This document shows positions 1 to 64,000 of a stretch of DNA of 64,000 nucleotides, piece by piece. This DNA is from Lactiplantibacillus plajomi (GTDB lineage: Bacteria > Bacillota > Bacilli > Lactobacillales > Lactobacillaceae). The notes under the pieces are model-generated. The model saw nothing but the letters and a program-made list of their open reading frames with translations. It searched no databases and had not been told where the DNA came from. Position numbers and translations under genes: made by a program. The first letter of the stretch is position 1. Each line of letters begins with the position of its first letter. The stretch covers positions 62,001 through 126,000 of the forward strand of contig NZ_BJDZ01000005.1 in the NCBI RefSeq assembly GCF_005405405.1, given 5' to 3'.

Positions 1-1059
1 GCCCTTCGCCCCGAAACGCTTAACGTATTCGGTATAGGCGTCAATGTTCTTACGGGAGTACTTGTCAGCACCACCCGGCACGGCGATCGCCTTGACTTGA
101 CCACCCGCTGCTAAGGCGTTATCAAAGACTTTAAAGCCGGCGTTCTTGACCGCCTCAGCCATATCTTTTAATTCCATGCCAAAGCGGAGGTCCGGCTTTT
201 CGGAACCGTAACGGTCCATGGCATCTTGCCACGTCATCCGCTTGAACGGCGCCTTAACGTCGATGCCCTTAACGTCCTTCATAACTTTTTGAATCAAGCC
301 TTCGGTGTACGACTGAATTTCTTCGGCCGTTAAGAAGGACGTTTCCATATCGATCTGGGTAAATTCAGGTTGCCGGTCTCCCCGTAAATCTTCATCACGG
401 AAACAACGCGCGATTTGGTAGTAACGGTCAAAACCAGCCCCCATCAACAACTGCTTGAACAGTTGTGGTGATTGTGGCAAAGCGTAAAAGTGACCCTGAT
501 AAATTCGAGAAGGCACCAAGTAGTCGCGGGCCCCTTCCGGCGTTGACTTAGTCAAAAACGGCGTTTCAATGTCGTAAAAGCCGTTAGCGTCGAAGTAGCT
601 GTGTACGGCCTGGGTGATGCCGTTTCGGATCTTCAAGCCGCGTTGCATTTCCGGCCGCCGTAAGTCCAAGTAACGGTACTTTAAACGGAGTTCGTCCGAA
701 ACGTTAATGTTATCTTGAATATAAAATGGCGGCGTCTTAGCCTTATTCAAAATCTTGGCACTGTGAATTTCAACTTCGACCTTCCCCGTCTTCATGTTCG
801 GGTTGATCGCGTCGTCGGCCCGGTTCACAACTTTCCCTTGAACTTCGATGACGTATTCGCCCCGAAGTTCGTCAGCAACGTCGAGGGCGTCCTGTGAAAA
901 TTCCTGACTAAATACTAGTTGGACGATGCCTTCACGGTCGCGTAAGTCGATAAAAATCAAGCTCCCGAGGTCGCGGCGCTTTCGCACCCATCCTTGCAAG
1001 GTAACTTCTTGACCTAAATACGTTTCGTCAACCAGACCCGCATAAGTCGTTCTCTTCAT
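1..1059 (-). CDS. aspS: Aspartyl-tRNA synthetase, N-terminal 353 residues (gene runs off the window start)
   Basis: Class II aminoacyl-tRNA synthetase that charges tRNA-Asp. The reverse strand is open from an ATG at 1059 to the window edge without a stop. The product begins [19 protein letters not shown] and continues into an OB-fold anticodon-binding domain ([16 protein letters not shown]), then the class II motif 2 region ([20 protein letters not shown]). About 235 residues are missing if it has the usual length near 590. A good GGAGG lies 6 to 10 bases before the ATG. It follows hisS by 13 bases, so the two are one operon, as in Bacillus, under the T-box upstream of hisS. Confidence 0.96.
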
Positions 1060-1072
1060 CAAATCTTCCTCC

Positions 1073-2356
1073 CTATTTTGCCGTTAAAACTTGCTTAACG
1101 TCGTTAAAAATATCCGCCATGGCCACTTTGCGTTCTTCACCGGTGGCCATTTCCTTCAGGTTAACGACCTGCGCTTCGATTTCACTATCGCCAACCGTCA
1201 TGGTGTAACGGGCGTTCAGCCGGTCCGCACTCTTGAACTGTGCCTTTGGTTTACGGTCAAGGTAATCGCGTTCAGCGGTTAAGCCAGCGCCGCGAACCGC
1301 TTGGACCAGCTTTAAAGTGGTTGCGCTAGCTGCGTCGCCGATGCCAACCACGTAAACGTCCAAGTGGTCATCGGTTGGAACGGCCACCTTTTCAGCGTCC
1401 ATCAACACGAGTAAGCGTTCAACCCCGAGACCAAAACCGACGCCGGAGACTTCGGGACCACCGAGTTCTTTAACCAGGCCGTTGTACCGACCACCGGCAC
1501 AAATCGTGGTGTATCCCTGACCTAAGGACTTCGAGTTAGTCATGATTTCAAAAATCGTGTGGTTATAATAATCCAAGCCGCGGACCATCGTTGCGTCGAC
1601 TTCGTACGGAATTTCGAGCGCTTCCAAGTAAGCCTTAGCTTGATCAAAGTGTTGCTGGGCAGCCGGGGTTAAGTAATCCAAAATCGACGGGGCGTCCGCC
1701 ACAAATTTTTGATCCTCAGGTGCCTTACTATCCAAGACCCGTAGTGGGTTCTTGTGTAAGCGTTCCTTAGAATCGTCACTCAATTCGTCAAAGTGGGGTT
1801 CCAAGTAGTCGATCAACGCCTGGCGGTAATCGTCACGGGTTTGTTGGTCACCCAACGTGTTGATCACCAGCTTCAAATCGTTCAGGCCAAACTTTTTAAG
1901 TAAGTTAAAGCCCATTGCGATGACTTCAACGTCGAGCGCCGCGCTTTCACTGCCGAACGCTTCGACCCCGAGTTGATGGAATTCACGTAACCGACCTGAT
2001 TGGGGACGTTCGTAACGGAACATTGGTCCCATGTAGTAAACCTTATAAGGCTTTAAAACCTGGGGGCCGTAAAGTTTGTTTTCAACGAAAGCCCGAACCA
2101 CCCCGGCCGTGCCTTCTGGGCGTAACGTCACGTGGCGGTCACCCTTATCGTGGAAATCGTACATTTCCTTAGTCACGATATCGGACGTGTCCCCCGCGGA
2201 ACGCGAGAATACTTCGAAGTTTTCGAACATTGGCGTCCGAATTTCTTTGAATTGGTAAGTCTTAAATAAGTCGCGGGCCGTTTGTTCAACGTACTGCCAC
2301 TTTTCACTGTCACCGGGTAAAATATCCGCGGTGCCCTTTGGCCGTTGGTATCTCAT
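1073..2356 (-). CDS. hisS: Histidyl-tRNA synthetase
   Basis: Charges tRNA-His. The 427-residue length is typical. The class II core starts at residue 1 ([16 protein letters not shown]); motif 2 is seen as [20 protein letters not shown] near residues 113-132; the histidine-binding segments [11 protein letters not shown] and the motif 3 segment [14 protein letters not shown] follow, then the C-terminal anticodon-binding domain. ATG start at 2356 with a GGAGGAG ribosome site just upstream. First gene of a hisS-aspS operon whose expression is probably set by the T-box leader at 2393-2605. Confidence 0.97.
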
Positions 2357-2392
2357 TAGTTACTTCTCCTCCTTCTAATCAAATCGACAAAA

Positions 2393-2605
2393 AGAGCGCC
2401 CCTGAAAAAATCAAGGGCGCTCTTTGCGCGGTACCACCTTTATGAGTACTATCTGATAACGTCTGTAATCACAGGCGGAACGTTCCGTTCACCTCAAAAG
2501 CGTCTCCTCACTGCTCGCAATCCGGAATTCTCAGCGCTACCGGTCTCTGGTTAAAGCGTTGCACAGTGCTCATACTTTCTCTGCGGTCGATTTATTAACT
2601 TATGG
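2393..2605 (-). promoter_or_regulatory. T-box riboswitch leader of hisS-aspS
   Basis: The minus strand carries the conserved T-box AAAGGTGGTACCGCG (about 2427-2441), directly followed by an 11-bp hairpin (GAGCGCCCTTG / CAGGGGCGCTC) and a T run, i.e. the antiterminator/terminator pair. Upstream is a stem I with an AGTA motif on the 5' side. In my manual fold the specifier loop holds GAC (2502-2504), an aspartate codon. The terminator occupies 2388-2423. Uncharged tRNA pairing is expected to allow read-through into hisS and aspS. Confidence 0.9.
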
Positions 2606-2608
2606 TTA

Positions 2609-2637
2609 AAGTTACACGAAAAGTGGCTAAAAGTCAA
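2609..2637 (-). promoter_or_regulatory. Promoter of the hisS T-box transcript
   Basis: Minus-strand TTGACT (2632-2637), 17-base spacer, TAACTT (2609-2614). It sits immediately upstream of the T-box stem I. Confidence 0.7.
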
Positions 2638-2688
2638 CTGACGCCGCTAAAATAATCGCAAGTTCTCACGAACGAATCGGTTTTTTGG

Positions 2689-2694
2689 TATACT
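2689..2694 (+). promoter_or_regulatory. -10 element of the amidase gene
   Basis: TATACT about 50 bases before the amidase start; no convincing -35 at 16-18 bases. Divergent from the hisS promoter. Confidence 0.5.
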
Positions 2695-2745
2695 ATAAAA
2701 CAGATTATTTAGACTTTTTAAAAACAAGATTAGTTGGTGACAAGT

Positions 2746-3594
2746 ATGCAAGTTTTAAAACAATTTTGGCGCCAAATTACGGTTGCCGCGATTTTCATCG
2801 GGCTAGTGATCACCTTCGTTGTGATTCTCGCCGTTCATAACACGGCGGTCGTGAACATTGCGAACGTGAACATTCGTCAGGGTCCCGGAATGAGTTACGC
2901 CATCGCGGATTCAACTAATAAGGGCACTAAGGTACATATTATGAAGCGCAAAAACAACTGGTTGTACGTGCGCTACGCCGACCATAAATTTGGCTGGATC
3001 GCCAGTTGGCTGGTCAACGAGCATAATTCACAGCTCACCAAAACGACCAAAATTTCCGAAGCCACCATCGTACTGGACGCCGGCCACGGCGGTTCCGATT
3101 CGGGGGCCCTCTCCAATCAAGGAAAAATGGAAAAAACGTACACCCTGCGCGTAGCTAAGGCCGTGGCGAAAAAGCTCCGTTCAGCCGGTGCCCACGTCGT
3201 GATGACCCGCAGTAACGATTCCTACGTGGGGCTTAGCGCCCGTCCGGAAGTGGCCAATAAGCTAAAAGCCGACGCCTTCATTAGCTTCCACTTCGATAGT
3301 TCGCCGGAAAAGAATACGGCATCCGGGATTACGACTTACTATTACCATAAGTCGACCTCGTTAGCACTGGCGCAAAGCCTCAGCAACAACGTTTCGACCT
3401 TGCCGATTCCTAGTAAGGGCGTTGACTTCGGCGACTTCCTAGTTATCCGTGAAAATTCCGTCCCATCCGTCTTAATGGAGTTAGGTTACATTAACGATAA
3501 ATCCGACTTTAAGACGATCAGCTCCAACCGCTACCCCAACGAAGTTGCCCACGCCGTCTACGCCGGGCTAACGACTTATTTTGCGAACCGTTAA
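2746..3594 (+). CDS. N-acetylmuramoyl-L-alanine amidase with SH3b domain
   Basis: Peptidoglycan hydrolase that cuts the MurNAc-L-Ala bond, anchored outside the membrane. Residues about 9-32 form one membrane helix, then an SH3b wall-binding domain (VNIRQGPGMSYAIAD ... GWIASWLV, about 38-93), then an Amidase_3 domain. Zinc ligands and catalytic residues are visible: His in DAGHGG, Glu in KMEKTYTLR, His in ISFHFDS and Glu in LMELGYIND. I chose ATG 2746 (GGTGA 5 bases upstream) over a TTG 12 bases earlier. It is orthologous in context to Bacillus yrvJ, which also neighbours hisS-aspS and relA-dtd. Likely monocistronic. Confidence 0.92.
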   Translation: MQVLKQFWRQITVAAIFIGLVITFVVILAVHNTAVVNIANVNIRQGPGMSYAIADSTNKGTKVHIMKRKNNWLYVRYADHKFGWIASWLVNEHNSQLTKTTKISEATIVLDAGHGGSDSGALSNQGKMEKTYTLRVAKAVAKKLRSAGAHVVMTRSNDSYVGLSARPEVANKLKADAFISFHFDSSPEKNTASGITTYYYHKSTSLALAQSLSNNVSTLPIPSKGVDFGDFLVIRENSVPSVLMELGYINDKSDFKTISSNRYPNEVAHAVYAGLTTYFANR

Positions 3595-3614
3595 CTAAAA
3601 CATACTAAGATCAT

Positions 3615-3651
3615 GTCCGCCAAACTGTTTATGGTTTGACGGGTCTTTTTG
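3615..3651 (+). terminator. Terminator of the amidase gene
   Basis: Stem GTCCGCCAAAC / GTTTGACGGGT with one mismatch and an 8-base loop, followed by CTTTTTG. Confidence 0.75.
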
Positions 3652-3689
3652 AATTACAGTGGCCTATACGGAGCCAAAAAACGAACCTT

Positions 3690-3850
3690 AAGCCAAGTGG
3701 GCTGCTTGGCTTAAAGTCGTGTCCACCAGGTTTCAGCCATTTTAGGTCCCACCGGCAAGGTGAAAAGCAACCACGATTCAGGCTTGACTAATCGCAAGAA
3801 GGCGGCCTTGACTTTTGACACAGGCTCTCCTGCGTCAAACTTGAATTAAC
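3690..3850. other. Gene-free region with a run of hairpins, possible small RNA
   Basis: About 240 bases lie between the amidase terminator and the next gene, with no plausible reading frame. They hold several inverted repeats: a perfect 12-bp stem CCTTAAGCCAAG / CTTGGCTTAAAG (with one G-T) around 3697-3715, CACC-GGCAA-GGTG (3750-3762), CTTG-N8-CAAG, AAGG-CGG-CCTT and TTTGACACAGG-CTCT-CCTGCGTCAAA (3814-3839). Read on the minus strand, the first stem is followed by TTCGTTTTTT and resembles an intrinsic terminator, so a minus-strand small RNA is conceivable. I do not recognise a known family. Confidence 0.4.
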
Positions 3851-3892
3851 TGAATTTTCACGGTACAACTAATCTGTAAGGAGGATGTGCAG

Positions 3893-4735
3893 ATGCAACT
3901 AAGTACAACTTGGCTTAACCAATTACCCTTAAAAGACATTCAATCGGTCCGACCAGTCAGCGGTGGTGATATCAACGCCGCTTTTGCCATTGAAACGGCG
4001 AATAACCGCTACTTTTTGAAGGTCCAACCCAACCGGGGACGGGCCTTCTTCGACCACGAAGTCGACGGTCTGACGCACCTGTCAAGGGCGGTCAGAACGC
4101 CCAAAGTCATTGCCAGTGGCACCATTGAAACGGACGGCTACCTCCTCTTAGGCTGGGTCACCGCCGGCCACGGGTCCCAGGCCCAGCTTGGCCAAGCCGT
4201 GGCCCACTTACATCAACAACGCGCTGAGCGCTTCGGCTTAGACAACGACTTTACCCTCGGCAAGATTCCCAAAATCAACACCTGGCAAACGGATTGGGCG
4301 ACCTTTTACAACCACCAACGTTTAGATGTATTAGTCAAGTTGGCGCGTCAACAGGGGTTGTGGTCAGCAACCCGCGAAACTCATTTTCAGCGGTTACGCG
4401 CTAATCTTTTAGCCCAACCCCACATGCACCAAGTACAACCAAGCCTGCTACACGGCGATCTTTGGTCGGGCAACTACTTATTCAACGCCGCCGGTGAACC
4501 GGTTTTGATCGATCCGGATATTTTCTACGGTGACCGGGAAATGGATTTCGCGATGACCACCATTTTTGGTGGTTTCGACGCTGATTTTTATGCGAGCTAC
4601 CAAGCAACTTATCCGCTGGATGCCGGTTACCAAGAACGTTTACCGCAGTACCAACTCTACTACCTGTTGGCCCACCTTAACCTATTTGGTGAAACTTACG
4701 GGCCAGCAGTTGACCGGACCTTAGCCAACTATTAG
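3893..4735 (+). CDS. Fructosamine kinase-like / aminoglycoside phosphotransferase family protein
   Basis: A 280-residue kinase-fold protein of the fructosamine-3-kinase family, which phosphorylates ketoamine adducts on proteins or small molecules (deglycation). Visible: ATP-binding N lobe with GGDINAAF and lysine in YFLKVQ; catalytic loop LLHGDLWSGNYLF (HGD...N) near residue 185; metal-binding IDPDIFYGDREMDFAM; C-terminal QLYYLLAHLNLFGETY, all typical of the family. ATG 3893 is chosen because AAGGAGG lies 8 bases upstream; a GTG at 3887 is too close. It stands alone between two terminators. The true substrate cannot be told from sequence. Confidence 0.85.
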   Translation: MQLSTTWLNQLPLKDIQSVRPVSGGDINAAFAIETANNRYFLKVQPNRGRAFFDHEVDGLTHLSRAVRTPKVIASGTIETDGYLLLGWVTAGHGSQAQLGQAVAHLHQQRAERFGLDNDFTLGKIPKINTWQTDWATFYNHQRLDVLVKLARQQGLWSATRETHFQRLRANLLAQPHMHQVQPSLLHGDLWSGNYLFNAAGEPVLIDPDIFYGDREMDFAMTTIFGGFDADFYASYQATYPLDAGYQERLPQYQLYYLLAHLNLFGETYGPAVDRTLANY

Positions 4736-4752
4736 CTGTGACTTAAAAATTG

Positions 4753-4794
4753 AAAAAGTGGGACGCACCGCATCAACGGCGTCCCACTTTTTTG
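4753..4794. terminator. Bidirectional terminator between the kinase and HAD genes
   Basis: GTGGGACGC / GCGTCCCAC stem with A run on the left and T run on the right; serves the convergent genes on both strands. Confidence 0.88.
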
Positions 4795-4803
4795 CGACCA
4801 CCG

Positions 4804-5427
4804 TTAATCAACGATGGTTAATAATTCCGTTAACTGGTCCACCTGCACCTCGGGATGACTGGTAACCGTCACGAGATGATCGATATCGAACAACGCGCCG
4901 GCAATACCTGCGTTATGCCCAGCGTCAACATCTAAGTTACGGTCACCGACCATGATGGCCCGCGTCCGGTCGACAGCGTAGCGGTCCAGTAAATAGTTCA
5001 ACGCCGCTGGGTCTGGTTTACGAGCAAACGGTTGCTCGGCGGTCACGGCATCACTAAAGAATTCGGCCAAGCCGGCTGCTTGCAGGTAGCTTAGCGCTTG
5101 CCGGTCACGGTGGGTCATTAAATAGTTGTGCCCGCCAGCCGCTTGAACGGCCGCCAGTACCTGCTTAGCACCAGCAAACGCGGCCGGGGCCGTCTGGTAT
5201 TGCGGTTCAAAACGTTGGTAACCCGCCCGCAGCGCTTGCCAGTCCCAACCGTACTTGGCCGCCACCGTGCGTTCGGCGTGACCGACCGACTGCTGGCGCA
5301 TCATCCGGTAGGTTTCGGTCGCACTAACCTGACCACCTAATTCGGTCACGGCCCGGCAAAAAGCCTTGACCATCGCCGGGTAGGTGTCCATTAACGTCCC
5401 ATCAAAATCCCATAGAAATTCACGCAT
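4804..5427 (-). CDS. HAD family hydrolase (phosphoglycolate phosphatase-like)
   Basis: A 207-residue haloacid dehalogenase-type phosphatase. Motif I is WDFDGTLMDTY (nucleophile and acid Asp) at the N-terminus, followed by an alpha-helical cap, motif II threonine in LMTHRD, motif III lysine in ARKPDP, and motif IV GDRNLDVDAGHNAG. Start at ATG 5427 because GGAGG lies 8 bases upstream; a GTG 21 bases earlier overlaps that site. It is the last gene of the prmA-rsmE-relA-dtd run, after a weak hairpin. Substrate unknown. Confidence 0.86.
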   Translation of the reverse strand: MREFLWDFDGTLMDTYPAMVKAFCRAVTELGGQVSATETYRMMRQQSVGHAERTVAAKYGWDWQALRAGYQRFEPQYQTAPAAFAGAKQVLAAVQAAGGHNYLMTHRDRQALSYLQAAGLAEFFSDAVTAEQPFARKPDPAALNYLLDRYAVDRTRAIMVGDRNLDVDAGHNAGIAGALFDIDHLVTVTSHPEVQVDQLTELLTIVD

Positions 5428-5450
5428 TCCTGATTCCTCCAAGCTCACGA

Positions 5451-5487
5451 AAGGGATTGGCCGCCTCTAATACAGCAACCAATCCCT
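5451..5487 (-). terminator. Weak hairpin between dtd and the HAD gene
   Basis: 8-bp inverted repeat GGGATTGG / CCAATCCC with an 18-base loop, followed on the minus strand only by TTTCG. Probably a partial terminator or processing site. Confidence 0.4.
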
Positions 5488-5493
5488 AACTGA

Positions 5494-5940
5494 TTATTTT
5501 TGATCCGTATCGTACAAAATCGTGACCGGCCCATCGTTGACCAATTGAACCTGCATGTCCGCTCCAAATTCACCGGTAGCGACTTTAACGCCACCTGCGG
5601 CTAACTGGGCATTAAATGCATCATACAATTGACTGGCAGTTTGCGGGTCGCCAGCATCCGTAAAGCTCGGCCGGTTACCGTGACGGGTATCCGCGTACAG
5701 GGTAAACTGTGAAACGGACAAAATTGCACCGCCAACTTGTTGAATGTTCAAATTCATTTTACCGGCTGCGTCACTAAAGACGCGTAAATTTAAAATCTTG
5801 TGACTAACGTAATCAAGCTCAGCCTGACCATCACCATCTTGAAAACCGACTAACAGCACGAAGCCGTGATCAATTTGGCCACGGATCTGACCATCGATTG
5901 AAACACTGGCCTGTCGACTACGTTGGACAACTACTCGCAT
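5494..5940 (-). CDS. dtd: D-aminoacyl-tRNA deacylase
   Basis: Hydrolyses D-aminoacyl-tRNAs (and glycyl-tRNA-Ala), protecting translation from D-amino acids. The 148-residue protein has the family signatures MRVVVQRS at the N-terminus, SQFTLYAD (about residues 78-85) and NDGPVTI (about 136-142), which form the cross-subunit active site with its Gly-cisPro. ATG at 5940 with AGGAGGATT upstream. It lies 12 bases after relA, the same relA-dtd pairing found across Firmicutes. Confidence 0.96.
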
Positions 5941-5952
5941 GCACTAATCCTC

Positions 5953-8217
5953 CTACGACAACTTGCGTTCAACCACGTACACGTCTTGAACGTTCTTTAA
6001 ACTATCAATAATTCGTTGCAAATGATCTAGGTTCCGCACACCTAAGGAAACGCTAATAATCACCATCTTGTTATGGTCAACTTTCCCGTTAACGTTGGTG
6101 AGGAACTTGGTGTTATTATTAATGACCTTCAACACGTCGTTCAGCATGCCGTTTCGGTTATAGCCCTGAATTTCTAAATCAGAATTATAATTGGTGCGGT
6201 CGCCCTCGGGGTCTTCCCACTGGACATCGATCAGACGTTCACCACGGACTTCGGCACTCTTCACGTTCGGACATTCGACCCGGTGCACGGAAACCCCGCG
6301 CCCCTTAGTAATGTACCCCACGATCTGATCACCCGGTAACGGTGAACAACAGTGACTCAGCCGAACCAGCAGGTTATCGACGCCCTGGATAATGACGCCC
6401 CCGGAAGACGATACTTTGCGGCGTTTTTTCTCCTGCTTATCGTGTTCTTCATGGGATTCCTTCGACTTCTTCTTGGACGTTTGTTCCGCCGGTTCCGCTA
6501 AAATTGCTTCTTCACGTTCCCGTTGACGGGTCGCTTCACGCTGCTTACGCACGTCGCTAGTTAAACGGTTCGCAATCCCAACCGGTTGGATGTCCCCAAA
6601 ACCGAGCGCGGCCAGTAAATCATCCTCACCAGAATAGTGCATCTTCTTAGCAACCGCGTCCAACTTATCCTTGGTCATTAAGTCGTGTGGATTAAACTCA
6701 AAGTCGCGTAGCTGTTTATCCAGCATTTCACGGCCGGTAATAATATTTTCCTTGCGATCCGCATTGCGAAAAAATTGTTTGATTTTGTTACGCGCTCGGC
6801 GCGTGTAAACCAGTTTTTGCCAATCGCGACTCGGTCCGGTTGAACTAGTGGACGTCAAAATATCGACGATATCACCATTTTTAATTTGGTAATCCAACGG
6901 GACGATCTTACCGTTGACCTTGGCGCCAGTCGTATGGTTACCGACTTCGGTGTGAATCGAGTAAGCCATGTCTAACGGTCCGGCACCCTTTGGCAGTTCG
7001 GTGACGTCACCCTTCGGTGTAAAGGCGTAAACCCGGTCACTAAACAAGTCGCCCTTAACGCCTTCCATAAAGTCGGCGGCGTCCTTACTTTCATCTTGTA
7101 ACTCAATAATTTCTTTAACGAGGTTCAATTTATTGCCCGAACGGGTTTCCGGCACCTCACCGCGCTTACCTTCTTTATAAGCCCAGTGGGCCGCAACCCC
7201 GTATTCAGCAACCCGGTGCATTTCAAACGTCCGGATTTGAATTTCGAGCGGTTTACCCTCAGGCCCAACCACCGTCGTATGCAACGACTGGTACATGTTG
7301 GCTTTCGGCATCGCAATGTAATCCTTAAAACGCCCCGGCATTGGTTTCCACTGGGTATGAATCGCCCCGAGGACGGCGTAACAGTCCTTAATCGAATCCA
7401 CGACGACCCGAATAGCTAATAAATCGTAAAGCTGACTGAACTGCTTGTGCTTATCACGCATCTTCTTATAAATCGAATAAATGTGCTTCGGCCGCCCGTA
7501 AATCTCAGCATCCGGTAATTCCAGATCCTTTAAGGCCTGCTTAATATCCTGAATCGCAATTTCAATGTACTTTTCGCGGTCTTCACGGCGCGAGTTCATT
7601 AAGTGAACAATCCGATAATATTGTTGCGGGTTCAAATAGCGTAACGAGACGTCTTCGAGTTCCCACTTGATCGTACTAATCCCTAACCGGTCGGCAATCG
7701 GTGCGTAAATTTCCAAGGTTTCGTTGGCAATCCGACGCTGCTTATCCGGCCTCAAATGTTGCAACGTCCGCATGTTATGCAGGCGGTCCGCTAATTTGAC
7801 GATCATGACGCGAATATCTTTGGACATCGCTAACAACAATTTCCGGTGGTTTTCCGCTAATTGTTCCTTATTTGATTTGTAGCGGATCTTACCGAGCTTG
7901 GTGACCCCGTCCACGATTACCGCCACGTCCTTGCCAAATAATTCTTCAACGTCACCGAGGGTCACCCCGGTATCTTCGACCACGTCATGTAAAAAACCCG
8001 ACGCAACGGTTTCCGGATCCATTTTCAGGTCAGCTAAAATCCCCGCCACCTGAATCGGGTGCATAATGTACGGTTCACCGGACTGGCGGTACTGGTCACG
8101 GTGAACGTAGGTGGCAAAGTCACACGCCCGTTTGACCAGGGTCACGTGATCCTTATTCATATATTTCTGAACCATTTCTAAGACGTCTTGTGCCGTCCAA
8201 GTTGGTTGTTTTGGCAT
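5953..8217 (-). CDS. relA: Bifunctional (p)ppGpp synthetase/hydrolase
   Basis: Long RelA/SpoT homologue (Rel) that makes and degrades the alarmone (p)ppGpp. Domains in order: HD hydrolase with FLHDVVEDT (about residue 70), synthetase with RPKHIYSIYKKM and the EIQIRT segment, TGS (about 385-445), helical and zinc-finger-like region with LSHCCSPLPGD, and a C-terminal ACT domain. A Lys/Glu-rich linker (KKKSKESHEEHDKQEKKRR) separates helical from CC region. I place the start at ATG 8217 (MPKQPTWTAQ, 754 residues), not at the upstream alternative at 8280, because this matches the family N-terminus. Between a small membrane protein gene and dtd. Confidence 0.96.
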   Translation of the reverse strand: MPKQPTWTAQDVLEMVQKYMNKDHVTLVKRACDFATYVHRDQYRQSGEPYIMHPIQVAGILADLKMDPETVASGFLHDVVEDTGVTLGDVEELFGKDVAVIVDGVTKLGKIRYKSNKEQLAENHRKLLLAMSKDIRVMIVKLADRLHNMRTLQHLRPDKQRRIANETLEIYAPIADRLGISTIKWELEDVSLRYLNPQQYYRIVHLMNSRREDREKYIEIAIQDIKQALKDLELPDAEIYGRPKHIYSIYKKMRDKHKQFSQLYDLLAIRVVVDSIKDCYAVLGAIHTQWKPMPGRFKDYIAMPKANMYQSLHTTVVGPEGKPLEIQIRTFEMHRVAEYGVAAHWAYKEGKRGEVPETRSGNKLNLVKEIIELQDESKDAADFMEGVKGDLFSDRVYAFTPKGDVTELPKGAGPLDMAYSIHTEVGNHTTGAKVNGKIVPLDYQIKNGDIVDILTSTSSTGPSRDWQKLVYTRRARNKIKQFFRNADRKENIITGREMLDKQLRDFEFNPHDLMTKDKLDAVAKKMHYSGEDDLLAALGFGDIQPVGIANRLTSDVRKQREATRQREREEAILAEPAEQTSKKKSKESHEEHDKQEKKRRKVSSSGGVIIQGVDNLLVRLSHCCSPLPGDQIVGYITKGRGVSVHRVECPNVKSAEVRGERLIDVQWEDPEGDRTNYNSDLEIQGYNRNGMLNDVLKVINNNTKFLTNVNGKVDHNKMVIISVSLGVRNLDHLQRIIDSLKNVQDVYVVERKLS

Positions 8218-8304
8218 CTCTATCACCACGACTTCCACAAAATTCTGTTGATTATAAAGGACACGCCAGTTATCCACCAAACGTGCCCTACGACCGGTTT
8301 TACA

Positions 8305-8634
8305 CTAATCTTCGCGGGGCGCGGTCAACCCGTATGCTAAGTAAGAAATGCCTAAATCGACAAGTGCCAAATAATAGACATAGGTTGGAAAAAACAGGTA
8401 CAACCCTAAGAAGCAGAATAGCGGAAATAACCAGACCAACCATCCTGTCCGGGCCGTTTTTCGAATGCACCAACCAACCACTGCAGCTGAAATAAAGTCG
8501 ACCACGAATAATAGCCAAACAATTTGGTGAAACCGGCTGACGCTAACTAGCCGTAAGCCCCACGGTAACACCACCCCAACGATCAGCGCAATCAGCCAGA
8601 ACTGGCCGTTATACTTAAGAAACTTTTCCGTCAA
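8305..8634 (-). CDS. Small membrane protein of unknown function
   Basis: 109 residues with about three or four hydrophobic helices (LIALIVGVVLPWGL, IVWLLFVVDFISAAVVGWC, GWLVWLFPLFCFLGLYLFF, YVYYLALVDLGISYLAY) and almost no loops. The only good start is TTG 8634, with GAGGGA 7 bases upstream. I do not recognise a family. It sits between rsmE and relA, probably in their transcript; there is no evidence that it acts with them. Confidence 0.7.
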   Translation of the reverse strand: MTEKFLKYNGQFWLIALIVGVVLPWGLRLVSVSRFHQIVWLLFVVDFISAAVVGWCIRKTARTGWLVWLFPLFCFLGLYLFFPTYVYYLALVDLGISYLAYGLTAPRED

Positions 8635-8703
8635 ACTGATTCCCTCACTTACGCTAATAGCTTAATGACTATGATTACTCATTCTACACCACCGACTAAA
8701 AAA

Positions 8704-9456
8704 TTACACTAGTTCCGACCAAAAAGAAACGTTACTTAACAAGTAAAGTGGCGCGGTTTCGGCCCGCATGATCCGTGGTCCGAGACCGACTGGGCGAATC
8801 CCGGCCGCCGTTAGCGACGCTACTTCGGCTTCACTCAGCCCGCCTTCCGGACCGAAGATAGCCAGTAACCGTTGCCCCGCCACGACCGTCTTTAACGTTT
8901 GGACCAAAGCGCTGCTTTCACCCTGCTTGGCGGATTCTTCCCAGGCAACCACGCCGGTATCGTAGGCGACGTTGGTCCGAAGGGCGGTCAAATCGGCCTG
9001 GTAGCTGACACTCGGAATCATGGTCCGGTGCGACTGCTCCGCCGCGCCCCGGGCGATTTTCGCAAAACGCGCGAGTTTGCGTTCGCGCTTATTTTTCGCC
9101 CACTTCGCCACCGCCCACTGACTGTCAAAGAAGATAAAGGCGCTGGCCCCTAACTCGGTCCCGCGTTGAACGATCTGCTCCGGCTTATCACCCTTGGATA
9201 ACCCGCAGGCAATCGTCACGGCGACCGGTAGTTCCACGTTGGGCGTCGTCACGGCGTCAACCTTAGCCGTCGCCGTTTGACCGTCACTATTAACTAACTG
9301 CGCAATTAGGACGTGCTGGGTTAGCGTCACGAATTCCGCTTGCTCACCAGGCGTCGCCCGCATGACTTTGACCCAATGTTTAACCGTTTCACCACTGACC
9401 ACAAAGGTCGTGCCCACGGACTCAGTGACCGGTTCATCTAAAAAATAACGTTGCAT
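8704..9456 (-). CDS. rsmE: 16S rRNA (uracil-1498-N3)-methyltransferase
   Basis: SPOUT-class methyltransferase that modifies U1498 of 16S rRNA in the 30S subunit. The 250-residue protein starts MQRYFLDE, a family signature, has a PUA-like N-terminal domain, and the trefoil-knot SAM site as AIFGPEGGLSEAEV and LGPRIMRAETAPLY near the C-terminus. ATG start at 9456. It lies 12 bases after prmA, a conserved pair in Firmicutes. Confidence 0.95.
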   Translation of the reverse strand: MQRYFLDEPVTESVGTTFVVSGETVKHWVKVMRATPGEQAEFVTLTQHVLIAQLVNSDGQTATAKVDAVTTPNVELPVAVTIACGLSKGDKPEQIVQRGTELGASAFIFFDSQWAVAKWAKNKRERKLARFAKIARGAAEQSHRTMIPSVSYQADLTALRTNVAYDTGVVAWEESAKQGESSALVQTLKTVVAGQRLLAIFGPEGGLSEAEVASLTAAGIRPVGLGPRIMRAETAPLYLLSNVSFWSELV

Positions 9457-9468
9457 TGCAATCCCCCG

Positions 9469-10419
9469 CTAATCTTCATCAGTTGGTAAATAAGCAATGA
9501 TGCTGTGCCAATCACCCATTTGGGTATGTTGCGTAATTTGAAAGCCCGCCGCCGTGGTCGCATCTAACACCGATTGGAACTTTTCGTCAATGATTCCAGA
9601 GGTGATGAAATAACCGCCACGTTTTAAGTTAGCTTTAGCTTGCGGGACTAACGGGATAATGATTTCCGCTAAAATATTGGCCACGATAATGTCGGCCTGG
9701 GTGTGAATGCCCTTTAACAGGTCGTTAGCGGCAACCTGCACGTCCTTGGCGACCGGGTTCAAATCCAAATTAGCTTGCGCCGAACGTACCGCCACTTCGT
9801 CTAGGTCGTAGGCTTCAACGGCGCCCGCGCCCATTGCCTTGGCCGCGATACTGAGTACCCCCGAGCCGGTCCCGACGTCAATGAGGTGTTCACCACCATT
9901 AATGACCGTTTCTAAAGCTTGTAAACATAACTTGGTCGTCGGGTGGGTCCCTGTCCCAAAGGCCATTCCCGGGTCTAACCGCATCACTTGTTCACCAGGT
10001 TGAACGGCTTGGTAGTCTTCCCAGCTCGGCACGATTGTGAGGTACCGGGTGACCCGGACCGGGTGGTAATACTTCTTCCAGGCCGTCGCCCAATTTTCGT
10101 CGGACAAGTCAGCCATGCTAACTTCGTTGGGCTGCGGATCTAAGCCGTAGTCAGCCAATTTAGTAACCCGTTGCTTGATGGTCGGCAATAGTTCGGGAAC
10201 GAAGACCGTTTCCGGGAAGTACGCCGAAATTTTAGCGCCACTCGTTTGGTGCGGAATCGTGTCTAAATCAATGATTTCACCGTAGCGGTCCGGCTTCAAG
10301 TTTAAATAATCCAAGGCATCATCGATTTTGACGCCGCTCGCACCGGCCTCCATTAAGATGTTAGAAACGGCTTCGACCGCTTCGTTTGAGGTACTGACAG
10401 TTACTTCGGTCCACTTCAT
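9469..10419 (-). CDS. prmA: Ribosomal protein L11 methyltransferase
   Basis: Methylates lysines and the N-terminus of ribosomal protein L11. The 316-residue protein has the substrate-recognition N-terminal domain ([22 protein letters not shown]) and a Rossmann methyltransferase domain with [14 protein letters not shown], the SAM-binding [13 protein letters not shown] and [11 protein letters not shown] at 10419 with a GGAGGAAATTTA lead. First gene of the prmA-rsmE-(membrane protein)-relA-dtd-HAD run; a clear promoter is at 10488-10517. Confidence 0.95.
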
Positions 10420-10487
10420 TAAATTTCCTCCATTATACTGGGCTTACGGGGCGCACCCCGTGCAGCACTATACGTCTATTTCAAGTC

Positions 10488-10517
10488 ATTATATAACAAG
10501 CAACTGACGCTTTTCAA
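10488..10517 (-). promoter_or_regulatory. Promoter of the prmA-rsmE-relA operon
   Basis: Minus-strand TTGAAA (10512-10517), 18-base spacer, TATAAT (10488-10493). A GGGGCGC-ACCCCG-type inverted repeat lies in the leader near 10447-10461. Confidence 0.75.
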
Positions 10518-10526
10518 TTTTGGCTA

Positions 10527-10564
10527 AACGAAAGGGCCAAGAAACCGAATGTTTCTTGACCCCA
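10527..10564 (-). terminator. Terminator of the 94-residue protein gene
   Basis: 13-bp stem GGGGTCAAGAAAC / GGTTTCTTGGCCC, one or two mismatches, followed by TTTCG on the minus strand. Confidence 0.65.
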
Positions 10565-10605
10565 TTACTGACGATTGCTTTTCCCATTATGCAAAAGCAA
10601 CCGTC

Positions 10606-10890
10606 CTAATCGTCCTCATGTTTAGGCAAATGTTTATTTAAATACTTGACCATATCCGCTTCGTGCTTAAAAATTCGTGGGTGCTTCTGCTTATGCAATC
10701 GCACGGCGATCTCATTAATTTTGACGCGACCTGTCCAAGTATGACTATACTTCACGACCACGCGATTATTTCGATGGTCCTTACCGAATTTCAACACGTA
10801 AACGCTGTCTGGAACCATCAGCGGTCGGATATATCTCTTATCGTATTCATAATGCTGCGATCGCAGAAACTGTTTCGTGCGTTTTAACAT
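10606..10890 (-). CDS. Hypothetical basic protein, 94 residues
   Basis: No family recognised. The protein is strongly basic and rich in His, Lys, Arg and Tyr (RSQHYEYDKRYIRP, KHRNN-like segments, a C-terminal KHLPKHEDD), with no signal peptide or membrane segment, so probably cytoplasmic. ATG 10890 follows GAAGGAGAG. An AT-rich 200-base upstream region holds a TATAAT at 10974-10979 and an AAAACG-N2-CGTTTT inverted repeat near 10943. It has its own terminator and is probably monocistronic. Confidence 0.65.
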   Translation of the reverse strand: MLKRTKQFLRSQHYEYDKRYIRPLMVPDSVYVLKFGKDHRNNRVVVKYSHTWTGRVKINEIAVRLHKQKHPRIFKHEADMVKYLNKHLPKHEDD

Positions 10891-11133
10891 GTCGGTGATC
10901 TCTCCTTCACAACGTGAATTTGATTAAATGATTAATTTATTCAAAACGAACGTTTTATTGATATCTGAAAAATATTATAACAGATTTTAAACACTTATTG
11001 TATCAATTTACCGCGGTTCACGCAAGAAACTGCTGGTAAATGTGAAACATTCGTGTAATTCGGCCCATATTAGTCGCAATTATGATAAAATGACGACACA
11101 TTGTTAGGATTAAACATTTGGGGGAATTATATC

Positions 11134-11421
11134 ATGATATTAATTGAAAAAATATACCGTCGCGGTCACGAAGCGTTGACGAGTGTCGACCAGATTGAAA
11201 AGTTTCAAACCAACGATGGCTACATCACGTCCAACCAGGTCTTAGCCCGCGAAATCGGTGCTGACCACGAAAACTGCTTTTACAAAAATTCAGCCGGTAA
11301 ACGTCAGAAAGTCGTTGCAACTAAGGACAAAGCGGGCTGGCACTTACAAACCAAAGGGGTTACCGACCCACAAGCCGATGAAATTTTACAATTACCCCAC
11401 ATGGAGAACGTTTGGGGCTAA
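11134..11421 (+). CDS. Small conserved-type protein, possibly DUF3892-like
   Basis: 95 residues from ATG 11134, which follows GGGGGAA; a TTG 33 bases earlier would add a poor extension. The sequence reads as a compact beta-rich soluble domain: ITSNQVLAREIGADHENCFY, then KVVATKDKAGWHLQTKGVTDP and a final LQLPHMENVWG. The ending resembles small DUF3892-type proteins, but I am not certain. No signal or membrane segment. It is followed at once by a strong terminator, so it is expressed alone. Confidence 0.6.
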   Translation: MILIEKIYRRGHEALTSVDQIEKFQTNDGYITSNQVLAREIGADHENCFYKNSAGKRQKVVATKDKAGWHLQTKGVTDPQADEILQLPHMENVWG

Positions 11422-11435
11422 TCCATTACTAATGC

Positions 11436-11467
11436 GCGTCCCGGAGGTTACTCCGGGATGTTTTTTT
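11436..11467 (+). terminator. Terminator of the 95-residue protein gene
   Basis: TCCCGGAG-GTTA-CTCCGGGA stem followed by seven T. Confidence 0.9.
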
Positions 11468-11520
11468 GTCCGCAGGTTAAGATTTACCATTGTTTAATCA
11501 TATTGATACGTAATTTCATA

Positions 11521-11526
11521 TATAAT
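11521..11526 (+). promoter_or_regulatory. -10 element of the glycosyltransferase operon
   Basis: TATAAT in an AT-rich stretch 80 bases before the gene; no clear -35 at standard spacing. Confidence 0.45.
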
Positions 11527-11607
11527 AGTAAGTGTATTAACCAGACGTTGAACCAAACACGGTCCAACAAGTTAACTTATTGATAATAGATTGAGAGGAC
11601 ATTTGCC

Positions 11608-12624
11608 ATGAAGTACCTAACGTTTGCCATTCCGAGCTACAACTCTGAGGACTACCTGCAGCGCTGCGTGGACTCGCTCTTAAAGGGTGGCGACAAGGTC
11701 GAAATTTTAATCGTTGACGACGGTTCCACCGATAAGACGGCGGCGATTGCGGACGATTATGCGGCCAAGTATCCGAACATTGTTAAAGCCATTCATCAAA
11801 AGAACGCTGGTCACGGGGGCGCCGTTAATAACGGGTTGGCCCACGCCAGCGGTAAATATTTCAAAGTCGTGGATTCCGACGACTGGTTGGACGAAGCGGC
11901 CTTAAGCGCCGTCCTTAACCACCTCGAAAGCTGGGACAATAACGGTCAAAACGTTGACATGTTAGTTTGTAATTACGTTTACGAAAACTTCTACCAACAT
12001 AAAAGTTTCGTGGTCAACTACCGCCACGTTTTCCCGAACGACCAAATTTGCAGCTGGGACGACACCAAGCGCTTTGGGGTCACCCAGTACTTAATCATGC
12101 ACTCGTTAATTTTCAAAACGGCCTTGCTGCGTCGCAGTGGCGTCGAATTACCAGAACACACCTTCTACGTGGACAATTTATTCGCCGCTAAGCCGCTACC
12201 ACTCGTGCATAAAATTTGCTATTTGGACGTCGACCTCTACCGTTACTTTATTGGGCGGGCGGACCAGTCAATTAGCGAAGACGTGATGATCAGCCGGATC
12301 GATCAACAAATCCGGGTCACTAAACTGGTGGCGGACTGCACCCAACACGACTATGACATTTCGCCGAAACTCCGGACCTACCTCGTTCGTAGCGTGTCAG
12401 TGATGCTGGCGGTTTCTTCCGTCCACCTCCTACTGATGGGCACTAAGGAAGCCCTCGATAAACGTCACGACATGTGGCAATACGTCAAACGCTTGGACCG
12501 GCGACTTTATTGGCGGCTACGGCTTCATTCCGTTAGCGCCTGGACCTACTTGCCGACCAAGTTAGGCCGACTATTGACCGTCCTCGGCTACCGGACGTCG
12601 CGACTACTCGTTAAATTCCAATAA
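11608..12624 (+). CDS. Family 2 glycosyltransferase
   Basis: 338-residue GT-A enzyme that transfers a sugar from a nucleotide-sugar donor; the product is probably a cell-surface glycan. Seen: FAIPSYNSEDYLQRCVDSL and ILIVDDGSTDKT at the N-terminus, QKNAGHGGAVNNGL, the DXD-type metal site VVDSDDWLDE near residue 93, and a C-terminal helical tail without a membrane segment. ATG 11608 with GAGAGGA upstream. The next gene, a P-type ATPase, starts 35 bases after its stop, so the two are probably co-transcribed; no shared function is evident. Confidence 0.88.
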   Translation: MKYLTFAIPSYNSEDYLQRCVDSLLKGGDKVEILIVDDGSTDKTAAIADDYAAKYPNIVKAIHQKNAGHGGAVNNGLAHASGKYFKVVDSDDWLDEAALSAVLNHLESWDNNGQNVDMLVCNYVYENFYQHKSFVVNYRHVFPNDQICSWDDTKRFGVTQYLIMHSLIFKTALLRRSGVELPEHTFYVDNLFAAKPLPLVHKICYLDVDLYRYFIGRADQSISEDVMISRIDQQIRVTKLVADCTQHDYDISPKLRTYLVRSVSVMLAVSSVHLLLMGTKEALDKRHDMWQYVKRLDRRLYWRLRLHSVSAWTYLPTKLGRLLTVLGYRTSRLLVKFQ

Positions 12625-12659
12625 GTCCCACAAACGACGAACTTGGAGGTGAAGTCAAA

Positions 12660-15014
12660 TTGGAAACTAACGTCCAGCCGTCACCGTCAAAGCGAACCGG
12701 GCTGACCACCGCGGAAGTCGAGCAACGTGTTCAGGCCGGCCAGGTCAACCGGTACAATAGTCCGGACACGCCGACCGCCGCGGCCATCGTTAAGCGTAAT
12801 TTATTTAGTTGGATCAACCTCTTTTACATCGTGGTTGCCATCGGTCTGATCGGCGTTCACGCCTATACCAACCTGCTTTACCTAGTGATTATTACCATCA
12901 ATTTGGTGATTGATATCCACCAGGAACTACACGCTAAAAAGTTGATCGACGAACTGTCAATTTTATCGAACAAGACGACCGTCGTCTTAAGAGACGGCCA
13001 TTACCAAGATATTCAATTTACCGACGTTGTGCGCGACGACCTCATCCAGTTAACCGCCGGTAATCAAATTATTGCCGACGCGACCGTCCTGGATGGCACC
13101 GTTGAAGTCGACGAGTCGTTGCTGACTGGTGAAGCCGACGCGATCGTTAAGCACCCTGGTGACCAACTGCTGTCCGGTAGTTTCGTTGTCAGTGGCAAAG
13201 CGCTGACTCAGGCCACCAAGGTCGGTAAGGAAAGCTTCGCCGCCGGTATTTCAATCGCGGCTCAAAAGACCAAGGGGGTCGCCTCCAAGGTCATGCGGAC
13301 GATGAAAAAAATCGTCCGTTTAACCAGTTACCTCGTTTTTCCGATTGGCATCCTGTTAATTTTGGAAGCCCTGTTCCTGCGCGACCAAACGACGACGTAC
13401 ACGGTCGTCAGTACCGCCACCGCCCTGCTCGGCATTTTGCCGATGGGCATGCAGTTACTGATCAGCGTGTCGTTTATTTCCGGCCAGGTGTTGCTCTCAC
13501 AACGCAAAGTTCTGGTACAAAACCTCTATTCGTTGGAAAACCTCGCGCGAACCGACATCATTTGCTTGGATAAAACCGGGACAATCACCGAGGGTAAAAT
13601 TTCGGTGCAGTCCGCCACGACCGTCGACGACCACAACTTACCATTCGAATTAAAGACTGGGATTCAGGCGTTTTTAGCCGCTACTGAAGATAACAACGCG
13701 ACCTTTAACGCCCTGCAACAATATTACGGTGCGGCGAGCGACCCGGCACTGACGCCAGTGGCCATGACGCCGTTTTCTTCCGAACGGAAGTGGAGTTCGG
13801 TCTCGTTTGCCGACCACGGCACCCTAGTCTTTGGTGCACCCGAAGTCTTAGTCAAACACCAACTCGACCGCTTACCGGCCGCGGTCACCACCGCCGAACA
13901 AGCTGGTAAACGGGTGCTCTGTATGGCTTACACGCCGGCAACGCCCGCGAACAACCAGCTACCGGACGTTCGCATCCTCGTTGCGGTCATTTTGGAAGAC
14001 ATTATCCGTGACGACGTTGCCAAGACTTTCGCCTACTTCGACGAACAAGCTATCGCCGTGAAAATCATTTCCGGTGATAACCCGATTGCCGTCTCACAGA
14101 TTGCCAAGAAAGCTGGCATCCAACAGTACGCGGACTACGTCGACATGTCACAAATCACCACCACCGCCGAACTAGAAGCGGTCGCCACCAAGTACGCCAT
14201 TTTTGGTCGGGCGACCCCGTCACAAAAGAAGCGATTAATTCAAGCCATGCAAGCCGAGGGGCACTACGTCACGATGGTTGGTGACGGCGTTAACGACGTG
14301 TTAGCGCTCAAGGAAGCTTCTGGCAGTATCGCGATGAATAGTGGTAGTTCTGCGGCTAAACACGTGGCGCAGGTCGTTTTATTAGATTCAAACTTTAAGG
14401 TCTTACCCCACATTATCAAGGAAGGCCGGCGGGTGATCAACAACCTGACCCGCGTCGGCAGTATTTTCTTCGTGAAGTGTCTGTACTCGATTGCCTTATC
14501 GGTGATCTGCCTACTACTAAACTTACCGTTCCCGTTCCTACCAATCCAAATTTCGATGATCGACGGGTTGGTCGAAGGTTACCCGACCTTCTTCCTGCAG
14601 TTTGAAGTTAACAACGAGAAACTCGGCAACCGCTCGATCATTTGGGCGTTAAAACGCGCGATTAGCTTTGCCATTATGATCACGGTCGGGCTCGGAATCA
14701 TGTACGCCGTCGCCAAATGGACCGGCATGCCGCTGGGACAAGCCCGCACGCTGATGTTCTTCTACACCGGTTGGGTGACGATTTACGCGCTGGCGAAGGC
14801 CTGCTATCCGTTCAACGCCTTTCGAACGTTGTTGCTCGGTTCTTCAATTATCGCCTTCTTCGGCGGATCGTTTATCTTACAAAACATCATCAGTTTACAC
14901 GTCGGCTCGCTGACCAGCTTCTTCTGGATGGTCGGTATCACGCTGATTGCCAGTCAAGCCTTTTACTGGGTCATGCGGGGACTCCGCCCGTGGCTCCCCT
15001 GGCGTAACCGTTAA
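12660..15014 (+). CDS. Cation-transporting P-type ATPase
   Basis: 784-residue E1-E2 ATPase. Seen in order: N-terminal GLTTAEVEQRVQAG, first helix pair (LFYIVVAIGLIGVHAY, LLYLVIITINLVIDI), actuator motif LLTGEAD, M4 segment ILPMGMQLLISVSF, phosphorylation site CLDKTGTIT (Asp near 304), hinge MVGDGVNDVLALKEA, and a six-helix C-terminal membrane part. The usual PEGL/PEGLP of M4 is PMGM here, so the ion is uncertain; the layout is nearest to CtpE/YfgQ-like pumps. TTG 12660 is the start: GGAGGTGA lies 7 bases upstream and no ATG fits. Second gene of the operon with the glycosyltransferase. Confidence 0.88.
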   Translation: METNVQPSPSKRTGLTTAEVEQRVQAGQVNRYNSPDTPTAAAIVKRNLFSWINLFYIVVAIGLIGVHAYTNLLYLVIITINLVIDIHQELHAKKLIDELSILSNKTTVVLRDGHYQDIQFTDVVRDDLIQLTAGNQIIADATVLDGTVEVDESLLTGEADAIVKHPGDQLLSGSFVVSGKALTQATKVGKESFAAGISIAAQKTKGVASKVMRTMKKIVRLTSYLVFPIGILLILEALFLRDQTTTYTVVSTATALLGILPMGMQLLISVSFISGQVLLSQRKVLVQNLYSLENLARTDIICLDKTGTITEGKISVQSATTVDDHNLPFELKTGIQAFLAATEDNNATFNALQQYYGAASDPALTPVAMTPFSSERKWSSVSFADHGTLVFGAPEVLVKHQLDRLPAAVTTAEQAGKRVLCMAYTPATPANNQLPDVRILVAVILEDIIRDDVAKTFAYFDEQAIAVKIISGDNPIAVSQIAKKAGIQQYADYVDMSQITTTAELEAVATKYAIFGRATPSQKKRLIQAMQAEGHYVTMVGDGVNDVLALKEASGSIAMNSGSSAAKHVAQVVLLDSNFKVLPHIIKEGRRVINNLTRVGSIFFVKCLYSIALSVICLLLNLPFPFLPIQISMIDGLVEGYPTFFLQFEVNNEKLGNRSIIWALKRAISFAIMITVGLGIMYAVAKWTGMPLGQARTLMFFYTGWVTIYALAKACYPFNAFRTLLLGSSIIAFFGGSFILQNIISLHVGSLTSFFWMVGITLIASQAFYWVMRGLRPWLPWRNR

Positions 15015-15020
15015 AATCAA

Positions 15021-15066
15021 AAAGTCGCAACCAATTGCCTTAACAGGCAACCGGTTGCGATTTTTT
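15021..15066. terminator. Bidirectional terminator between the ATPase and csbD
   Basis: TCGCAACC / GGTTGCGA outer stem with a GCC-TTAACA-GGC inner stem, A run left and T run right. Confidence 0.88.
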
Positions 15067-15067
15067 G

Positions 15068-15292
15068 TTACTCTTTTTTAGTTTTTAGTTCTTCAATTTG
15101 GGATTTGGCTTCGTCCACCACACCCTGCGCTTTTTCCTTAGCATCCGCTAATTTCCCCTTGAGGTGCCCCACGACTTGTTCCGTTTGCCCCTCAGCCTGC
15201 TTCTTGTGGTCCCCGGTCACGCGACCTTCGACCTCCTTGACCTTACCGCCAACTTTGTCCTTAGTGCCATCGAGTTTTTGATCAATCGACAT
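15068..15292 (-). CDS. CsbD family stress protein
   Basis: 74-residue, highly charged, Lys/Glu-rich helical protein of the CsbD family (KLDGTKDKVGGKVKEVEG at the N-terminus is diagnostic). The molecular role of the family is not known; in Bacillus it belongs to the general stress regulon. ATG 15292 with TAGGAGGGA upstream. A TTGACT/TTGACC-type -35 lies near 15341-15353 with a weak -10. Convergent with the ATPase gene. Confidence 0.85.
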   Translation of the reverse strand: MSIDQKLDGTKDKVGGKVKEVEGRVTGDHKKQAEGQTEQVVGHLKGKLADAKEKAQGVVDEAKSQIEELKTKKE

Positions 15293-15429
15293 TGAAAATC
15301 CCTCCTAGTCTTAAGAATAAGTCTAGTTTGCCGGAAGTTGGTCAATAAGTCAAATCAAATGCACATTATAGTTTAATGGTTATTTATGATTGCCGTCAAT
15401 CAATATGTATATTTATTTCAACATAAGAC

Positions 15430-15435
15430 TATAAT
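15430..15435 (+). promoter_or_regulatory. -10 element of the lipoprotein gene
   Basis: TATAAT 40 bases before the start; the -35 is not clear. Confidence 0.45.
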
Positions 15436-15475
15436 CAATATAGTCGTTAAAAATCGTTATTTGGAGGAACATATC

Positions 15476-16078
15476 TTGAAGAAATCACTAATTATTAGTA
15501 GTGCACTTCTGCTTAGTCTCGCGCTAACTGGTTGTGGCAGTGGAAAAACGGGGGCAAACATTAAAAGTAGTTCACTAAAAAGCAGTCAACGAGTGACTAA
15601 AAGTCGAACAATTGCTAACTCAAAGTCCAAGAGCAAAGCTAAAGCGGCATCCATCAAAGCTGCCAAAGCCAGTCGTCGGGCCAGTTCAAAAAAAATCGCC
15701 ATTAGTCGGGCTAATGCGATTAGTGTGGCTAAGGCTAAAATGTCCAATCAACAATCCAGTACCAGGTCAACTGCAACAGTTCAATCCAACACGCCCGCGA
15801 AGGCACCAACAAACTCATCCGCTGCAAGTTCGGTTTCAAGTTCAGTTGCAACAACTAATCAAAGTTCAAGTAACAACCAGTCCAAAGGATCGTCAATTTC
15901 GATGAATGAGCATACGCTAACCGGCTTTGTAAATAAATACGGCGTATCTCCCGCCCTTTATAAAATGCAGCACGAAGGTATGTCGAAGCTAAAAGCACTT
16001 CAAAATACTCCCGACGATATGAAAACTTTTGGTGAAAAGCAGACCCAGTACCGTCTAGAACATGGTCTGGAACCGTAA
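15476..16078 (+). CDS. Ser/Lys/Ala-rich lipoprotein of unknown function
   Basis: 200-residue exported lipoprotein. From TTG 15476 (GGAGGAAC 6 bases upstream) the product starts KKSLIISSALLLSLALTGCG, a lipoprotein signal peptide with lipobox LTGC. Next come about 130 low-complexity residues of Ser, Lys, Ala, Asn and Thr, probably an extended spacer, then a short C-terminal domain (MNEHTLTGFVNKYGVSPALY ... TQYRLEHGL). No catalytic motif seen. The TTG is preferred to the upstream ATG 15386 because the latter would bury the signal peptide. Monocistronic. Confidence 0.7.
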   Translation: MKKSLIISSALLLSLALTGCGSGKTGANIKSSSLKSSQRVTKSRTIANSKSKSKAKAASIKAAKASRRASSKKIAISRANAISVAKAKMSNQQSSTRSTATVQSNTPAKAPTNSSAASSVSSSVATTNQSSSNNQSKGSSISMNEHTLTGFVNKYGVSPALYKMQHEGMSKLKALQNTPDDMKTFGEKQTQYRLEHGLEP

Positions 16079-16092
16079 CAAAAGATTATTTT

Positions 16093-16132
16093 GCGTTCAT
16101 TTGCACCGATTGGTGTTAATGGGCGCTTTTTT
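16093..16132 (+). terminator. Terminator of the lipoprotein gene
   Basis: GCGTTCATT / AATGGGCGC outer and GCACC / GGTGT inner stem around GATT, then six T. Confidence 0.82.
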
Positions 16133-16139
16133 ACTGACG

Positions 16140-16170
16140 AACGAAAAGAGCGCCACCTAAGTAGCGCCCT
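16140..16170 (-). terminator. Terminator of lepA
   Basis: GGGCGCTAC-TTAG-GTGGCGCTC on the minus strand followed by TTTTCG. Confidence 0.8.
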
Positions 16171-16189
16171 TCCAGCATAATCCATGTTA

Positions 16190-18025
16190 TTAATTCGGCT
16201 TTTCTTCTTCGTCGGTCTTCAAAACTGCCATGAAGGCCTCCTGCGGGATTTCAACCCGTCCCACGGCCTTCATCCGTTTCTTACCGGCCTTTTGCTTCTC
16301 AAGTAACTTCATCCGGCGGGTGCGGTCACCACCGTATAAGTGGGCCGTCACGTCCTTACGGTAAGCCTTGATGTTGGTCCGGGCAATTACCTTGGAACCG
16401 ATCGTGGCTTGCACCGGGATTTCAAAGTTTTGGCGCGGAATAATCGTCTTCAACTTCGAGGCGATTTCACGACCACGCGCAGCGGCAAAGTCGCGGTGGG
16501 CAATGAAACTCAGGGCGTCGACCTGGTCGCCATTCAACAAGATGTCGATCTTGACCAAGTCACTGGCCCGGTAACCATCGATGTCGTAGTCCAACGAGGC
16601 ATAACCGCGCGTGTTGGACTTCAACTTGTCGAAGAAATCAAAGATGATTTCTGACAACGGAATATAGTAAACCACGTTGACCCGGTTACTATCTAGATAT
16701 TCCATCGTATCGAACTCGCCCCGTTTACGTTGGGCTAACTCCATCACGGCACCGACATAATCGTTAGGGACCATGATTTGAGCCTTAACGTAAGGTTCGC
16801 GGATTTCCTTAATGGCGGACGCTTCCGGCATTTCGGCCGGGTTTTCGACGTCTTTTTCAGTCCCATCCGTCATCATAACGTGGTAAGTTACCGACGGCGC
16901 AGTCGTAATCAAATCTAGGTTGAACTCACGTTCCAAGCGTTCCTGGACCACGTCCATGTGTAACAGTCCCAAGAAACCACAGCGGAACCCAAAGCCCAAG
17001 GCCTGTGACGATTCAGCTTCAAATTCTAAGGCCGCGTCGTTTAACTTCAACTTTTCCAAGGCTTCACGTAAGTCAGTAAACTTGGCATTGTCGGTCGGGT
17101 AAATCCCGGCGTAGACCATCGGGTTCATTTCCCGGTAGCCCGCCAACGGCTTTTCGGCCGGTCGGGCCGCGTTAGTGACGGTATCCCCGACCCGGGTATC
17201 CTGAATGTCCTTGATGCTGGCGGTAATGTAACCAACGTCGCCGGCCATTAAGTAGTCCCGTGGCAACGGTTTGGGTGAGTTGACCCCGACTTCGGTCACT
17301 TCGTACTCACTACCGCTATTCATCAAGCGAATCTTGTCCCCGAGGCGAACGATTCCTTCGTGAATCCGAACGCTCAGGACAACGCCGCGGTAATCATCGT
17401 AAACCGAATCAAAGACCAGTGCCTTCAGCGGTGCGTCCAAGTCTCCCTGCGGTGCGGGTACTTTTTGAACGATCTGTTCAAGTAATTCTTCAATCCCGAT
17501 GCCCGCTTTTGCCGAGGCCAAAACGGCATCCTCGGCGTCGATCCCAATGTCATCCTCAATTTCTTGACGGACCTTTTCGGGTTCGGCGGACGGCAAGTCG
17601 ATCTTGTTAATGACCGGCACGATTTCTAGGTCATCGTCAATTGCCAAGTACACGTTGGCCAGTGTCTGGGCTTCGACCCCCTGCGCTGCGTCCACGACCA
17701 GAACCGCCCCTTCGCAGGCAGCCAGGCTCCGGGAAACTTCGTACGTGAAGTCGACGTGTCCGGGCGTATCGATCAGGTGAAAAATGTACGTTTCACCGTC
17801 TTTAGCGTGGTAGTGCAATTCTACCGCGTTCAACTTGATCGTAATCCCCCGTTCACGTTCCAAATCCATCGAGTCCAGTACCTGATCTTGCATTTCACGT
17901 TTGGAAATGGTATCCGTTAATTCCAAAATACGGTCGGCCAATGTTGATTTACCATGATCAATATGGGCGACGATTGAGAAATTCCGGATATGCTTTTGTC
18001 GATCCTGCATTGTCGCTTTATCCAT
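16190..18025 (-). CDS. lepA: Elongation factor 4 (back-translocating GTPase)
   Basis: Ribosome-bound translational GTPase. G1 [13 protein letters not shown], the switch region RERGITIK, G3 DTPGHVDF, G4 NKIDLPSA, then EF-G-like domains II, III and V and the LepA-specific C-terminal domain ([20 protein letters not shown]). I set the start at ATG 18025 (611 residues): the next candidate, TTG 18064, falls inside the -10 box of the promoter and cannot be translated. Flanked by its own promoter and terminator, so monocistronic. Confidence 0.96.
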
Positions 18026-18063
18026 TAATTTTCCTACTTTCTTCCTTGTTCCTAATCTTTTCA

Positions 18064-18092
18064 ATTATACCAACTATGGCGGTTAATCTCAA
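18064..18092 (-). promoter_or_regulatory. lepA promoter
   Basis: TTGAGA (18087-18092), 17-base spacer, TATAAT (18064-18069) on the minus strand. Confidence 0.82.
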
Positions 18093-18114
18093 TTTTTGAA
18101 CGGCATTCGGCCGA

Positions 18115-18146
18115 CAAAAAAGGAAGCTCCCGCGGGAACTTCCTTT
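18115..18146 (-). terminator. Terminator of the dlt operon
   Basis: AAGGAAGTTCCCGCGGGAGCTTCC-type hairpin on the minus strand followed by six T. Confidence 0.8.
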
Positions 18147-18155
18147 TGTAAAAAC

Positions 18156-19442
18156 TCATTGATTTTCAAACGCGGCTAAATCTTTTGGATCCAACCGTTG
18201 CCAACGATTCGAATAAAACGCATCGTTGATGTGATAATTTGGCTTAGTCGTCGTCTTTTTACTTAAGAACGGATCGACTCGTTGATCAACGGCTAACCAA
18301 CCGCGCCAACCTAAATGAATCGTATCGGTCACGAAGTAGTCTTCACTGCCATCCTTGGTCAGATCAACGATGTTGTTGAAGCCCTGACTCGTTAACTGGT
18401 AACGAATCTTCTTATCAAACTGGGCGATCATCTTCATCGATAAGCCGGTATAGTCAGCCCACCGCTGGTTAATTGGTGGAATGATAAACAGGACGTCGGT
18501 GTGATTATTTGCAAACTGATTCAGGACTAGCTGAAAATCGGCAAATTCTGGCGACTTCGTGTAATTCAAACGTTGTTGCGACCCTTTCAAGCGCTTGTAA
18601 TTCCGCTTTAACTGGGTGTTCCAAAACTGATTACTAATTTGTAAACTGTTGCTGGTCGTTTCAGCTTTACCGATCTTACCCGCTAACTGATCTAATTGGT
18701 TGGCGTTGTAAGTGTCCGGAAGGCGGTTCGCCTACCAATCGACCTTGTCCAAGTTCTTTTGTGAAATCCCGATTCGAGAGAAGAACTCGTCTTCACTGCT
18801 CAACACCTGCGCCTTATATTTCATATAAGTCATCTGCGCGTCAGTCGGCTTAAACCCGGCCGCAACCCTAGCCAACGCGTCGGCCAGCGTCTTGTCCGAC
18901 GAACCCGACGGCATCTGCAATAACCGCTTTGCCGCGTAGCGGTCCATCGCCGTATTATGGCCGGACTGTAACCAGTCAGTCGTCTGTAACGGTGAGTAGT
19001 AGTACGAAAAGGCGTCCTTACGGGTTCCCTTTGGCACGAACCATTGTGGTGAAATGACAAAAACGGCTTTCTTGTTAGTCAACTGCTTTTGGACCGATTG
19101 CATCACGAAGTACTGGGTCAGCGACTGGGTCCCCCGTGCCCCCAGCAAGAAGGGCTGGTAGTCACGGTGATACTTCTGCGCTAGCACCGAGGGATGCATC
19201 GAATCAAATCGCGACCATTCGGAGGAACCAAAGAACGGGACGTAGCCATCGTCTAACGCCTGGCGCTTAATTTGGCGCCCTTTGAGGACGTTCGCCGATA
19301 ACGATACGGCCGCTTTTTGCTCAGTATCTTTCGAAACGTGGTTCAAACCGAATGAAAATGGTGTCAGCAGAACGGTCAGTAATAAGATTGCCGCCACAAT
19401 AATTGGGCCAAAAATCTTAAAAAGGCGTTTGGAAACGTTCAT
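18156..19442 (-). pseudogene. dltD: dltD interrupted by an in-frame TAG
   Basis: DltD is the membrane-anchored SGNH-like protein at the outer end of D-alanine transfer to teichoic acids. The frame runs from ATG 19442 through residue 236 (...NLDKVDW), hits TAG at 18732-18734, and goes on in the same frame for 191 more codons to the natural stop at 18156. The whole is 428 codons, the normal DltD length. The N-terminal part keeps the membrane helix and the FGSSEW nucleophile serine. The C-terminal part carries NQRW, DTIHLGWRGW and the rest of the active site, and would not be made. No frameshift. ATGA overlap with dltC. Could be a true null, a polymorphism, or a sequencing error. Confidence 0.9.
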
Positions 19443-19675
19443 TGCATGCTCTCAACCTTAGCGACGATTTTAGCCGGCGTCTCCCATTCTGACCGTTCGA
19501 ATTCGGAGACCGGTACTTCAATACCGAGTTGATTTTGTAATTCTAACAGCAGTTGAACGGAACCCATTGAGTCCATCAACCCTTCATCAAATAAGTTGGC
19601 GTCCATATTTGCGGAGACGTCTTCACCCGTTAAATCTTGTAAAATTGATAAAACCGTTGCTTTCGTATCATCCAT
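19439..19675 (-). CDS. dltC: D-alanyl carrier protein
   Basis: 78-residue acyl-carrier-type protein that holds D-alanine on a phosphopantetheine arm. The attachment serine is in [10 protein letters not shown] (about residues 31-40; Ser of DSM). It is a four-helix acidic protein of the usual length, starting from ATG 19675. It receives D-Ala from DltA and passes it to DltB. Its TGA overlaps the dltD ATG. Confidence 0.97.
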
Positions 19676-19699
19676 CGTTAATTACTCCCTTATTTATGA

Positions 19700-20908
19700 T
19701 TAATTATGGAACCACAGCGTGTCTAAGAACCCTGAGAAGATCAAGAAACTAAAGCAGACCACGTTGAAAGTCAGGAAAATGGCAAAGTATTCCGTGAACT
19801 TGTTCGACGGTAACTGCTGCTTATGGCGTTTCTTATACCGTAACCAGGCATCGTTGATGACCATGGCGAACCCGTGGAACAACCCGTAAACGATGTAGTA
19901 CCACGTTTCGCCGTGCCAGAACCCCATGATCAGCATGTTGATCACGTAACAGACGTTGGCCGTCGTGATGCGGCTCTTGAACACCTTGTGCTTCATGAAG
20001 AAGAAGACCAGCCGCATGTAAATGAAATCACGGAACCAGAAGGACAGCGTCATGTGCCAACGATTCCAGAAATCCTTAATGTTCTTCGATTTAAACGGCT
20101 GGTTGAAGTTCATCGGGGTTTCAACCCCCATCAGGTAACTGACCCCCACGGCGAACAAACTGTAACCGGCAAAGTCAAAGAACAGGTCCATACTATAAAC
20201 GTACATGACCCCGAGCAACGCCCACGAAACCCCGTGAGCTTGCAGTGCGGCGTGTTCCACAACTGGTAACATCCGCGTCCCGAAAATGTAGGCCAAAATG
20301 AACTTGTAAAAGAACCCGAGGAAAATGTAGCGAATCCCCTTTTCCATTAAGTCCAAATACTTAGCGCGCGTCGGCACGCTGTCGTAGTCCTTAACAAACC
20401 GCCGGTAACGGTCGATTGGCCCCGACGAAATCGTCGGGAAGAATAGTAGAAACTGACCGAACAGAACCGGGTGGAATTCCTTAATGACCCCGTCACGGGT
20501 CTCCATGATCGTCTGAACGACCTTGAAGGTTAAGTAGGAAATTCCGAGGAACCCGATGATTGAACTGGCCCCGTGGCTGACCGCTGGCGTAATCTTAACT
20601 ACCGCTAACGGCGCAATTGCTAAGATAACACTAACCACGAAGATCCAGCCCTTATTCGGCGAATCGTCCCGTTGGCGGTACTTAGAATACAGCCAAACCA
20701 ACAGGATTTCGTAAATCAGGTAGCCAATCAACGCGATTCCCGTATGCCACTTGACGCCACCAAACGTTAACAGCAAGAAAACAAATGAGATAATCGATTC
20801 GTAGACGTGCGACCGGCGCCCGTACAGCAAACCGATCATTAACGGTAACAACGCAATCAAGAGCAGAATGAAGTACGTCGGGTTACCATAAGGATCAAAA
20901 GACATCAT
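19700..20908 (-). CDS. dltB: D-alanyl transfer protein DltB (MBOAT)
   Basis: 402-residue membrane-bound O-acyltransferase that moves the D-alanyl group from carrier protein to the outside of the membrane. About eleven hydrophobic segments; MBOAT features FPTISSGPIDRY, the FWNRWHMTLSFWFRDFIY block and the catalytic-type histidine in FWHGETWYYIVYGLFHG. ATG 20908 overlaps the dltA stop (ATGA type). Expected to work with DltX and DltD. Confidence 0.96.
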   Translation of the reverse strand: MMSFDPYGNPTYFILLLIALLPLMIGLLYGRRSHVYESIISFVFLLLTFGGVKWHTGIALIGYLIYEILLVWLYSKYRQRDDSPNKGWIFVVSVILAIAPLAVVKITPAVSHGASSIIGFLGISYLTFKVVQTIMETRDGVIKEFHPVLFGQFLLFFPTISSGPIDRYRRFVKDYDSVPTRAKYLDLMEKGIRYIFLGFFYKFILAYIFGTRMLPVVEHAALQAHGVSWALLGVMYVYSMDLFFDFAGYSLFAVGVSYLMGVETPMNFNQPFKSKNIKDFWNRWHMTLSFWFRDFIYMRLVFFFMKHKVFKSRITTANVCYVINMLIMGFWHGETWYYIVYGLFHGFAMVINDAWLRYKKRHKQQLPSNKFTEYFAIFLTFNVVCFSFLIFSGFLDTLWFHN

Positions 20909-22431
20909 ACCGGGTTAACCTCTTTAATAATTGACTTGACATCGATCTTACCGTTCGGCGTCAATGGCAAGCTTTCTTGATAGACGAACCGTTGGGGAAT
21001 CATGTATTCCATCATCATGCCCTGCAGGTCCTTCTTGATTGCCGTGGTCAACGCAAAGTCACTCTCAAAGTCATTTTGTTTTGGTACCACGTAAGCAATC
21101 ATTTGAGTTACTTTATGCTCTTTATTATATTTTGGTACCGCAACGGCCTGCTCAATATACCGTTGCTGACTCAAGAAGTGGTCGACTTCTTCTAGTTCGA
21201 TCCGGTAACCGTGCATTTTAATTTGGAAATCGACCCGGCCGCGGTAGCGGAATAAGCCGTCGTCGTCCATCGTCCCAATATCCCCGGAGTGGTAAGCCGG
21301 TTGGCCATCCAGTTCAAAGAAGGCCTTTGCCGTCTTGTCCGGATTATGCAAGTACCCCTTCGACACGCTGGGGCCCGAAATAATCAGTTCACCCTCGGTC
21401 CCGTTGGCAACCGGCTGGCCATTTTCGTCAACGACTAACATGCGGGTGTCCGCCTTGGCATAACCAATCGGTAAGCGGTCATAAGTTGTCAAAGCGTCGT
21501 CAGTAATCTCAATTTGCGTGACCGCCACGCAGGTTTCCGTCGGCCCGTAGGTGTTAAAAATTCGGGCCTGTGGGAAGCGTTGCTTTAAGGTCGCCGCCGT
21601 CTTGTGGGTCAACTCTTCACCACAGAATAAGAAGTGCGTTAAGTGTGGTAAGTGCTCAGCGTCAAATTTTGGTTCTAATAAGCAAATGTCCATAAACGAC
21701 GGCGTTGAGACCCAAACGTTAATTGGTAAGGTCGGTAACGCCGCAAATAATTGCTTGAAGTCGTCGGTCACCGCTTTTGGTAACGCGTACAGCGTCCCAC
21801 CCATCGTTAAGGTCGGGTAAAGATCCATCACCGATAAATCAAAGGAATACGGTGGCTGTGATAACGCGTTGGGGTGCATTGGCAACCCAAAGTCGGCACC
21901 CTGCATCCAGTTCACATAGCTTAATAAGTTATCGTGACTGATTTCGACCCCCTTTGGTAAGCCGGTCGTCCCCGACGTGAAGATAATGTAGTAATCGTCA
22001 TCACCGCTGACTGCGTGATCAGCCCGATAGGCGACCGGTTGGTTAAAGATGGCCGTCAGTTGATCCGGCGTGATGACCGGCGTCGTGCCAACACCGACGG
22101 GTAAATCGGCAACCGCAATGGCCGCCGCCGGTTTGGCAATCTCATTGATCATCGTCAGCCGTTCGTTCGGTGAGTGCGTATCAATTGGAATGTACGCCCG
22201 TCCCGACTTAACCACGCCGAGGAAGGTCGCAATCATTTCGAACGTTTGCCCGCCAAAAACGATCACCGGCGTTTTGGCCGGAATATCAAGCGTATCGAGG
22301 TGCGCCGCGAGGGCGTCCGAGTACGCTTTTAGTTGTCCGTAAGTATGTTGTACACCCTGAACGTCATAAACGACCTTATCCGGTTGCGTGCTGGCAAACT
22401 GGTCGATCGTTTCAATGATGTTTTTAATCAT
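20905..22431 (-). CDS. dltA: D-alanine--D-alanyl carrier protein ligase
   Basis: 508-residue adenylate-forming enzyme that activates D-alanine with ATP and loads it on DltC. Signatures: IIFTSGTTGLPKGVEISH (P-loop), FNTYGPTETCVA, YHSGDIG and YRGRVDFQIKMHGYRIELEEV, with the catalytic Lys in LTPNGKID near the end. ATG 22431 with GGGGGAAAT upstream. Starts 38 bases after dltX. Confidence 0.97.
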   Translation of the reverse strand: MIKNIIETIDQFASTQPDKVVYDVQGVQHTYGQLKAYSDALAAHLDTLDIPAKTPVIVFGGQTFEMIATFLGVVKSGRAYIPIDTHSPNERLTMINEIAKPAAAIAVADLPVGVGTTPVITPDQLTAIFNQPVAYRADHAVSGDDDYYIIFTSGTTGLPKGVEISHDNLLSYVNWMQGADFGLPMHPNALSQPPYSFDLSVMDLYPTLTMGGTLYALPKAVTDDFKQLFAALPTLPINVWVSTPSFMDICLLEPKFDAEHLPHLTHFLFCGEELTHKTAATLKQRFPQARIFNTYGPTETCVAVTQIEITDDALTTYDRLPIGYAKADTRMLVVDENGQPVANGTEGELIISGPSVSKGYLHNPDKTAKAFFELDGQPAYHSGDIGTMDDDGLFRYRGRVDFQIKMHGYRIELEEVDHFLSQQRYIEQAVAVPKYNKEHKVTQMIAYVVPKQNDFESDFALTTAIKKDLQGMMMEYMIPQRFVYQESLPLTPNGKIDVKSIIKEVNPV

Positions 22432-22469
22432 TAGTCATTTCCCCCAAACAATTGAATAGCGTTCACTTA

Positions 22470-22619
22470 CTAAAATTCGTTGTAAATGAACTTGGCCTGG
22501 TTGATCCCACTGTACCCGTATAGGTAAACCAAGGCCAGCATGACAGCAAAGTAAAATACTGTTAGCGCAATAAATTGAACTACCGGCCGTTTGAACCAGC
22601 TCCTCAATTTTGCGAACAT
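22470..22619 (-). CDS. dltX: DltX microprotein (teichoic acid D-alanylation)
   Basis: A 49-residue protein between dltE and dltA: an N-terminal basic segment (MFAKLRSWFKRPVVQF), one membrane helix (IALTVFYFAVMLALVYLY) and the C-terminal motif FIYNEF. This layout and the terminal motif match DltX, a small membrane subunit needed for D-alanine transfer with DltB; the motif tyrosine has been proposed to carry the acyl group. ATG 22619 with GGGAGGTGAAGG upstream. Position at the head of dltABCD is as expected. Confidence 0.93.
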   Translation of the reverse strand: MFAKLRSWFKRPVVQFIALTVFYFAVMLALVYLYGYSGINQAKFIYNEF

Positions 22620-22649
22620 GCCTTCACCTCCCAAAATATAGCACCCATT

Positions 22650-23843
22650 TTAAAGTTTTCCTGACATTAGTTCACTAAAAATCTTATTGGCCGCAATTTG
22701 AATCCCGGCGGAACGCCGGCGGTAATTACTAAGTAAAACAACCGCCGTCTTGCCGTCCGGTGACAGGTGAATGTCCGATTCATAACCGTAGCCGACGCCG
22801 TGTGAACGAATGCCGTTACTCATGTTGTAAACGCCACCGCCGTATTCGCCGGTCGCCGTCCGCGTGTGTAACGTTGCCACGTCAGCTGGCTTGAGTAGTT
22901 TTCCCTTTAACACGGCACTCTCAAAACGGTAAAGGTCGTGGGGGCTCATATACATCTGGCCGGTCCCCAACTCACCGTGCATTTGCGCAGTCGTTTCCTT
23001 TGCCAGCTGTTGGTAAGTTGGTTTCACCTTGCCGGCCTTATCCGCGTAGCCCAGCGTTGCCGTTGGGCCCAGGCCGTCCGCGACGAAACCGGTGTGGGTC
23101 AATTTCAACGGCTTAATGACCTGCGTCTCAATAAAGTGGCGGTAAGAATGGCCACTTTGTTGGCGAATGACCCCCGCTAAGAGTAAAAAGTTCACGGCCG
23201 AGTAGTTGAAGCGACCCGCCTTTTGGGGACGGTAAGTGACGTGCTTAACCGCGTAAGCGACGGTCTTGGCTTCCGACAACGGCTGCTTCGACCAGTCGGC
23301 CTGATTGAGCCAAAAGCCGGTCGTCATGTCCAACATGTCGCGAATCGTCGTGTCACCACCCGCCTTAAGGTTAGGATAGTATTTCGAAATCGGGTCGCTC
23401 AACTTGACCTTGCCACGGGCCACTAATTGCATAATCCCCACCGCGGTAATCGACTTTTGAATCGACAGGATTTGAAAAGTTGATTGTGGCTGATTTTTTA
23501 ATCCCTGCGCTTTATTGGCATAACCAAAGCCCCGTTGATAAAGGACTCGGTTATTCTTGATGACCAACGCACTACCCACGAAATGGTTTGCTTTCAATAA
23601 CGTGGTCAGGTGTTGATTGACCGACGTGCCGGCCTGATACTGATTTTGATTAATTTGGCGACTGATCGACGCGTTTTGCTTAGCAATCCGCTTCGCCATG
23701 CGCTGCCGCTCGACCCGAGCTGTCCGGGCTTGAGCCACGTGCCGGTAATGCCGAACCGTTAAACCGGTTCCCCCAATTAGCACGCACACCGCCAACGCTA
23801 CCACTAATTTCTGATTACCTTTCAACCTTCTCAACTTCCCCAC
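22650..23843 (-). CDS. dltE: DltE/PbpX2-type serine hydrolase (D-Ala esterase of lipoteichoic acid)
   Basis: 397-residue beta-lactamase-fold protein with one N-terminal membrane helix (about 12-30). Catalytic motifs: SIQK at 127-130 (Ser, Lys), YSAV at 214-217, and later GYESDIHL. In L. plantarum the protein upstream of dltX, first called PbpX2, has been shown to be an esterase that removes D-Ala from lipoteichoic acid, not a carboxypeptidase; length, position and motifs match it. The annotated start is GTG 23843 with no clear ribosome site, so the exact start is uncertain. Ends 30 bases before dltX, so it shares the operon. Confidence 0.88.
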   Translation of the reverse strand: MGKLRRLKGNQKLVVALAVCVLIGGTGLTVRHYRHVAQARTARVERQRMAKRIAKQNASISRQINQNQYQAGTSVNQHLTTLLKANHFVGSALVIKNNRVLYQRGFGYANKAQGLKNQPQSTFQILSIQKSITAVGIMQLVARGKVKLSDPISKYYPNLKAGGDTTIRDMLDMTTGFWLNQADWSKQPLSEAKTVAYAVKHVTYRPQKAGRFNYSAVNFLLLAGVIRQQSGHSYRHFIETQVIKPLKLTHTGFVADGLGPTATLGYADKAGKVKPTYQQLAKETTAQMHGELGTGQMYMSPHDLYRFESAVLKGKLLKPADVATLHTRTATGEYGGGVYNMSNGIRSHGVGYGYESDIHLSPDGKTAVVLLSNYRRRSAGIQIAANKIFSELMSGKL

Positions 23844-24146
23844 TAGCTTATAAATTCACGTGGTTAAGTTGCTACCACGCGCGTTTTGTTCAAGGATAAG
23901 TTTACCAATTCTCCCCGACAATTGCCATTTCCCACTTGAAAATAAAAAAAGGCTACCCATCCGTTTACCGGCTCTGAATAATTGTAACGGTTTTGTAACA
24001 TTACCGTGCCACGCCTCCTTGATTAATACTAGCACCGGCCTTTTCACGATAACCACCAGAACGAAACCGTTTGGCCAAAAAGTCGTGACGTGAAAAGTTA
24101 GTGAATAAACGCTGGTCAAGGAATCGTCTTTACTTTACAACCCGTC
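23844..24146. other. Gene-free upstream region of dltE
   Basis: About 300 bases hold no credible gene; the overlapping open frames on both strands have no family resemblance. On the minus strand TTGTCG-N17-TATCCT near 23901-23930 could be the dlt promoter, and a CGTGGT-N9-ACCACG inverted repeat (23860-23880) lies just upstream of the dltE start. A second inverted repeat, GTAATG-N9-CGTTAC, lies near 23985-24008. Confidence 0.4.
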
Positions 24147-24182
24147 AAAAAACGCCATTCTGAGTTCTCCTCAAAATGACGT
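24147..24182 (-). terminator. Strong minus-strand terminator upstream of the dlt operon
   Basis: A 13-bp uninterrupted stem (24152-24164 with 24170-24182, two G-U pairs), 5-base loop, then six T on the minus strand. Confidence 0.82.
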
Positions 24183-24207
24183 TCTGTCTAGTTGGCTGAT
24201 TACAACC

Positions 24208-24256
24208 AAAAAGCGCCGGAACCGGCACTGTTAGGCCCCCGATTCCGGCGCTTTTT
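24208..24256. terminator. Terminator of dnaJ (bidirectional shape)
   Basis: GCGCCGGAA / TTCCGGCGC stem with A run left and T run right. Only 25 bases from the next terminator. Confidence 0.85.
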
Positions 24257-24301
24257 GTCATTCACACTAACTTTAAATTTTACCGTCGACGTGGTGACCG
24301 C

Positions 24302-25444
24302 TTAGACACCGCGGAGCTTGTCGAACAATGAACTCTTACCGTTACCGGAAACTGACTTACCACTGGCCTTCGCGAAGGTCTTCAGGGCTTCTTTTTGGCC
24401 CTTATTCAAGTGGCTCGGCGTCTGAATCGTAACCGTGACACGTTCGTCACCGTTGCCGTTGCCCCGTAAACGGGGCGCACCCTTGCCACGGAGCCGGAAG
24501 GTTGTTCCGGTCTGAGTTCCAGCCGGAATCTTCAACTTCACGTCACCGTGAACGGTTTTGACCTCAACTTCATCACCCAACGCGGCTTGCACGAAGTCGA
24601 TCGGTAACTTGAAGTAGATCGTCGCGCCGTCACGTTCAAAGTCCTTGCTAGGTTCAACCCGGAAAACGATGAACAAGTCCCCATAAGGACCACCGTTAGC
24701 CCCAGCTTCACCTTGGTTTTGCAGGCGCATTTGTTGGCCCTCTTCAACCCCGGCAGGAACCGTAACCTTGATGGAGTGGCTTTGTTCAGTATGACCCGAG
24801 CCACCACAAGTCGCACACTTTTCCTTAATTTCCTTACCGCTCCCATGACAAACGTCACAGACTTGTTGGCTCATCATGCGACCAAGCGGCGTATTCGTTT
24901 GGACTTGGACGTAGCCGCTACCGTGACACTTTGAACAGGTCACTGGTGACGTTCCCGGCTTGGCACCGGAACCGTGACACGTCTCACACTGTTCTTCACG
25001 GTTATACGTGATGTTGGTCTTCTTACCAAAGATCGCATCTTCAAACGATAAGTTCATTTCATATTGTAAATCGCGACCCTGTTGTGGTGCAGACGGGTTC
25101 GGCCGGCGACCACCGCCGCCACCGAAAAATTGACTGAAAATATCGTCAAAACCGCCGCCACCGCCAAAGCCACCGAAACCTTGTTGACCGAACCCGCCGG
25201 CGCCACCGCCGCCGAAGCCCTGTTGGCCACCGGTTGAACCGAATTGATCATACTGGGCCCGTTTTTGCGGATCACCTAACGTTTCGTACGCTTCGTTGAC
25301 AGCCTTAAACTTGTCCTCCGCGCCGGGTTCGTGGTTCAAGTCAGGATGGTACTTCTTAGAAAGCTTGCGGTAAGCTTTCTTAATTTCATCCTGGCTGGCG
25401 TCCTTTTCAACGCCCAGAACCTTATATAAGTCTTGTTCTGCCAT
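24302..25444 (-). CDS. dnaJ: Chaperone DnaJ (Hsp40)
   Basis: 380-residue type I J-protein that delivers substrates to DnaK and stimulates its ATPase. J domain with YHPDLN (HPD) near residue 33, a long Gly/Phe-rich linker (about 70-115), four zinc-binding CxxCxGxG repeats ([32 protein letters not shown]), then the substrate-binding C-terminal domains. ATG 25444 with TAGGAGG upstream. It follows dnaK by 100 bases, across a partial terminator and a possible extended -10 (TGCTAGTAT), so it may have a promoter of its own. Confidence 0.97.
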
Positions 25445-25497
25445 CGTAACCTCCTAATGATCCCTTTAAAGTTTCATTAATACTAGCATATTTAACA

Positions 25498-25527
25498 CAA
25501 AAAGGCCAAGACCCCGCGGCCCTGGCC
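25498..25527 (-). terminator. Hairpin between dnaK and dnaJ
   Basis: GGCCAGGGCC / GGTCTTGGCC stem with two mismatches and a short T run on the minus strand; probably lowers dnaJ relative to dnaK. Confidence 0.55.
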
Positions 25528-25544
25528 TCTCTGTTTAACCGGTA

Positions 25545-27404
25545 TTACTTCTTATCCTTATCTTTATCCAAGTCTTCGAAGTCACCGTCGACCGTGTTGT
25601 CGTCACCCTTACCGGCATCGGCACTACCAGCCGCGTCGCCGCCCTTAGCGTCGCCTTGAGCTTGTTGTGCTTGTTGGTAAAGTTTAACTGACAAGTCCTG
25701 CACGATCTTGTTCAGGTCATCCTTCTTAGCCTTCATTTCATCGACGTTGTTGTCATCTTGGGCCTTCTTCAACGCATCACGCGCATCCTTAGCCTTTTTG
25801 ACTTCGTCTTCTGAAACTTTGCCATCAAGTTCCTTCAACGTCTTGTCGGTCGTAAAGATCAGTTGGTCAACTTCGTTCTTCAAGTCAACTTCTTCCTTAC
25901 GCTTCTTATCGGCGTCTTCGTTTTCCTTGGCTTCCTTGACCATTTGATCAATTTCTTCGTCAGAAAGGCCCGATGAGCTCTTGATGGTAATCTTTTGTTC
26001 CTTGTTCGTTCCCATATCCTTAGCGGAAACGTTAACGATCCCGTTCTTATCAATGTCGAACTTAACTTCGATTTGAGGAACCCCACGAGGGGCAGCAGGA
26101 ATGTCCGTTAATTGGAAACGACCCAACGTCTTGTTGTCCGCTGCCATTGGCCGTTCACCTTGTAAGACGTGAATATCAACGGCTGGTTGGTTATCAGCGG
26201 CGGTACTGAAGACCTGTGACTTGCTGGTTGGGATCGTGGTGTTACGGTCGATCAACTTAGTGAAGACTCCACCCATGGTTTCAATCCCAAGGGAAAGTGG
26301 CGTAACGTCCAATAAAACGACGTCCTTAACGTCACCGGTGATGACCCCACCTTGAACGGCGGCCCCTAAGGCAACCGCTTCGTCAGGGTTGATCGAGTGG
26401 TTGGATTCCTTGCCAGTCCACTTTTCAACGGCTTCTTGAACGGCTGGAATCCGAGTAGACCCACCGTTTAAGATAACAACGTCCAAGTCACCAGCGGATA
26501 AGTTGGCGTCCTTCAAGGCGTTTTCAACTGGAATCCGGGTCTTTTCAACCAAGTCTTCAGTCAATTCGTTGAACTTAGCCCGTGATAACGTGGTTTCCAA
26601 ATGAAGTGGACCACTGGCACCGGCAGAAATAAATGGTAAGCTGATTTGCGCTTCAGAAACCCCAGAAAGGTCCTTCTTCGCTTTTTCAGCAGCGTCCTTT
26701 AACCGTTGTAAGGCCATCTTATCTTGTGACAAGTCAACGCCGTTATCAGCTTTGAAGCCGGCAACTAACCAGTCAATGATCTTTTGGTCAAAGTCGTCAC
26801 CACCAAGTTGAGTATCACCGTTCGTTGATAAGACTTCGAAGACCCCGTCGCCTAATTCAAGGATGGAAACGTCAAAAGTCCCACCACCAAGGTCGTAAAC
26901 TAAGATTTTTTCATCTTTATCGGTCTTATCCAAACCATAAGCCAAAGCAGCAGCCGTTGGTTCGTTGATGATCCGTTCGATGTTTAAACCGGCAATCTTA
27001 CCAGCATCCTTAGTTGCTTGCCGTTGGGCATCGTTAAAGTAAGCCGGAACCGTCACAACGGCCTTTTCAACCGTGTCACCCAAGTAGTCTTCAGCGAACC
27101 CCTTGATGTATTGTAAAATCATCGCGGAAATTTGTTGTGGGGTGTAGTCCTTGCCTTCGATGCTGACTTTGTAACCCGCTTCACCCATGTGCCGCTTAAT
27201 CGAAGCGACCGTGTTCGGGTTCGTGATTGCTTGACGCTTTGCGACTTCACCGACTTGAGTTTCGCCGTCTTTAAACGCAACAACTGATGGGACCGTCCGG
27301 CCGCCTTCTGGAGTCGTGATAATTTTAGGTTCATTACCTTCTAGAACGGCAACTGCTGAGTTAGTCGTCCCGAGGTCGATACCGATAATTTTATTACTTG
27401 CCAT
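25545..27404 (-). CDS. dnaK: Chaperone DnaK (Hsp70)
   Basis: 619-residue ATP-dependent chaperone. Nucleotide-binding domain with [40 protein letters not shown] and [14 protein letters not shown]; linker [15 protein letters not shown]; substrate-binding domain; and a Gln/Ala/Gly then Asp/Lys-rich C-terminal tail. ATG 27404. Third gene of the hrcA operon, repressed through HrcA/CIRCE. Confidence 0.98.
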
Positions 27405-27443
27405 AAATTAACAAACCTCTTTTAAATTTTTTTGATTTCTGAA

Positions 27444-28079
27444 TTACTGTGCAACAACGACCATCGCCGCGCGGAGCGTCCGGTCTTTCAATAAGTACCC
27501 TTTTTGGAGTACTTGAACGACCGTGTCCGCTGGATGATCCTTATCCGCCGGCACCGTTTGAACGGCTTGGTGAACGTTTGGATCGAACTTCTCGCCGTCA
27601 GCCGGAACTTCGGTCACGCCGTGCTTCTTAAGGGCGTCTTGTAAATGGCCGTAAACCATTTCGACCCCCTTTTTAAGTTGCTGGGCGGCCTGATCATCCG
27701 CGTCGGTTGCTAGCGCCCGTTCCAAGTTATCCAAAACGGGTAAGACGTCCTTGGCCAAGGCCTGGCCGTCATACTTCAACAACGCAGCCTGTTCCTTCTT
27801 ATTACGGTTTTGCATGTTGACGATTTCCGCCTGCGCCCGTAATAACTGGTCGTCTTTTTGATCTAACTGATCCTTCAAGCTTTGGAGTTGTGTCGCTTGA
27901 TCATCCTTCGCTGAAGTTTGCTTATCCGCTGCACCAGATGCCGTTTCACTGGCAGTTTCGGTTGTGGCTTGGCTAGCTTGACTAGCCGTGCTGTCAGCTG
28001 ATGAAGTCGCTTGTTGCTGCTTGTCAGCCTCAGCACTCTTTGAATCTTTAGCCAATGCTTTCATCTCCCTGTCCGTCAC
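27444..28079 (-). CDS. grpE: Nucleotide exchange factor GrpE
   Basis: 211-residue DnaK exchange factor. Long acidic, Ala/Ser/Thr/Gln-rich N-terminal tail (about 1-70), coiled coil ([22 protein letters not shown]), then the GrpE core with [22 protein letters not shown] and a C-terminal beta domain ending [14 protein letters not shown] 28079 overlaps the hrcA stop (GTGA), which fits coupled translation; an ATG at 28064 has its AGGGAG directly abutting and is less likely. Confidence 0.95.
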
Positions 28080-29119
28080 TCGTCAAAGTACCGGTAATAA
28101 TCTAATAATTTGCGGGCAAGCTCCCGCTGGAACGCGCCCATCAGTCCAATCATCCGCGAATACGGCATGGCCGTGGGTCCCAGGATGGCAATCATCCCTT
28201 TACCGTGTTGGTCAACGTCGTAAGTCGCGGTAATTAAACTGTAGTTTTTCAACAAATCGTTGGTGATCTCATTACCGATACGAACTTGGATGTGCTGACC
28301 AGGTGGCCCGATCACATTTGCCAAGCTATCCGTTTGATCTAGTAACGAGTACAATGACTGCAATTCCTTCGGGTCGTTTTGGTCGGTGTAGTTGAACAAG
28401 TTCAACTTGCCACCAACGTAAAACCGCTCGGAAGCTGCCTTGGACAGTACGCTACCGAAAATATCCAGAAAACCGTCCGGATCCTGCAAGTACTTTGCAA
28501 GTTTCAACGGAATCTCGTGCTGGAGTTTGCGGAGGACGTCTTGTAACGGCAGGCCAATCAATTGATCATCGATGAACCGAACTACCGGCTCGAGTTCGTC
28601 GCCGCTCAGGTCGTTGGGAATCGTAAAGGTCTGGTTTTCAACGTCGCCATTATTCGTGACGAGGATGGCCATCACCTGATGATTGCCCAACGGCACTAAC
28701 CGAAAGCCACTCAAGCGACTATCCTTTAGTTCCGGCCGTAACGTAAAGGTCGTGTAACTCGTCAATTGTGACAAGATATCCGCCGATTGCGCCACGATTT
28801 CATCGATCTTATGAAATTCACCACCCAACGAGTGTTGGATTACTTTCAAGTCACGACTATCCACCTTTTCCGGTTTTAGGATATGGTCAACGTAGTACCG
28901 GTATCCGCGAATCGAGGGAATCCGACCTGAAGATAGGTGCGTCTTGACGATCAACCCCAGGTCCTCTAGCCGGGCCATCTCATTACGGATGGTCGCCGAG
29001 CTGACCTTCATTGGTAATTCTTGAACCAACGATTTAGAACCGACGGGGTTACCGCCTTCGGTATAGTCACGGACAATTGCCTTTAGAATTAGGCTTTGTC
29101 GTTCAGTTAACGTGATCAT
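28076..29119 (-). CDS. hrcA: Heat-inducible transcription repressor HrcA
   Basis: 347-residue repressor that binds CIRCE operators. Winged-helix N-terminus [20 protein letters not shown] and [18 protein letters not shown], then the dimerisation domain with [14 protein letters not shown] near the end. The start is ATG 29119 or the GTG just before it; the product then begins MITLTERQ, and AGAGGTG lies upstream. First gene of the operon; it controls itself through CIRCE at 29129-29155. Confidence 0.95.
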
Positions 29120-29128
29120 CACCTCTTT

Positions 29129-29155
29129 TTAGCACTTAACTAAATGGAGTGCTAA
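29129..29155 (-). promoter_or_regulatory. CIRCE operator 1 (hrcA proximal)
   Basis: TTAGCACTT-N9-GAGTGCTAA, one base from the consensus inverted repeat, lying between the promoter and the hrcA start. Confidence 0.96.
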
Positions 29156-29165
29156 CACAAGTACT

Positions 29166-29194
29166 AATATAACAACCCTTCCCGTGAAAGTCAA
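29166..29194 (-). promoter_or_regulatory. hrcA-grpE-dnaK promoter
   Basis: TTGACT (29189-29194), 17-base spacer, TATATT (29166-29171) on the minus strand, with CIRCE 1 at the transcription start. Confidence 0.85.
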
Positions 29195-29285
29195 GGAAGG
29201 ACAAAGATTTTTAGCGGTTAACCGCGGACTGTCCTCACGGGAATCAACCCCCCGCAAGCAGCGGCTCCGCTCAACAAATTCTATA

Positions 29286-29312
29286 TTAGCACTCTCATCC
29301 ATAGAGTGCTAA
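29286..29312 (-). promoter_or_regulatory. CIRCE operator 2 (distal)
   Basis: Perfect TTAGCACTC-N9-GAGTGCTAA, 130 bases upstream of the first operator. A TGCTAATAT extended -10 overlaps its downstream arm on the minus strand, so it may cover a second promoter. Confidence 0.95.
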
Positions 29313-29323
29313 TAGTTTGCTTA

Positions 29324-29365
29324 AAGAAAAACCAGTTATTCGGCTTACCCGTAAAATAACTGGTT
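29324..29365 (-). terminator. Terminator of budA
   Basis: AACCAGTTATT / AATAACTGGTT stem followed by TTTCTTT on the minus strand. Confidence 0.75.
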
Positions 29366-29378
29366 ATGCTTGTTCAAA

Positions 29379-30092
29379 TTAACGTTCCGCTTTGTTAATG
29401 GCGCTATCGATGGCCGCGTTATCAAAGCGTTCTTGTAAATAAGCTTCATTATCAATCGGCAGGTGCACTTTGAAGTTCGCAAAGTGTTGCACCTTCAAGG
29501 TCGCCTGATCAATATCAAAGCCCAATAAGTGGCCGCCAAGTTGGTGATCCGCACTTAAAAAGTGTAAGTGGAAGCCACCAACGGTTGCACCCTGAAACAG
29601 GTGTGGTGCGTAGTAACCGATAATTGAGCCCTGCACGGCGTGACCTTCAAATTCAGGCTGGGTCGCGGTCGCCTCAACCAGCGTCTTGTACGGTGGTTGT
29701 TGGCGCGGGGCCACCCGCGTTTTGACGTAACTGAATGTCCCGTCAATGCGAATCGCCGCAAACACGTTGGTCAAACGGTAATCGGCAACCACCTTTTCTT
29801 CAAAGGCCGCCTGAGATAGTTGGCTTAATGGCGCACTGACGTCCGGCTTTTGGAAGTGAACCGATGCGAACGGTAAGCTTTCGTCCGGGCCGATTTCACT
29901 AACCTGGCCGTCTTCGCGGGCTTGGTAGGCGTGCCCGTCTAAGATGATGACTTCCCCGTCCAGACCGTTCAGGGTCCCAATACCGTTGTCTCCGTGCGTC
30001 AATAATTCCTTGGCCGTAATCGTGCCATCGAAGAGCCCCGGTACTAATAGTCCCAAGGTTCCGTGTTGAAAAATCGTATCCGTCGTTGCCAC
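29379..30092 (-). CDS. budA: Alpha-acetolactate decarboxylase
   Basis: 237-residue zinc enzyme that converts 2-acetolactate to acetoin. The N-terminus (IFQHGTLGLLVPGLFDGTITAKELLTHGDNGIGTL) and the zinc-binding GGFHLHFLSADHQLGGH (three His) are diagnostic. GTG 30092 begins only 2 bases after the ribF stop, with GGAGGGG inside the ribF end, so the two are translationally close. Last gene of truB-ribF-budA. Confidence 0.94.
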   Translation of the reverse strand: MATTDTIFQHGTLGLLVPGLFDGTITAKELLTHGDNGIGTLNGLDGEVIILDGHAYQAREDGQVSEIGPDESLPFASVHFQKPDVSAPLSQLSQAAFEEKVVADYRLTNVFAAIRIDGTFSYVKTRVAPRQQPPYKTLVEATATQPEFEGHAVQGSIIGYYAPHLFQGATVGGFHLHFLSADHQLGGHLLGFDIDQATLKVQHFANFKVHLPIDNEAYLQERFDNAAIDSAINKAER

Positions 30093-30094
30093 TA

Positions 30095-31096
30095 TTACCC
30101 CTCCATTTTTACTTGAGTCGTCTGCTGACAGTCTAAACGCGGCTGAACTCGAAACGGGTGGGCCGCGTAGTAGTCGCGGGTACCCTGCTCATCTTTATTG
30201 AGTTGCGCAATTAAACCGTCCGCACCGTCAAATTTAATTTCACCGCGCATCCGGTGACCCCACCGGACCGTCACGTTCTGACCATATAAGTCGCCGTGAA
30301 AATCTAACAAGTTGATTTCGACCGTAATTGGCCGGTCATCACCAAAAGTAACGTTGCGACCAACCGAGGCCATCCCCGCAACCCATTGCTGGCCGACTTG
30401 CACCATCGTCGCGTAAATGCCAATGCCCGGCACGCGGGTATTACTACTATGTGCCACGTTGGCAGTTGGAAAACCGAGCGTCCGCCCGCGGGCTTCGCCG
30501 TGAACCACCTGACCACTCGTTTCATATTGGTAGCCGAGCAACAAATTGGCTTCGTCGATATCGCCGGCATCTAACGCCTTACGGATCCGCGTCGAGCTAA
30601 TTTTCTGGTCATCGAGGGTCGCCTTTGGCACCTCGATAACTTCGAAGCGATCGCGCGCGTATTCCGGTAACCGCTGCATGTTAGCCACGTCAGCCGGACC
30701 GTACGTGTAATCAAAGCCGGCAACCACGGCCTGGGCGTGTAAGCCAACGAGTAACTGGTCCACAAACCGTTGCGGTGGCAAGGCGCCGACCTTGGCATTG
30801 AAATCCATCACGTAGAGGACGTCGACCCCCATTTCGGCCATCAACGCCGTCTTTTGGGCAACCGTCGTTAAGTAACGAACGTGCGCCGGATCGGCATGGT
30901 CAAACACGACCGAGGGATGCTGATCAAACGTCATGACGGCTAGTTTGACCCCCCGTTGCTGTGCCACTTTACGGGCCGTTGCTATGACCCGTTGGTGCCC
31001 ACGGTGGACACCGTCAAAAAAGCCAAGCGCCAAGACGACCGGATCCTCACTAGCCGCTTGAACGGCCGTTAGATTGTGTAAATTTATCACCTGCAT
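30095..31096 (-). CDS. ribF: Bifunctional riboflavin kinase/FAD synthetase
   Basis: 333-residue enzyme that makes FMN and then FAD. N-terminal nucleotidyltransferase domain with FFDGVHRGHQRVI (HxGH-type), VAGFDYTYG and ISSTRIRKAL; C-terminal riboflavin kinase domain with GRTLGFPTANV and GIGIYATMVQ. ATG 31096 with AGGGAGAT upstream; 12 bases after truB, the usual Firmicutes pair. Confidence 0.95.
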   Translation of the reverse strand: MQVINLHNLTAVQAASEDPVVLALGFFDGVHRGHQRVIATARKVAQQRGVKLAVMTFDQHPSVVFDHADPAHVRYLTTVAQKTALMAEMGVDVLYVMDFNAKVGALPPQRFVDQLLVGLHAQAVVAGFDYTYGPADVANMQRLPEYARDRFEVIEVPKATLDDQKISSTRIRKALDAGDIDEANLLLGYQYETSGQVVHGEARGRTLGFPTANVAHSSNTRVPGIGIYATMVQVGQQWVAGMASVGRNVTFGDDRPITVEINLLDFHGDLYGQNVTVRWGHRMRGEIKFDGADGLIAQLNKDEQGTRDYYAAHPFRVQPRLDCQQTTQVKMEG

Positions 31097-31108
31097 ACAA
31101 AAATCTCC

Positions 31109-32032
31109 CTATTTAACCGAAAACATTTTCAACGGTTTATAACGTCGTTCGTCCGGTCGATACTGATAAAGACATTTTAAGCCGTTTTGGTAAACTAATG
31201 CAACCGTTTTATTTTTCTCTAAATCATCTAACTGTAAGTCTTCCGCCGTCAACCAGACGCCGTTTTTGACCCGCGCCCACAGGTCATCACTAATTGTGAC
31301 CCAAGGGTACTGAGCGAGTGCCTGGTCAATCGGTGCTAAGAGCGCGGCCGCGTTATCGGCCGCCACTTCAGCTTCAATTTGATCAAAGGTGACCGTCTCG
31401 GCAAGCGTAAAGCCACCGCTCTTTAAGCGGGTCAGGTCACTCATGACTGCGGGTACCCCGAGGGCCTTGCCGACATCCACCGCTAAAGTCCGGACGTAAG
31501 TCCCCTTACTGCAAGCCACCGTAAAATCGATTGTCTGGGTTTGAACAGCCGGGTCGTAAGTTGCCGGCTGACGTTGCTCAAAGCGACTAATTTTAATGTG
31601 GCGGACCGGTCGTTCAACGGTTTCGCCGTGGCGCGCGTAATCGTACAACCGGCGTCCGTTAACTTTAACCGCCGAAAACATCGGTGGGATCTGGGTAATG
31701 TCCCCCGTCAAGCTTGCTAAAGCCGCGTTGATCTGCTCATCCGAAAACGGCGTGGTGATTGCCTCACGCGCCACTTCCTCACCGTCAAGGTCTTCGGTAG
31801 TCGTCGCAAAGCCCAGGGTGATGCTACCGCGATACTCTTTCCCCGAGGCAACTAAGAACTGAACGACCTTGGTCGCGTTACCAATACAAATCGGTAAGAC
31901 GCCGTCAACGTTAGGATCCAACGTGCCTGAATGCCCCACCTTGCGGGTTTGGTACAACTTTCTAATTTTTGCCACGCAGTCAAAACTCGTCATGCCACGC
32001 GGTTTATATAAAGGTAAAATTCCGTCTGCCAT
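31109..32032 (-). CDS. truB: tRNA pseudouridine-55 synthase
   Basis: 307-residue enzyme that makes pseudouridine 55 in the T arm of tRNAs. Catalytic segment KVGHSGTLDPNVDGVLPICIG (Asp of TLDP, near residue 39), plus KEYRGSITLGF and CSKGTYVRTLAVDVG, and a C-terminal PUA-like part. ATG 32032. Here it is separated from rbfA by the aro operon, whereas in many Firmicutes rbfA-truB-ribF are adjacent. Confidence 0.96.
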   Translation of the reverse strand: MADGILPLYKPRGMTSFDCVAKIRKLYQTRKVGHSGTLDPNVDGVLPICIGNATKVVQFLVASGKEYRGSITLGFATTTEDLDGEEVAREAITTPFSDEQINAALASLTGDITQIPPMFSAVKVNGRRLYDYARHGETVERPVRHIKISRFEQRQPATYDPAVQTQTIDFTVACSKGTYVRTLAVDVGKALGVPAVMSDLTRLKSGGFTLAETVTFDQIEAEVAADNAAALLAPIDQALAQYPWVTISDDLWARVKNGVWLTAEDLQLDDLEKNKTVALVYQNGLKCLYQYRPDERRYKPLKMFSVK

Positions 32033-32103
32033 AAAAAAACTCCTCGCAAGTTAAGCTTACTTCATATTAATTACGTTTGTTTACAGATTAATAAACCTCG
32101 TTC

Positions 32104-32112
32104 AGTATACCA
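32104..32112 (-). promoter_or_regulatory. Extended -10 promoter of truB-ribF-budA
   Basis: TG-G-TATACT on the minus strand, about 70 bases before truB; no good -35. Confidence 0.6.
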
Positions 32113-32142
32113 CACCAGGTCCAGCCCGCCCGGGTTCAAAAT

Positions 32143-32184
32143 CGCAAAAGCCCGGGCCCGCCTTTAAATGGCGCGCCCGAGCTT
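32143..32184 (-). terminator. Terminator of the aromatic amino acid operon
   Basis: Long GC-rich stem (AAGCTCGGGC...GCCCGGGCTT around ATTTAAA) followed by TTTTG on the minus strand. Confidence 0.75.
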
Positions 32185-32233
32185 ATCTCCAATATGCTCA
32201 TTGATCGTGTTCCAGTAACCGCAGTCGGTCACG

Positions 32234-32755
32234 CTACGCCCGCGCCACCAAGTGACTGGCCGTCAGCCAACTCACAATGTGGCCCACAATTTCTTGCAGA
32301 CTTAGCTGATCAGTGTGAATCACCAAGTCGGCAGCGTTGGCGTATAAGGTTGCCCGTTGGCGCTTTAGCGTCATCAACGATTCCGTATTCAGGTCATTGA
32401 CTAGCGGGCGCGAACGGTCGTTTTGGACCCGTTCCAAAATGGTTTCACCCGTCGCGGCCAGCCAAATCACCGGCACCGGTGACCGTTTTAACACCGCGGC
32501 GTTGGCGGCAACCGTCGGCGTCCCCCCGCCGGTCGATAAGATGCCGGGCTGCTTAATGGCGTTGATCAAAGTCTGCTGTTCGAGTTGTCGAAAGTACGGT
32601 TCCCCGTAGTTGGCAAAAATCGTGGTGATTGGCGTTCCGGCACTTTCAACAATTAAGTCATCTAAATCCGCGTGCTGGGTCGCCAGCGTTTGTGCCAGTA
32701 ACCGTCCCACGGTCGTTTTTCCTGAACCCATGAATCCGATTAAAATTGCTTGCAT
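32234..32755 (-). CDS. aroK: Shikimate kinase
   Basis: 173-residue P-loop kinase that makes shikimate 3-phosphate. GFMGSGKTTVGRLLA (P-loop), DLDDLI (Mg-binding Asp), FRQLEQQTL, the GGGTPTV loop and RSRPLVND lid (Arg). Starts 2 bases after the tyrA stop, ATG 32755. Last gene of the operon. Confidence 0.94.
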   Translation of the reverse strand: MQAILIGFMGSGKTTVGRLLAQTLATQHADLDDLIVESAGTPITTIFANYGEPYFRQLEQQTLINAIKQPGILSTGGGTPTVAANAAVLKRSPVPVIWLAATGETILERVQNDRSRPLVNDLNTESLMTLKRQRATLYANAADLVIHTDQLSLQEIVGHIVSWLTASHLVARA

Positions 32756-32757
32756 AA

Positions 32758-33855
32758 CTAATTCCTCCTCACGATTTGGTAACCGGCAGTTTCGAGCACC
32801 CTCGCCGCTTGCGCTTGCGCTGCAGCATTGCCGAAGGTCAGTTGTAAGACCCCGTCGATATCCTCACGAATTTCTAAAATATGAATATTAACTAAACTGA
32901 TTTGAGCAGCTGCTAAGCGGTGGGTCACGTCAGCAAGCGCACCGACCCGGTCGGGCACGTTTAAAAATAGGTCGTAAAAATTAGGTAAACTCCCCAATTG
33001 TTCCGGTCCCAACTGGTCACGAGTAAGCTTGGCACGGTCAAAAAAATCTTTAAGGTTGGCGGTGTCGCCCACCGCAATCGCCCGTTTCACGCGGGTGAGC
33101 TCATCAATATAGGCCTGTAATCGGTGGGTTACGAGTTCGCCGTTGGTCCTAAGAATCGCCGTCCACATGGTCGGGTCAGAACTAGCAATCCGGGTAATGC
33201 TCTTAAACCCACCAGCAGCTAAGCGCAGGCCCAATGGTGAATCCGCCAAGGCCGCCTGGGTCTGGTTAACCAGGGCTGCGGCGACGACGTGCGGTAAGTG
33301 GCTTAGCTGGCCAACAATCCGGTCGTGCTGCGTGGCGGTGACCGTCAACCACTTCACGCGGGTCGCCCGCAATAACTTTTGTAAGCTGGTCACGGCACTG
33401 TCCGCCGTTAAGCCGGGAATCAGGAAGTAAAACGCGTTTTCAAATAAATCCGGCTTTCCGGCCGTCACCCCCGATTTATGCGAACCGGCCATCGGGTGAC
33501 CCCCAATAAAGGCAACCCCCTTGGACTGGAGTGGCTTAGCAGCGCGCATCACCGCTTGTTTCGTACTGCCGACGTCGGTCACCAGCACCCCGGCTTTTAA
33601 CGGTAACGCGGCCAACTGCGCGAGATCCGCGCAAATCACGCTGACCGGCGTGGCCAGGATAATAACGTCGGCCTGACCCGCTACTTCGGCCAAGGCTGGC
33701 GCCGTCTGATCAACGATGCCCCGTTGCTCGGCGTAACTGAGACTAGCTTGATCAGTATCCACCCCAACCACGGTCACCGCGGGTTCGGCTTGACGAATCG
33801 CCTGCGCTAGTGAACTGCCGATTAAACCGAGTCCCTTAATCAAAATCGTTGTCAT
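32758..33855 (-). CDS. tyrA: Prephenate dehydrogenase with C-terminal ACT domain
   Basis: 365-residue NAD(P)-dependent enzyme that converts prephenate to 4-hydroxyphenylpyruvate for tyrosine. Rossmann motif IKGLGLIGSSLAQAI, VGVDTD, GGHPMAGSHKSG (catalytic-type His), and HDRIVGQLSHLPHVVA; then an ACT domain (NVPDRVGALADVTHRLAAA) from about residue 285, expected to bind tyrosine for feedback. ATG 33855 overlaps the aroA stop by 4 bases. Confidence 0.94.
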   Translation of the reverse strand: MTTILIKGLGLIGSSLAQAIRQAEPAVTVVGVDTDQASLSYAEQRGIVDQTAPALAEVAGQADVIILATPVSVICADLAQLAALPLKAGVLVTDVGSTKQAVMRAAKPLQSKGVAFIGGHPMAGSHKSGVTAGKPDLFENAFYFLIPGLTADSAVTSLQKLLRATRVKWLTVTATQHDRIVGQLSHLPHVVAAALVNQTQAALADSPLGLRLAAGGFKSITRIASSDPTMWTAILRTNGELVTHRLQAYIDELTRVKRAIAVGDTANLKDFFDRAKLTRDQLGPEQLGSLPNFYDLFLNVPDRVGALADVTHRLAAAQISLVNIHILEIREDIDGVLQLTFGNAAAQAQAARVLETAGYQIVRRN

Positions 33856-35162
33856 GCCAACACCCCCGCGCCATTCCGCAACCGGTCCAAGTCCTGCCAA
33901 AACGTCGGGTAGGAAATCCCAATTGCCTTTTCGCCGGTCAGCGTGGTTGGTTGATCCAGCCGCTGCGTCGCAATTGCCATCATCATCCCGATCCGGTGAT
34001 CACCGTGACTAGCAAACGGCTGACCGGTCGGTTGCCAAGTTTGACGACCGTCAATGATAAAACCGTCCGTTTTTTCGGTGATTGCCACGCCGAGTTTTTT
34101 CAGCTCGGTCACAATCGTATTGATCCGGTCGGTTTCTTTGACCCGCAGTTCCTGCGCACCGCTGACCTCACTAATCCCATCGGCGGTGGCCGCCAGTAAC
34201 GCCACTAACGGTAACTCGTCAATGACGGCCGGAATGTCGGCTGCACCTAGTTGAATTGGCCGTAATTTGGCGAAGCGGACATCTAAGTCCCCGAGGGGTT
34301 CCCCTGGATTTTCCCGGGGCGTGACCGTCACGTGGCCGCCCATCCGTTGCAATACCGTTAAAATACCGGTCCGGGTCGGGTTTAACCCAACTTTTTCCAA
34401 ACGAACGTGTGAATTGGGCACGATGCTGGCCGCCGTTAAGAAAAAGGCCGCCGAAGAGACGTCACCCGGCACCGTTAACGTCTGACCACTCAACTGGTTG
34501 TTCGGATCCAACGTAATCGTTCGCCGGTCACGCGCCGTTGTGACCCGCCCCCCAAACGCGTTGATCAACCGTTCGGTGTGGTCGCGAGTCGGTAACTTTT
34601 CAATCACCGTAGTGGGTTGATCCGCGAACAGGCCCGCTAACAAGACCGCGCTTTTGACCTGCGCACTGGCCACCGCTAGTTGGACCGTCGCGGCGTGTAA
34701 CGGCTGACCGGTAATTTGCATCGGTAAGTGGCCGTCCGTCAGCTCGAGCTGCGCACCCAGTTGTGCCAAGGGCCGCTCAACCCGCGTCATTGGCCGTTGA
34801 CTGAGCGACGCGTCGCCAATCAAGGTGCTGTTGAACGGTTGACCGGCTAATAAGCCGGCTAACAAGCGGGTCGCCGTGCCGGCGTTACCCATGTCGAGTG
34901 GTTGGTCAGCCGCGTGTAAGCCGTGGCGACCATTGCCACGGACCGTCACCGTGTCCGCATCGCGCGCGATGTCGACACCTAACTGTTTAAGGGCGTTCAA
35001 CGTCGATAAGCAGTCGGCCGCGGTCAAAAAGTGGTGTAACACGGTGGTTCCGGTACTAATTGCACCAAGCATCAAGCCGCGGTGTGAAATACTTTTGTCT
35101 CCCGGAACGCGAATCGTTCCGTGAAGGCCGTTTGGACGGCCCGCTCCTAATTGCATTGTCAT
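33852..35162 (-). CDS. aroA: 3-phosphoshikimate 1-carboxyvinyltransferase (EPSP synthase)
   Basis: 436-residue enzyme that joins shikimate 3-phosphate and phosphoenolpyruvate. VPGDKSISHRGLMLGA, NAGTATRLLAGLLA, the SLSQRPMTR arginine loop, and ELRVKETDR are all present. I chose ATG 35162, with AGGTGA 6 bases upstream; a GTG at 35171 abuts the stop of the preceding gene and has no ribosome site of its own. Confidence 0.95.
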   Translation of the reverse strand: MTMQLGAGRPNGLHGTIRVPGDKSISHRGLMLGAISTGTTVLHHFLTAADCLSTLNALKQLGVDIARDADTVTVRGNGRHGLHAADQPLDMGNAGTATRLLAGLLAGQPFNSTLIGDASLSQRPMTRVERPLAQLGAQLELTDGHLPMQITGQPLHAATVQLAVASAQVKSAVLLAGLFADQPTTVIEKLPTRDHTERLINAFGGRVTTARDRRTITLDPNNQLSGQTLTVPGDVSSAAFFLTAASIVPNSHVRLEKVGLNPTRTGILTVLQRMGGHVTVTPRENPGEPLGDLDVRFAKLRPIQLGAADIPAVIDELPLVALLAATADGISEVSGAQELRVKETDRINTIVTELKKLGVAITEKTDGFIIDGRQTWQPTGQPFASHGDHRIGMMMAIATQRLDQPTTLTGEKAIGISYPTFWQDLDRLRNGAGVLA

Positions 35163-35171
35163 AAATATCAC

Positions 35172-35699
35172 CTAATTAATTTGATAAACGCACCACACCA
35201 TCTTGGGTGTCAGCCGTTTAATGATTTTTTCGTGCGGCGTTAAACGCACGTTTTTTTCGTTGGTTAAAACGTAACCGGCCCGATTTTCTTGGTAGGCGCG
35301 ATAAGCTAAGTACTTACTAGTTGCCGTCTGGACGGTCACCCCACTCACGATCCGTGCTAACAGTTGCGCTGTGGCCGCGTGGGTGTAACCGATGCGGTTG
35401 TCGGCGTCACAGCGTTGTACCACCACTAACGGGTCCAGCGCCGTCATGAAACAGTCGCGTAACGTCATTTGTTCTAACAAAGCGTAGTGCACATCGCCCC
35501 AACTTGCGTTTAGCGCGGACGATTTAAACGCCGCCGGTATCAATAATTGTTGTCCGCGGTACCCGTCCAAGTGGGTCAAAATCGTTTCAAAGCTCGGATG
35601 ACCCACGATGGTTAACTCGGTTTGCCGGTGGTTGCGCTGATAAATTTGAGCGGCGGCGTAACTATCGGTCATTGCTGGTCCTAACGTATGTAGTTCCAT
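35172..35699 (-). CDS. Prephenate dehydratase/BacA-like protein lacking the TRF motif
   Basis: 175-residue protein whose N-terminus LGPAMTDSYAAAQ resembles the LGPxGTxSxxAA start of prephenate dehydratase and of the prephenate decarboxylase BacA. Further matches are the SFETIL loop, an RCDADNRIGYTH segment, TATSKYLAY (the STSxA-like stretch), YVLTNEKNVR and the end KRLTPKMVWCVYQI. The dehydratase motif N-x-TRF is absent and there is no ACT domain, so it is nearer BacA than PheA. Placed between aroC and aroA, it may act on prephenate, but the reaction is an inference. ATG 35699. Confidence 0.65.
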   Translation of the reverse strand: MELHTLGPAMTDSYAAAQIYQRNHRQTELTIVGHPSFETILTHLDGYRGQQLLIPAAFKSSALNASWGDVHYALLEQMTLRDCFMTALDPLVVVQRCDADNRIGYTHAATAQLLARIVSGVTVQTATSKYLAYRAYQENRAGYVLTNEKNVRLTPHEKIIKRLTPKMVWCVYQIN

Positions 35700-35707
35700 T
35701 GGCCGAC

Positions 35708-36877
35708 CTAGTATTGCCGCAGCTCGTCACGGTACGTCGCCAGCTGTACCCGTAACCGGTCAAGGTTGCTACCATCAAACGTTGCGGTCAGTGCGCGGGC
35801 TAAGGTAATTGCAACGACGCTTTCCACCACGATCGAAGCCGGTACGATGGCGGTCGTGTCAGAACGTTCGACGCTAGCCTTCTGCTTAGCCTTAGTGGCA
35901 ACGTCCACACTTTGCAGCGGCTTGTAAAGGGTCGGAATCGGCTTCATCGCCGCCTTAACAATGATCGGCATGCCGTTCGTCATCCCGCCTTCAAAGCCGC
36001 CGAGGTGGTTACTGAGCCGGCGCCAGCCGTTTTCGGCATTCCAGTCAATTTCATCCATAACCCGACTACCGTAGTTGGCCGCCGCTCCGAAACCGTCACC
36101 GATTTCAACGCCCTTCATCGCGTTAACGCCCATCACCGCGGCCGCCAGCTGACCATCCAACTTGGTATCCCAGCTCGTGTAACTTCCCAGTCCGGCCGGA
36201 ACGTTTTCCGCGACCACCTTAATTACGCCGCCTAACGTATCGCCGGCCTTCTTCGTTGCCGTGATTAAGTCGTGCAGCTCGGTCACCTTCGACTGGTCGG
36301 TGATGCGCAAATCGTTGCGACTAATTTCCGTCGCCAGCGCGTCGACCGTTGTCACGGTCGAATCATCCGCAACCACCGCCCCGATTTGGTGCACGTAACC
36401 GATCAAGTGAATGTCCAACTGGGCCAACAGTTGCTTGCAGACCTGACCAATGGCGACCCGCATAGCAGTCTTGCGGGCCGACGACCGTTCTAAAACGTTG
36501 CGAAGGTCGCGGTGGCCGTACTTCATCCCTCCAACTAGGTCGGCGTGACCCGGTCGCGGCCGGGTCACTTGTCGCAGGGTGTTGGTAGCGGTGGCGGGGC
36601 TGGTCGGATTCATAATTTCGGACCAGTGGGCGTGGTCCCGATTTTGAATCGTTAACGCCAGTGGTGAACCAAGGGTAACGCCGTGCCGTAAACCACCGGT
36701 GACCACCACTTGGTCGTGTTCGATCTGCTGACGGTTACCGCGACCAAAACCACCTTGGCGGGCAGCTAACCCGGCGTTAATGGCGTCAATATTCAAAGTT
36801 AGTCCTGCCGGAATCCCGGTTAAAATTCCCGTTAATTGGGGGCCGTGGGATTCACCGGCCGTGACGTAGTTAATCAT
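35708..36877 (-). CDS. aroC: Chorismate synthase
   Basis: 389-residue FMN-dependent lyase that makes chorismate from EPSP. GESHGPQLTGILTGIPAGL, the RQGGFGRGNRQQIEHD segment, RPGHADLVGGMKYGHRDLRNVLERSSARKTA and NHLGGFEGGMTNG are family signatures. I set the start at ATG 36877; the frame is open for 68 more codons upstream, but that stretch overlaps the previous gene in another frame. AAAGGA lies 8 bases upstream. It overlaps the preceding stop by 8 bases, so translation is coupled. Confidence 0.95.
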   Translation of the reverse strand: MINYVTAGESHGPQLTGILTGIPAGLTLNIDAINAGLAARQGGFGRGNRQQIEHDQVVVTGGLRHGVTLGSPLALTIQNRDHAHWSEIMNPTSPATATNTLRQVTRPRPGHADLVGGMKYGHRDLRNVLERSSARKTAMRVAIGQVCKQLLAQLDIHLIGYVHQIGAVVADDSTVTTVDALATEISRNDLRITDQSKVTELHDLITATKKAGDTLGGVIKVVAENVPAGLGSYTSWDTKLDGQLAAAVMGVNAMKGVEIGDGFGAAANYGSRVMDEIDWNAENGWRRLSNHLGGFEGGMTNGMPIIVKAAMKPIPTLYKPLQSVDVATKAKQKASVERSDTTAIVPASIVVESVVAITLARALTATFDGSNLDRLRVQLATYRDELRQY

Positions 36878-38312
36878 GTTCTTCATCCTTTCGGTGTAAC
36901 TGGGCTTGGTAAGCCCGTGAATTTGCCATAATGGCTTGATAAATGGCTTGTAGGTACGGCGTATGGGCGCCCGTATGGCTCTGATCAGCCACCCGTTGTA
37001 ACACGACCGTTTCGCGATTTTGATCGAGGACCGGCAACTGTTCGGCCGCCTTGATCGCACCAATTGCCGTGACCGTATCAAAACGCTGGTTCAATAATTT
37101 AACGATGCGCGCGTCGATCTGATTGATTTGCTGTCGTTGACTCGTAAGTGACCGGGCCGGTTTCAACACCCAAGCGGTCAACGCGACTAACAGTAATCCA
37201 GCAGCACCAACGACTAGGTCAAAACGCATAGCGGCCGCGACACTTTGTTGTGACAGCCAGCCGGTGATCAGCGGGACCGTAAATGACGCAATGCTGCCGA
37301 ACGTGAAGTACACGCCGGTCACCCGCCCCTTAACGTGCGGATATAGCTTGATAAACAGGTTCAACCCGACTTGCATGATGCCCCCCGCAGCGGTAAAGCC
37401 AAACGCGAGTGCGCCGAGCATTGATAGCCAGGTCAACGGACTGTAACTAACCACGACTAATGCTAATAGCGACCCCGTATTCATGGCAACTAACAAGCGG
37501 GTTTCGCTAACGCCCCGGCGTAAAAGTAGAAAAATCACGCCGACGCCGCTGATCGAGCCAATACTGTAAAGTGACAGTAACAAATGGGCGACCACTTGGT
37601 TGAACTGGAACGTTTGACTAACGAAGAGGCTGATCCACTGAGTATAAAGAATCATGATGGCCATCGACGTGTAGCCGTAACCGGCCAACCCGACCGAGGC
37701 GATCAGCCGGCGCCGTTTGGATAACCGGTGGCTGGCCGCGGCCATCGTCGCGTCATCGTGGTTGCGGGCCGGAAACGTTTGGCGATTCAACAAAACAATG
37801 TTCACCAGTAAAATCGCTGCGGCAATCAGGAACGTCCAACCGTACCACCACCGTTGCGCATCGACCGTTGCGACCATTAGTGGTAACAAGAACTCGCCGA
37901 CTGAGACAAAGGCTTTTAGCAAGACGTTTGCCGAACCACGGTTACCCCCCATCTCGATGAAGGTCGTGTACGTGCCGGCATCTAACGCCGAATTGGCAAT
38001 TCCGGCAAGGATTGCCAGCCCGTATGCCAGTTGAATATTAGTGACAAACGCCATCCCAACGAAGAAAATCAGGTAACTCAGCATTCCTAGGTTAACGAAT
38101 AGTTTACGGCCAAAGCGGTCCGACAAACTCCCAAGTAAGAAGTACGCTAGCAAGCGACCAATCCCGACCCCCGACACCACGTAGGAAACCGTAGCAATTG
38201 GCGTTTGCCAATGGGTGCTTAACGCCTGCATATTTTGGGTGATGATGATCAGGCCCAGACCGTGAACGAAGTAGTTCAGGTACAGACTGACCGATAACGA
38301 TTTTCGGTTCAT
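36870..38312 (-). CDS. MFS transporter fused to a chorismate mutase domain
   Basis: 480 residues. Residues 1 to about 385 form a 12-helix major facilitator (GSLSDRFGRKLFVNLG is the loop 2-3 signature). From about 393 a soluble AroQ-type chorismate mutase follows: RQQINQIDARIVKLLNQRFD, then AIGAIKAAEQLPVLDQNRE with the family Arg, Lys, and R-E residues in place, and a YLQAIYQAIMANSRAYQ helix. The fused enzyme would turn chorismate into prephenate at the membrane; the transported substrate is unknown, plausibly an aromatic compound. ATG 38312 with AAAGGGGT upstream. First gene of the aro operon. Confidence 0.88.
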   Translation of the reverse strand: MNRKSLSVSLYLNYFVHGLGLIIITQNMQALSTHWQTPIATVSYVVSGVGIGRLLAYFLLGSLSDRFGRKLFVNLGMLSYLIFFVGMAFVTNIQLAYGLAILAGIANSALDAGTYTTFIEMGGNRGSANVLLKAFVSVGEFLLPLMVATVDAQRWWYGWTFLIAAAILLVNIVLLNRQTFPARNHDDATMAAASHRLSKRRRLIASVGLAGYGYTSMAIMILYTQWISLFVSQTFQFNQVVAHLLLSLYSIGSISGVGVIFLLLRRGVSETRLLVAMNTGSLLALVVVSYSPLTWLSMLGALAFGFTAAGGIMQVGLNLFIKLYPHVKGRVTGVYFTFGSIASFTVPLITGWLSQQSVAAAMRFDLVVGAAGLLLVALTAWVLKPARSLTSQRQQINQIDARIVKLLNQRFDTVTAIGAIKAAEQLPVLDQNRETVVLQRVADQSHTGAHTPYLQAIYQAIMANSRAYQAQLHRKDEEHD

Positions 38313-38343
38313 TTCTAAGACCCCTTTAATGTTTAACGAAAAT

Positions 38344-38381
38344 AAAAAAAGCCAGCTAGATTCTAAGAATCTAACTGGCTT
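38344..38381 (-). terminator. Leader terminator of the aro operon (attenuator)
   Basis: 14-bp stem AGCCAGTTAGATTC / GAATCTAGCTGGCT with a TTA loop, followed by a run of T, 31 bases before the first gene. Lies downstream of the promoter, so it must be passed for expression. Confidence 0.85.
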
Positions 38382-38410
38382 CTCATTAACCGTTCAGTTT
38401 AACAGTTATT

Positions 38411-38438
38411 CCAGCTAGACCCTTACGTGTCTAGCTGG
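38411..38438 (-). promoter_or_regulatory. Pre-terminator hairpin of the aro leader
   Basis: CCAGCTAGAC-N8-GTCTAGCTGG, a perfect 10-bp stem. Its downstream arm can pair instead with CCAGTTAGA of the terminator, which would form an antiterminator. Confidence 0.75.
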
Positions 38439-38511
38439 CTAAGACAAAAATGACTTCGCTAACCTTAGACACGGACGTGTGTGCCGCCCGCATCTAAGAT
38501 TGATACGGACG

Positions 38512-38568
38512 CTACCTAAAGTAAACCAAGCCGAAATAATACGCGTTAGTTGGGAGTAGCTGAGTCAT
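38512..38568 (-). CDS. Aromatic-rich leader peptide of the aro operon
   Basis: An 18-residue open frame, MTQLLPTNAYYFGLVYFR, then TAG, on the minus strand between a promoter and the attenuator hairpins. Five of the residues from 10 to 17 are Tyr or Phe (YYF at 10-12, YF at 16-17), the end products of the downstream pathway. ATG 38568 has AAAGGA 9 bases upstream. Stalling of a ribosome at these codons when Tyr- or Phe-tRNA is short would be the signal for read-through. The peptide itself is probably not functional. Confidence 0.82.
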   Translation of the reverse strand: MTQLLPTNAYYFGLVYFR

Positions 38569-38603
38569 AATTATCTTTCCTTTCCGTTTATGTGATTGAT
38601 TAT

Positions 38604-38632
38604 ATTAAAACACTCTCATTTTCGTTCGTCAA
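38604..38632 (-). promoter_or_regulatory. Promoter of the aro operon leader
   Basis: TTGACG (38627-38632), 17-base spacer, TTTAAT (38604-38609) on the minus strand; a TAATAT with 19-base spacing is an alternative. Confidence 0.65.
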
Positions 38633-38684
38633 TACTAATTTCATTTTAATTTTATATTTTCATGAATTAGTGCCCCTTTAATTG

Positions 38685-38726
38685 CAAAAAAGCGCCTCCC
38701 AACCCGCAGGCTGAGAGGCGCTTTTC
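38685..38726. terminator. Terminator of rbfA (bidirectional shape)
   Basis: AAGCGCCTC / GAGGCGCTT stem with A run left and T run right. Confidence 0.82.
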
Positions 38727-38739
38727 TAACGGTCAAGAA

Positions 38740-39093
38740 CTAGTCTTGCCGCTTTAAATTGTTGATCAATTCGTCGATTCGACTGCCGTATTGAACCGAT
38801 TGGTCGCGTTCAAAAGTCAGTTCAGGCGTCTTGTAGATGCTAAGCCGTGAGCCTAATTCGCTCCGGATCAGTCCCTTGGCCTTTTCCAGACCAGCCGCCG
38901 TCTTCTCACCGTCAGAAGCTTTATCGGACAAAATACTGTAGTAAATGGTGGCCTGTTGCAAATCACCGGTGACGGTGACCCCCGTAATGGTGATCCCCGC
39001 AACCCGTGGGTCACGAACCCGTTTTAACAAAATGTCGTCGACTTCGCGTTGAATTTCTTGTTCAAGCCGGCCAACCCGATAATGTTGTGCCAT
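38740..39093 (-). CDS. rbfA: 30S ribosome-binding factor A
   Basis: 117-residue KH-fold protein needed for late 30S subunit maturation and 16S 5'-end processing. The N-terminus RVGRLEQEIQREVDDIL and the VTGDLQQATIYYSIL strand are typical. ATG 39093, 25 bases after infB. Last gene of the rimP-nusA-infB operon. Confidence 0.95.
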   Translation of the reverse strand: MAQHYRVGRLEQEIQREVDDILLKRVRDPRVAGITITGVTVTGDLQQATIYYSILSDKASDGEKTAAGLEKAKGLIRSELGSRLSIYKTPELTFERDQSVQYGSRIDELINNLKRQD

Positions 39094-39118
39094 CTAGTTT
39101 ACCCCCTTATGCCGATGC

Positions 39119-41668
39119 TTAGTCAATCGGAACTTCCTTCATGACGTAAGCTTCAATTACATCGTTAACTTTAATATCATTGTAGTCTTCAATTCGCAGA
39201 CCGAGTTCGAAGCCTTGCTTAACTTCCTTCACGTCGTCCTTGAAACGCCGTAAGCTGGCAAGCTTACCGTCATAGATGACCACGCCGTCACGGATGACCC
39301 GGACACCGGAATCACGGTGAATGACCCCATCAGTGACCATCCCACCACCGATCGTCCCAACCTTTGAAACCTTATAGATTTCGCGGATTTCAACTTGACC
39401 AGTGATTTTTTCTTCGTACTTCGGTTCTAGCATACCCTTCATGGCGCTTTCGATTTCATCAATGGCATTGTAAATAACCTGATGTAAACGAATGTCAACG
39501 TCGTCGGTATCCGCTTGCGATTTCGCTTGCGGCGTTGGCCGAACGTTGAAACCAATGATGATGGCGTTACTTGCTTCCGCTAAGGCAACGTCACTTTCAT
39601 TGATGGCCCCAACGGCGGTATGGATAATGTTGACCCGCACACCCTTAACGTCAATCTTACGTAAACTCCCGGCGAGGGCTTCGACGGAACCTTGCACGTC
39701 AGCTTTGATAATGACGTCAACTTCCTTCAATTCACCCTGTTTCATGGAGTCGAATAAGTTATCCAACGTGACGTGGGTCGTTTGTTTCCGTTCGTCCATC
39801 AGCGCCTGCTTAGCACGCTGTTCACCGGCTTCACGAGCGGTCTTTTCATCATCAAAGACAACGAAACGGTCACCGGCATCCGGCACGTCGTTTAAACCGG
39901 TAATTTCAATTGGAGTCGACGGAACGGCTTCCTTGATCCGCTTACCGTGGTCGTTGGTCATCGTCCGGACTTTACCGTAAGTATTCCCAACAACGATCGG
40001 GTCACCAACGTGCATCGTCCCTTGTTGAACTAACAAGGTTGCGGTTGAACCCTTCCCACGGTCCAAGCTGGCTTCCAAGACGGAACCGGCCGCGTTTTGC
40101 TTAGGGTTGGCCGTCAATTCAAGCACTTCAGCTTGCAGCAGGATCATGTCTAACAATTCGTCCAGGTTCTTACCGAACTTAGCTGAAATTTGAACGAAGA
40201 TCGTGTCGCCACCCCAGTCTTCTGGAATCAAACCGTATTCGGTTAATTGTTCCATGACGTGGTTCGGGTTAGCACCCGGCTTATCGATCTTGTTAACCGC
40301 CACGATAATCGGCACTTTAGCCGCTTTGGCGTGGTTAATGGCTTCGATTGTTTGTGGCATGACACCGTCATCGGCCGCCACCACGAGGACGGTAATATCG
40401 GTGATATCCGCACCACGTGCCCGCATTTCAGTGAAGGCCGCGTGTCCTGGCGTATCCAAGAAGGTAATCGTCTTGCCATCGTGCTTAACTTGGTAAGCCC
40501 CGATTGCCTGCGTGATCCCACCGGCTTCGCCAGCAGTTACGTGGGTATGCCGTAACTTATCTAGTAAGGTCGTCTTACCATGGTCAACGTGTCCCATGAC
40601 GGTAACGACTGGCGCCCGTGGTTCTAAGTTCTCGGTATTATTACTTTCATCATCAAAGAACTTGTCCAGGTCGGTCACGTCGACTTCAACCTTTTCTTGA
40701 GCCGCGATACCGTAATCGGCCGCTAAGACTTCAATCGTATCCTTATCCAAGGACTGGTTTTGGTTGACCGCTACGCCTAACATGAACAATTTCTTGATAA
40801 TTTCAGCGGGTTCACGGTGCAAGATCTTACCCAGATCCTGGGCGTTCATGCCGACCGTGTAAACCAGCGTTTCTGGCAACGGCTTATCCTTACGAACCGG
40901 TGCCGGCTTGTTATTGACTTGCCGGATCCGTTGGTTCTTACGGTTTTGCTTGTTATTGCGGTTGTTCCGCCGGCGGTTATTGTTGTTACCGCGGTAACGA
41001 CCACCACCATTATTATTGTTGTTTAAGCTACCACCAAAGCGGCCGCCACCGTTGCGTGAGCTGTTACTAGTCCCACCGTTACGGTTACCGTTATTACCGT
41101 TACTTGAACGGTTCTGACTGTTATTCGTCCGGTTTTGGGAACCGTTATTTGACCGGTTTTGGCCACCGTTATTCCGGTTCTGACCATTATTTGACCGGTT
41201 CTGACCGTTATTGGAACGGTTGTTATTCGTCCGGGCTTGCCCGTTACCACCGTTAGAACGGTTGTTGTTTGGCCGAGCATTATTATTGGTCCGCGACCCG
41301 TTATTATTGCTCCGGTTACCATTGTTCGAACGACTCTGTTGGTTGTTCGAGCGACTTTGATTATTGTTATTATTACGATTATTATTCAAAGAATCACCAC
41401 TCTGTTGATGACGCGAGTTGGATTGCTGCTGGTTAGCAGTTCGTGTCACAGTTTTGACCGCTTTACGGGCGGTCGGACTAGTCTGACTAGTCGTGTTAGA
41501 TTTAGGATGGGTGGCCGTTGAAGAGGCCCGTAGTTGGCGTTCTTCATTGTCACCGAGTGTCGACATATGATTTTTAACGGAGAATCCCAGTTGGTTGGCT
41601 TTAGCAATCAACGTTTTACTTGGGACGTTGAGCTCCTTCGCTAATTCATAAATTCGCTTTTTCCCCAT
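39119..41668 (-). CDS. infB: Translation initiation factor IF-2
   Basis: 849-residue GTPase that brings initiator tRNA to the ribosome. IF2_N motif at the start ([31 protein letters not shown]), then a strikingly Asn/Gly/Ser/Arg/Gln-rich disordered tract (about 60-255), a second IF2_N-like domain, and the G domain with [20 protein letters not shown] and NKIDKPGA, followed by domains II-IV. ATG 41668 with AAGGAGGG upstream. Confidence 0.97.
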
Positions 41669-41682
41669 ATCTTCACCCTCCT

Positions 41683-41988
41683 TTATTGTGTCATGATCGC
41701 CACCATCTTCTTGGCAAAGCCGGCGTCGGTAATGGCATAAACGGTGCGTTTATTGCCAGCCGCGGCGTTCAACTCTTCCTTGGTAAAAGTATCGATCACG
41801 GGAACATTATAAGATTGGGCCTTATCATGGAACTTTTTGGCAGTCGTGGGACCGGCGTCACTCGCAATGAAAACGAGCTTGGCCGATTGGTTCCGAATTG
41901 CAGCGAGCGTTAAGCCCTCACCCGCAATTTGTTTCTTGGCACGCCGAGACAGGCCCAGTAGGTTTAAACAAGCTTGCTTAGGCGTCAT
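41683..41988 (-). CDS. ylxQ: L7Ae-family ribosomal protein YlxQ
   Basis: 101-residue RNA-binding protein of the L7Ae/L30e family ([34 protein letters not shown]). Function in bacteria uncertain. ATG 41988 overlaps the ylxR stop by 11 bases; the frame is open far upstream but overlaps ylxR out of frame. The classic rimP-nusA-ylxR-ylxQ-infB order supports the call. Confidence 0.9.
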
Positions 41989-42277
41989 CACCGAACAGTT
42001 CCTTTCGGGCTTGCTGATGATCAACGTAGGCCACGAGCTCGTCGTAAAAGTCGGCATCCACTTTGATGCCAAACGCTTTATCAAACGTCTTTTCCTTTTG
42101 CGCACGCTTTGCGACCGCCACGTCGAGCGCAATGTAGGCGCCGCGACCAGGCTTCTTACCAGTCGGATCGACCGATACCTCATCCTGCTTGTTTTTAACA
42201 ACCCGGACTAAGTCTTTCTTGGGATGCATCTCACCCGTTACGATGTCCTTGCGTAACGGCACTTTTCTTTTTTTCAT
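41978..42277 (-). CDS. ylxR: YlxR family protein (RnpM-type)
   Basis: 99-residue basic protein with KRKVPLRKDIVTGEMHPKKDLVRVV and the GRGAYI motif (about residues 45-50). In other Firmicutes the family binds RNase P RNA or acts in nucleoid or RNA regulation; role here is inferred from homology. ATG 42277. Confidence 0.92.
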   Translation of the reverse strand: MKKRKVPLRKDIVTGEMHPKKDLVRVVKNKQDEVSVDPTGKKPGRGAYIALDVAVAKRAQKEKTFDKAFGIKVDADFYDELVAYVDHQQARKELFGDDA

Positions 42278-42307
42278 ATCCCAGACCTCCTTTAGTTACT
42301 TTGCTTA

Positions 42308-43531
42308 CTATTCAGCGTCGCTGGTAGCTGCAGCTGAGTCGTCGGCGTCATCATCACTAGTTGCTGGTGATTCCGCGTCACCGTCAGCAGCTGAATCCAC
42401 GGACGCGTCGTCGGTAGGCAGTTCTTCATCTTCAACCGGTGCATCGGTTGCGGTTTCGGCCGCCGCAACGTTATCAGGATTTGCTTCCATTATATCAGAT
42501 GCTTCGGTCTCAGATTTAATATCAATCTTAAACCCGGTTAATTTAGCGGCTAAGCGCGCATTTTGCCCGCGTTTCCCAATTGCTAACGACAATTGGTAAT
42601 CGGGTACGACAACGGTACAACCACGTTCGTTTTCGGGGTCAAAAATGACGTCCAGCACTTCGGCCGGGTTCAACGCGTTGGCGATGAAGACCGCGGTATC
42701 ATCCGTCCATTCCACGATATCCATGTTTTCACCGTGAAGTTCGTTAACGATGGTTTGAACCCGTTGTCCCTTGGGTCCCACACAGGTCCCGACCGGGTCA
42801 ACGTTCGGGTTATTTGAACGAACCGCAACCTTAGCACGGTCACCGGCTTCGCGTGCAATTGACACGATTTCAACGATCCCGTCAAAAATTTCTGGCACTT
42901 CTTGTTCGAATAACCGTTTCAGTAAGTCCGGCGCCGTCCGTGAAACGAAGACTTGCGGCCCCTTAGTGGCGTTTTCGACCTTAGAAACGTAAACCTTGAT
43001 CTTATCGTGAATCCGGTAAGTTTCACCCGGTAACTGGTCAGAATGGCCCATCACGGCTTCGACCTTACCAAGACTGACGTAAACGAAGCGGTTATCCTGG
43101 CGTTCTACTTCACCGGTAACGATTTCGTTTTCGTACTGGCTATATTCGTCATAGATAATGCCGCGTTCCGCTTCCCGAACCCGCTGCATAATGACCTGCT
43201 TAGCGGTTTGTGCCGCAATCCGCCCAAAGTTCTTGGGCGTGACTTCAAAACGAATCTCATCGCCAACTTCGTAAGCCTTATTAATGTTCAAGGCGTCTTG
43301 TAAACTAACTTCCAAGCGGGAGTCAAAGACTTCTTCAACAACTTCTTTGACCGCGTAAACGTGAATGTTGCCCTTAACCTGATCAAAATCAACTTCAACG
43401 TTTTGGGCTTGGCCGTAGTTCCGTTTGTAAGCTGAAACCAGCGCCGCTTCAAGTGCGTCGATCACAACTTCTTTCTTGATACCTTTTTCTGTTTCAAGGG
43501 TGTCTAAGGCCCCTAATAATTCCTTACTCAT
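42308..43531 (-). CDS. nusA: Transcription termination/antitermination protein NusA
   Basis: 407-residue RNA polymerase-associated factor. N-terminal domain (LGALDTLETEKGIKKEVVIDALEAAL), S1 domain with ENEIVTGEVERQDNRFVYVSLG, KH domains with VDPVGTCVGPKGQRVQTIVNEL and LSLAIGKRGQNARLAAKLTG, then a 50-residue acidic Asp/Glu/Ala/Ser tail. ATG 43531. Second gene of the operon; it may feed back on the leader hairpin at 44060-44103. Confidence 0.96.
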   Translation of the reverse strand: MSKELLGALDTLETEKGIKKEVVIDALEAALVSAYKRNYGQAQNVEVDFDQVKGNIHVYAVKEVVEEVFDSRLEVSLQDALNINKAYEVGDEIRFEVTPKNFGRIAAQTAKQVIMQRVREAERGIIYDEYSQYENEIVTGEVERQDNRFVYVSLGKVEAVMGHSDQLPGETYRIHDKIKVYVSKVENATKGPQVFVSRTAPDLLKRLFEQEVPEIFDGIVEIVSIAREAGDRAKVAVRSNNPNVDPVGTCVGPKGQRVQTIVNELHGENMDIVEWTDDTAVFIANALNPAEVLDVIFDPENERGCTVVVPDYQLSLAIGKRGQNARLAAKLTGFKIDIKSETEASDIMEANPDNVAAAETATDAPVEDEELPTDDASVDSAADGDAESPATSDDDADDSAAATSDAE

Positions 43532-43551
43532 GAGTAAACTCCTTTACTGAT

Positions 43552-44028
43552 TTAGAACTTCACTGCTAAGCGGGCTTGTGAAATTTTATCCCGGTCAACC
43601 GTAATCGTCTTATGACGGGTTTTGTCCAAATAGTCGATTGTTAAAGTTTCCGGGGTCACTTCTTTTAAGTCGCCCTCAAAAGCCTTTTTACCGTCCAACT
43701 TCTGGTACAAGCCAATGTGAACGTATTTTCCGATCGCATTTTGGTAATCGGCTTCCTTTTTTAGCGGCCGTTCGGCACCCGGAGAGGATACTTCTAAGAA
43801 ATAAGCTTGCGGAATCGGATCTGGATCCATCGCATCTAATTTTTCACTGAGTTCATCACTAACCATTGCACACTCTTCAATGTTGATGCCACCGGGCTTG
43901 TCAATGTACACCCGGAGATACCAACCCTGACCCTCGCGAACAAACTCAATGTCCACGAGTTCAAATTGATGAGCAGTGACGATTGCTTCTGCAACCGGCT
44001 GAATCGTCTCAACAACGTTATTACTCAA
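43552..44028 (-). CDS. rimP: Ribosome maturation factor RimP
   Basis: 158-residue factor for 30S assembly. [27 protein letters not shown] and [16 protein letters not shown] are signatures. ATG 44028 with TAGGAGGCG upstream. First gene of the operon. Confidence 0.95.
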
Positions 44029-44059
44029 GACTGCGCCTCCTAATTCAGATTAGTCCAAT

Positions 44060-44103
44060 AAAAAGAGTGAGCATCGCTGCTCACTCGTTAACGAGTTTTA
44101 AAT
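44060..44103 (-). promoter_or_regulatory. Terminator-like leader hairpin before rimP
   Basis: GAGTGAGCA-GCGA-TGCTCACTC stem and five T, preceded by the overlapping palindrome ACTCGTTAACGAGT. The two share GAGT and cannot form together. It lies downstream of a good promoter, so besides ending polC transcripts it may attenuate the rimP-nusA operon. Confidence 0.7.
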
Positions 44104-44112
44104 TACATTTAT

Positions 44113-44141
44113 ATATTAGCATAATATCCGAAAAACCGCAA
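44113..44141 (-). promoter_or_regulatory. Promoter of the rimP-nusA-infB operon
   Basis: TTGCGG (44136-44141), 17-base spacer, extended -10 TGCTAATAT (-10 at 44113-44118) on the minus strand. Confidence 0.8.
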
Positions 44142-44169
44142 CTTTACGCGATTTAGTTGGCCCCAACCA

Positions 44170-47100
44170 TTAAAACAATGAAAGTTGGTTTTCATCCGGT
44201 AAATCGTTTAAAACCCCGTTTTCACTCATAAAATCGATCAACGTCTGCGAAACCTTGGCCCGCTTGGATAAGTCTTCCTTTGACAAGAACGGCTTGTCCG
44301 CCCGTGCGGCCACGATTTGCTTCGCAACGTTTAACCCTAACCCGGGCACGGCTCGGAACGGCGCAATCAACGTATCGCCGTCGATCAACCAGTCCGACGC
44401 GTCGGACTTATACAAATCAACCATCTTAAACTTAAAGCCGCGCTCCAACATTTCGTTGGCTAATTCCAACACCGTCAATAAGTTCTTTTCCTTGGCCGAA
44501 GCGTCCATCCCCTTATCAGTAATGGCCTTCATGGCGTCCTTAGTGGCGTCCTTCCCGTTGGCCATTGCGACCAAGTCGAAATCATCGGCCCGAACTGAGA
44601 AGTAAGCTGAATAGTACACCAGTGGGAAGTAAACCTTAAAGTACGCCACCCGCAACGCCATCAAAATGTAGGCCGCCGCGTGGGCCCGCGGGAACATGTA
44701 CTTGATTTTCAGGCAGGACTGAATGTACCAGTCGGGCACGTTGGCGTCCTTCATGGCTTGTTGCCAGTCGTCAGGAATTCCGCGCCCTTTCCGCACGTGC
44801 TCCATAATTTGGAAAGACATGTCGGATTCCATCCCGTAGTGAATCAAGTCGGTCATGATGTTATCCCGGCACCCAATAACTTCGGCCAGCGTAACCGTTC
44901 CGTCCTTGATCAACTCTTCCGCATTGCCTAACCACACGTCGGTTCCGTGTGACAATCCCGAAATTTGAAGCAATTCGTTAAAGGTCGACGGGTGGGTTTC
45001 TTCCAACATGCCCCGCACAAAGCGGGTCCCGAATTCGGGGATTCCAAGCGTCCCAGTCTTTGAAAAGATTTGGTCTTCGGTCACGCCTAGAACTTCCGGA
45101 CTTGAGAAAATTTTCATGACGTTCGGGTCGACCGGCGGAATACTTTCTGGCTTGATGCCCGAAAGGTCTTGTAACATCCGGATCATCGTCGGATCATCGT
45201 GTCCCAAAATATCAATTTTCAAAATGTTGTCATGAATCGAATGGAAATCAAAGTGGGTCGTTTGCCAAGCCGCACTCTGATCATCAGCCGGGTACTGGAC
45301 CGGCGTAAAGTCGTAAATGTCCATGTAATCCGGCACAACGATGATTCCGGCCGGGTGTTGACCGGTCGTCCGCTTGACCCCGGTCATTCCCTTTGCCAAC
45401 CGGTCAATTTCAGCGGTCCGAATGTTTTGCTCAGTATCGCGTTCGTACCCCTTAACGTACCCGTAACCGGTCTTATCCGCCACCGTACCGATCGTCCCGG
45501 CCCGGTACACGTTCTTTTCGCCGAACAGCACCTTGGTGTAGTTATGGGCGATCGGTTGGTAGTCACCGGAGAAGTTCAAGTCAATATCGGGGACCTTGTT
45601 CCCGTAAAACCCAAGGAAGGTTTCAAACGGAATGTTTTGACCATCGCGCACCATGTTGGTCCCACACTTTGGGCAATCCTTCGGCGGTAAATCGTAGCCG
45701 GAACCGTACTCGTTATTGGTATAAAACTTCGAGTATTGACACTGCGGGCAACGGTAATGCGGTGGCATCGGGTTAACTTCGGTGATCCCGGACAAGGTCG
45801 CGACCAGACTGGAACCAACCGAGCCCCGCGACCCAACTAAGTACCCATCCTTGTTACTCTTGAACACCAACCGTTGGGCAATCAGGTAAATAACAGAGAA
45901 CCCGTTCCCGATAATACTCTTTAATTCCTTATCGACCCGTTTTTGGACGATTTCTGGCAACGGATCACCATACCAGGCGTGGGCCCGGTCCATCGTTAAC
46001 TGCTTGATCTCAGCTTCGGCACCCTTCATCCGCGGGGTGTACAGCTTATCCTTAACCGGGCGGACGTATTCGAAACGGTCCGCAATTGCCCGGGGCGTGT
46101 CGACCACGATCTCGTGGGCGGTCTCCTCGCCTAGAAAGCGGAAGTCGTCTAACATTTCGTTAGTCGTACGGAAGTGTACGTCCGGCCACTCGGTCCGTTT
46201 CCGACCCAGTGCAATTTTGGGTTGTGACTTAATTAAAACGGTCCGGTAAATTTTATCCTGCTTATTTAAGTAGTGCACGTCGCCGGTCGCCGCTACCGGA
46301 ATATTTAACTCGTGGCCGAGGTCGACCATGTTTTTAATAATTTCTTCCAAGTGTTGGTTGTCCGCAATCAGCCCACTTTCGATCAAGTCACTGTAGACGC
46401 CCTTCGGCTGAACTTCCAAAAAGTCGTAGTAACGCGCTTTTTGCTTGGCTTCGGCGCGTCCTTTTTGCATCATGGCGGTAAAGACTTCACCATTATGACA
46501 GGCCGAGCCGACTAAAATACCGTCGCGGTACTTATTTAGAACGCTGCGCGGCACCCGCGGGACGTTGGCAAAGTACTGAACGTTTGCCAGCGAAATAATT
46601 TTAAATAAATTTTTCAACCCGGCCTGGGTAGTCGCGTAGAGTGTCGCGTGAAACGGCCGCGCGTGCTTATACGCCGCGTTTTCGTTCATGTGATCGTTCA
46701 ACTGACTATGCAAAGCGACCCCGTAGCGTTCCTCCGCATCCTTCAAAAAGAGGTGATTCAGGTGCCCGGTCGATTCAGCATCGTAAATCGCACGGTGATG
46801 GTGTTCCAAGTTAACGTTGAACTTCTTAGATAACGAATCCAAGGTATAGCGGCGGAAGTCCGGGTATAACCACCGGGCCAACGTCAACGTATCAATAATC
46901 GGATTACTGATTGGGTCCATGTGATGGCGTTCGTAGCCGGTATTCATAAAGCCCATATCGAAAGTCACGTTATGCCCAACGATGATGGCGTCGCCGTAAA
47001 ATTCACGGAATAGCCGGAAAACTTCCTCTTCCGACTTAGACCCGCGCACCATTTCATCGGTAATACTGGTCAAATCGGTAGTTTGCGCCGACAAATGGAA

Positions 47101-48489
47101 GCCGGGGTCAATGAACTCTTCGAACTGGTCAATGACGTTTCCCTTTTCCATTTTGACCGCTGATAATTCGATGACCCGGTCATAAATTGCGGACAGGCCG
47201 GTAGTTTCCGTATCGAAAATCACGTAGGTTGCGTCCTTTAAATCAACCGGCGCGTCGTTATAGGCAATCGGGACGCCGTCGTCGACCATGTTGGCCTCGA
47301 CACCGTACAAAATTTTAACGTTATTTTTCTCGCCCGCCGCAAACGCTTCGGGAAAGGCCTGGGCACCGGAATGGTCGGTAATCGCAATCGCCGGCATACC
47401 CCATTTACCCGCCTGTTTAACGTAGTCGCTAACACTGTTAGTCGCGTCCATTTGGCTCATGTTGGAATGTAAGTGTAATTCGACCCGCTTATCATCAGCC
47501 GGTGCGGTATCTTGGCGGCTGGCGTGACTAGTTTGGTTAATGTCATACGCGTTAATCGTTAAGTCGCGCATAAAACTATCTTCTTGCACCGAACCGCGAA
47601 CCCGAACCCACATTCCGGTACTTAGGGCCGCGAACTGGGCTTCGTCGTCAGCGTTCCGTGAGAACTTCTTGACGACCATCGAAGAACTATAATCGGTGAT
47701 TTTTAAAATTAACAACTGCCGCTGTGAGCGGAGTGTCCGTATTTCCATGTCGAAGACGTAGCCCTCCACGATGACCGACCGTTCTTCTTCGGTAATTTGA
47801 ACCAGTTGCTTGGCCGGTTCCTGCGGGTTGATTTGTTTCCCCAACTGAACCGGACCGTCAACCGGCGCGGGTTGGTCGGCCTGTTTCGACCGTTTTTCGT
47901 TAGCTTTCTTGATTGCCGCTTCGGCCTTCTTAGCTAATTCTTGGTCAGACTTAGCCTTCTGTGCGTGAAATTCTTGAATTTTAGCCTGGGACGCCGATTC
48001 GTCGATCATCGTATGAATCGAGAACTTTGGAAAGCCAAGTTGTTGATAAGTGGCTTCGATTGGTCCCAACGCTTGGTTGGTTAAAAACTGTTGAATAACT
48101 TCATTTTCGGCGAGTAACACTACCCGGCCGTCGTCTAGTGACGGCACGTTACTGTTACATAGCGATTGCACTAATGGTGAGGAAATCCCACTATTCTTGA
48201 CGATCCATTCCCAGTAGTCTGCTAAGGTGCGCGATTCTAGTTGTTGGTCGTCACTTTGAATATCGATCGTGACCCGTGCAATGTCTTTAAATGCCACCTG
48301 CAATTTATTGTAAAACGTCATAAATTGGGTATACGGCAATACGTGTTGAAAGTGCAAGTGAAATTCCCAAACTTTTGAGTCTTGGTGAACGGTCAGCTTA
48401 GAGATAGCGGCGTCATCAAACTCCGGTCCCTTGGGCATCGCGATTTGTTCGAGGAGTTTCTCAAACATTTCCTGCTGATTTAAGCTCAC
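44170..48489 (-). CDS. polC: DNA polymerase III PolC
   Basis: 1439-residue replicative polymerase of low-GC Gram-positives. Order of parts: N-terminal domain, OB fold ([20 protein letters not shown]), PHP domain ([15 protein letters not shown]), 3'-5' exonuclease ([12 protein letters not shown]), then the palm/fingers with [13 protein letters not shown], a CPQC...CPKC zinc module, and the [12 protein letters not shown] catalytic aspartates. Ends QLSLF, a clamp-binding peptide. Start is GTG 48489 with AAAGGAGGAG upstream. Last gene of the rseP-proS block, with its own hairpin upstream. Confidence 0.97.
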
Positions 48490-48512
48490 ACGTGCTCCTC
48501 CTTTGATTCAAT

Positions 48513-48560
48513 ACCTAACTAAAATCACCTAGTTTCAACGTTACCGAAACTAGGTGATTT
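48513..48560 (-). terminator. Hairpin between proS and polC
   Basis: Perfect 15-bp stem AAATCACCTAGTTTC / GAAACTAGGTGATTT followed by TTAGTT on the minus strand; probable terminator of proS. Confidence 0.72.
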
Positions 48561-48625
48561 CCGCATCCACTAGTGATTAAGTGTACGCATTTTTAAGTCA
48601 ACTTGCAACGAATAGGCCGTTACAA

Positions 48626-50335
<1,710 letters not shown>

Positions 50336-50374
50336 CTACTAAACGTCTCCTTATGTTCCAGTTTAATTAGTGAC

Positions 50375-51652
50375 TCAGAAAAAATACCGTTGAATATCGT
50401 TCCAAGTAACTAAAATCATTAATAACATTAATAGGCCAAACCCAATCAGGGTAATGACACTTTCGGTTTCGACCCGCAGCGGCTTGCCACGAATCCCTTC
50501 CACAATGTTCAATAATAGTTTACCACCATCCAACGCCGGAATTGGGAGTAAATTAACAATTCCGAGGTTGATCGACAGTAAAGCTAAGAGGTAAATCACC
50601 GTTCGTACACCGGATTTAGCGGCCTGCGAGGTCGTGGCAAAAATCGCCACCGGACCACCAAGGTCGTTTAAGCTAAAGCCGTGGGTAAACATCCGCCCGA
50701 GCACTTGGAAAATTTGTTTGGTAATCCCCCACGAACCGGTAAAGCCGTACGCTAACTTAGCGCCCAAGCTCCGGTCCGTATGGGTGGCCCACTGAACGCC
50801 AATCTGGCCGACCTGATTGCCGGAAACCGTCTTAGCAGCCGGCTTAACCGTGACCTGCTTAGTCTGACCAGCGCGCTTAACACTCAGGGTGACCTTTTTA
50901 TTCGGGTTATCTTGAATCAACAACGACATCGACTGGGCGCTGGTCATCTTCTTACCGTTAATGGCGGTAATTTGATCACCGGCTTTAATCCCGGCCTGCC
51001 GTGCAACTGAGTTAGCCATCGTGTGGTCAACGGTCGTGGTCACCGTCGTCACCCCGCCCTGCATGAAGGCTAAAATTGCAAAGGTGATGATGGCTAAGAT
51101 GAAGTTATTCATCGGTCCCGCAAAGTTGGTCAACATCCGTTGCCATAACTTCGCCGACTGGAACTGAACATCGACCGGTGCAATTTGAACTTCGGTGCCG
51201 TCACTTTCAACGATGGTTGCGTCGTGGTCGACAGGGTAGCGCTTAACACTACTCTCATCACCATTTTCGTACCCCTCGATCCAAAGTTCCTTTTCCAAGT
51301 CACTCCCGGTAACTGCTAACGGGATGCCGTTAAACAGGGTCGTCTTTTTACTGGCATTGATTGAGTGAACTAAACCGTCCTTACCAACCATTAAGCTGAC
51401 CGGCGTTCCCGGCTTAAGTTCTTCATCCTCATCGTCAGCCACACCGGCCATTCGGACGTACCCTCCAATTGGAAGGAACCGTAACGTATAGGTGGTTTCG
51501 TTATGCCGAAAAGCCACCGCCTTAGGCCCCATCCCAACGGAAAATTCTCGCACTAGGATTCCGGACTTTTTGGCAAAGTAAAAGTGTCCGAACTCGTGGA
51601 CAATCACTAGGATACCAAAAACGATTATGAAGGTAATAATTGTAACTATCAA
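50375..51652 (-). CDS. rseP: RIP metalloprotease RseP (site-2 protease)
   Basis: 425-residue intramembrane zinc protease. HEFGHF zinc motif in the first helix, a PDZ domain (VARQAGIKAGDQITAINGKKM), and the second zinc motif NLLPIPALDGGKLL; four helices. TTG 51652 is the start, with AAAGGAG 7 bases upstream. It cleaves anti-sigma factors or signal peptides in the membrane; the substrate here is not shown. Confidence 0.94.
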   Translation of the reverse strand: MIVTIITFIIVFGILVIVHEFGHFYFAKKSGILVREFSVGMGPKAVAFRHNETTYTLRFLPIGGYVRMAGVADDEDEELKPGTPVSLMVGKDGLVHSINASKKTTLFNGIPLAVTGSDLEKELWIEGYENGDESSVKRYPVDHDATIVESDGTEVQIAPVDVQFQSAKLWQRMLTNFAGPMNNFILAIITFAILAFMQGGVTTVTTTVDHTMANSVARQAGIKAGDQITAINGKKMTSAQSMSLLIQDNPNKKVTLSVKRAGQTKQVTVKPAAKTVSGNQVGQIGVQWATHTDRSLGAKLAYGFTGSWGITKQIFQVLGRMFTHGFSLNDLGGPVAIFATTSQAAKSGVRTVIYLLALLSINLGIVNLLPIPALDGGKLLLNIVEGIRGKPLRVETESVITLIGFGLLMLLMILVTWNDIQRYFF

Positions 51653-51694
51653 ATCAACGCTCCTTTCTCCCAGTTAGTCTGGTGGCCATCAGCA

Positions 51695-52480
51695 TTAAAA
51701 CAGGCCGAATAAGTGGGCAATCGGGAAGACCAACAACATACTGTCAAAGCGGTCAAGAATCCCCCCGTGACCCGGCAAAATTTTACCGGAATCCTTTACG
51801 CCGTAATAGCGTTTCAAAGCAGATTCAACTAAGTCACCAAACTGGCCAACGACCGATAACACAATGGTAATTAAAACCATACTGATCAAGCTGGCGTAAC
51901 CGACCTGCATCCAAGCGGCGAAGGCCGTGGCGACAATCACCCCAACGACACTCCCACCAACGCAGCCTTCCCAGGTCTTATTCGGACTGATCGGCGTGAC
52001 CTTATGTTTACCTAACTTGCGACCAACCATGTAGGCGCCGCTGTCCGTTAACCAGACAATGAACATCAGGTAAAGTAACATATAAACGCTGACACCGCGC
52101 GCGGCCGTGAAGTAGTTGAAGCCCATACCAATGTAGAAAACACCCAGCGTCAAGACCCCGGCATCGTCAAACGAGAACCGGTTACGTGACCAAACCGTGT
52201 GCAAGAGCAGTAAGATAATCAAAAAGTAAATCACATAGTGCTTATCCAATTGTGCTGGCAAGCCATTAAACCACTTGTTAGGTGCAATTTGAATCGCAAC
52301 CGCCAACATACTGATAATTGCCTCGAAAGAAATCAGCAATTTCTTACGCATAATCAGTAACTCGCTCATTGCGATTACCCCGAGCAACATCGCGACGATG
52401 TCCAAAATCAGGCCACCCTTTAAGATGACCGGAATAAATAAGATCAGCGCAATAACTGCCGTAATGACCCGTTGTTTCAT
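51695..52480 (-). CDS. cdsA: Phosphatidate cytidylyltransferase
   Basis: 261-residue membrane enzyme that makes CDP-diacylglycerol. Eight hydrophobic segments and the signature DSGAYMVGRKLGKHKVTPISPNKTWEG ... SALKRYYGVKDSGKILPGHGGILDRFDS (family motif near the end). ATG 52480, 15 bases after uppS. Confidence 0.96.
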   Translation of the reverse strand: MKQRVITAVIALILFIPVILKGGLILDIVAMLLGVIAMSELLIMRKKLLISFEAIISMLAVAIQIAPNKWFNGLPAQLDKHYVIYFLIILLLLHTVWSRNRFSFDDAGVLTLGVFYIGMGFNYFTAARGVSVYMLLYLMFIVWLTDSGAYMVGRKLGKHKVTPISPNKTWEGCVGGSVVGVIVATAFAAWMQVGYASLISMVLITIVLSVVGQFGDLVESALKRYYGVKDSGKILPGHGGILDRFDSMLLVFPIAHLFGLF

Positions 52481-52495
52481 ACTACAAAACTCCCT

Positions 52496-53275
52496 TTATT
52501 TTTTATCCGTCAACCCACCGAAGCGCCGGTCACGACTTTGATAGTCAGCCAGGCAGGCCTTGAGGGTTGCGGCCGTAAAATCAGGCCACTTCACGTCGGT
52601 AAAGACTAGTTCACTGTACGCGATTTGCCAAAGTAAAAAGTTTGAGATGCGCTCCTCACCACTGGTCCGAATCAAAACGTCCGGATCATTGTACGGTGCA
52701 AGCGGTGCCGTCATCAAGGCTTGATCGAGGGTTGCACTCGTGATGGCTTGTGGTGCTAACTCACCCGTAGCCACCTTTTCAGCAATCGCCTGAACGCCGC
52801 TAACAATTTCAGCCCGTGACCCGTAGTTCAACGCGAAGTTCAACACCATACCATCGCAATCCTTAGTATCTTCGATGGCATCACGAACGGCCTTCTGCGT
52901 CGCTGCGGGTAATTTATCCACGTACCCCATAACCGCGACGCGAACGTTATTTTTAACCAGGTCCGGCACAAAGGTATCAAAGAAACTGACCGGTAGCTGC
53001 ATCAGGTAATTAACTTCGTCGTTCGGACGCTTCCAATTTTCGGTTGAAAACGCGTACAAAGTCAGCACCTTCACCCCGAGGTCACTGGCCGCGATTGCGA
53101 TTTTTTTGACGGTATTCATACCTTCTTTATGGCCAGCAACCCGCGGTAAGTGCCGGGCCTTGGCCCAACGACCATTTCCGTCCATAATAATCGCAACGTG
53201 CGCTGGAATCCGCTGCGGATCTAGCGTCACGTTGTCGTTATCGGCGGGATCTTCTTTATTTAAAAAACCGAACAA
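52496..53275 (-). CDS. uppS: Undecaprenyl diphosphate synthase
   Basis: 259-residue cis-prenyltransferase that makes the lipid carrier for cell-wall polymers. IIMDGNGRWAKAR (catalytic Asp), LTLYAFSTENWKRP, and RTSGEERISNFLLWQIAYSEL are all present. TTG 53275 is chosen because GGAGG sits 7 bases upstream; the longer version from 53290 would place the site inside the coding region. First gene of uppS-cdsA-rseP-proS, 120 bases after frr. Confidence 0.93.
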   Translation of the reverse strand: MFGFLNKEDPADNDNVTLDPQRIPAHVAIIMDGNGRWAKARHLPRVAGHKEGMNTVKKIAIAASDLGVKVLTLYAFSTENWKRPNDEVNYLMQLPVSFFDTFVPDLVKNNVRVAVMGYVDKLPAATQKAVRDAIEDTKDCDGMVLNFALNYGSRAEIVSGVQAIAEKVATGELAPQAITSATLDQALMTAPLAPYNDPDVLIRTSGEERISNFLLWQIAYSELVFTDVKWPDFTAATLKACLADYQSRDRRFGGLTDKK

Positions 53276-53345
53276 TTCGCACCTCCACAAAAATTGCTTA
53301 ACTAAGCACTATTTTACCAAAAAACGACGCGTTTAACTATTCGTC

Positions 53346-53380
53346 AACAAAAAAAGGCTTGAATTTCTTCAAACCTTTAA
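53346..53380 (-). terminator. Terminator of pyrH-frr
   Basis: AAGGTTTGAA-GAAA-TTCAAGCCTT followed by seven T on the minus strand. Confidence 0.88.
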
Positions 53381-53396
53381 GGAAACGTAAGCTAAA

Positions 53397-53960
53397 TTAG
53401 CCTTCCAAGACTTCTTTTTCTTTGTCCGCAACAATGTCATCAACGGCCTTACCAGCGTCGTCGGTGAGCTTTTGCGTTTGCTTTTCAAGTTGACGCAAGT
53501 CGTCGTCAGTAAACTGACCGTCCTTATGGCCCTTCTTTAAAGCATCCATCGCGTCCCGACGAACGTTGCGAACGGCAACCTTCGCACGTTCACCTTCAGC
53601 CTTAACGTCCTTAGCAAGTTCCTTACGACGTTCTTCAGTCAGTTGTGGAATCACTAGGCGAATGGCACTACCGTCGTTAGCCGGGCTAATACCGAGGTCC
53701 GATGCCAAGATGGCCTTTTCAATTTCTTTTAAGGCACTCTTATCGAACGGCGTTACCATTAAAACCCGTGGTTCCGGAACCGTGATTGCGGCCATTTGGT
53801 TCAACGGTGTCTGGGTCCCGTAATAGTCTGCGGAAATCCGGTTCAAAAGTGAGGCGTTCGCACGTCCCGCCCGAATGTTACCAAGTTCCCGTTGAAGGGC
53901 ACCTTCCGCTTTTTTCATGCGCGCTTGCGCGTCTTTTAAGATTGGTTCTGTGACTGCCAT
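53397..53960 (-). CDS. frr: Ribosome recycling factor
   Basis: 187-residue factor that splits post-termination ribosomes with EF-G. The three-helix fold is recognisable from [15 protein letters not shown], the central beta domain and the C-terminal [25 protein letters not shown] 53960 begins one base after the pyrH stop, with AGGGGGAAA upstream; the longer open frame upstream overlaps pyrH and is not used. Confidence 0.96.
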
Positions 53961-53961
53961 G

Positions 53962-54726
<765 letters not shown>

Positions 54727-54787
54727 CTATTAATAGTCGTTATACCGGACATCGACTCCGGTCGTAAAAAAACCGTTTTTATACCAC

Positions 54788-54831
54788 AAAAGGGGGATTA
54801 TGACAAAACGACGTTCTGTCATAATCCCCCT
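54788..54831 (-). terminator. Terminator of rpsB-tsf
   Basis: Perfect 15-bp stem AGGGGGATTATGACA / TGTCATAATCCCCCT followed by TTTG on the minus strand. Confidence 0.82.
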
Positions 54832-54844
54832 CCAATCGAACTAA

Positions 54845-55723
54845 TTAGTCCTTGATTTGGCCCATAACTTCGTCAACGAAATTATCAGTCTTCTTTTCGA
54901 TTCCTTCACCGACTTCAAAACGAACGAAGGTGTTGACCTTGCCACCCTTTGATTCAACAAAGTGGGCAACCGTTTGGTCAGAATCCTTAACAAATTCTTG
55001 ATCGTCTAAGCTGATTTCTGAGAGCCACTTGTTCAAGCGACCTTCAACCATCTTTTCAACGATCTTTTCAGGCTTGCCTTCGTTTAAGGCTTCCTTAACC
55101 AAGACTTCTTTTTCGTGTGCTAAACGGTCAGCAGGTACTTGCGTCCGGTTAACGTATTCTGGGTTAATTGCGGCAACGTGCATGGCAACGTCCTTGGCAG
55201 TCGCTTCGTCAGCACCGTCTAAGACAACCAAGACACCAATCAAGCCACCGTTGTGCAAGTACGAACCAAAGTTTTGGTCATCGCCCTTTTCGATAACTTG
55301 GAAACGACGTAAGCTGATCTTTTCACCAGTTACTTGAGTCGTTTCGATAATGTCGTCCTTAACTGTCCCGTTAGCAGTTGATAATGCTAAGGCGTCATCA
55401 ACGGTCTTAGGTTCTTCAGTGGCAATCTTGTCGGCAAGTTCAGCAACCAGGTCCTTGAATTTGTCAGTTGAGGCAACTGAATCAGTTTCACAGTTAACTT
55501 CCACGATGGCAGCTTTATTGCCCTTAACGGCAACGGCAGCCATCCCTTCAGCAGCAACGCGGCCGCTTTTCTTTTCAGCTTTAGCAACGCCCTTTTCACG
55601 TAAAACGTCAACGGCCTTTTCCATGTCGCCTTCAGTTTCAACTAACGCCTTTTTGGCGTCCATCATACCAACACCGGTTTTATCACGAAGTTCTTTAACT
55701 TGTGCTGCAGAAATCTTTGCCAT
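54845..55723 (-). CDS. tsf: Elongation factor Ts
   Basis: 292-residue guanine-nucleotide exchange factor for EF-Tu. N-terminal UBA-like [21 protein letters not shown], then [12 protein letters not shown] and the core dimer-like domains. ATG 55723. Downstream partner of rpsB across a partial terminator. Confidence 0.97.
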
Positions 55724-55759
55724 AAGTTTACTCTCCTTTGAGTAGGTAAATTTTTAGAT

Positions 55760-55814
55760 AAAAGGCTGCCCGCAAAATCAGGCCGATACGGTCCACGATT
55801 TTTTAGACAGCCTA
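55760..55814 (-). terminator. Partial terminator between rpsB and tsf
   Basis: AGGCTG / CAGCCT outer stem with an inner structured part and a short T run on the minus strand. Confidence 0.5.
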
Positions 55815-55827
55815 ATTATTTCGTTAA

Positions 55828-56631
55828 TTATTTGTTGTCAGCCTTCTTGTCGTTGTCGCCTTCAACGGCTTCAACGATGTCTTCTAAGGAGTCAGCAGAC
55901 TTAGCGTCCTTGTTACCCTTGAATGAGTCTTCAGTAACGTCGTCGTCTTCACCTTGACGACCTTCAATGACAGCGTCAGCCATCTTAGAAGTGATCAAAC
56001 GAACGGCACGGATAGCGTCATCGTTTGATGGGATGATAACGTCGATGTCATCTGGATCAGTGTTCGTATCAACCATCGCAACGATCGGAATGTTCAGCTT
56101 TTGAGCTTCCTTAACCGCGATTTGTTCCTTACGAGGGTCAACGATGAAGATAACGTCTGGAATCCGAGGCATGTCTTCGATACCGCCAAGGAATTTTTCA
56201 AGCTTAGCACGTTGCTTGATTAATAATGAAACTTCCTTCTTAGGTAAACGGTCGAAAGTCCCGTCTTCTTCCATCTTCTTCAAGTCTTTAAGACGCTTGA
56301 TCCGAGTTTGGATGGTGTTCCAGTTGGTCAAAGTCCCACCTAACCAACGGTGGTTAACGTAGTATTGACCCGCACGGGTTGCTTCTTCTTCGATTGAATC
56401 TTGGGCTTGCTTCTTAGTCCCAACAAACAAGATAACGCCATCGTCAGCGGCAGCGTCCTTAACGAAGTTGTAAGCTGAATCGATCATCTTCACCGTCTTT
56501 TGTAAATCGATGATGTAGATACCGTTCCGTTCCGTAAAGATGTATGGTTTCATCTTTGGGTTCCAACGACGAGTTTGGTGACCAAAGTGGACACCGGCTT
56601 CAAGCAATTGTTTCATAGAAATAACAGCCAT
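55828..56631 (-). CDS. rpsB: 30S ribosomal protein S2
   Basis: 267-residue ribosomal protein. [26 protein letters not shown], the [29 protein letters not shown] block and [33 protein letters not shown] are typical; an acidic tail ends it. ATG 56631 with GGAGGAAC upstream; an in-frame extension of 16 codons is not likely. Preceded by a 110-base structured leader. Confidence 0.97.
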
Positions 56632-56667
56632 GATAAATGTTCCTCCAAAAAATTTGTTTTGATCATC

Positions 56668-56725
56668 CCCAACGCTCACTTGATGACGGAACTCTCCCGA
56701 GCACTACCGTCACCATCACGTTGAG
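56668..56725 (-). promoter_or_regulatory. Structured leader of rpsB
   Basis: Hairpin with base stem CTCAACG / CGTTGGG and a 9-bp inner stem TGATG(GT)GACGG / CCGTCATCA in the 5' leader. It has no terminator; candidate S2 autoregulatory site. Confidence 0.55.
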
Positions 56726-56751
56726 TGTGAATTGGTTTAGCACCGAAAATT

Positions 56752-56780
56752 AGTATAACGAATAATGGCCCCGCTTGCAA
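56752..56780 (-). promoter_or_regulatory. rpsB-tsf promoter
   Basis: TTGCAA (56775-56780), 17-base spacer, TATACT (56752-56757) on the minus strand. Confidence 0.82.
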
Positions 56781-56797
56781 GCAATTTTCACGCCAAT

Positions 56798-56825
56798 TTG
56801 TGATTTTTAGAAAGTGTGCTAAAAT
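56798..56825 (+). promoter_or_regulatory. Promoter of the HAD gene
   Basis: TTGTGA (56798-56803), 16-base spacer, TAAAAT (56820-56825) with TGC before the -10. Divergent from rpsB. Confidence 0.72.
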
Positions 56826-56853
56826 ACTATTTCGCATAGGAGGCTCAATTAAA

Positions 56854-57576
56854 ATGATAAAAGCCATCATTTTTGATCTGGATGACACCCTTTATGATCA
56901 AAAGGCACCATTCAGTACCGCGCTCGCCCAAACTTTTTCCCGGGCACTCACGCCAGCAGAAGTGGCACACGTATTTAAACGCTTCCACGAATTCAATGAC
57001 GAAACTTTCGAGCAAGTCAGCAGCCAGGCACTTAGTCTAGAAGCTTGGCAAACTGCCCGCATTCGGCACGCACTTGCCAGCGTCGATACCCAACCAATTA
57101 CAACGGATTGGGCCATTCAGTTCCAAATGGCCTACCACGCCGCACTACAACATATTCAACTATTTGGCGGTTTAGCCGACGTTTTGACTAAGCTGAGCCG
57201 CTGCTTTAAGATTGGCATCATTACGAACGGACCGGCACAAATCCAACGCGACAAGCTTCACCAGTTGCAAGTCGAACATTATGTGCACCCAGACCACATT
57301 TACATCTCTGAAGAACTCGGTATCGCTAAGCCGGATCCTTCAATTTTTACGACCTGGGCCCACCACGTTGGCATCAAGGCCACCGAAGCCGTTTACGTCG
57401 GTGACAACGCTACGTTAGACATGACCAGTGCCAAGCACGCTGGTTGGCAAACGTTTTGGTTTAATCACCGCCAAAATGACCAGGTTAAACCGGCCGTCGT
57501 CCCGGATCAAATTATTCAAAGTCCGGACGAACTTAACGAGCTGCTCTTAGCGCTATCCCAAGCAGCTACCCTTTAA
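56854..57576 (+). CDS. HAD family hydrolase, YjjG-like nucleotidase type
   Basis: 240-residue HAD phosphatase with a helical cap. Motif I IIFDLDDTLYDQ, motif II ITNGPAQIQ, motif III AKPDPSIF, motif IV VYVGDNATLDM. The DDTLYDQ form is like YjjG-type 5'-nucleotidases, but the substrate is not known. ATG 56854 with AGGAGG 10 bases upstream. Monocistronic between promoter and terminator. Confidence 0.86.
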   Translation: MIKAIIFDLDDTLYDQKAPFSTALAQTFSRALTPAEVAHVFKRFHEFNDETFEQVSSQALSLEAWQTARIRHALASVDTQPITTDWAIQFQMAYHAALQHIQLFGGLADVLTKLSRCFKIGIITNGPAQIQRDKLHQLQVEHYVHPDHIYISEELGIAKPDPSIFTTWAHHVGIKATEAVYVGDNATLDMTSAKHAGWQTFWFNHRQNDQVKPAVVPDQIIQSPDELNELLLALSQAATL

Positions 57577-57590
57577 CCCAAATTAGTCCG

Positions 57591-57618
57591 ACCCGCTCAC
57601 AAGTTGAGCGGGTTTTTT
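57591..57618 (+). terminator. Terminator of the HAD gene
   Basis: ACCCGCTCA / TGAGCGGGT stem followed by six T. Confidence 0.9.
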
Positions 57619-57623
57619 GCTGC

Positions 57624-57657
57624 AAAAAAGCCCCGTCGAATTAACGACGGGGCTTTT
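57624..57657. terminator. Terminator of ldhD (bidirectional shape)
   Basis: AGCCCCGTCG / CGACGGGGCT stem, A run left and T run right. Confidence 0.9.
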
Positions 57658-57671
57658 ACAATTAACTGAAA

Positions 57672-58670
57672 TTAGTCAAACTTAACTTGCGTGTCAGCTT
57701 TACCAGTTTCGATGAATTGCTTGTTGCTGTTCATTGAAACGTGAACCATGTTGTGAACGGCTGGTTCAGTGTAGAAGGCCGTATGTGGTGTGATCAATAC
57801 GTTGTCACGGTTGAACAAGTTCATGAAGACCTTGTCATCAATCGTCTTACCTTCAAGATCCTTGTTGAAGATCTTAGTTTCGTATTCATAAGTGTCAAGG
57901 GCGGCACCGGCAACTTTGCCACTGTCTAAGGCCTTGATCAAGTCTTCTGAATCGATGAGTGTCCCACGCGCAAAGTTCAAGATGTAGGCGCCATCTTTCA
58001 TCTTGCTGAAGGCATCGGCGTTTAACATGTGGTAGTTATCCTTCAATGCAGGAACGTGTAACGTAATAACGTCAGCTTGGGCGTATAATTCGTCCAAGGT
58101 ATCAACGTACATACCTTCCTTGTCAAGTTCAGCGTTACGGTAAACATCGTAACCAATAACCTTGGCACCGAAACCTTTGAAGATGTCAATGGCAGCGCGG
58201 CCGATCCGACCAGTACCAACAACCCCAACGGTCATCGTGTGTAATTCTTTGGAGATATCTGGAGCCCAACGGAAGTCTTGCTTAGCCAACTTCTTGTTGA
58301 ATTCTGGAGTGCGACGTAACAATTGCATTAATTGAGTTACTGATAATTCAGCAATCGCATTTGGTGAGTATGCAGGTACGTTGGAAATGTTCAAGCCACG
58401 ATCTTTAACCGTAGCAACGTCCAAGTTATCCACACCAACGTTACGAAGAGAAATGTTCTTAACACCTTCGTCAGCTAATTTGTTTAAAACGGCAGCGGTG
58501 TAATCCTTTTGTTGGTATACATCGGCACCATCAAAGCCCTTAGCCATTTCGGCAGTTTCTTCAGTAAGCAAGTCGGGAACTAACTTAACTTCAACGTCTG
58601 GGTTTTCTTTCATCCAAGTATCGAAGAAAGGACGTTCGTCATCACGTACAGCATATGCAATAATTTTCAT
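57672..58670 (-). CDS. ldhD: D-lactate dehydrogenase
   Basis: 332-residue NADH-dependent enzyme that makes D-lactate from pyruvate. Rossmann GVVGTGRIGRAAIDIFKGFGAKVIGYD, active-site Arg in NFARGTLIDSEDL and His in ITPHTAFYTEPAVHNMV. The length equals that of L. plantarum LdhD. ATG 58670 with TAGGAGG upstream; the 10-codon extension to 58700 crosses the ribosome site. Promoter with TATAAT at 58706-58711. Confidence 0.96.
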   Translation of the reverse strand: MKIIAYAVRDDERPFFDTWMKENPDVEVKLVPDLLTEETAEMAKGFDGADVYQQKDYTAAVLNKLADEGVKNISLRNVGVDNLDVATVKDRGLNISNVPAYSPNAIAELSVTQLMQLLRRTPEFNKKLAKQDFRWAPDISKELHTMTVGVVGTGRIGRAAIDIFKGFGAKVIGYDVYRNAELDKEGMYVDTLDELYAQADVITLHVPALKDNYHMLNADAFSKMKDGAYILNFARGTLIDSEDLIKALDSGKVAGAALDTYEYETKIFNKDLEGKTIDDKVFMNLFNRDNVLITPHTAFYTEPAVHNMVHVSMNSNKQFIETGKADTQVKFD

Positions 58671-58705
58671 TACAAGAATTCCTCCTATATATTGATACAT
58701 TACAC

Positions 58706-58738
58706 ATTATAACAGTAAATGTCAGAATTAAAATGACA
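58706..58738 (-). promoter_or_regulatory. ldhD promoter with an inverted repeat
   Basis: TATAAT at 58706-58711 (minus strand). A TGTCA-N9-TGACA inverted repeat (58720-58738) overlaps the -35 region and could be an operator. It does not look like a Rex site. Confidence 0.55.
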
Positions 58739-58754
58739 AATTATGAAAACTTCA

Positions 58755-59033
58755 CTAAATTTTCACATTGTGCCCCGCCAAGTACTTTAACTTGGCAGCT
58801 CTAGATTGGTGTTTGAAGGCGTATTCAGCCTTCAACGCCGACGACTTATCATTGAAAACTTCATGGTAGATCATTTTCAACGGGCGCCGGGTCTTCGGCC
58901 GGGTGTACTTCGCGCCCTTCCCCGCGTTATGGGTGGCCAACCGTCGCGCCAGGTCATCGGTAAAGCCACCGTAGAGCGTTTGGTCCGCACAAAGTAACAC
59001 GTAAAAGTAATATTTTTTAGTCTTGTCGGCCAT
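58755..59033 (-). CDS. GIY-YIG nuclease superfamily protein
   Basis: 92-residue single-domain protein of the UPF0213/YhbQ-YazA type. [27 protein letters not shown] is the GIY-YIG core (here YFYV...LYGG), followed by [19 protein letters not shown] and [18 protein letters not shown]. Biological role unknown. ATG 59033 lies 17 bases inside the 3' end of the methyltransferase gene, as in Bacillus yabB-yazA. Confidence 0.9.
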
Positions 59034-59775
59034 AAAGTAAGTCGCGCACCTCTTTTCCGTAGGTTCCGTCAGTTTGATAGACGATCAGCGGTGGCAGAAC
59101 ACGGACACCGTTGGATTTACCATCCTTAATCATCTCAATTAAAACCATGTTGGCTTCCCGGTCAGCCTTGGGATGGACAAACCGTAAGCGTTTCGGTGCC
59201 AGGCGGTGGGCGGCCATCGTTGCAAAGAGATCGTCCAAACGTTCCGGTCGGTGCACGAAGTAAGCCTTACCGTTCATTTTGAGCAAATCACTCGTCACCG
59301 CCATAATTTGATCTAAGTCGGCCGATAGCTCGTGTCTAGCGGTTGCCAAGTAGTGGTTCGGGTTCTTCACACTGGTTGGCTGGTTTTTAAAGTACGGCGG
59401 GTTACATAGCACGGTGTCCACCGAATCCTTGGGGACCCGCTCAGTGATCGTGAGCAAGTTCGCGTTGACCACCGTGATTTGCTCATCCAAACCGTTTAGC
59501 GTCACACTACGACGGGCCATATCTGCTAGCCGGGGCTGGATTTCAACCGCCGTAATGTGCGCCCTAGTTGCCTCGCTAACAAATAAACCGACCGCCCCGT
59601 TACCCGCACACAGGTCGACAACTTGCCCGCTAGCGGCCCTCACCGGTTGTGCAAACGCGCCTAATAAAACCGCGTCAAGTGAAAAGGCAAAGACATCCGG
59701 GCTTTGAATGATCTGAATATTTTTACTATATAACTGGTCGATTCGCTCATCAGCGTTTAGTTGCACTTTGACCAT
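59017..59775 (-). CDS. SAM-dependent methyltransferase, TrmN6/YabB type
   Basis: 252-residue class I methyltransferase. [16 protein letters not shown] binds SAM, and CNPPYFK is the NPPY motif of N6-adenine methyltransferases. This family modifies adenine-37 in tRNA1-Val in E. coli (YfiC/TrmN6); in Firmicutes YabB is of the same kind. Exact target not certain. ATG 59775 with GAGGGACAGT upstream. First gene of a pair with the GIY-YIG gene. Confidence 0.86.
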
Positions 59776-59824
59776 ACTGTCCCTCTTTTCTTTCTTACCG
59801 TTGCAAGCATATCATACAATTCAC

Positions 59825-59853
59825 TTGCAGAAACCTGAAAATTTCGTCATACT
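59825..59853 (+). promoter_or_regulatory. plsC promoter
   Basis: TTGCAG (59825-59830), 17-base spacer, CATACT (59848-59853). Confidence 0.6.
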
Positions 59854-59885
59854 GTGAGCAGTGATTTAACGAAAGGAAGAGCGCG

Positions 59886-60521
59886 ATGTTCTATTCATTT
59901 ATGCGCGGACTCGTCCGCTTAATCATCACCATTATCAACGGGCGGCCTAATTATCAGGGGCGCGAAAATCTACCTAAGGGCACTTACATCCTAGTGGGAC
60001 CGCACCGGACCTGGTTTGATCCGCTATACTACGCGTTAGCTGGTAGTCCGATGAAATTCAGTTTCATGGCTAAGGAAGAACTTTTTAAAAACCCGGTATT
60101 GCGGTTTATTTTAACGCATGCCAACGCGTTTCCGGTGGACCGACAGCACCCGGGGCCTTCCGCCATTAAGACGCCAGTCAAGTTTCTGCGTAAGGGCAAG
60201 CTATCGCTGATCATGTTTCCATCAGGGACCCGGCACTCGCAACAACTTAAGGGCGGTGCCACGGTGATCGCCAAGATGGCCGGGGTGCCCCTCGTCCCGA
60301 CCGTTTATCAAGGGCCATTGACCTTTAAACGGTTATTTTCACGCAAACCGGTTACCGTACGTTTCGGTCAACCAATCTACGTCGACCGCAAACTAAAATT
60401 AGACGACGCCGGCCAAAAACAAATCGAGCAGCAAATGCTAACGGCCTTTAGCGACTTAGATCAGCTAATCGACCCCAATTTTAAATACGTGGATCCAGCC
60501 AGTCAAAAAGACGCCCACTAA
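59886..60521 (+). CDS. plsC: 1-acyl-sn-glycerol-3-phosphate acyltransferase
   Basis: 211-residue acyltransferase that makes phosphatidic acid. GPHRTWFDPLYY holds the HX4D motif (about 41-46), and FPSGTRHSQQLKGGA the second motif (usual FPEGTRS; Ser in place of Glu), then VPLVPTVYQG. ATG 59886 with AAAGGAAGAG upstream. Its last codons form part of the terminator at 60508-60536. Confidence 0.9.
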   Translation: MFYSFMRGLVRLIITIINGRPNYQGRENLPKGTYILVGPHRTWFDPLYYALAGSPMKFSFMAKEELFKNPVLRFILTHANAFPVDRQHPGPSAIKTPVKFLRKGKLSLIMFPSGTRHSQQLKGGATVIAKMAGVPLVPTVYQGPLTFKRLFSRKPVTVRFGQPIYVDRKLKLDDAGQKQIEQQMLTAFSDLDQLIDPNFKYVDPASQKDAH

Positions 60522-60536
60522 GATGGACGTCTTTTT
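60508..60536 (+). terminator. Terminator of plsC, overlapping the stop
   Basis: AAGACGCCCA / TGGACGTCTT stem (one mismatch) followed by T run. Confidence 0.72.
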
Positions 60537-60540
60537 CAAT

Positions 60541-60570
60541 AAAAAAAGGGTTGGCAACTTGCCAACACCC
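60541..60570 (-). terminator. Terminator of yneF
   Basis: GTTGGCAA / TTGCCAAC stem followed by CCTTTTTTT on the minus strand. Confidence 0.82.
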
Positions 60571-60585
60571 CCGGCTCAATTGAAA

Positions 60586-60825
60586 CTACTTCTTCCCATC
60601 GTTACGTGAAGCGGCCTTCATTGAGTTTAACATTTGATGCAGCTTCTTTTCAGACGGGCGTTGACCCATTTGCATCATCATGCTGCGTAGCATTTCTTCG
60701 CTAATTGGTGGATTTTGTTTCAAGTAATTTTGCATGTAGTGCCGCGCACCAAAGAAACCACCGGTCAAGCCAACTAGGACACCTAAGACCACGATTAAGA
60801 TCCAAATACCAGTACTCACAGTCAT
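60586..60825 (-). CDS. yneF: YneF family membrane protein
   Basis: 79-residue UPF0154 protein: one N-terminal membrane helix (WILIVVLGVLVGLTGGFFGA) and the conserved NPPISEEMLRSMMMQMGQRPSEKKLHQM segment. Function unknown. ATG 60825. Downstream of ynzC with a hairpin between. Confidence 0.92.
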   Translation of the reverse strand: MTVSTGIWILIVVLGVLVGLTGGFFGARHYMQNYLKQNPPISEEMLRSMMMQMGQRPSEKKLHQMLNSMKAASRNDGKK

Positions 60826-60880
60826 TCCCCTCCCTTATTACAGTCTTCAATAAACTAGTCTACACAAATTAATAATAAAA

Positions 60881-60914
60881 GAAAAGGAAAATTTGTCAGT
60901 TAACAAATTTTCCT
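60881..60914 (-). terminator. Terminator of ynzC
   Basis: AGGAAAATTTGT / ACAAATTTTCCT stem followed by TTTCTTTT on the minus strand. Confidence 0.8.
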
Positions 60915-60922
60915 GAAAACGG

Positions 60923-61162
60923 TTAATCGTTTCGTAAGCCGCGTTCGCGTTGTACCTGACGAACTTTTTCGGGGGTTACTTCGTTACCTTGCTTATCGAA
61001 GACTTGCAAAGATTCAACTTGTTGCCGGAAACCTTCCCGAAATTCTTGCAGATACTTTTGCCGTAACTCTTGCCGTTCGGCTTTTTCTAATTCAGTTAAC
61101 CCCTCGGCCTTGGCCTTGTGGGCTAACTCGTTAATCCGGTTTAATAATTCTTTTGAGATCAA
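60923..61162 (-). CDS. ynzC: YnzC family protein (DUF896)
   Basis: 79-residue helical protein of the UPF0291 type: LLNRINELAHKAKAEGLTELEKAERQELRQKYLQEFR is diagnostic. In Bacillus it lies in the LexA-controlled yneA operon; function unknown. TTG 61162 with AAAGGAG 8 bases upstream is preferred to an ATG 60 bases earlier. Divergent from lexA and sharing its SOS box region. Confidence 0.9.
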   Translation of the reverse strand: MISKELLNRINELAHKAKAEGLTELEKAERQELRQKYLQEFREGFRQQVESLQVFDKQGNEVTPEKVRQVQRERGLRND

Positions 61163-61236
61163 GATGTGAACTCCTTTCAAAACAAGGATAGAATACCTGA
61201 TTTCAGACCGTAAATCAATCAAAAGTATTTGTCAAC

Positions 61237-61250
61237 CGAACATTTGTTTG
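61237..61250. promoter_or_regulatory. LexA (SOS) box
   Basis: CGAACATTTGTTTG fits the Gram-positive consensus CGAAC-N4-GTTYG. It overlaps the -35 of lexA, and TTGACA for the divergent strand lies beside it. Confidence 0.92.
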
Positions 61251-61277
61251 AAAGCGGTGAAAAGCTATGCTACAATT
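61248..61277 (+). promoter_or_regulatory. lexA promoter
   Basis: TTGAAA (61248-61253), 18-base spacer, TACAAT (61272-61277), overlapping the SOS box. Confidence 0.75.
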
Positions 61278-61316
61278 GGTTTAACAACTAATTGAAATTA
61301 ATAATGAGGTGCCAAG

Positions 61317-61946
61317 ATGAGTAAAACATCGGAAAGCAAACAAATGGCGGTTCTTCGTTTTATTTATGAACGCGTCAATGAAAAAGGATACCCGCCAACC
61401 GTCCGTGAAATCGGTGAAGCCGTGGACCTATCTTCGACTTCGACCGTTCACGGGCACATCGCCCGCTTGGAAAAAAAGGGCTTAATTCAAAAGGACCCAA
61501 CTAAACCACGCGCCATTGAAGTTACCGCCGCCGGTTTCGACGCGCTCGGGGTTGAAAGTCAACCCCACCAAATTCCAGTCCTCGGGACGGTTACGGCCGG
61601 GCAACCAATTCTAGCCGTCCAAGAAGCAACCGACTACTTCCCAATTCCAAAAGATTTAGAGTCGTTTGGTGGTGATTTGTTCATGCTGACCATTCGTGGT
61701 GAAAGTATGATCAACATCGGTATCTTGAACGGTGACCAAGTGATTGTGCGACGGCAAAGTTCCGCTGACAACGGTGACATCGTCATTGCCATGACTGATG
61801 AAAACGAAGCAACTTGCAAACGGTTCTTTAAGGAAGCCGACCATTACCGGTTGCAACCTGAAAATGATACGATGGCACCGATTATTCTAGAAAACGTCGC
61901 AATTCTCGGAAAAGTCGTTGGTCTGTACCGCGATATGTTATATTAG
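61317..61946 (+). CDS. lexA: SOS repressor LexA
   Basis: 209-residue repressor and self-cleaving protease. Winged-helix N-terminus ([41 protein letters not shown]), cleavage site Ala-Gly in GTVTAGQPI (about residue 94), catalytic Ser in [11 protein letters not shown] and Lys in [11 protein letters not shown] 61317 with GAGGTG upstream. Autoregulated through the box at 61237-61250. Confidence 0.97.
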
Positions 61947-61967
61947 GACCTTTTTTATGACACCCCG

Positions 61968-62006
61968 TACCACCAAACTTAACGACCGTTAAGTTTGGTG
62001 GTTTTT
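61968..62006 (+). terminator. Terminator of lexA
   Basis: ACCACCAAACTTAAC / GTTAAGTTTGGTGGT stem followed by TTTT. Confidence 0.86.
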
Positions 62007-62057
62007 AATAATTATTAGGATTTTCTGAAAATCAATTTTAGTCCCGCGTTAGTTCAA

Positions 62058-62066
62058 TGGTATAAT
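62058..62066 (+). promoter_or_regulatory. Extended -10 of the membrane protein gene
   Basis: TG-G-TATAAT 35 bases before the start at 62101; no good -35. Confidence 0.55.
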
Positions 62067-62100
62067 GATTATACTATTTCAAACACCAGGAGTTGGTCAC

Positions 62101-62727
62101 ATGTTATTTATTGCCATTATTGGTTTTCTCGTCTTCTTACTTGCTATTTTTTCAACCCTTTCTACCCGTCAAAGCGGTGGCGGCTGGAAATTTCTAGCAA
62201 CCATTGCGCTACTCAGCGCAATCGTGACCGTCTACGGTGTCGTTAAATTACCTTACTGGTCATTCAACCAAACAGCCGCCAGTTCCAAAAAAGCGTCGTC
62301 AACCTCCGAGTCAGCTAGCTCTTCCAGCGAAAGTTTAAAGTTCGGATCGTCAGAAGCCGTTTTTACCAAGGATAAGGAAAAACGTGAAGCGGCGACTTTG
62401 AAGTTGAAAGAAGCTAGCATTCTTAAGCAACTCAAAGAAAACTACAAAGAATTAGGAAAAGTTAGTTTTGATAAGTCGTCGAAAACCTTCACCATTACGC
62501 CAACCGGTAAAAAATACGTTAAGTCGCTGAAGATCATCAAGGCGCACCCGACTGAAAACCAGAAAGCCATCACGACGATCACTTCTAACTTCGAATCACT
62601 CTCGAAGTCGATGAAGAAAAATCTCGCTGCTGGCTACACGGTCCGGTTATTACAACCCGACACGACTGATACCACCCTACTGAGCTTTAAAGATGGTAAA
62701 ACCATTACTAATAATTTAGCAAAATAA
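62101..62727 (+). CDS. Membrane protein of unknown function
   Basis: 208 residues. Two hydrophobic helices (LFIAIIGFLVFLLAIFSTL and FLATIALLSAIVTVYGVV), a Ser-rich linker (about 62-85), then a soluble Lys-rich domain (EAATLKLKEASILKQL ... SFKDGKTITNNLAK) probably outside. No motif recognised. I start at ATG 62101 with AGGAG 8 bases upstream; the ATG 62065 is within the -10 box. Monocistronic. Confidence 0.68.
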   Translation: MLFIAIIGFLVFLLAIFSTLSTRQSGGGWKFLATIALLSAIVTVYGVVKLPYWSFNQTAASSKKASSTSESASSSSESLKFGSSEAVFTKDKEKREAATLKLKEASILKQLKENYKELGKVSFDKSSKTFTITPTGKKYVKSLKIIKAHPTENQKAITTITSNFESLSKSMKKNLAAGYTVRLLQPDTTDTTLLSFKDGKTITNNLAK

Positions 62728-62728
62728 A

Positions 62729-62768
62729 CCAAAAGGCTTGTCCCAATTAACGGTGACAAGCCTTTTTG
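62729..62768. terminator. Bidirectional terminator between the membrane protein gene and mvaS
   Basis: AAAGGCTTGTC / GACAAGCCTTT stem with T runs on both strands. Confidence 0.88.
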
Positions 62769-63938
62769 CTAGTTACATCGATCTAAATACTGCCGTTGTT
62801 GATCTTTTTGGCCGGTTAAAATAAAGCGGTGTGGATCGTTATGAGTTGGTAACGTTTGATTCGCTGGCTGCCAAGCAAGCTGGCCATTAAAACAGTCCTC
62901 ATACGCGCTGACGTCAACCCGTTGACGTCGTGCTAACCGTTGCGGTAATCCCAGGTCGATACCTTGCTGATAATCCGCTTGAAGCGTTGCACCGTAAAAC
63001 TCACCCTCCGCGCCGGAACCGTAACTAAACAACCCGAGTCGGTCGCCAGCTTTTAAATTAGGATCAGCAATCAACAAGGATAACAAGCTTAAATATAACG
63101 AACCGGTATACAGATTGCCGACCAAGCGGTTAAGTTTTCGGCTGGCCTCAAAGTGTGCAATCCACCGTTGTTGCTGGGTTTCGCTGACCATTGGCAAGGC
63201 ACTCCGAAGCGCCTTTAAGCCCATTTTTGTATATGGCAAGTGAAAAATCAAGGCATCAAAAGCATTGGCAGACGTTCCGGTTTGCTCGAGATAGCCTTTG
63301 AAGACGTCCTGGAAGTAATCAATGTAAATATTTGAAGAATATTTACCGTCTACTAAAGCCTCAGTTCGGTACGGTGGTCGCCAGAAATCCATCACGTCTT
63401 GGCTCAAGACCGTTGATTCGGTATCAATGGCGAGAACGCGGGGATTGGCACTAATTAACATGGCTACCGCGCCACCACCCTGAGTCGGTTCACCCGGTGT
63501 GTTTAAGCCGTACCGGGCAACGTCCGCCCCAATCACTAGGGCTTTTTTGTCCGGGTGAACGCGAACGTGGTCACTCGCTAACTGAACCCCAGCCGTGCCA
63601 GCGTAACAAGCTTCCTTCATCTCAATGGTCCGACAACGCCGGTTTAACCCTAATAACCGGGCAACGTAAATCGCACTGGCTTTAGAGTGGTCAATGCCGG
63701 ATTCCGTCCCAACAACGACCAAGTCAATTGCAGCAGCGTCCTCAGCGGTCAGCATCGGGTAAGCCGCGTTAGCAGCCAGCGTGACTAAATCCTGACTTGG
63801 CGGAATCACTGCCATTTGTGACTGGCCGATTCCAATCAAAAATTTATCCGGTGCCTGGCCACGCTGACGAGCCAGTTCCGTCATATCAACGTATAAGTGC
63901 GACGTTGCAAAGTGAATTTTATCAATTCCTACTTGCAC
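62769..63938 (-). CDS. mvaS: Hydroxymethylglutaryl-CoA synthase
   Basis: 389-residue enzyme that joins acetyl-CoA and acetoacetyl-CoA, first committed step of the mevalonate isoprenoid pathway. VGIDKIHFATSHLYVDM start, catalytic Glu in GTESGID (near 80), Cys in KEACYAGTAGVQ (near 111), and His in LIFHLPYTKMGLKA. I start at GTG 63938, with GGAGGA 7 bases upstream; the ATG at 63944 directly abuts that site. Convergent with the upstream membrane protein gene. No other gene in the last 60 bases. Confidence 0.95.
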   Translation of the reverse strand: MQVGIDKIHFATSHLYVDMTELARQRGQAPDKFLIGIGQSQMAVIPPSQDLVTLAANAAYPMLTAEDAAAIDLVVVGTESGIDHSKASAIYVARLLGLNRRCRTIEMKEACYAGTAGVQLASDHVRVHPDKKALVIGADVARYGLNTPGEPTQGGGAVAMLISANPRVLAIDTESTVLSQDVMDFWRPPYRTEALVDGKYSSNIYIDYFQDVFKGYLEQTGTSANAFDALIFHLPYTKMGLKALRSALPMVSETQQQRWIAHFEASRKLNRLVGNLYTGSLYLSLLSLLIADPNLKAGDRLGLFSYGSGAEGEFYGATLQADYQQGIDLGLPQRLARRQRVDVSAYEDCFNGQLAWQPANQTLPTHNDPHRFILTGQKDQQRQYLDRCN

Positions 63939-64000
63939 AATCATTCCTCCAATTTGTAACTAACAATTTCTTGTCTATTCAGCATCTCCAAGGGTTCCTA

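Follow-up and report, generated by a model that had tools for sequence, protein, structure and literature searches.

The leader-peptide attenuators of the enterobacterial trp, phe and his operons share a short open reading frame with many codons for the amino acid under control, alternative RNA helices, an intrinsic terminator and an arm just past the stop codon that is masked when the ribosome finishes. The trp leader is built from four arms and the his leader from six. In lactobacilli, control by amino acids is usually credited to T-boxes; the cited part of PMC3766115, in which 15 genomes were analysed, counts 291 of them in Lactobacillaceae. Firmicutes, too, have known or proposed leader-peptide attenuators: the passages cited here concern his attenuators in Bacillus, Peptostreptococcaceae and Erysipelotrichales (PMC2965389, PMC9413887), leu/ile attenuators in Staphylococcus aureus (PMC5794164), and a Leu/phe leader in Lactococcus lactis, RF01743 (PMC2864571). 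Their likeness to the leader examined here, with RF01743 judged by its name, lies in ribosome-read codon runs ahead of amino acid operons. RF01743 itself has no match at its cut-off in the window (the whole 64-kb stretch of Lactiplantibacillus plajomi DNA that was analysed) or in the 40 loci scanned.

Two further described elements come close. The main text of PMC4448216, in the parts cited, calls the gbs2033 and gbs1262 elements before ABC transporter genes of Streptococcus agalactiae riboswitches, reports premature termination with short and long transcripts by RNA-seq, and describes the gbs2033 element as conserved in Lactobacillales and also present before the aroFBC-tyrA operon of E. faecium; the term 'leader peptide' is absent from that main text. 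There the element is read as ligand-sensing, whereas the present leader family is read as ribosome-sensing, and on the published description gbs2033 is likely a homologue of the family. The Rfam family RF02863 is filed as a small RNA gene. In other families its model has matches of full length at leaders of aro and transporter genes; a branched-chain leader gives 37 bits, below threshold. The model exceeds its cut-off of 61 bits in two of 11 genomes. It reaches the cut-off at leaders L066, L133 and L139 (scores of these relatives 67.3, 61.9 and 61.5 bits); the L. plajomi leader scores 16.6 bits, and its genome is without a match at E 0.1. Searches of the open-licence PMC library turned up no paper that describes the family as a leader-peptide attenuator.

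A sequence-only reading of the window had proposed, on the minus strand in front of an aro operon, a promoter, a ribosome site, an 18-codon frame, a hairpin (38438-38411) and a terminator with a T run. A check of the sequence found every element at its place, and the eight codons among which five Tyr/Phe codons had been counted are codons 10-17 of the leader frame; the distance from the leader stop to the hairpin is 73 nt rather than 74. The elements of the leader are as follows.

38604..38632, minus strand: promoter TTGACG (38632-38627), 17-nt spacer, TTTAAT (38609-38604), read by eye from the sequence
38575..38585, minus strand: ribosome binding site GGAAAGGAAAG, from the sequence
38512..38568, minus strand: leader peptide reading frame MTQLLPTNAYYFGLVYFR, 18 codons, ATG at 38568, stop at 38514-38512; from the sequence, with related peptides in 34 leaders
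38533..38541, minus strand: control codons Tyr10 Tyr11 Phe12; aromatic run conserved, and exchanged with gene function
38518-38523, minus strand: second aromatic codon pair, Tyr16 Phe17
38525..38532, minus strand: arm 0 (GGCUUGGU), codons after the Tyr run, partner arm 3b; covariation (34 and 102 leaders), swap test 97/102
38502..38511, minus strand: arm 1 (CGUCCGUAUC), adjoining the stop codon, partner arm 2; covariation, swap test 101/102
38485..38498, minus strand: arm 2 (CUUAGAUGCGGGCG), partner arm 1 or arm 3; covariation
38464..38477, minus strand: arm 3 (CGUCCGUGUCUAAG), partner arm 2 or arm 4; covariation, swap tests
38452..38459, minus strand: arm 3b (GCGAAGUC), partner arm 0; covariation, swap test
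38426..38438, minus strand: arm 4 (CCAGCUAGACACG), partner arm 3 or arm 5; covariation
38411..38420, minus strand: arm 5 (GUCUAGCUGG), partner arm 4 or arm 6; swap tests 4:5 and 5:6
38388..38407, minus strand: small extra hairpin AACUGUU...AACGGUU between arms 5 and 6, from the predicted fold
38344..38380, minus strand: intrinsic terminator with arm 6 (38380-38367), loop, arm 7 (38363-38350) and U run to 38344; swap test 88/88

The promoter is missing from the program's promoter list because the scan accepts a second hexamer only if its position 2 is A; by eye, relatives carry a similar TTGAC..TGTTTTAAT promoter as well as AAAGGA-type ribosome sites. Judged by eye as well, the stretch of the small extra hairpin varies among them. 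Arms 2 and 3 form a 14-bp helix that includes the stem CTTAGA...TCTAAG, and the terminator, with a stem likewise of 14 bp (38380-38350) and a T run to 38344, ends the leader 31 nt ahead of the ATG of the first gene at 38312. In the arm 0 codons, GGC UUG GU pairs with arm 3b through five pairs, a mismatch and two pairs; this helix is short in the L. plajomi leader. On folding, the 247-nt leader is far more stable than 200 dinucleotide shuffles (z −8.7).

No Rfam family reaches its cut-off at the window, where there are sub-threshold matches only. Among these, the trpB motif (30.7 of 59 bits) extends over no more than the two terminal hairpins and was set aside. A T-box at the operon was rejected: RF00230 has no match there, and the sequence-only reading had seen none of the T-box core. 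T-boxes exert the amino acid-dependent control of termination that is proposed for this leader and are common in the same genome (33 candidates, 12 of them over the cut-off), while absent at the aro operon.

The operon behind the leader runs from an MFS transporter–chorismate mutase fusion through aroC, a short prephenate dehydratase-like gene, aroA and tyrA to aroK, with Pfam support for all but the short protein.

36870..38312, minus strand: first gene of the operon, an MFS transporter–chorismate mutase fusion (Pfam MFS_1 and CM_2)
35708..36877, minus strand: chorismate synthase, aroC, start taken as the ATG of MINYVTAGE (Pfam Chorismate_synt)
35172..35699, minus strand: short prephenate dehydratase-like protein (AlphaFold model and structure matches)
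33852-35171, minus strand: aroA (Pfam EPSP_synthase)
32758-33900, minus strand: tyrA, true start uncertain (Pfam PDH_N/PDH_C)
32234-32755, minus strand: aroK (Pfam SKI)

In some relatives (e.g. L049) the MFS transporter and the chorismate mutase are separate genes.

A search with the first gene gave 38 loci, eight of them named records from Lactiplantibacillus, Bombilactobacillus, Liquorilactobacillus, Secundilactobacillus and Sporolactobacillus, and in all eight the peptide and its codons are kept before related MFS genes. The 34 distinct leaders of the first alignment (set A1) remain when the duplicates L011 and L019 are left out together with L030 and L039, in which no aromatic reading frame was recognised at that stage; L030 is part of the later set. 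Their peptide ends are mostly variants of AYYYGFAYFR-stop, and at some of the 34 loci chorismate mutase is absent from the first gene, which consists of the MFS part. The 34 leaders supplied a covariance model (R1). The second alignment (set A2) takes in 100 of 119 loci with an R1 match, in 102 rows since L098 and L103 match twice; 14 near-duplicates, L123, L124 and the overlapping loci L074, L056 and L092 were left out beforehand to stay within 100 sources. These 102 leaders yielded a broader model (R2).

The family is widespread in Lactobacillales. R1 matches 218 of 397 genomes of the taxonomic family, in 29 of 40 genera and sometimes in two or three copies; the 179 family genomes without an R1 match include two of the same genus. 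Within the order, 58 of 74 genera and 182 of 295 genomes have an R2 match. In the class sample, R1 finds 11 of 398 genomes including L. plajomi itself, two of them outside the order (G406 and G525). In the even sample of the phylum, R2 matches four of 398: L. plajomi, two of the same order and G888, whose weak match (G888:C2:350665-350781, E 5.8e-4) is the single one outside the class. L. plajomi also carries a second copy (L128, contig C10:18723-18871, leader MSLPLNHVKTSTSFYFWYFR) before an aminotransferase gene (Aminotran_1_2).

Counted from the leader stop there are seven arms, and neighbouring arms pair: 1:2, 2:3, 3:4, 4:5, 5:6 and, as the terminator, 6:7. Arms 2 to 6 have two partners each, both supported by the data, and covariation and swap tests alike point to mutually exclusive helices that end in either a terminator or an antiterminator. 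In the 34 leaders, 92.8% of the cells of 2:3 and 4:5 are paired and 16 of the 24 pairs show double changes; for 1:2 and 3:4 the values are 91.1% and 12 of 18. The 102 leaders extend this. Here 2:3 and 4:5, the helices to which the model fitted the alignment, are paired in 93.4% of cells; all 24 pairs show double changes, and the double-changed cells number 321 against 80 in shuffles (0 of 500 as high). For 1:2 and 3:4, which like 0:3b were not fitted, 89.7% of cells are paired and 236 are double-changed against 79 (again 0 of 500); the number of pairs with a double change exceeds the shuffles modestly, at 15 of 18 against 11.7, and nine of 500 shuffles reached 15. When the partner is shifted by one to three columns, pairing of 1:2, 2:3, 3:4 and 4:5 falls to 23-49%.

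The additional long-range helix joins the control-codon region to a segment between arms 3 and 4. The arm 0 codons, GGC UUU GCU in many relatives, pair with arm 3b in 89.1% of cells of the 34 leaders (18 double-changed cells against 5.5 in shuffles) and in 81.4% of the 102 (72 against 28); with slid partners, pairing drops to 34-51%. Pairs with any double change show no excess among the 102 leaders (5 against 5.7 in shuffles), and among the 34 they number 5 against 3.5, with 75 of 500 shuffles as high. By eye, L007 (Sporolactobacillus vineae) shows CGC paired with GCG, and L034 shows AAC paired with GUU.

Swap tests compared each native arm pair with the median of arms swapped in from dissimilar leaders. 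The native pair scored above the median swap for 0:3b in 97 of 102 leaders, for 1:2 in 101 of 102, for 2:3 in 100 of 102, for 3:4 in 91 of 100, for 4:5 in 96 of 100, for 5:6 in 73 of 86 and for 6:7 in 88 of 88, the smaller sets reflecting a missing arm or a low terminator score. A terminator-like hairpin is present in 99 of the 102 leaders, a few of them doubtful. Among 13 pairings outside the model, 11 were at chance, arm 0 with arm 2 among the pairings at that level. The two exceptions were arm 4 with arm 7, where the native pair beat 0.67 of swaps, as expected from the resemblance of arms 4 and 6, and arm 3b with arm 4 (0.62), which lie in one hairpin.

With these helices in place, the trp/phe-type layout named by the sequence-only reading becomes one of seven arms plus a long-range helix, rather than four arms. 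That reading had recognised that the downstream arm of the hairpin (arm 5) pairs with the upstream arm of the terminator, in line with the 5:6 swap test; it had missed the pairings of arm 1 with arm 2, arm 3 with arm 4 and arm 0 with arm 3b. The conservation check that it had suggested on related leaders came out in its favour, as peptide and aromatic codons are kept and changes in the stems compensate one another. Relative to the trp and his attenuators the leader is thus distinguished by seven arms and the arm 0/3b helix. The control-codon region here pairs with a segment beyond arm 3, and this helix probably takes the place of the one that, in the trp, phe and his attenuators, joins that region to the arm behind the stop codon; also unlike there, one scaffold is reused for Tyr/Phe, Phe, Tyr and Ile/Leu/Val.

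Positions relative to the reading frame were measured in 101 of the 102 leaders. Arm 1, by model column, starts within 0-2 nt of the leader stop in 97 of them, and the start of arm 2 lies 9 to 28 nt beyond the stop. Within the last 12 codons, 87 leaders have their first aromatic codon 21-27 nt ahead of the stop, and 93 have the last one two codons ahead of it. The downstream footprint of a ribosome is about 12-15 nt. With a ribosome on the first Tyr codons, arm 0 would accordingly be covered and arm 1 accessible; a ribosome at the stop codon would cover arm 1.

Sequence and comparison both place a short open reading frame with a ribosome site, predicted to be translated, ahead of the terminator. 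Peptide, codons, helices, the placing of arm 1 against the stop and the exchange of codons with gene function are observed by comparison of leaders; the helix order, the masking, the lock and the physiology proposed here are what we infer from them. Transcription of the leader by RNA polymerase and translation of the peptide by a ribosome would run side by side. When Tyr and Phe are plentiful, the ribosome would reach the stop and cover arm 1, whose first base follows the stop codon; 2:3, 4:5 and 6:7 would then form and transcription would end. When Tyr-tRNA or Phe-tRNA is short, the ribosome would be parked on the Tyr/Phe run, with arm 0 covered and arm 1 free. Arm 1 could then take arm 2, arm 3 would take arm 4 and arm 5 would take arm 6, so that the terminator is blocked and the aro operon transcribed. 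Without translation, arm 0 would pair with arm 3b. This helix can enclose either 1:2 or 2:3, while its coexistence with 3:4 needs a pseudoknot; it should therefore hinder 3:4 and favour 4:5 and termination. The three states combined would leave the genes on only with a ribosome standing on the control codons. The 0:3b helix would thus fill the role that helix 1:2 has in the trp leader.

Folding models lean the right way; they leave the relay order and the lock undecided and are not counted as support for that order. Equilibrium folding of 88 leaders just before arm 7 gave a weak difference, with a mean 5:6 pairing of 0.43 with a stalled ribosome, 0.31 with a ribosome at the stop and 0.17 without a ribosome. 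Between the stalled and the stop state, 5:6 is more than 0.1 higher in 29 leaders, lower in nine and about equal in 49, with one undefined; for the L. plajomi leader it is at most 0.04 in all three states. A home-made greedy co-transcriptional model, run at five settings on 87 leaders, gave the full three-state logic in 11, 11, 17, 13 and 1 of them, and predicted as against opposite switches in 16/9, 19/11, 21/8, 15/2 and 2/0. The L. plajomi leader gives the predicted outcome at two of the five settings.

The relation between the control codons and the downstream genes was followed in 199 leader–gene pairs (120 rows plus 79, near-identical relatives included; left out of the 79 were L167 twice, L213, L166 and the partial L171). 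The first genes were assigned to classes with blastp against 25 representatives, the majority of which were verified with Pfam or NCBIfam; those for chorismate mutase, aroA, aroK and aroC, like two others from different classes, take their names from a motif or from inspection by eye only. Across these pairs, the control codons match the amino acid that the downstream genes handle. All 57 MFS(–chorismate mutase) pairs have Tyr; one MFS leader (L030, ...HKYYRLADMN) has few aromatic codons. All nine prephenate dehydratase-like pairs have Phe and no Tyr in the last nine codons, some with Tyr further upstream. The six NhaC-type pairs, whose NCBIfam matches lie below the cut-off, all have four Tyr, and four of them lack Phe; the 73 pairs with TrpX-like transporters, also matched below the NCBIfam cut-off, include 24 without Tyr and four without Phe. 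An exception to strict codon specificity is provided by the pheA leaders of another family, which carry both Tyr and Phe, not Phe alone, in four of four cases. On one contig (G083:C66; L092 and L103), neighbouring TrpX-like genes follow a Tyr-only leader, NNTYYYGYYG, and then a Phe-only leader, NNSFFFGFFR, which predicts one Tyr-binding and one Phe-binding protein.

The exchange extends to another pathway. Seven pairs of the Liv type (defined by Pfam Peripla_BP_6), three with ilvA, three with a class IV aminotransferase (Pfam Aminotran_4, taken by us as a branched-chain enzyme) and two with acetolactate synthase (ilvB) have leaders with at least four Ile/Leu/Val codons and no Tyr, in 15 of 15 cases. 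Among the other 184 pairs, this codon type occurs in one only, before an Opp-type binding protein. The 0:3b helix is kept in 16 branched-chain leaders, where the native pair beats a mean 0.89 of swaps with aromatic leaders (set A4; four rows, L167 twice, L213 and the partial match in L171, gave no leader). In the same swaps 2:3 and 3:4 are at chance (0.51 each), arms 2 and 3 looking alike in the two sets, and the unmodelled 1:4 stands at 0.64. Of all the evidence, a scaffold that stays constant while its codons vary with the pathway speaks most strongly for a translating ribosome as the sensor. With the conserved peptide and codons and the compensating stems, it supports the sequence-only idea of stalling at Tyr/Phe codons, and stalling on the coded amino acids very probably controls termination, as judged from comparison of the leaders.

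A metabolite-binding riboswitch for aromatic amino acids, with the small reading frame incidental, would agree with the deep conservation of the structure, with its position upstream of aromatic transport and synthesis genes and with the short terminated and long transcripts that the cited part of PMC4448216 reports by RNA-seq for S. agalactiae. A ligand pocket, however, predicts neither a conserved peptide with Tyr/Phe codons, nor an arm 1 tied to the stop codon, nor a codon run that varies with gene function on one scaffold, and this explanation is considered very improbable. It is about as hard to see the leader peptide as an arrest peptide of the TnaC kind, sensing an aromatic amino acid inside the ribosome instead of stalling on hungry codons. 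The peptide ends are conserved in more than their aromatic residues, with a G or S inside and in many cases an R ahead of the stop, which such a peptide would account for; but the conserved GGC/AGC codon is the core of the arm 0 pairing, and the scaffold survives Ile/Leu/Val in place of all or nearly all aromatics, which a specific arrest peptide would hardly allow. Least credible is the free-standing small RNA implied by the Rfam name of RF02863, 'Enterococcus sRNA 2410'. That model overlaps leader matches in nine of ten genomes of other families, yet the inspected loci lie upstream of genes, mostly for amino acid transport or synthesis, with a reading frame and a terminator, and a terminated leader would itself look like a small RNA.

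A closer alternative is a leader-peptide attenuator with the same core and a simpler switch or no lock, in which 0:3b would be a secondary feature such as a pause signal for RNA polymerase; it does not exclude the preferred explanation. The helix is the least complete of those counted (81% of cells), its function is deduced from topology only, and no clean lock emerges from the folding models. Against this, 0:3b covaries, passes the swap test in nearly all of the 102 leaders and also holds in the branched-chain leaders, and 3:4 and 5:6 pass their swap tests too. This version is possible, though on the unlikely side. The preferred reading, with the whole wiring including the 0:3b lock, is held with fair rather than high confidence.

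According to that preferred reading, much of Lactobacillales would possess, beside its T-boxes, a codon-programmable attenuator scaffold that is on only with a parked ribosome. It would be set to Tyr plus Phe, Phe, Tyr or Ile/Leu/Val through a handful of exchanged codons, and its lock would be two-sided, with arm 0/3b acting against the absence of a ribosome and arm 1 against a finishing one; this picture is somewhat more likely than not. It would add a second RNA system of wide reach to the T-boxes of lactobacilli. If it is true, the orphan 'sRNA' RF02863 would be explained as an attenuator, and so, probably, would the orphan 'riboswitch' of PMC4448216, as far as its published description goes. 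The sensed amino acid could be read from few codons, and substrates could in this way be predicted for transporters and enzymes with poor annotation. The cases are Phe-only leaders for TrpX-like transporters and the unassigned short prephenate dehydratase-like protein, Tyr leaders for NhaC-type transporters and aromatic leaders for transketolase. The leader also offers a defined test of how far a ribosome footprint alone drives a multi-step RNA relay.

The short protein at 35172-35699 illustrates such a prediction. It has no Pfam match up to E 10, and among five relatives, two show a similarity to prephenate dehydratase (E 0.02-0.05) that falls short of the curated cut-off. Its AlphaFold model (pLDDT 94) has prephenate dehydratases as its best four matches among solved structures, at 10-14% identity and TM-scores below 0.5, with many binding-protein folds ranking close behind. 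Nine leaders directly before short prephenate dehydratase-like genes carry Phe-only runs. The fold similarity of the model and these leaders alike suggest the phenylalanine-specific step, and the protein is probably an enzyme of the phenylalanine branch.

Transketolase genes of two different families stand behind aromatic leaders (L096 and L127, YYYYWFFK and RYYYFGWFS; the latter gene named by similarity to that of L096), perhaps as a way of providing the aromatic pathway with erythrose 4-phosphate. Genes that are not obviously aromatic also follow aromatic leaders (L180, L184, L186, L094, L158, L187, L191 and L196); their products are a CitMHS-type transporter, a 2-hydroxyacid dehydrogenase, a PTS_EIIC_2 membrane protein and four uncharacterised secreted or sensor-like proteins, and they are candidates for new aromatic functions. 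Elsewhere in the window, a weak T-box match on the minus strand (2410-2592; 35.6 bits against a cut-off of 93) lies just upstream of a hisS-like reading frame (1073-2356, named by eye) and is probably a diverged His T-box.
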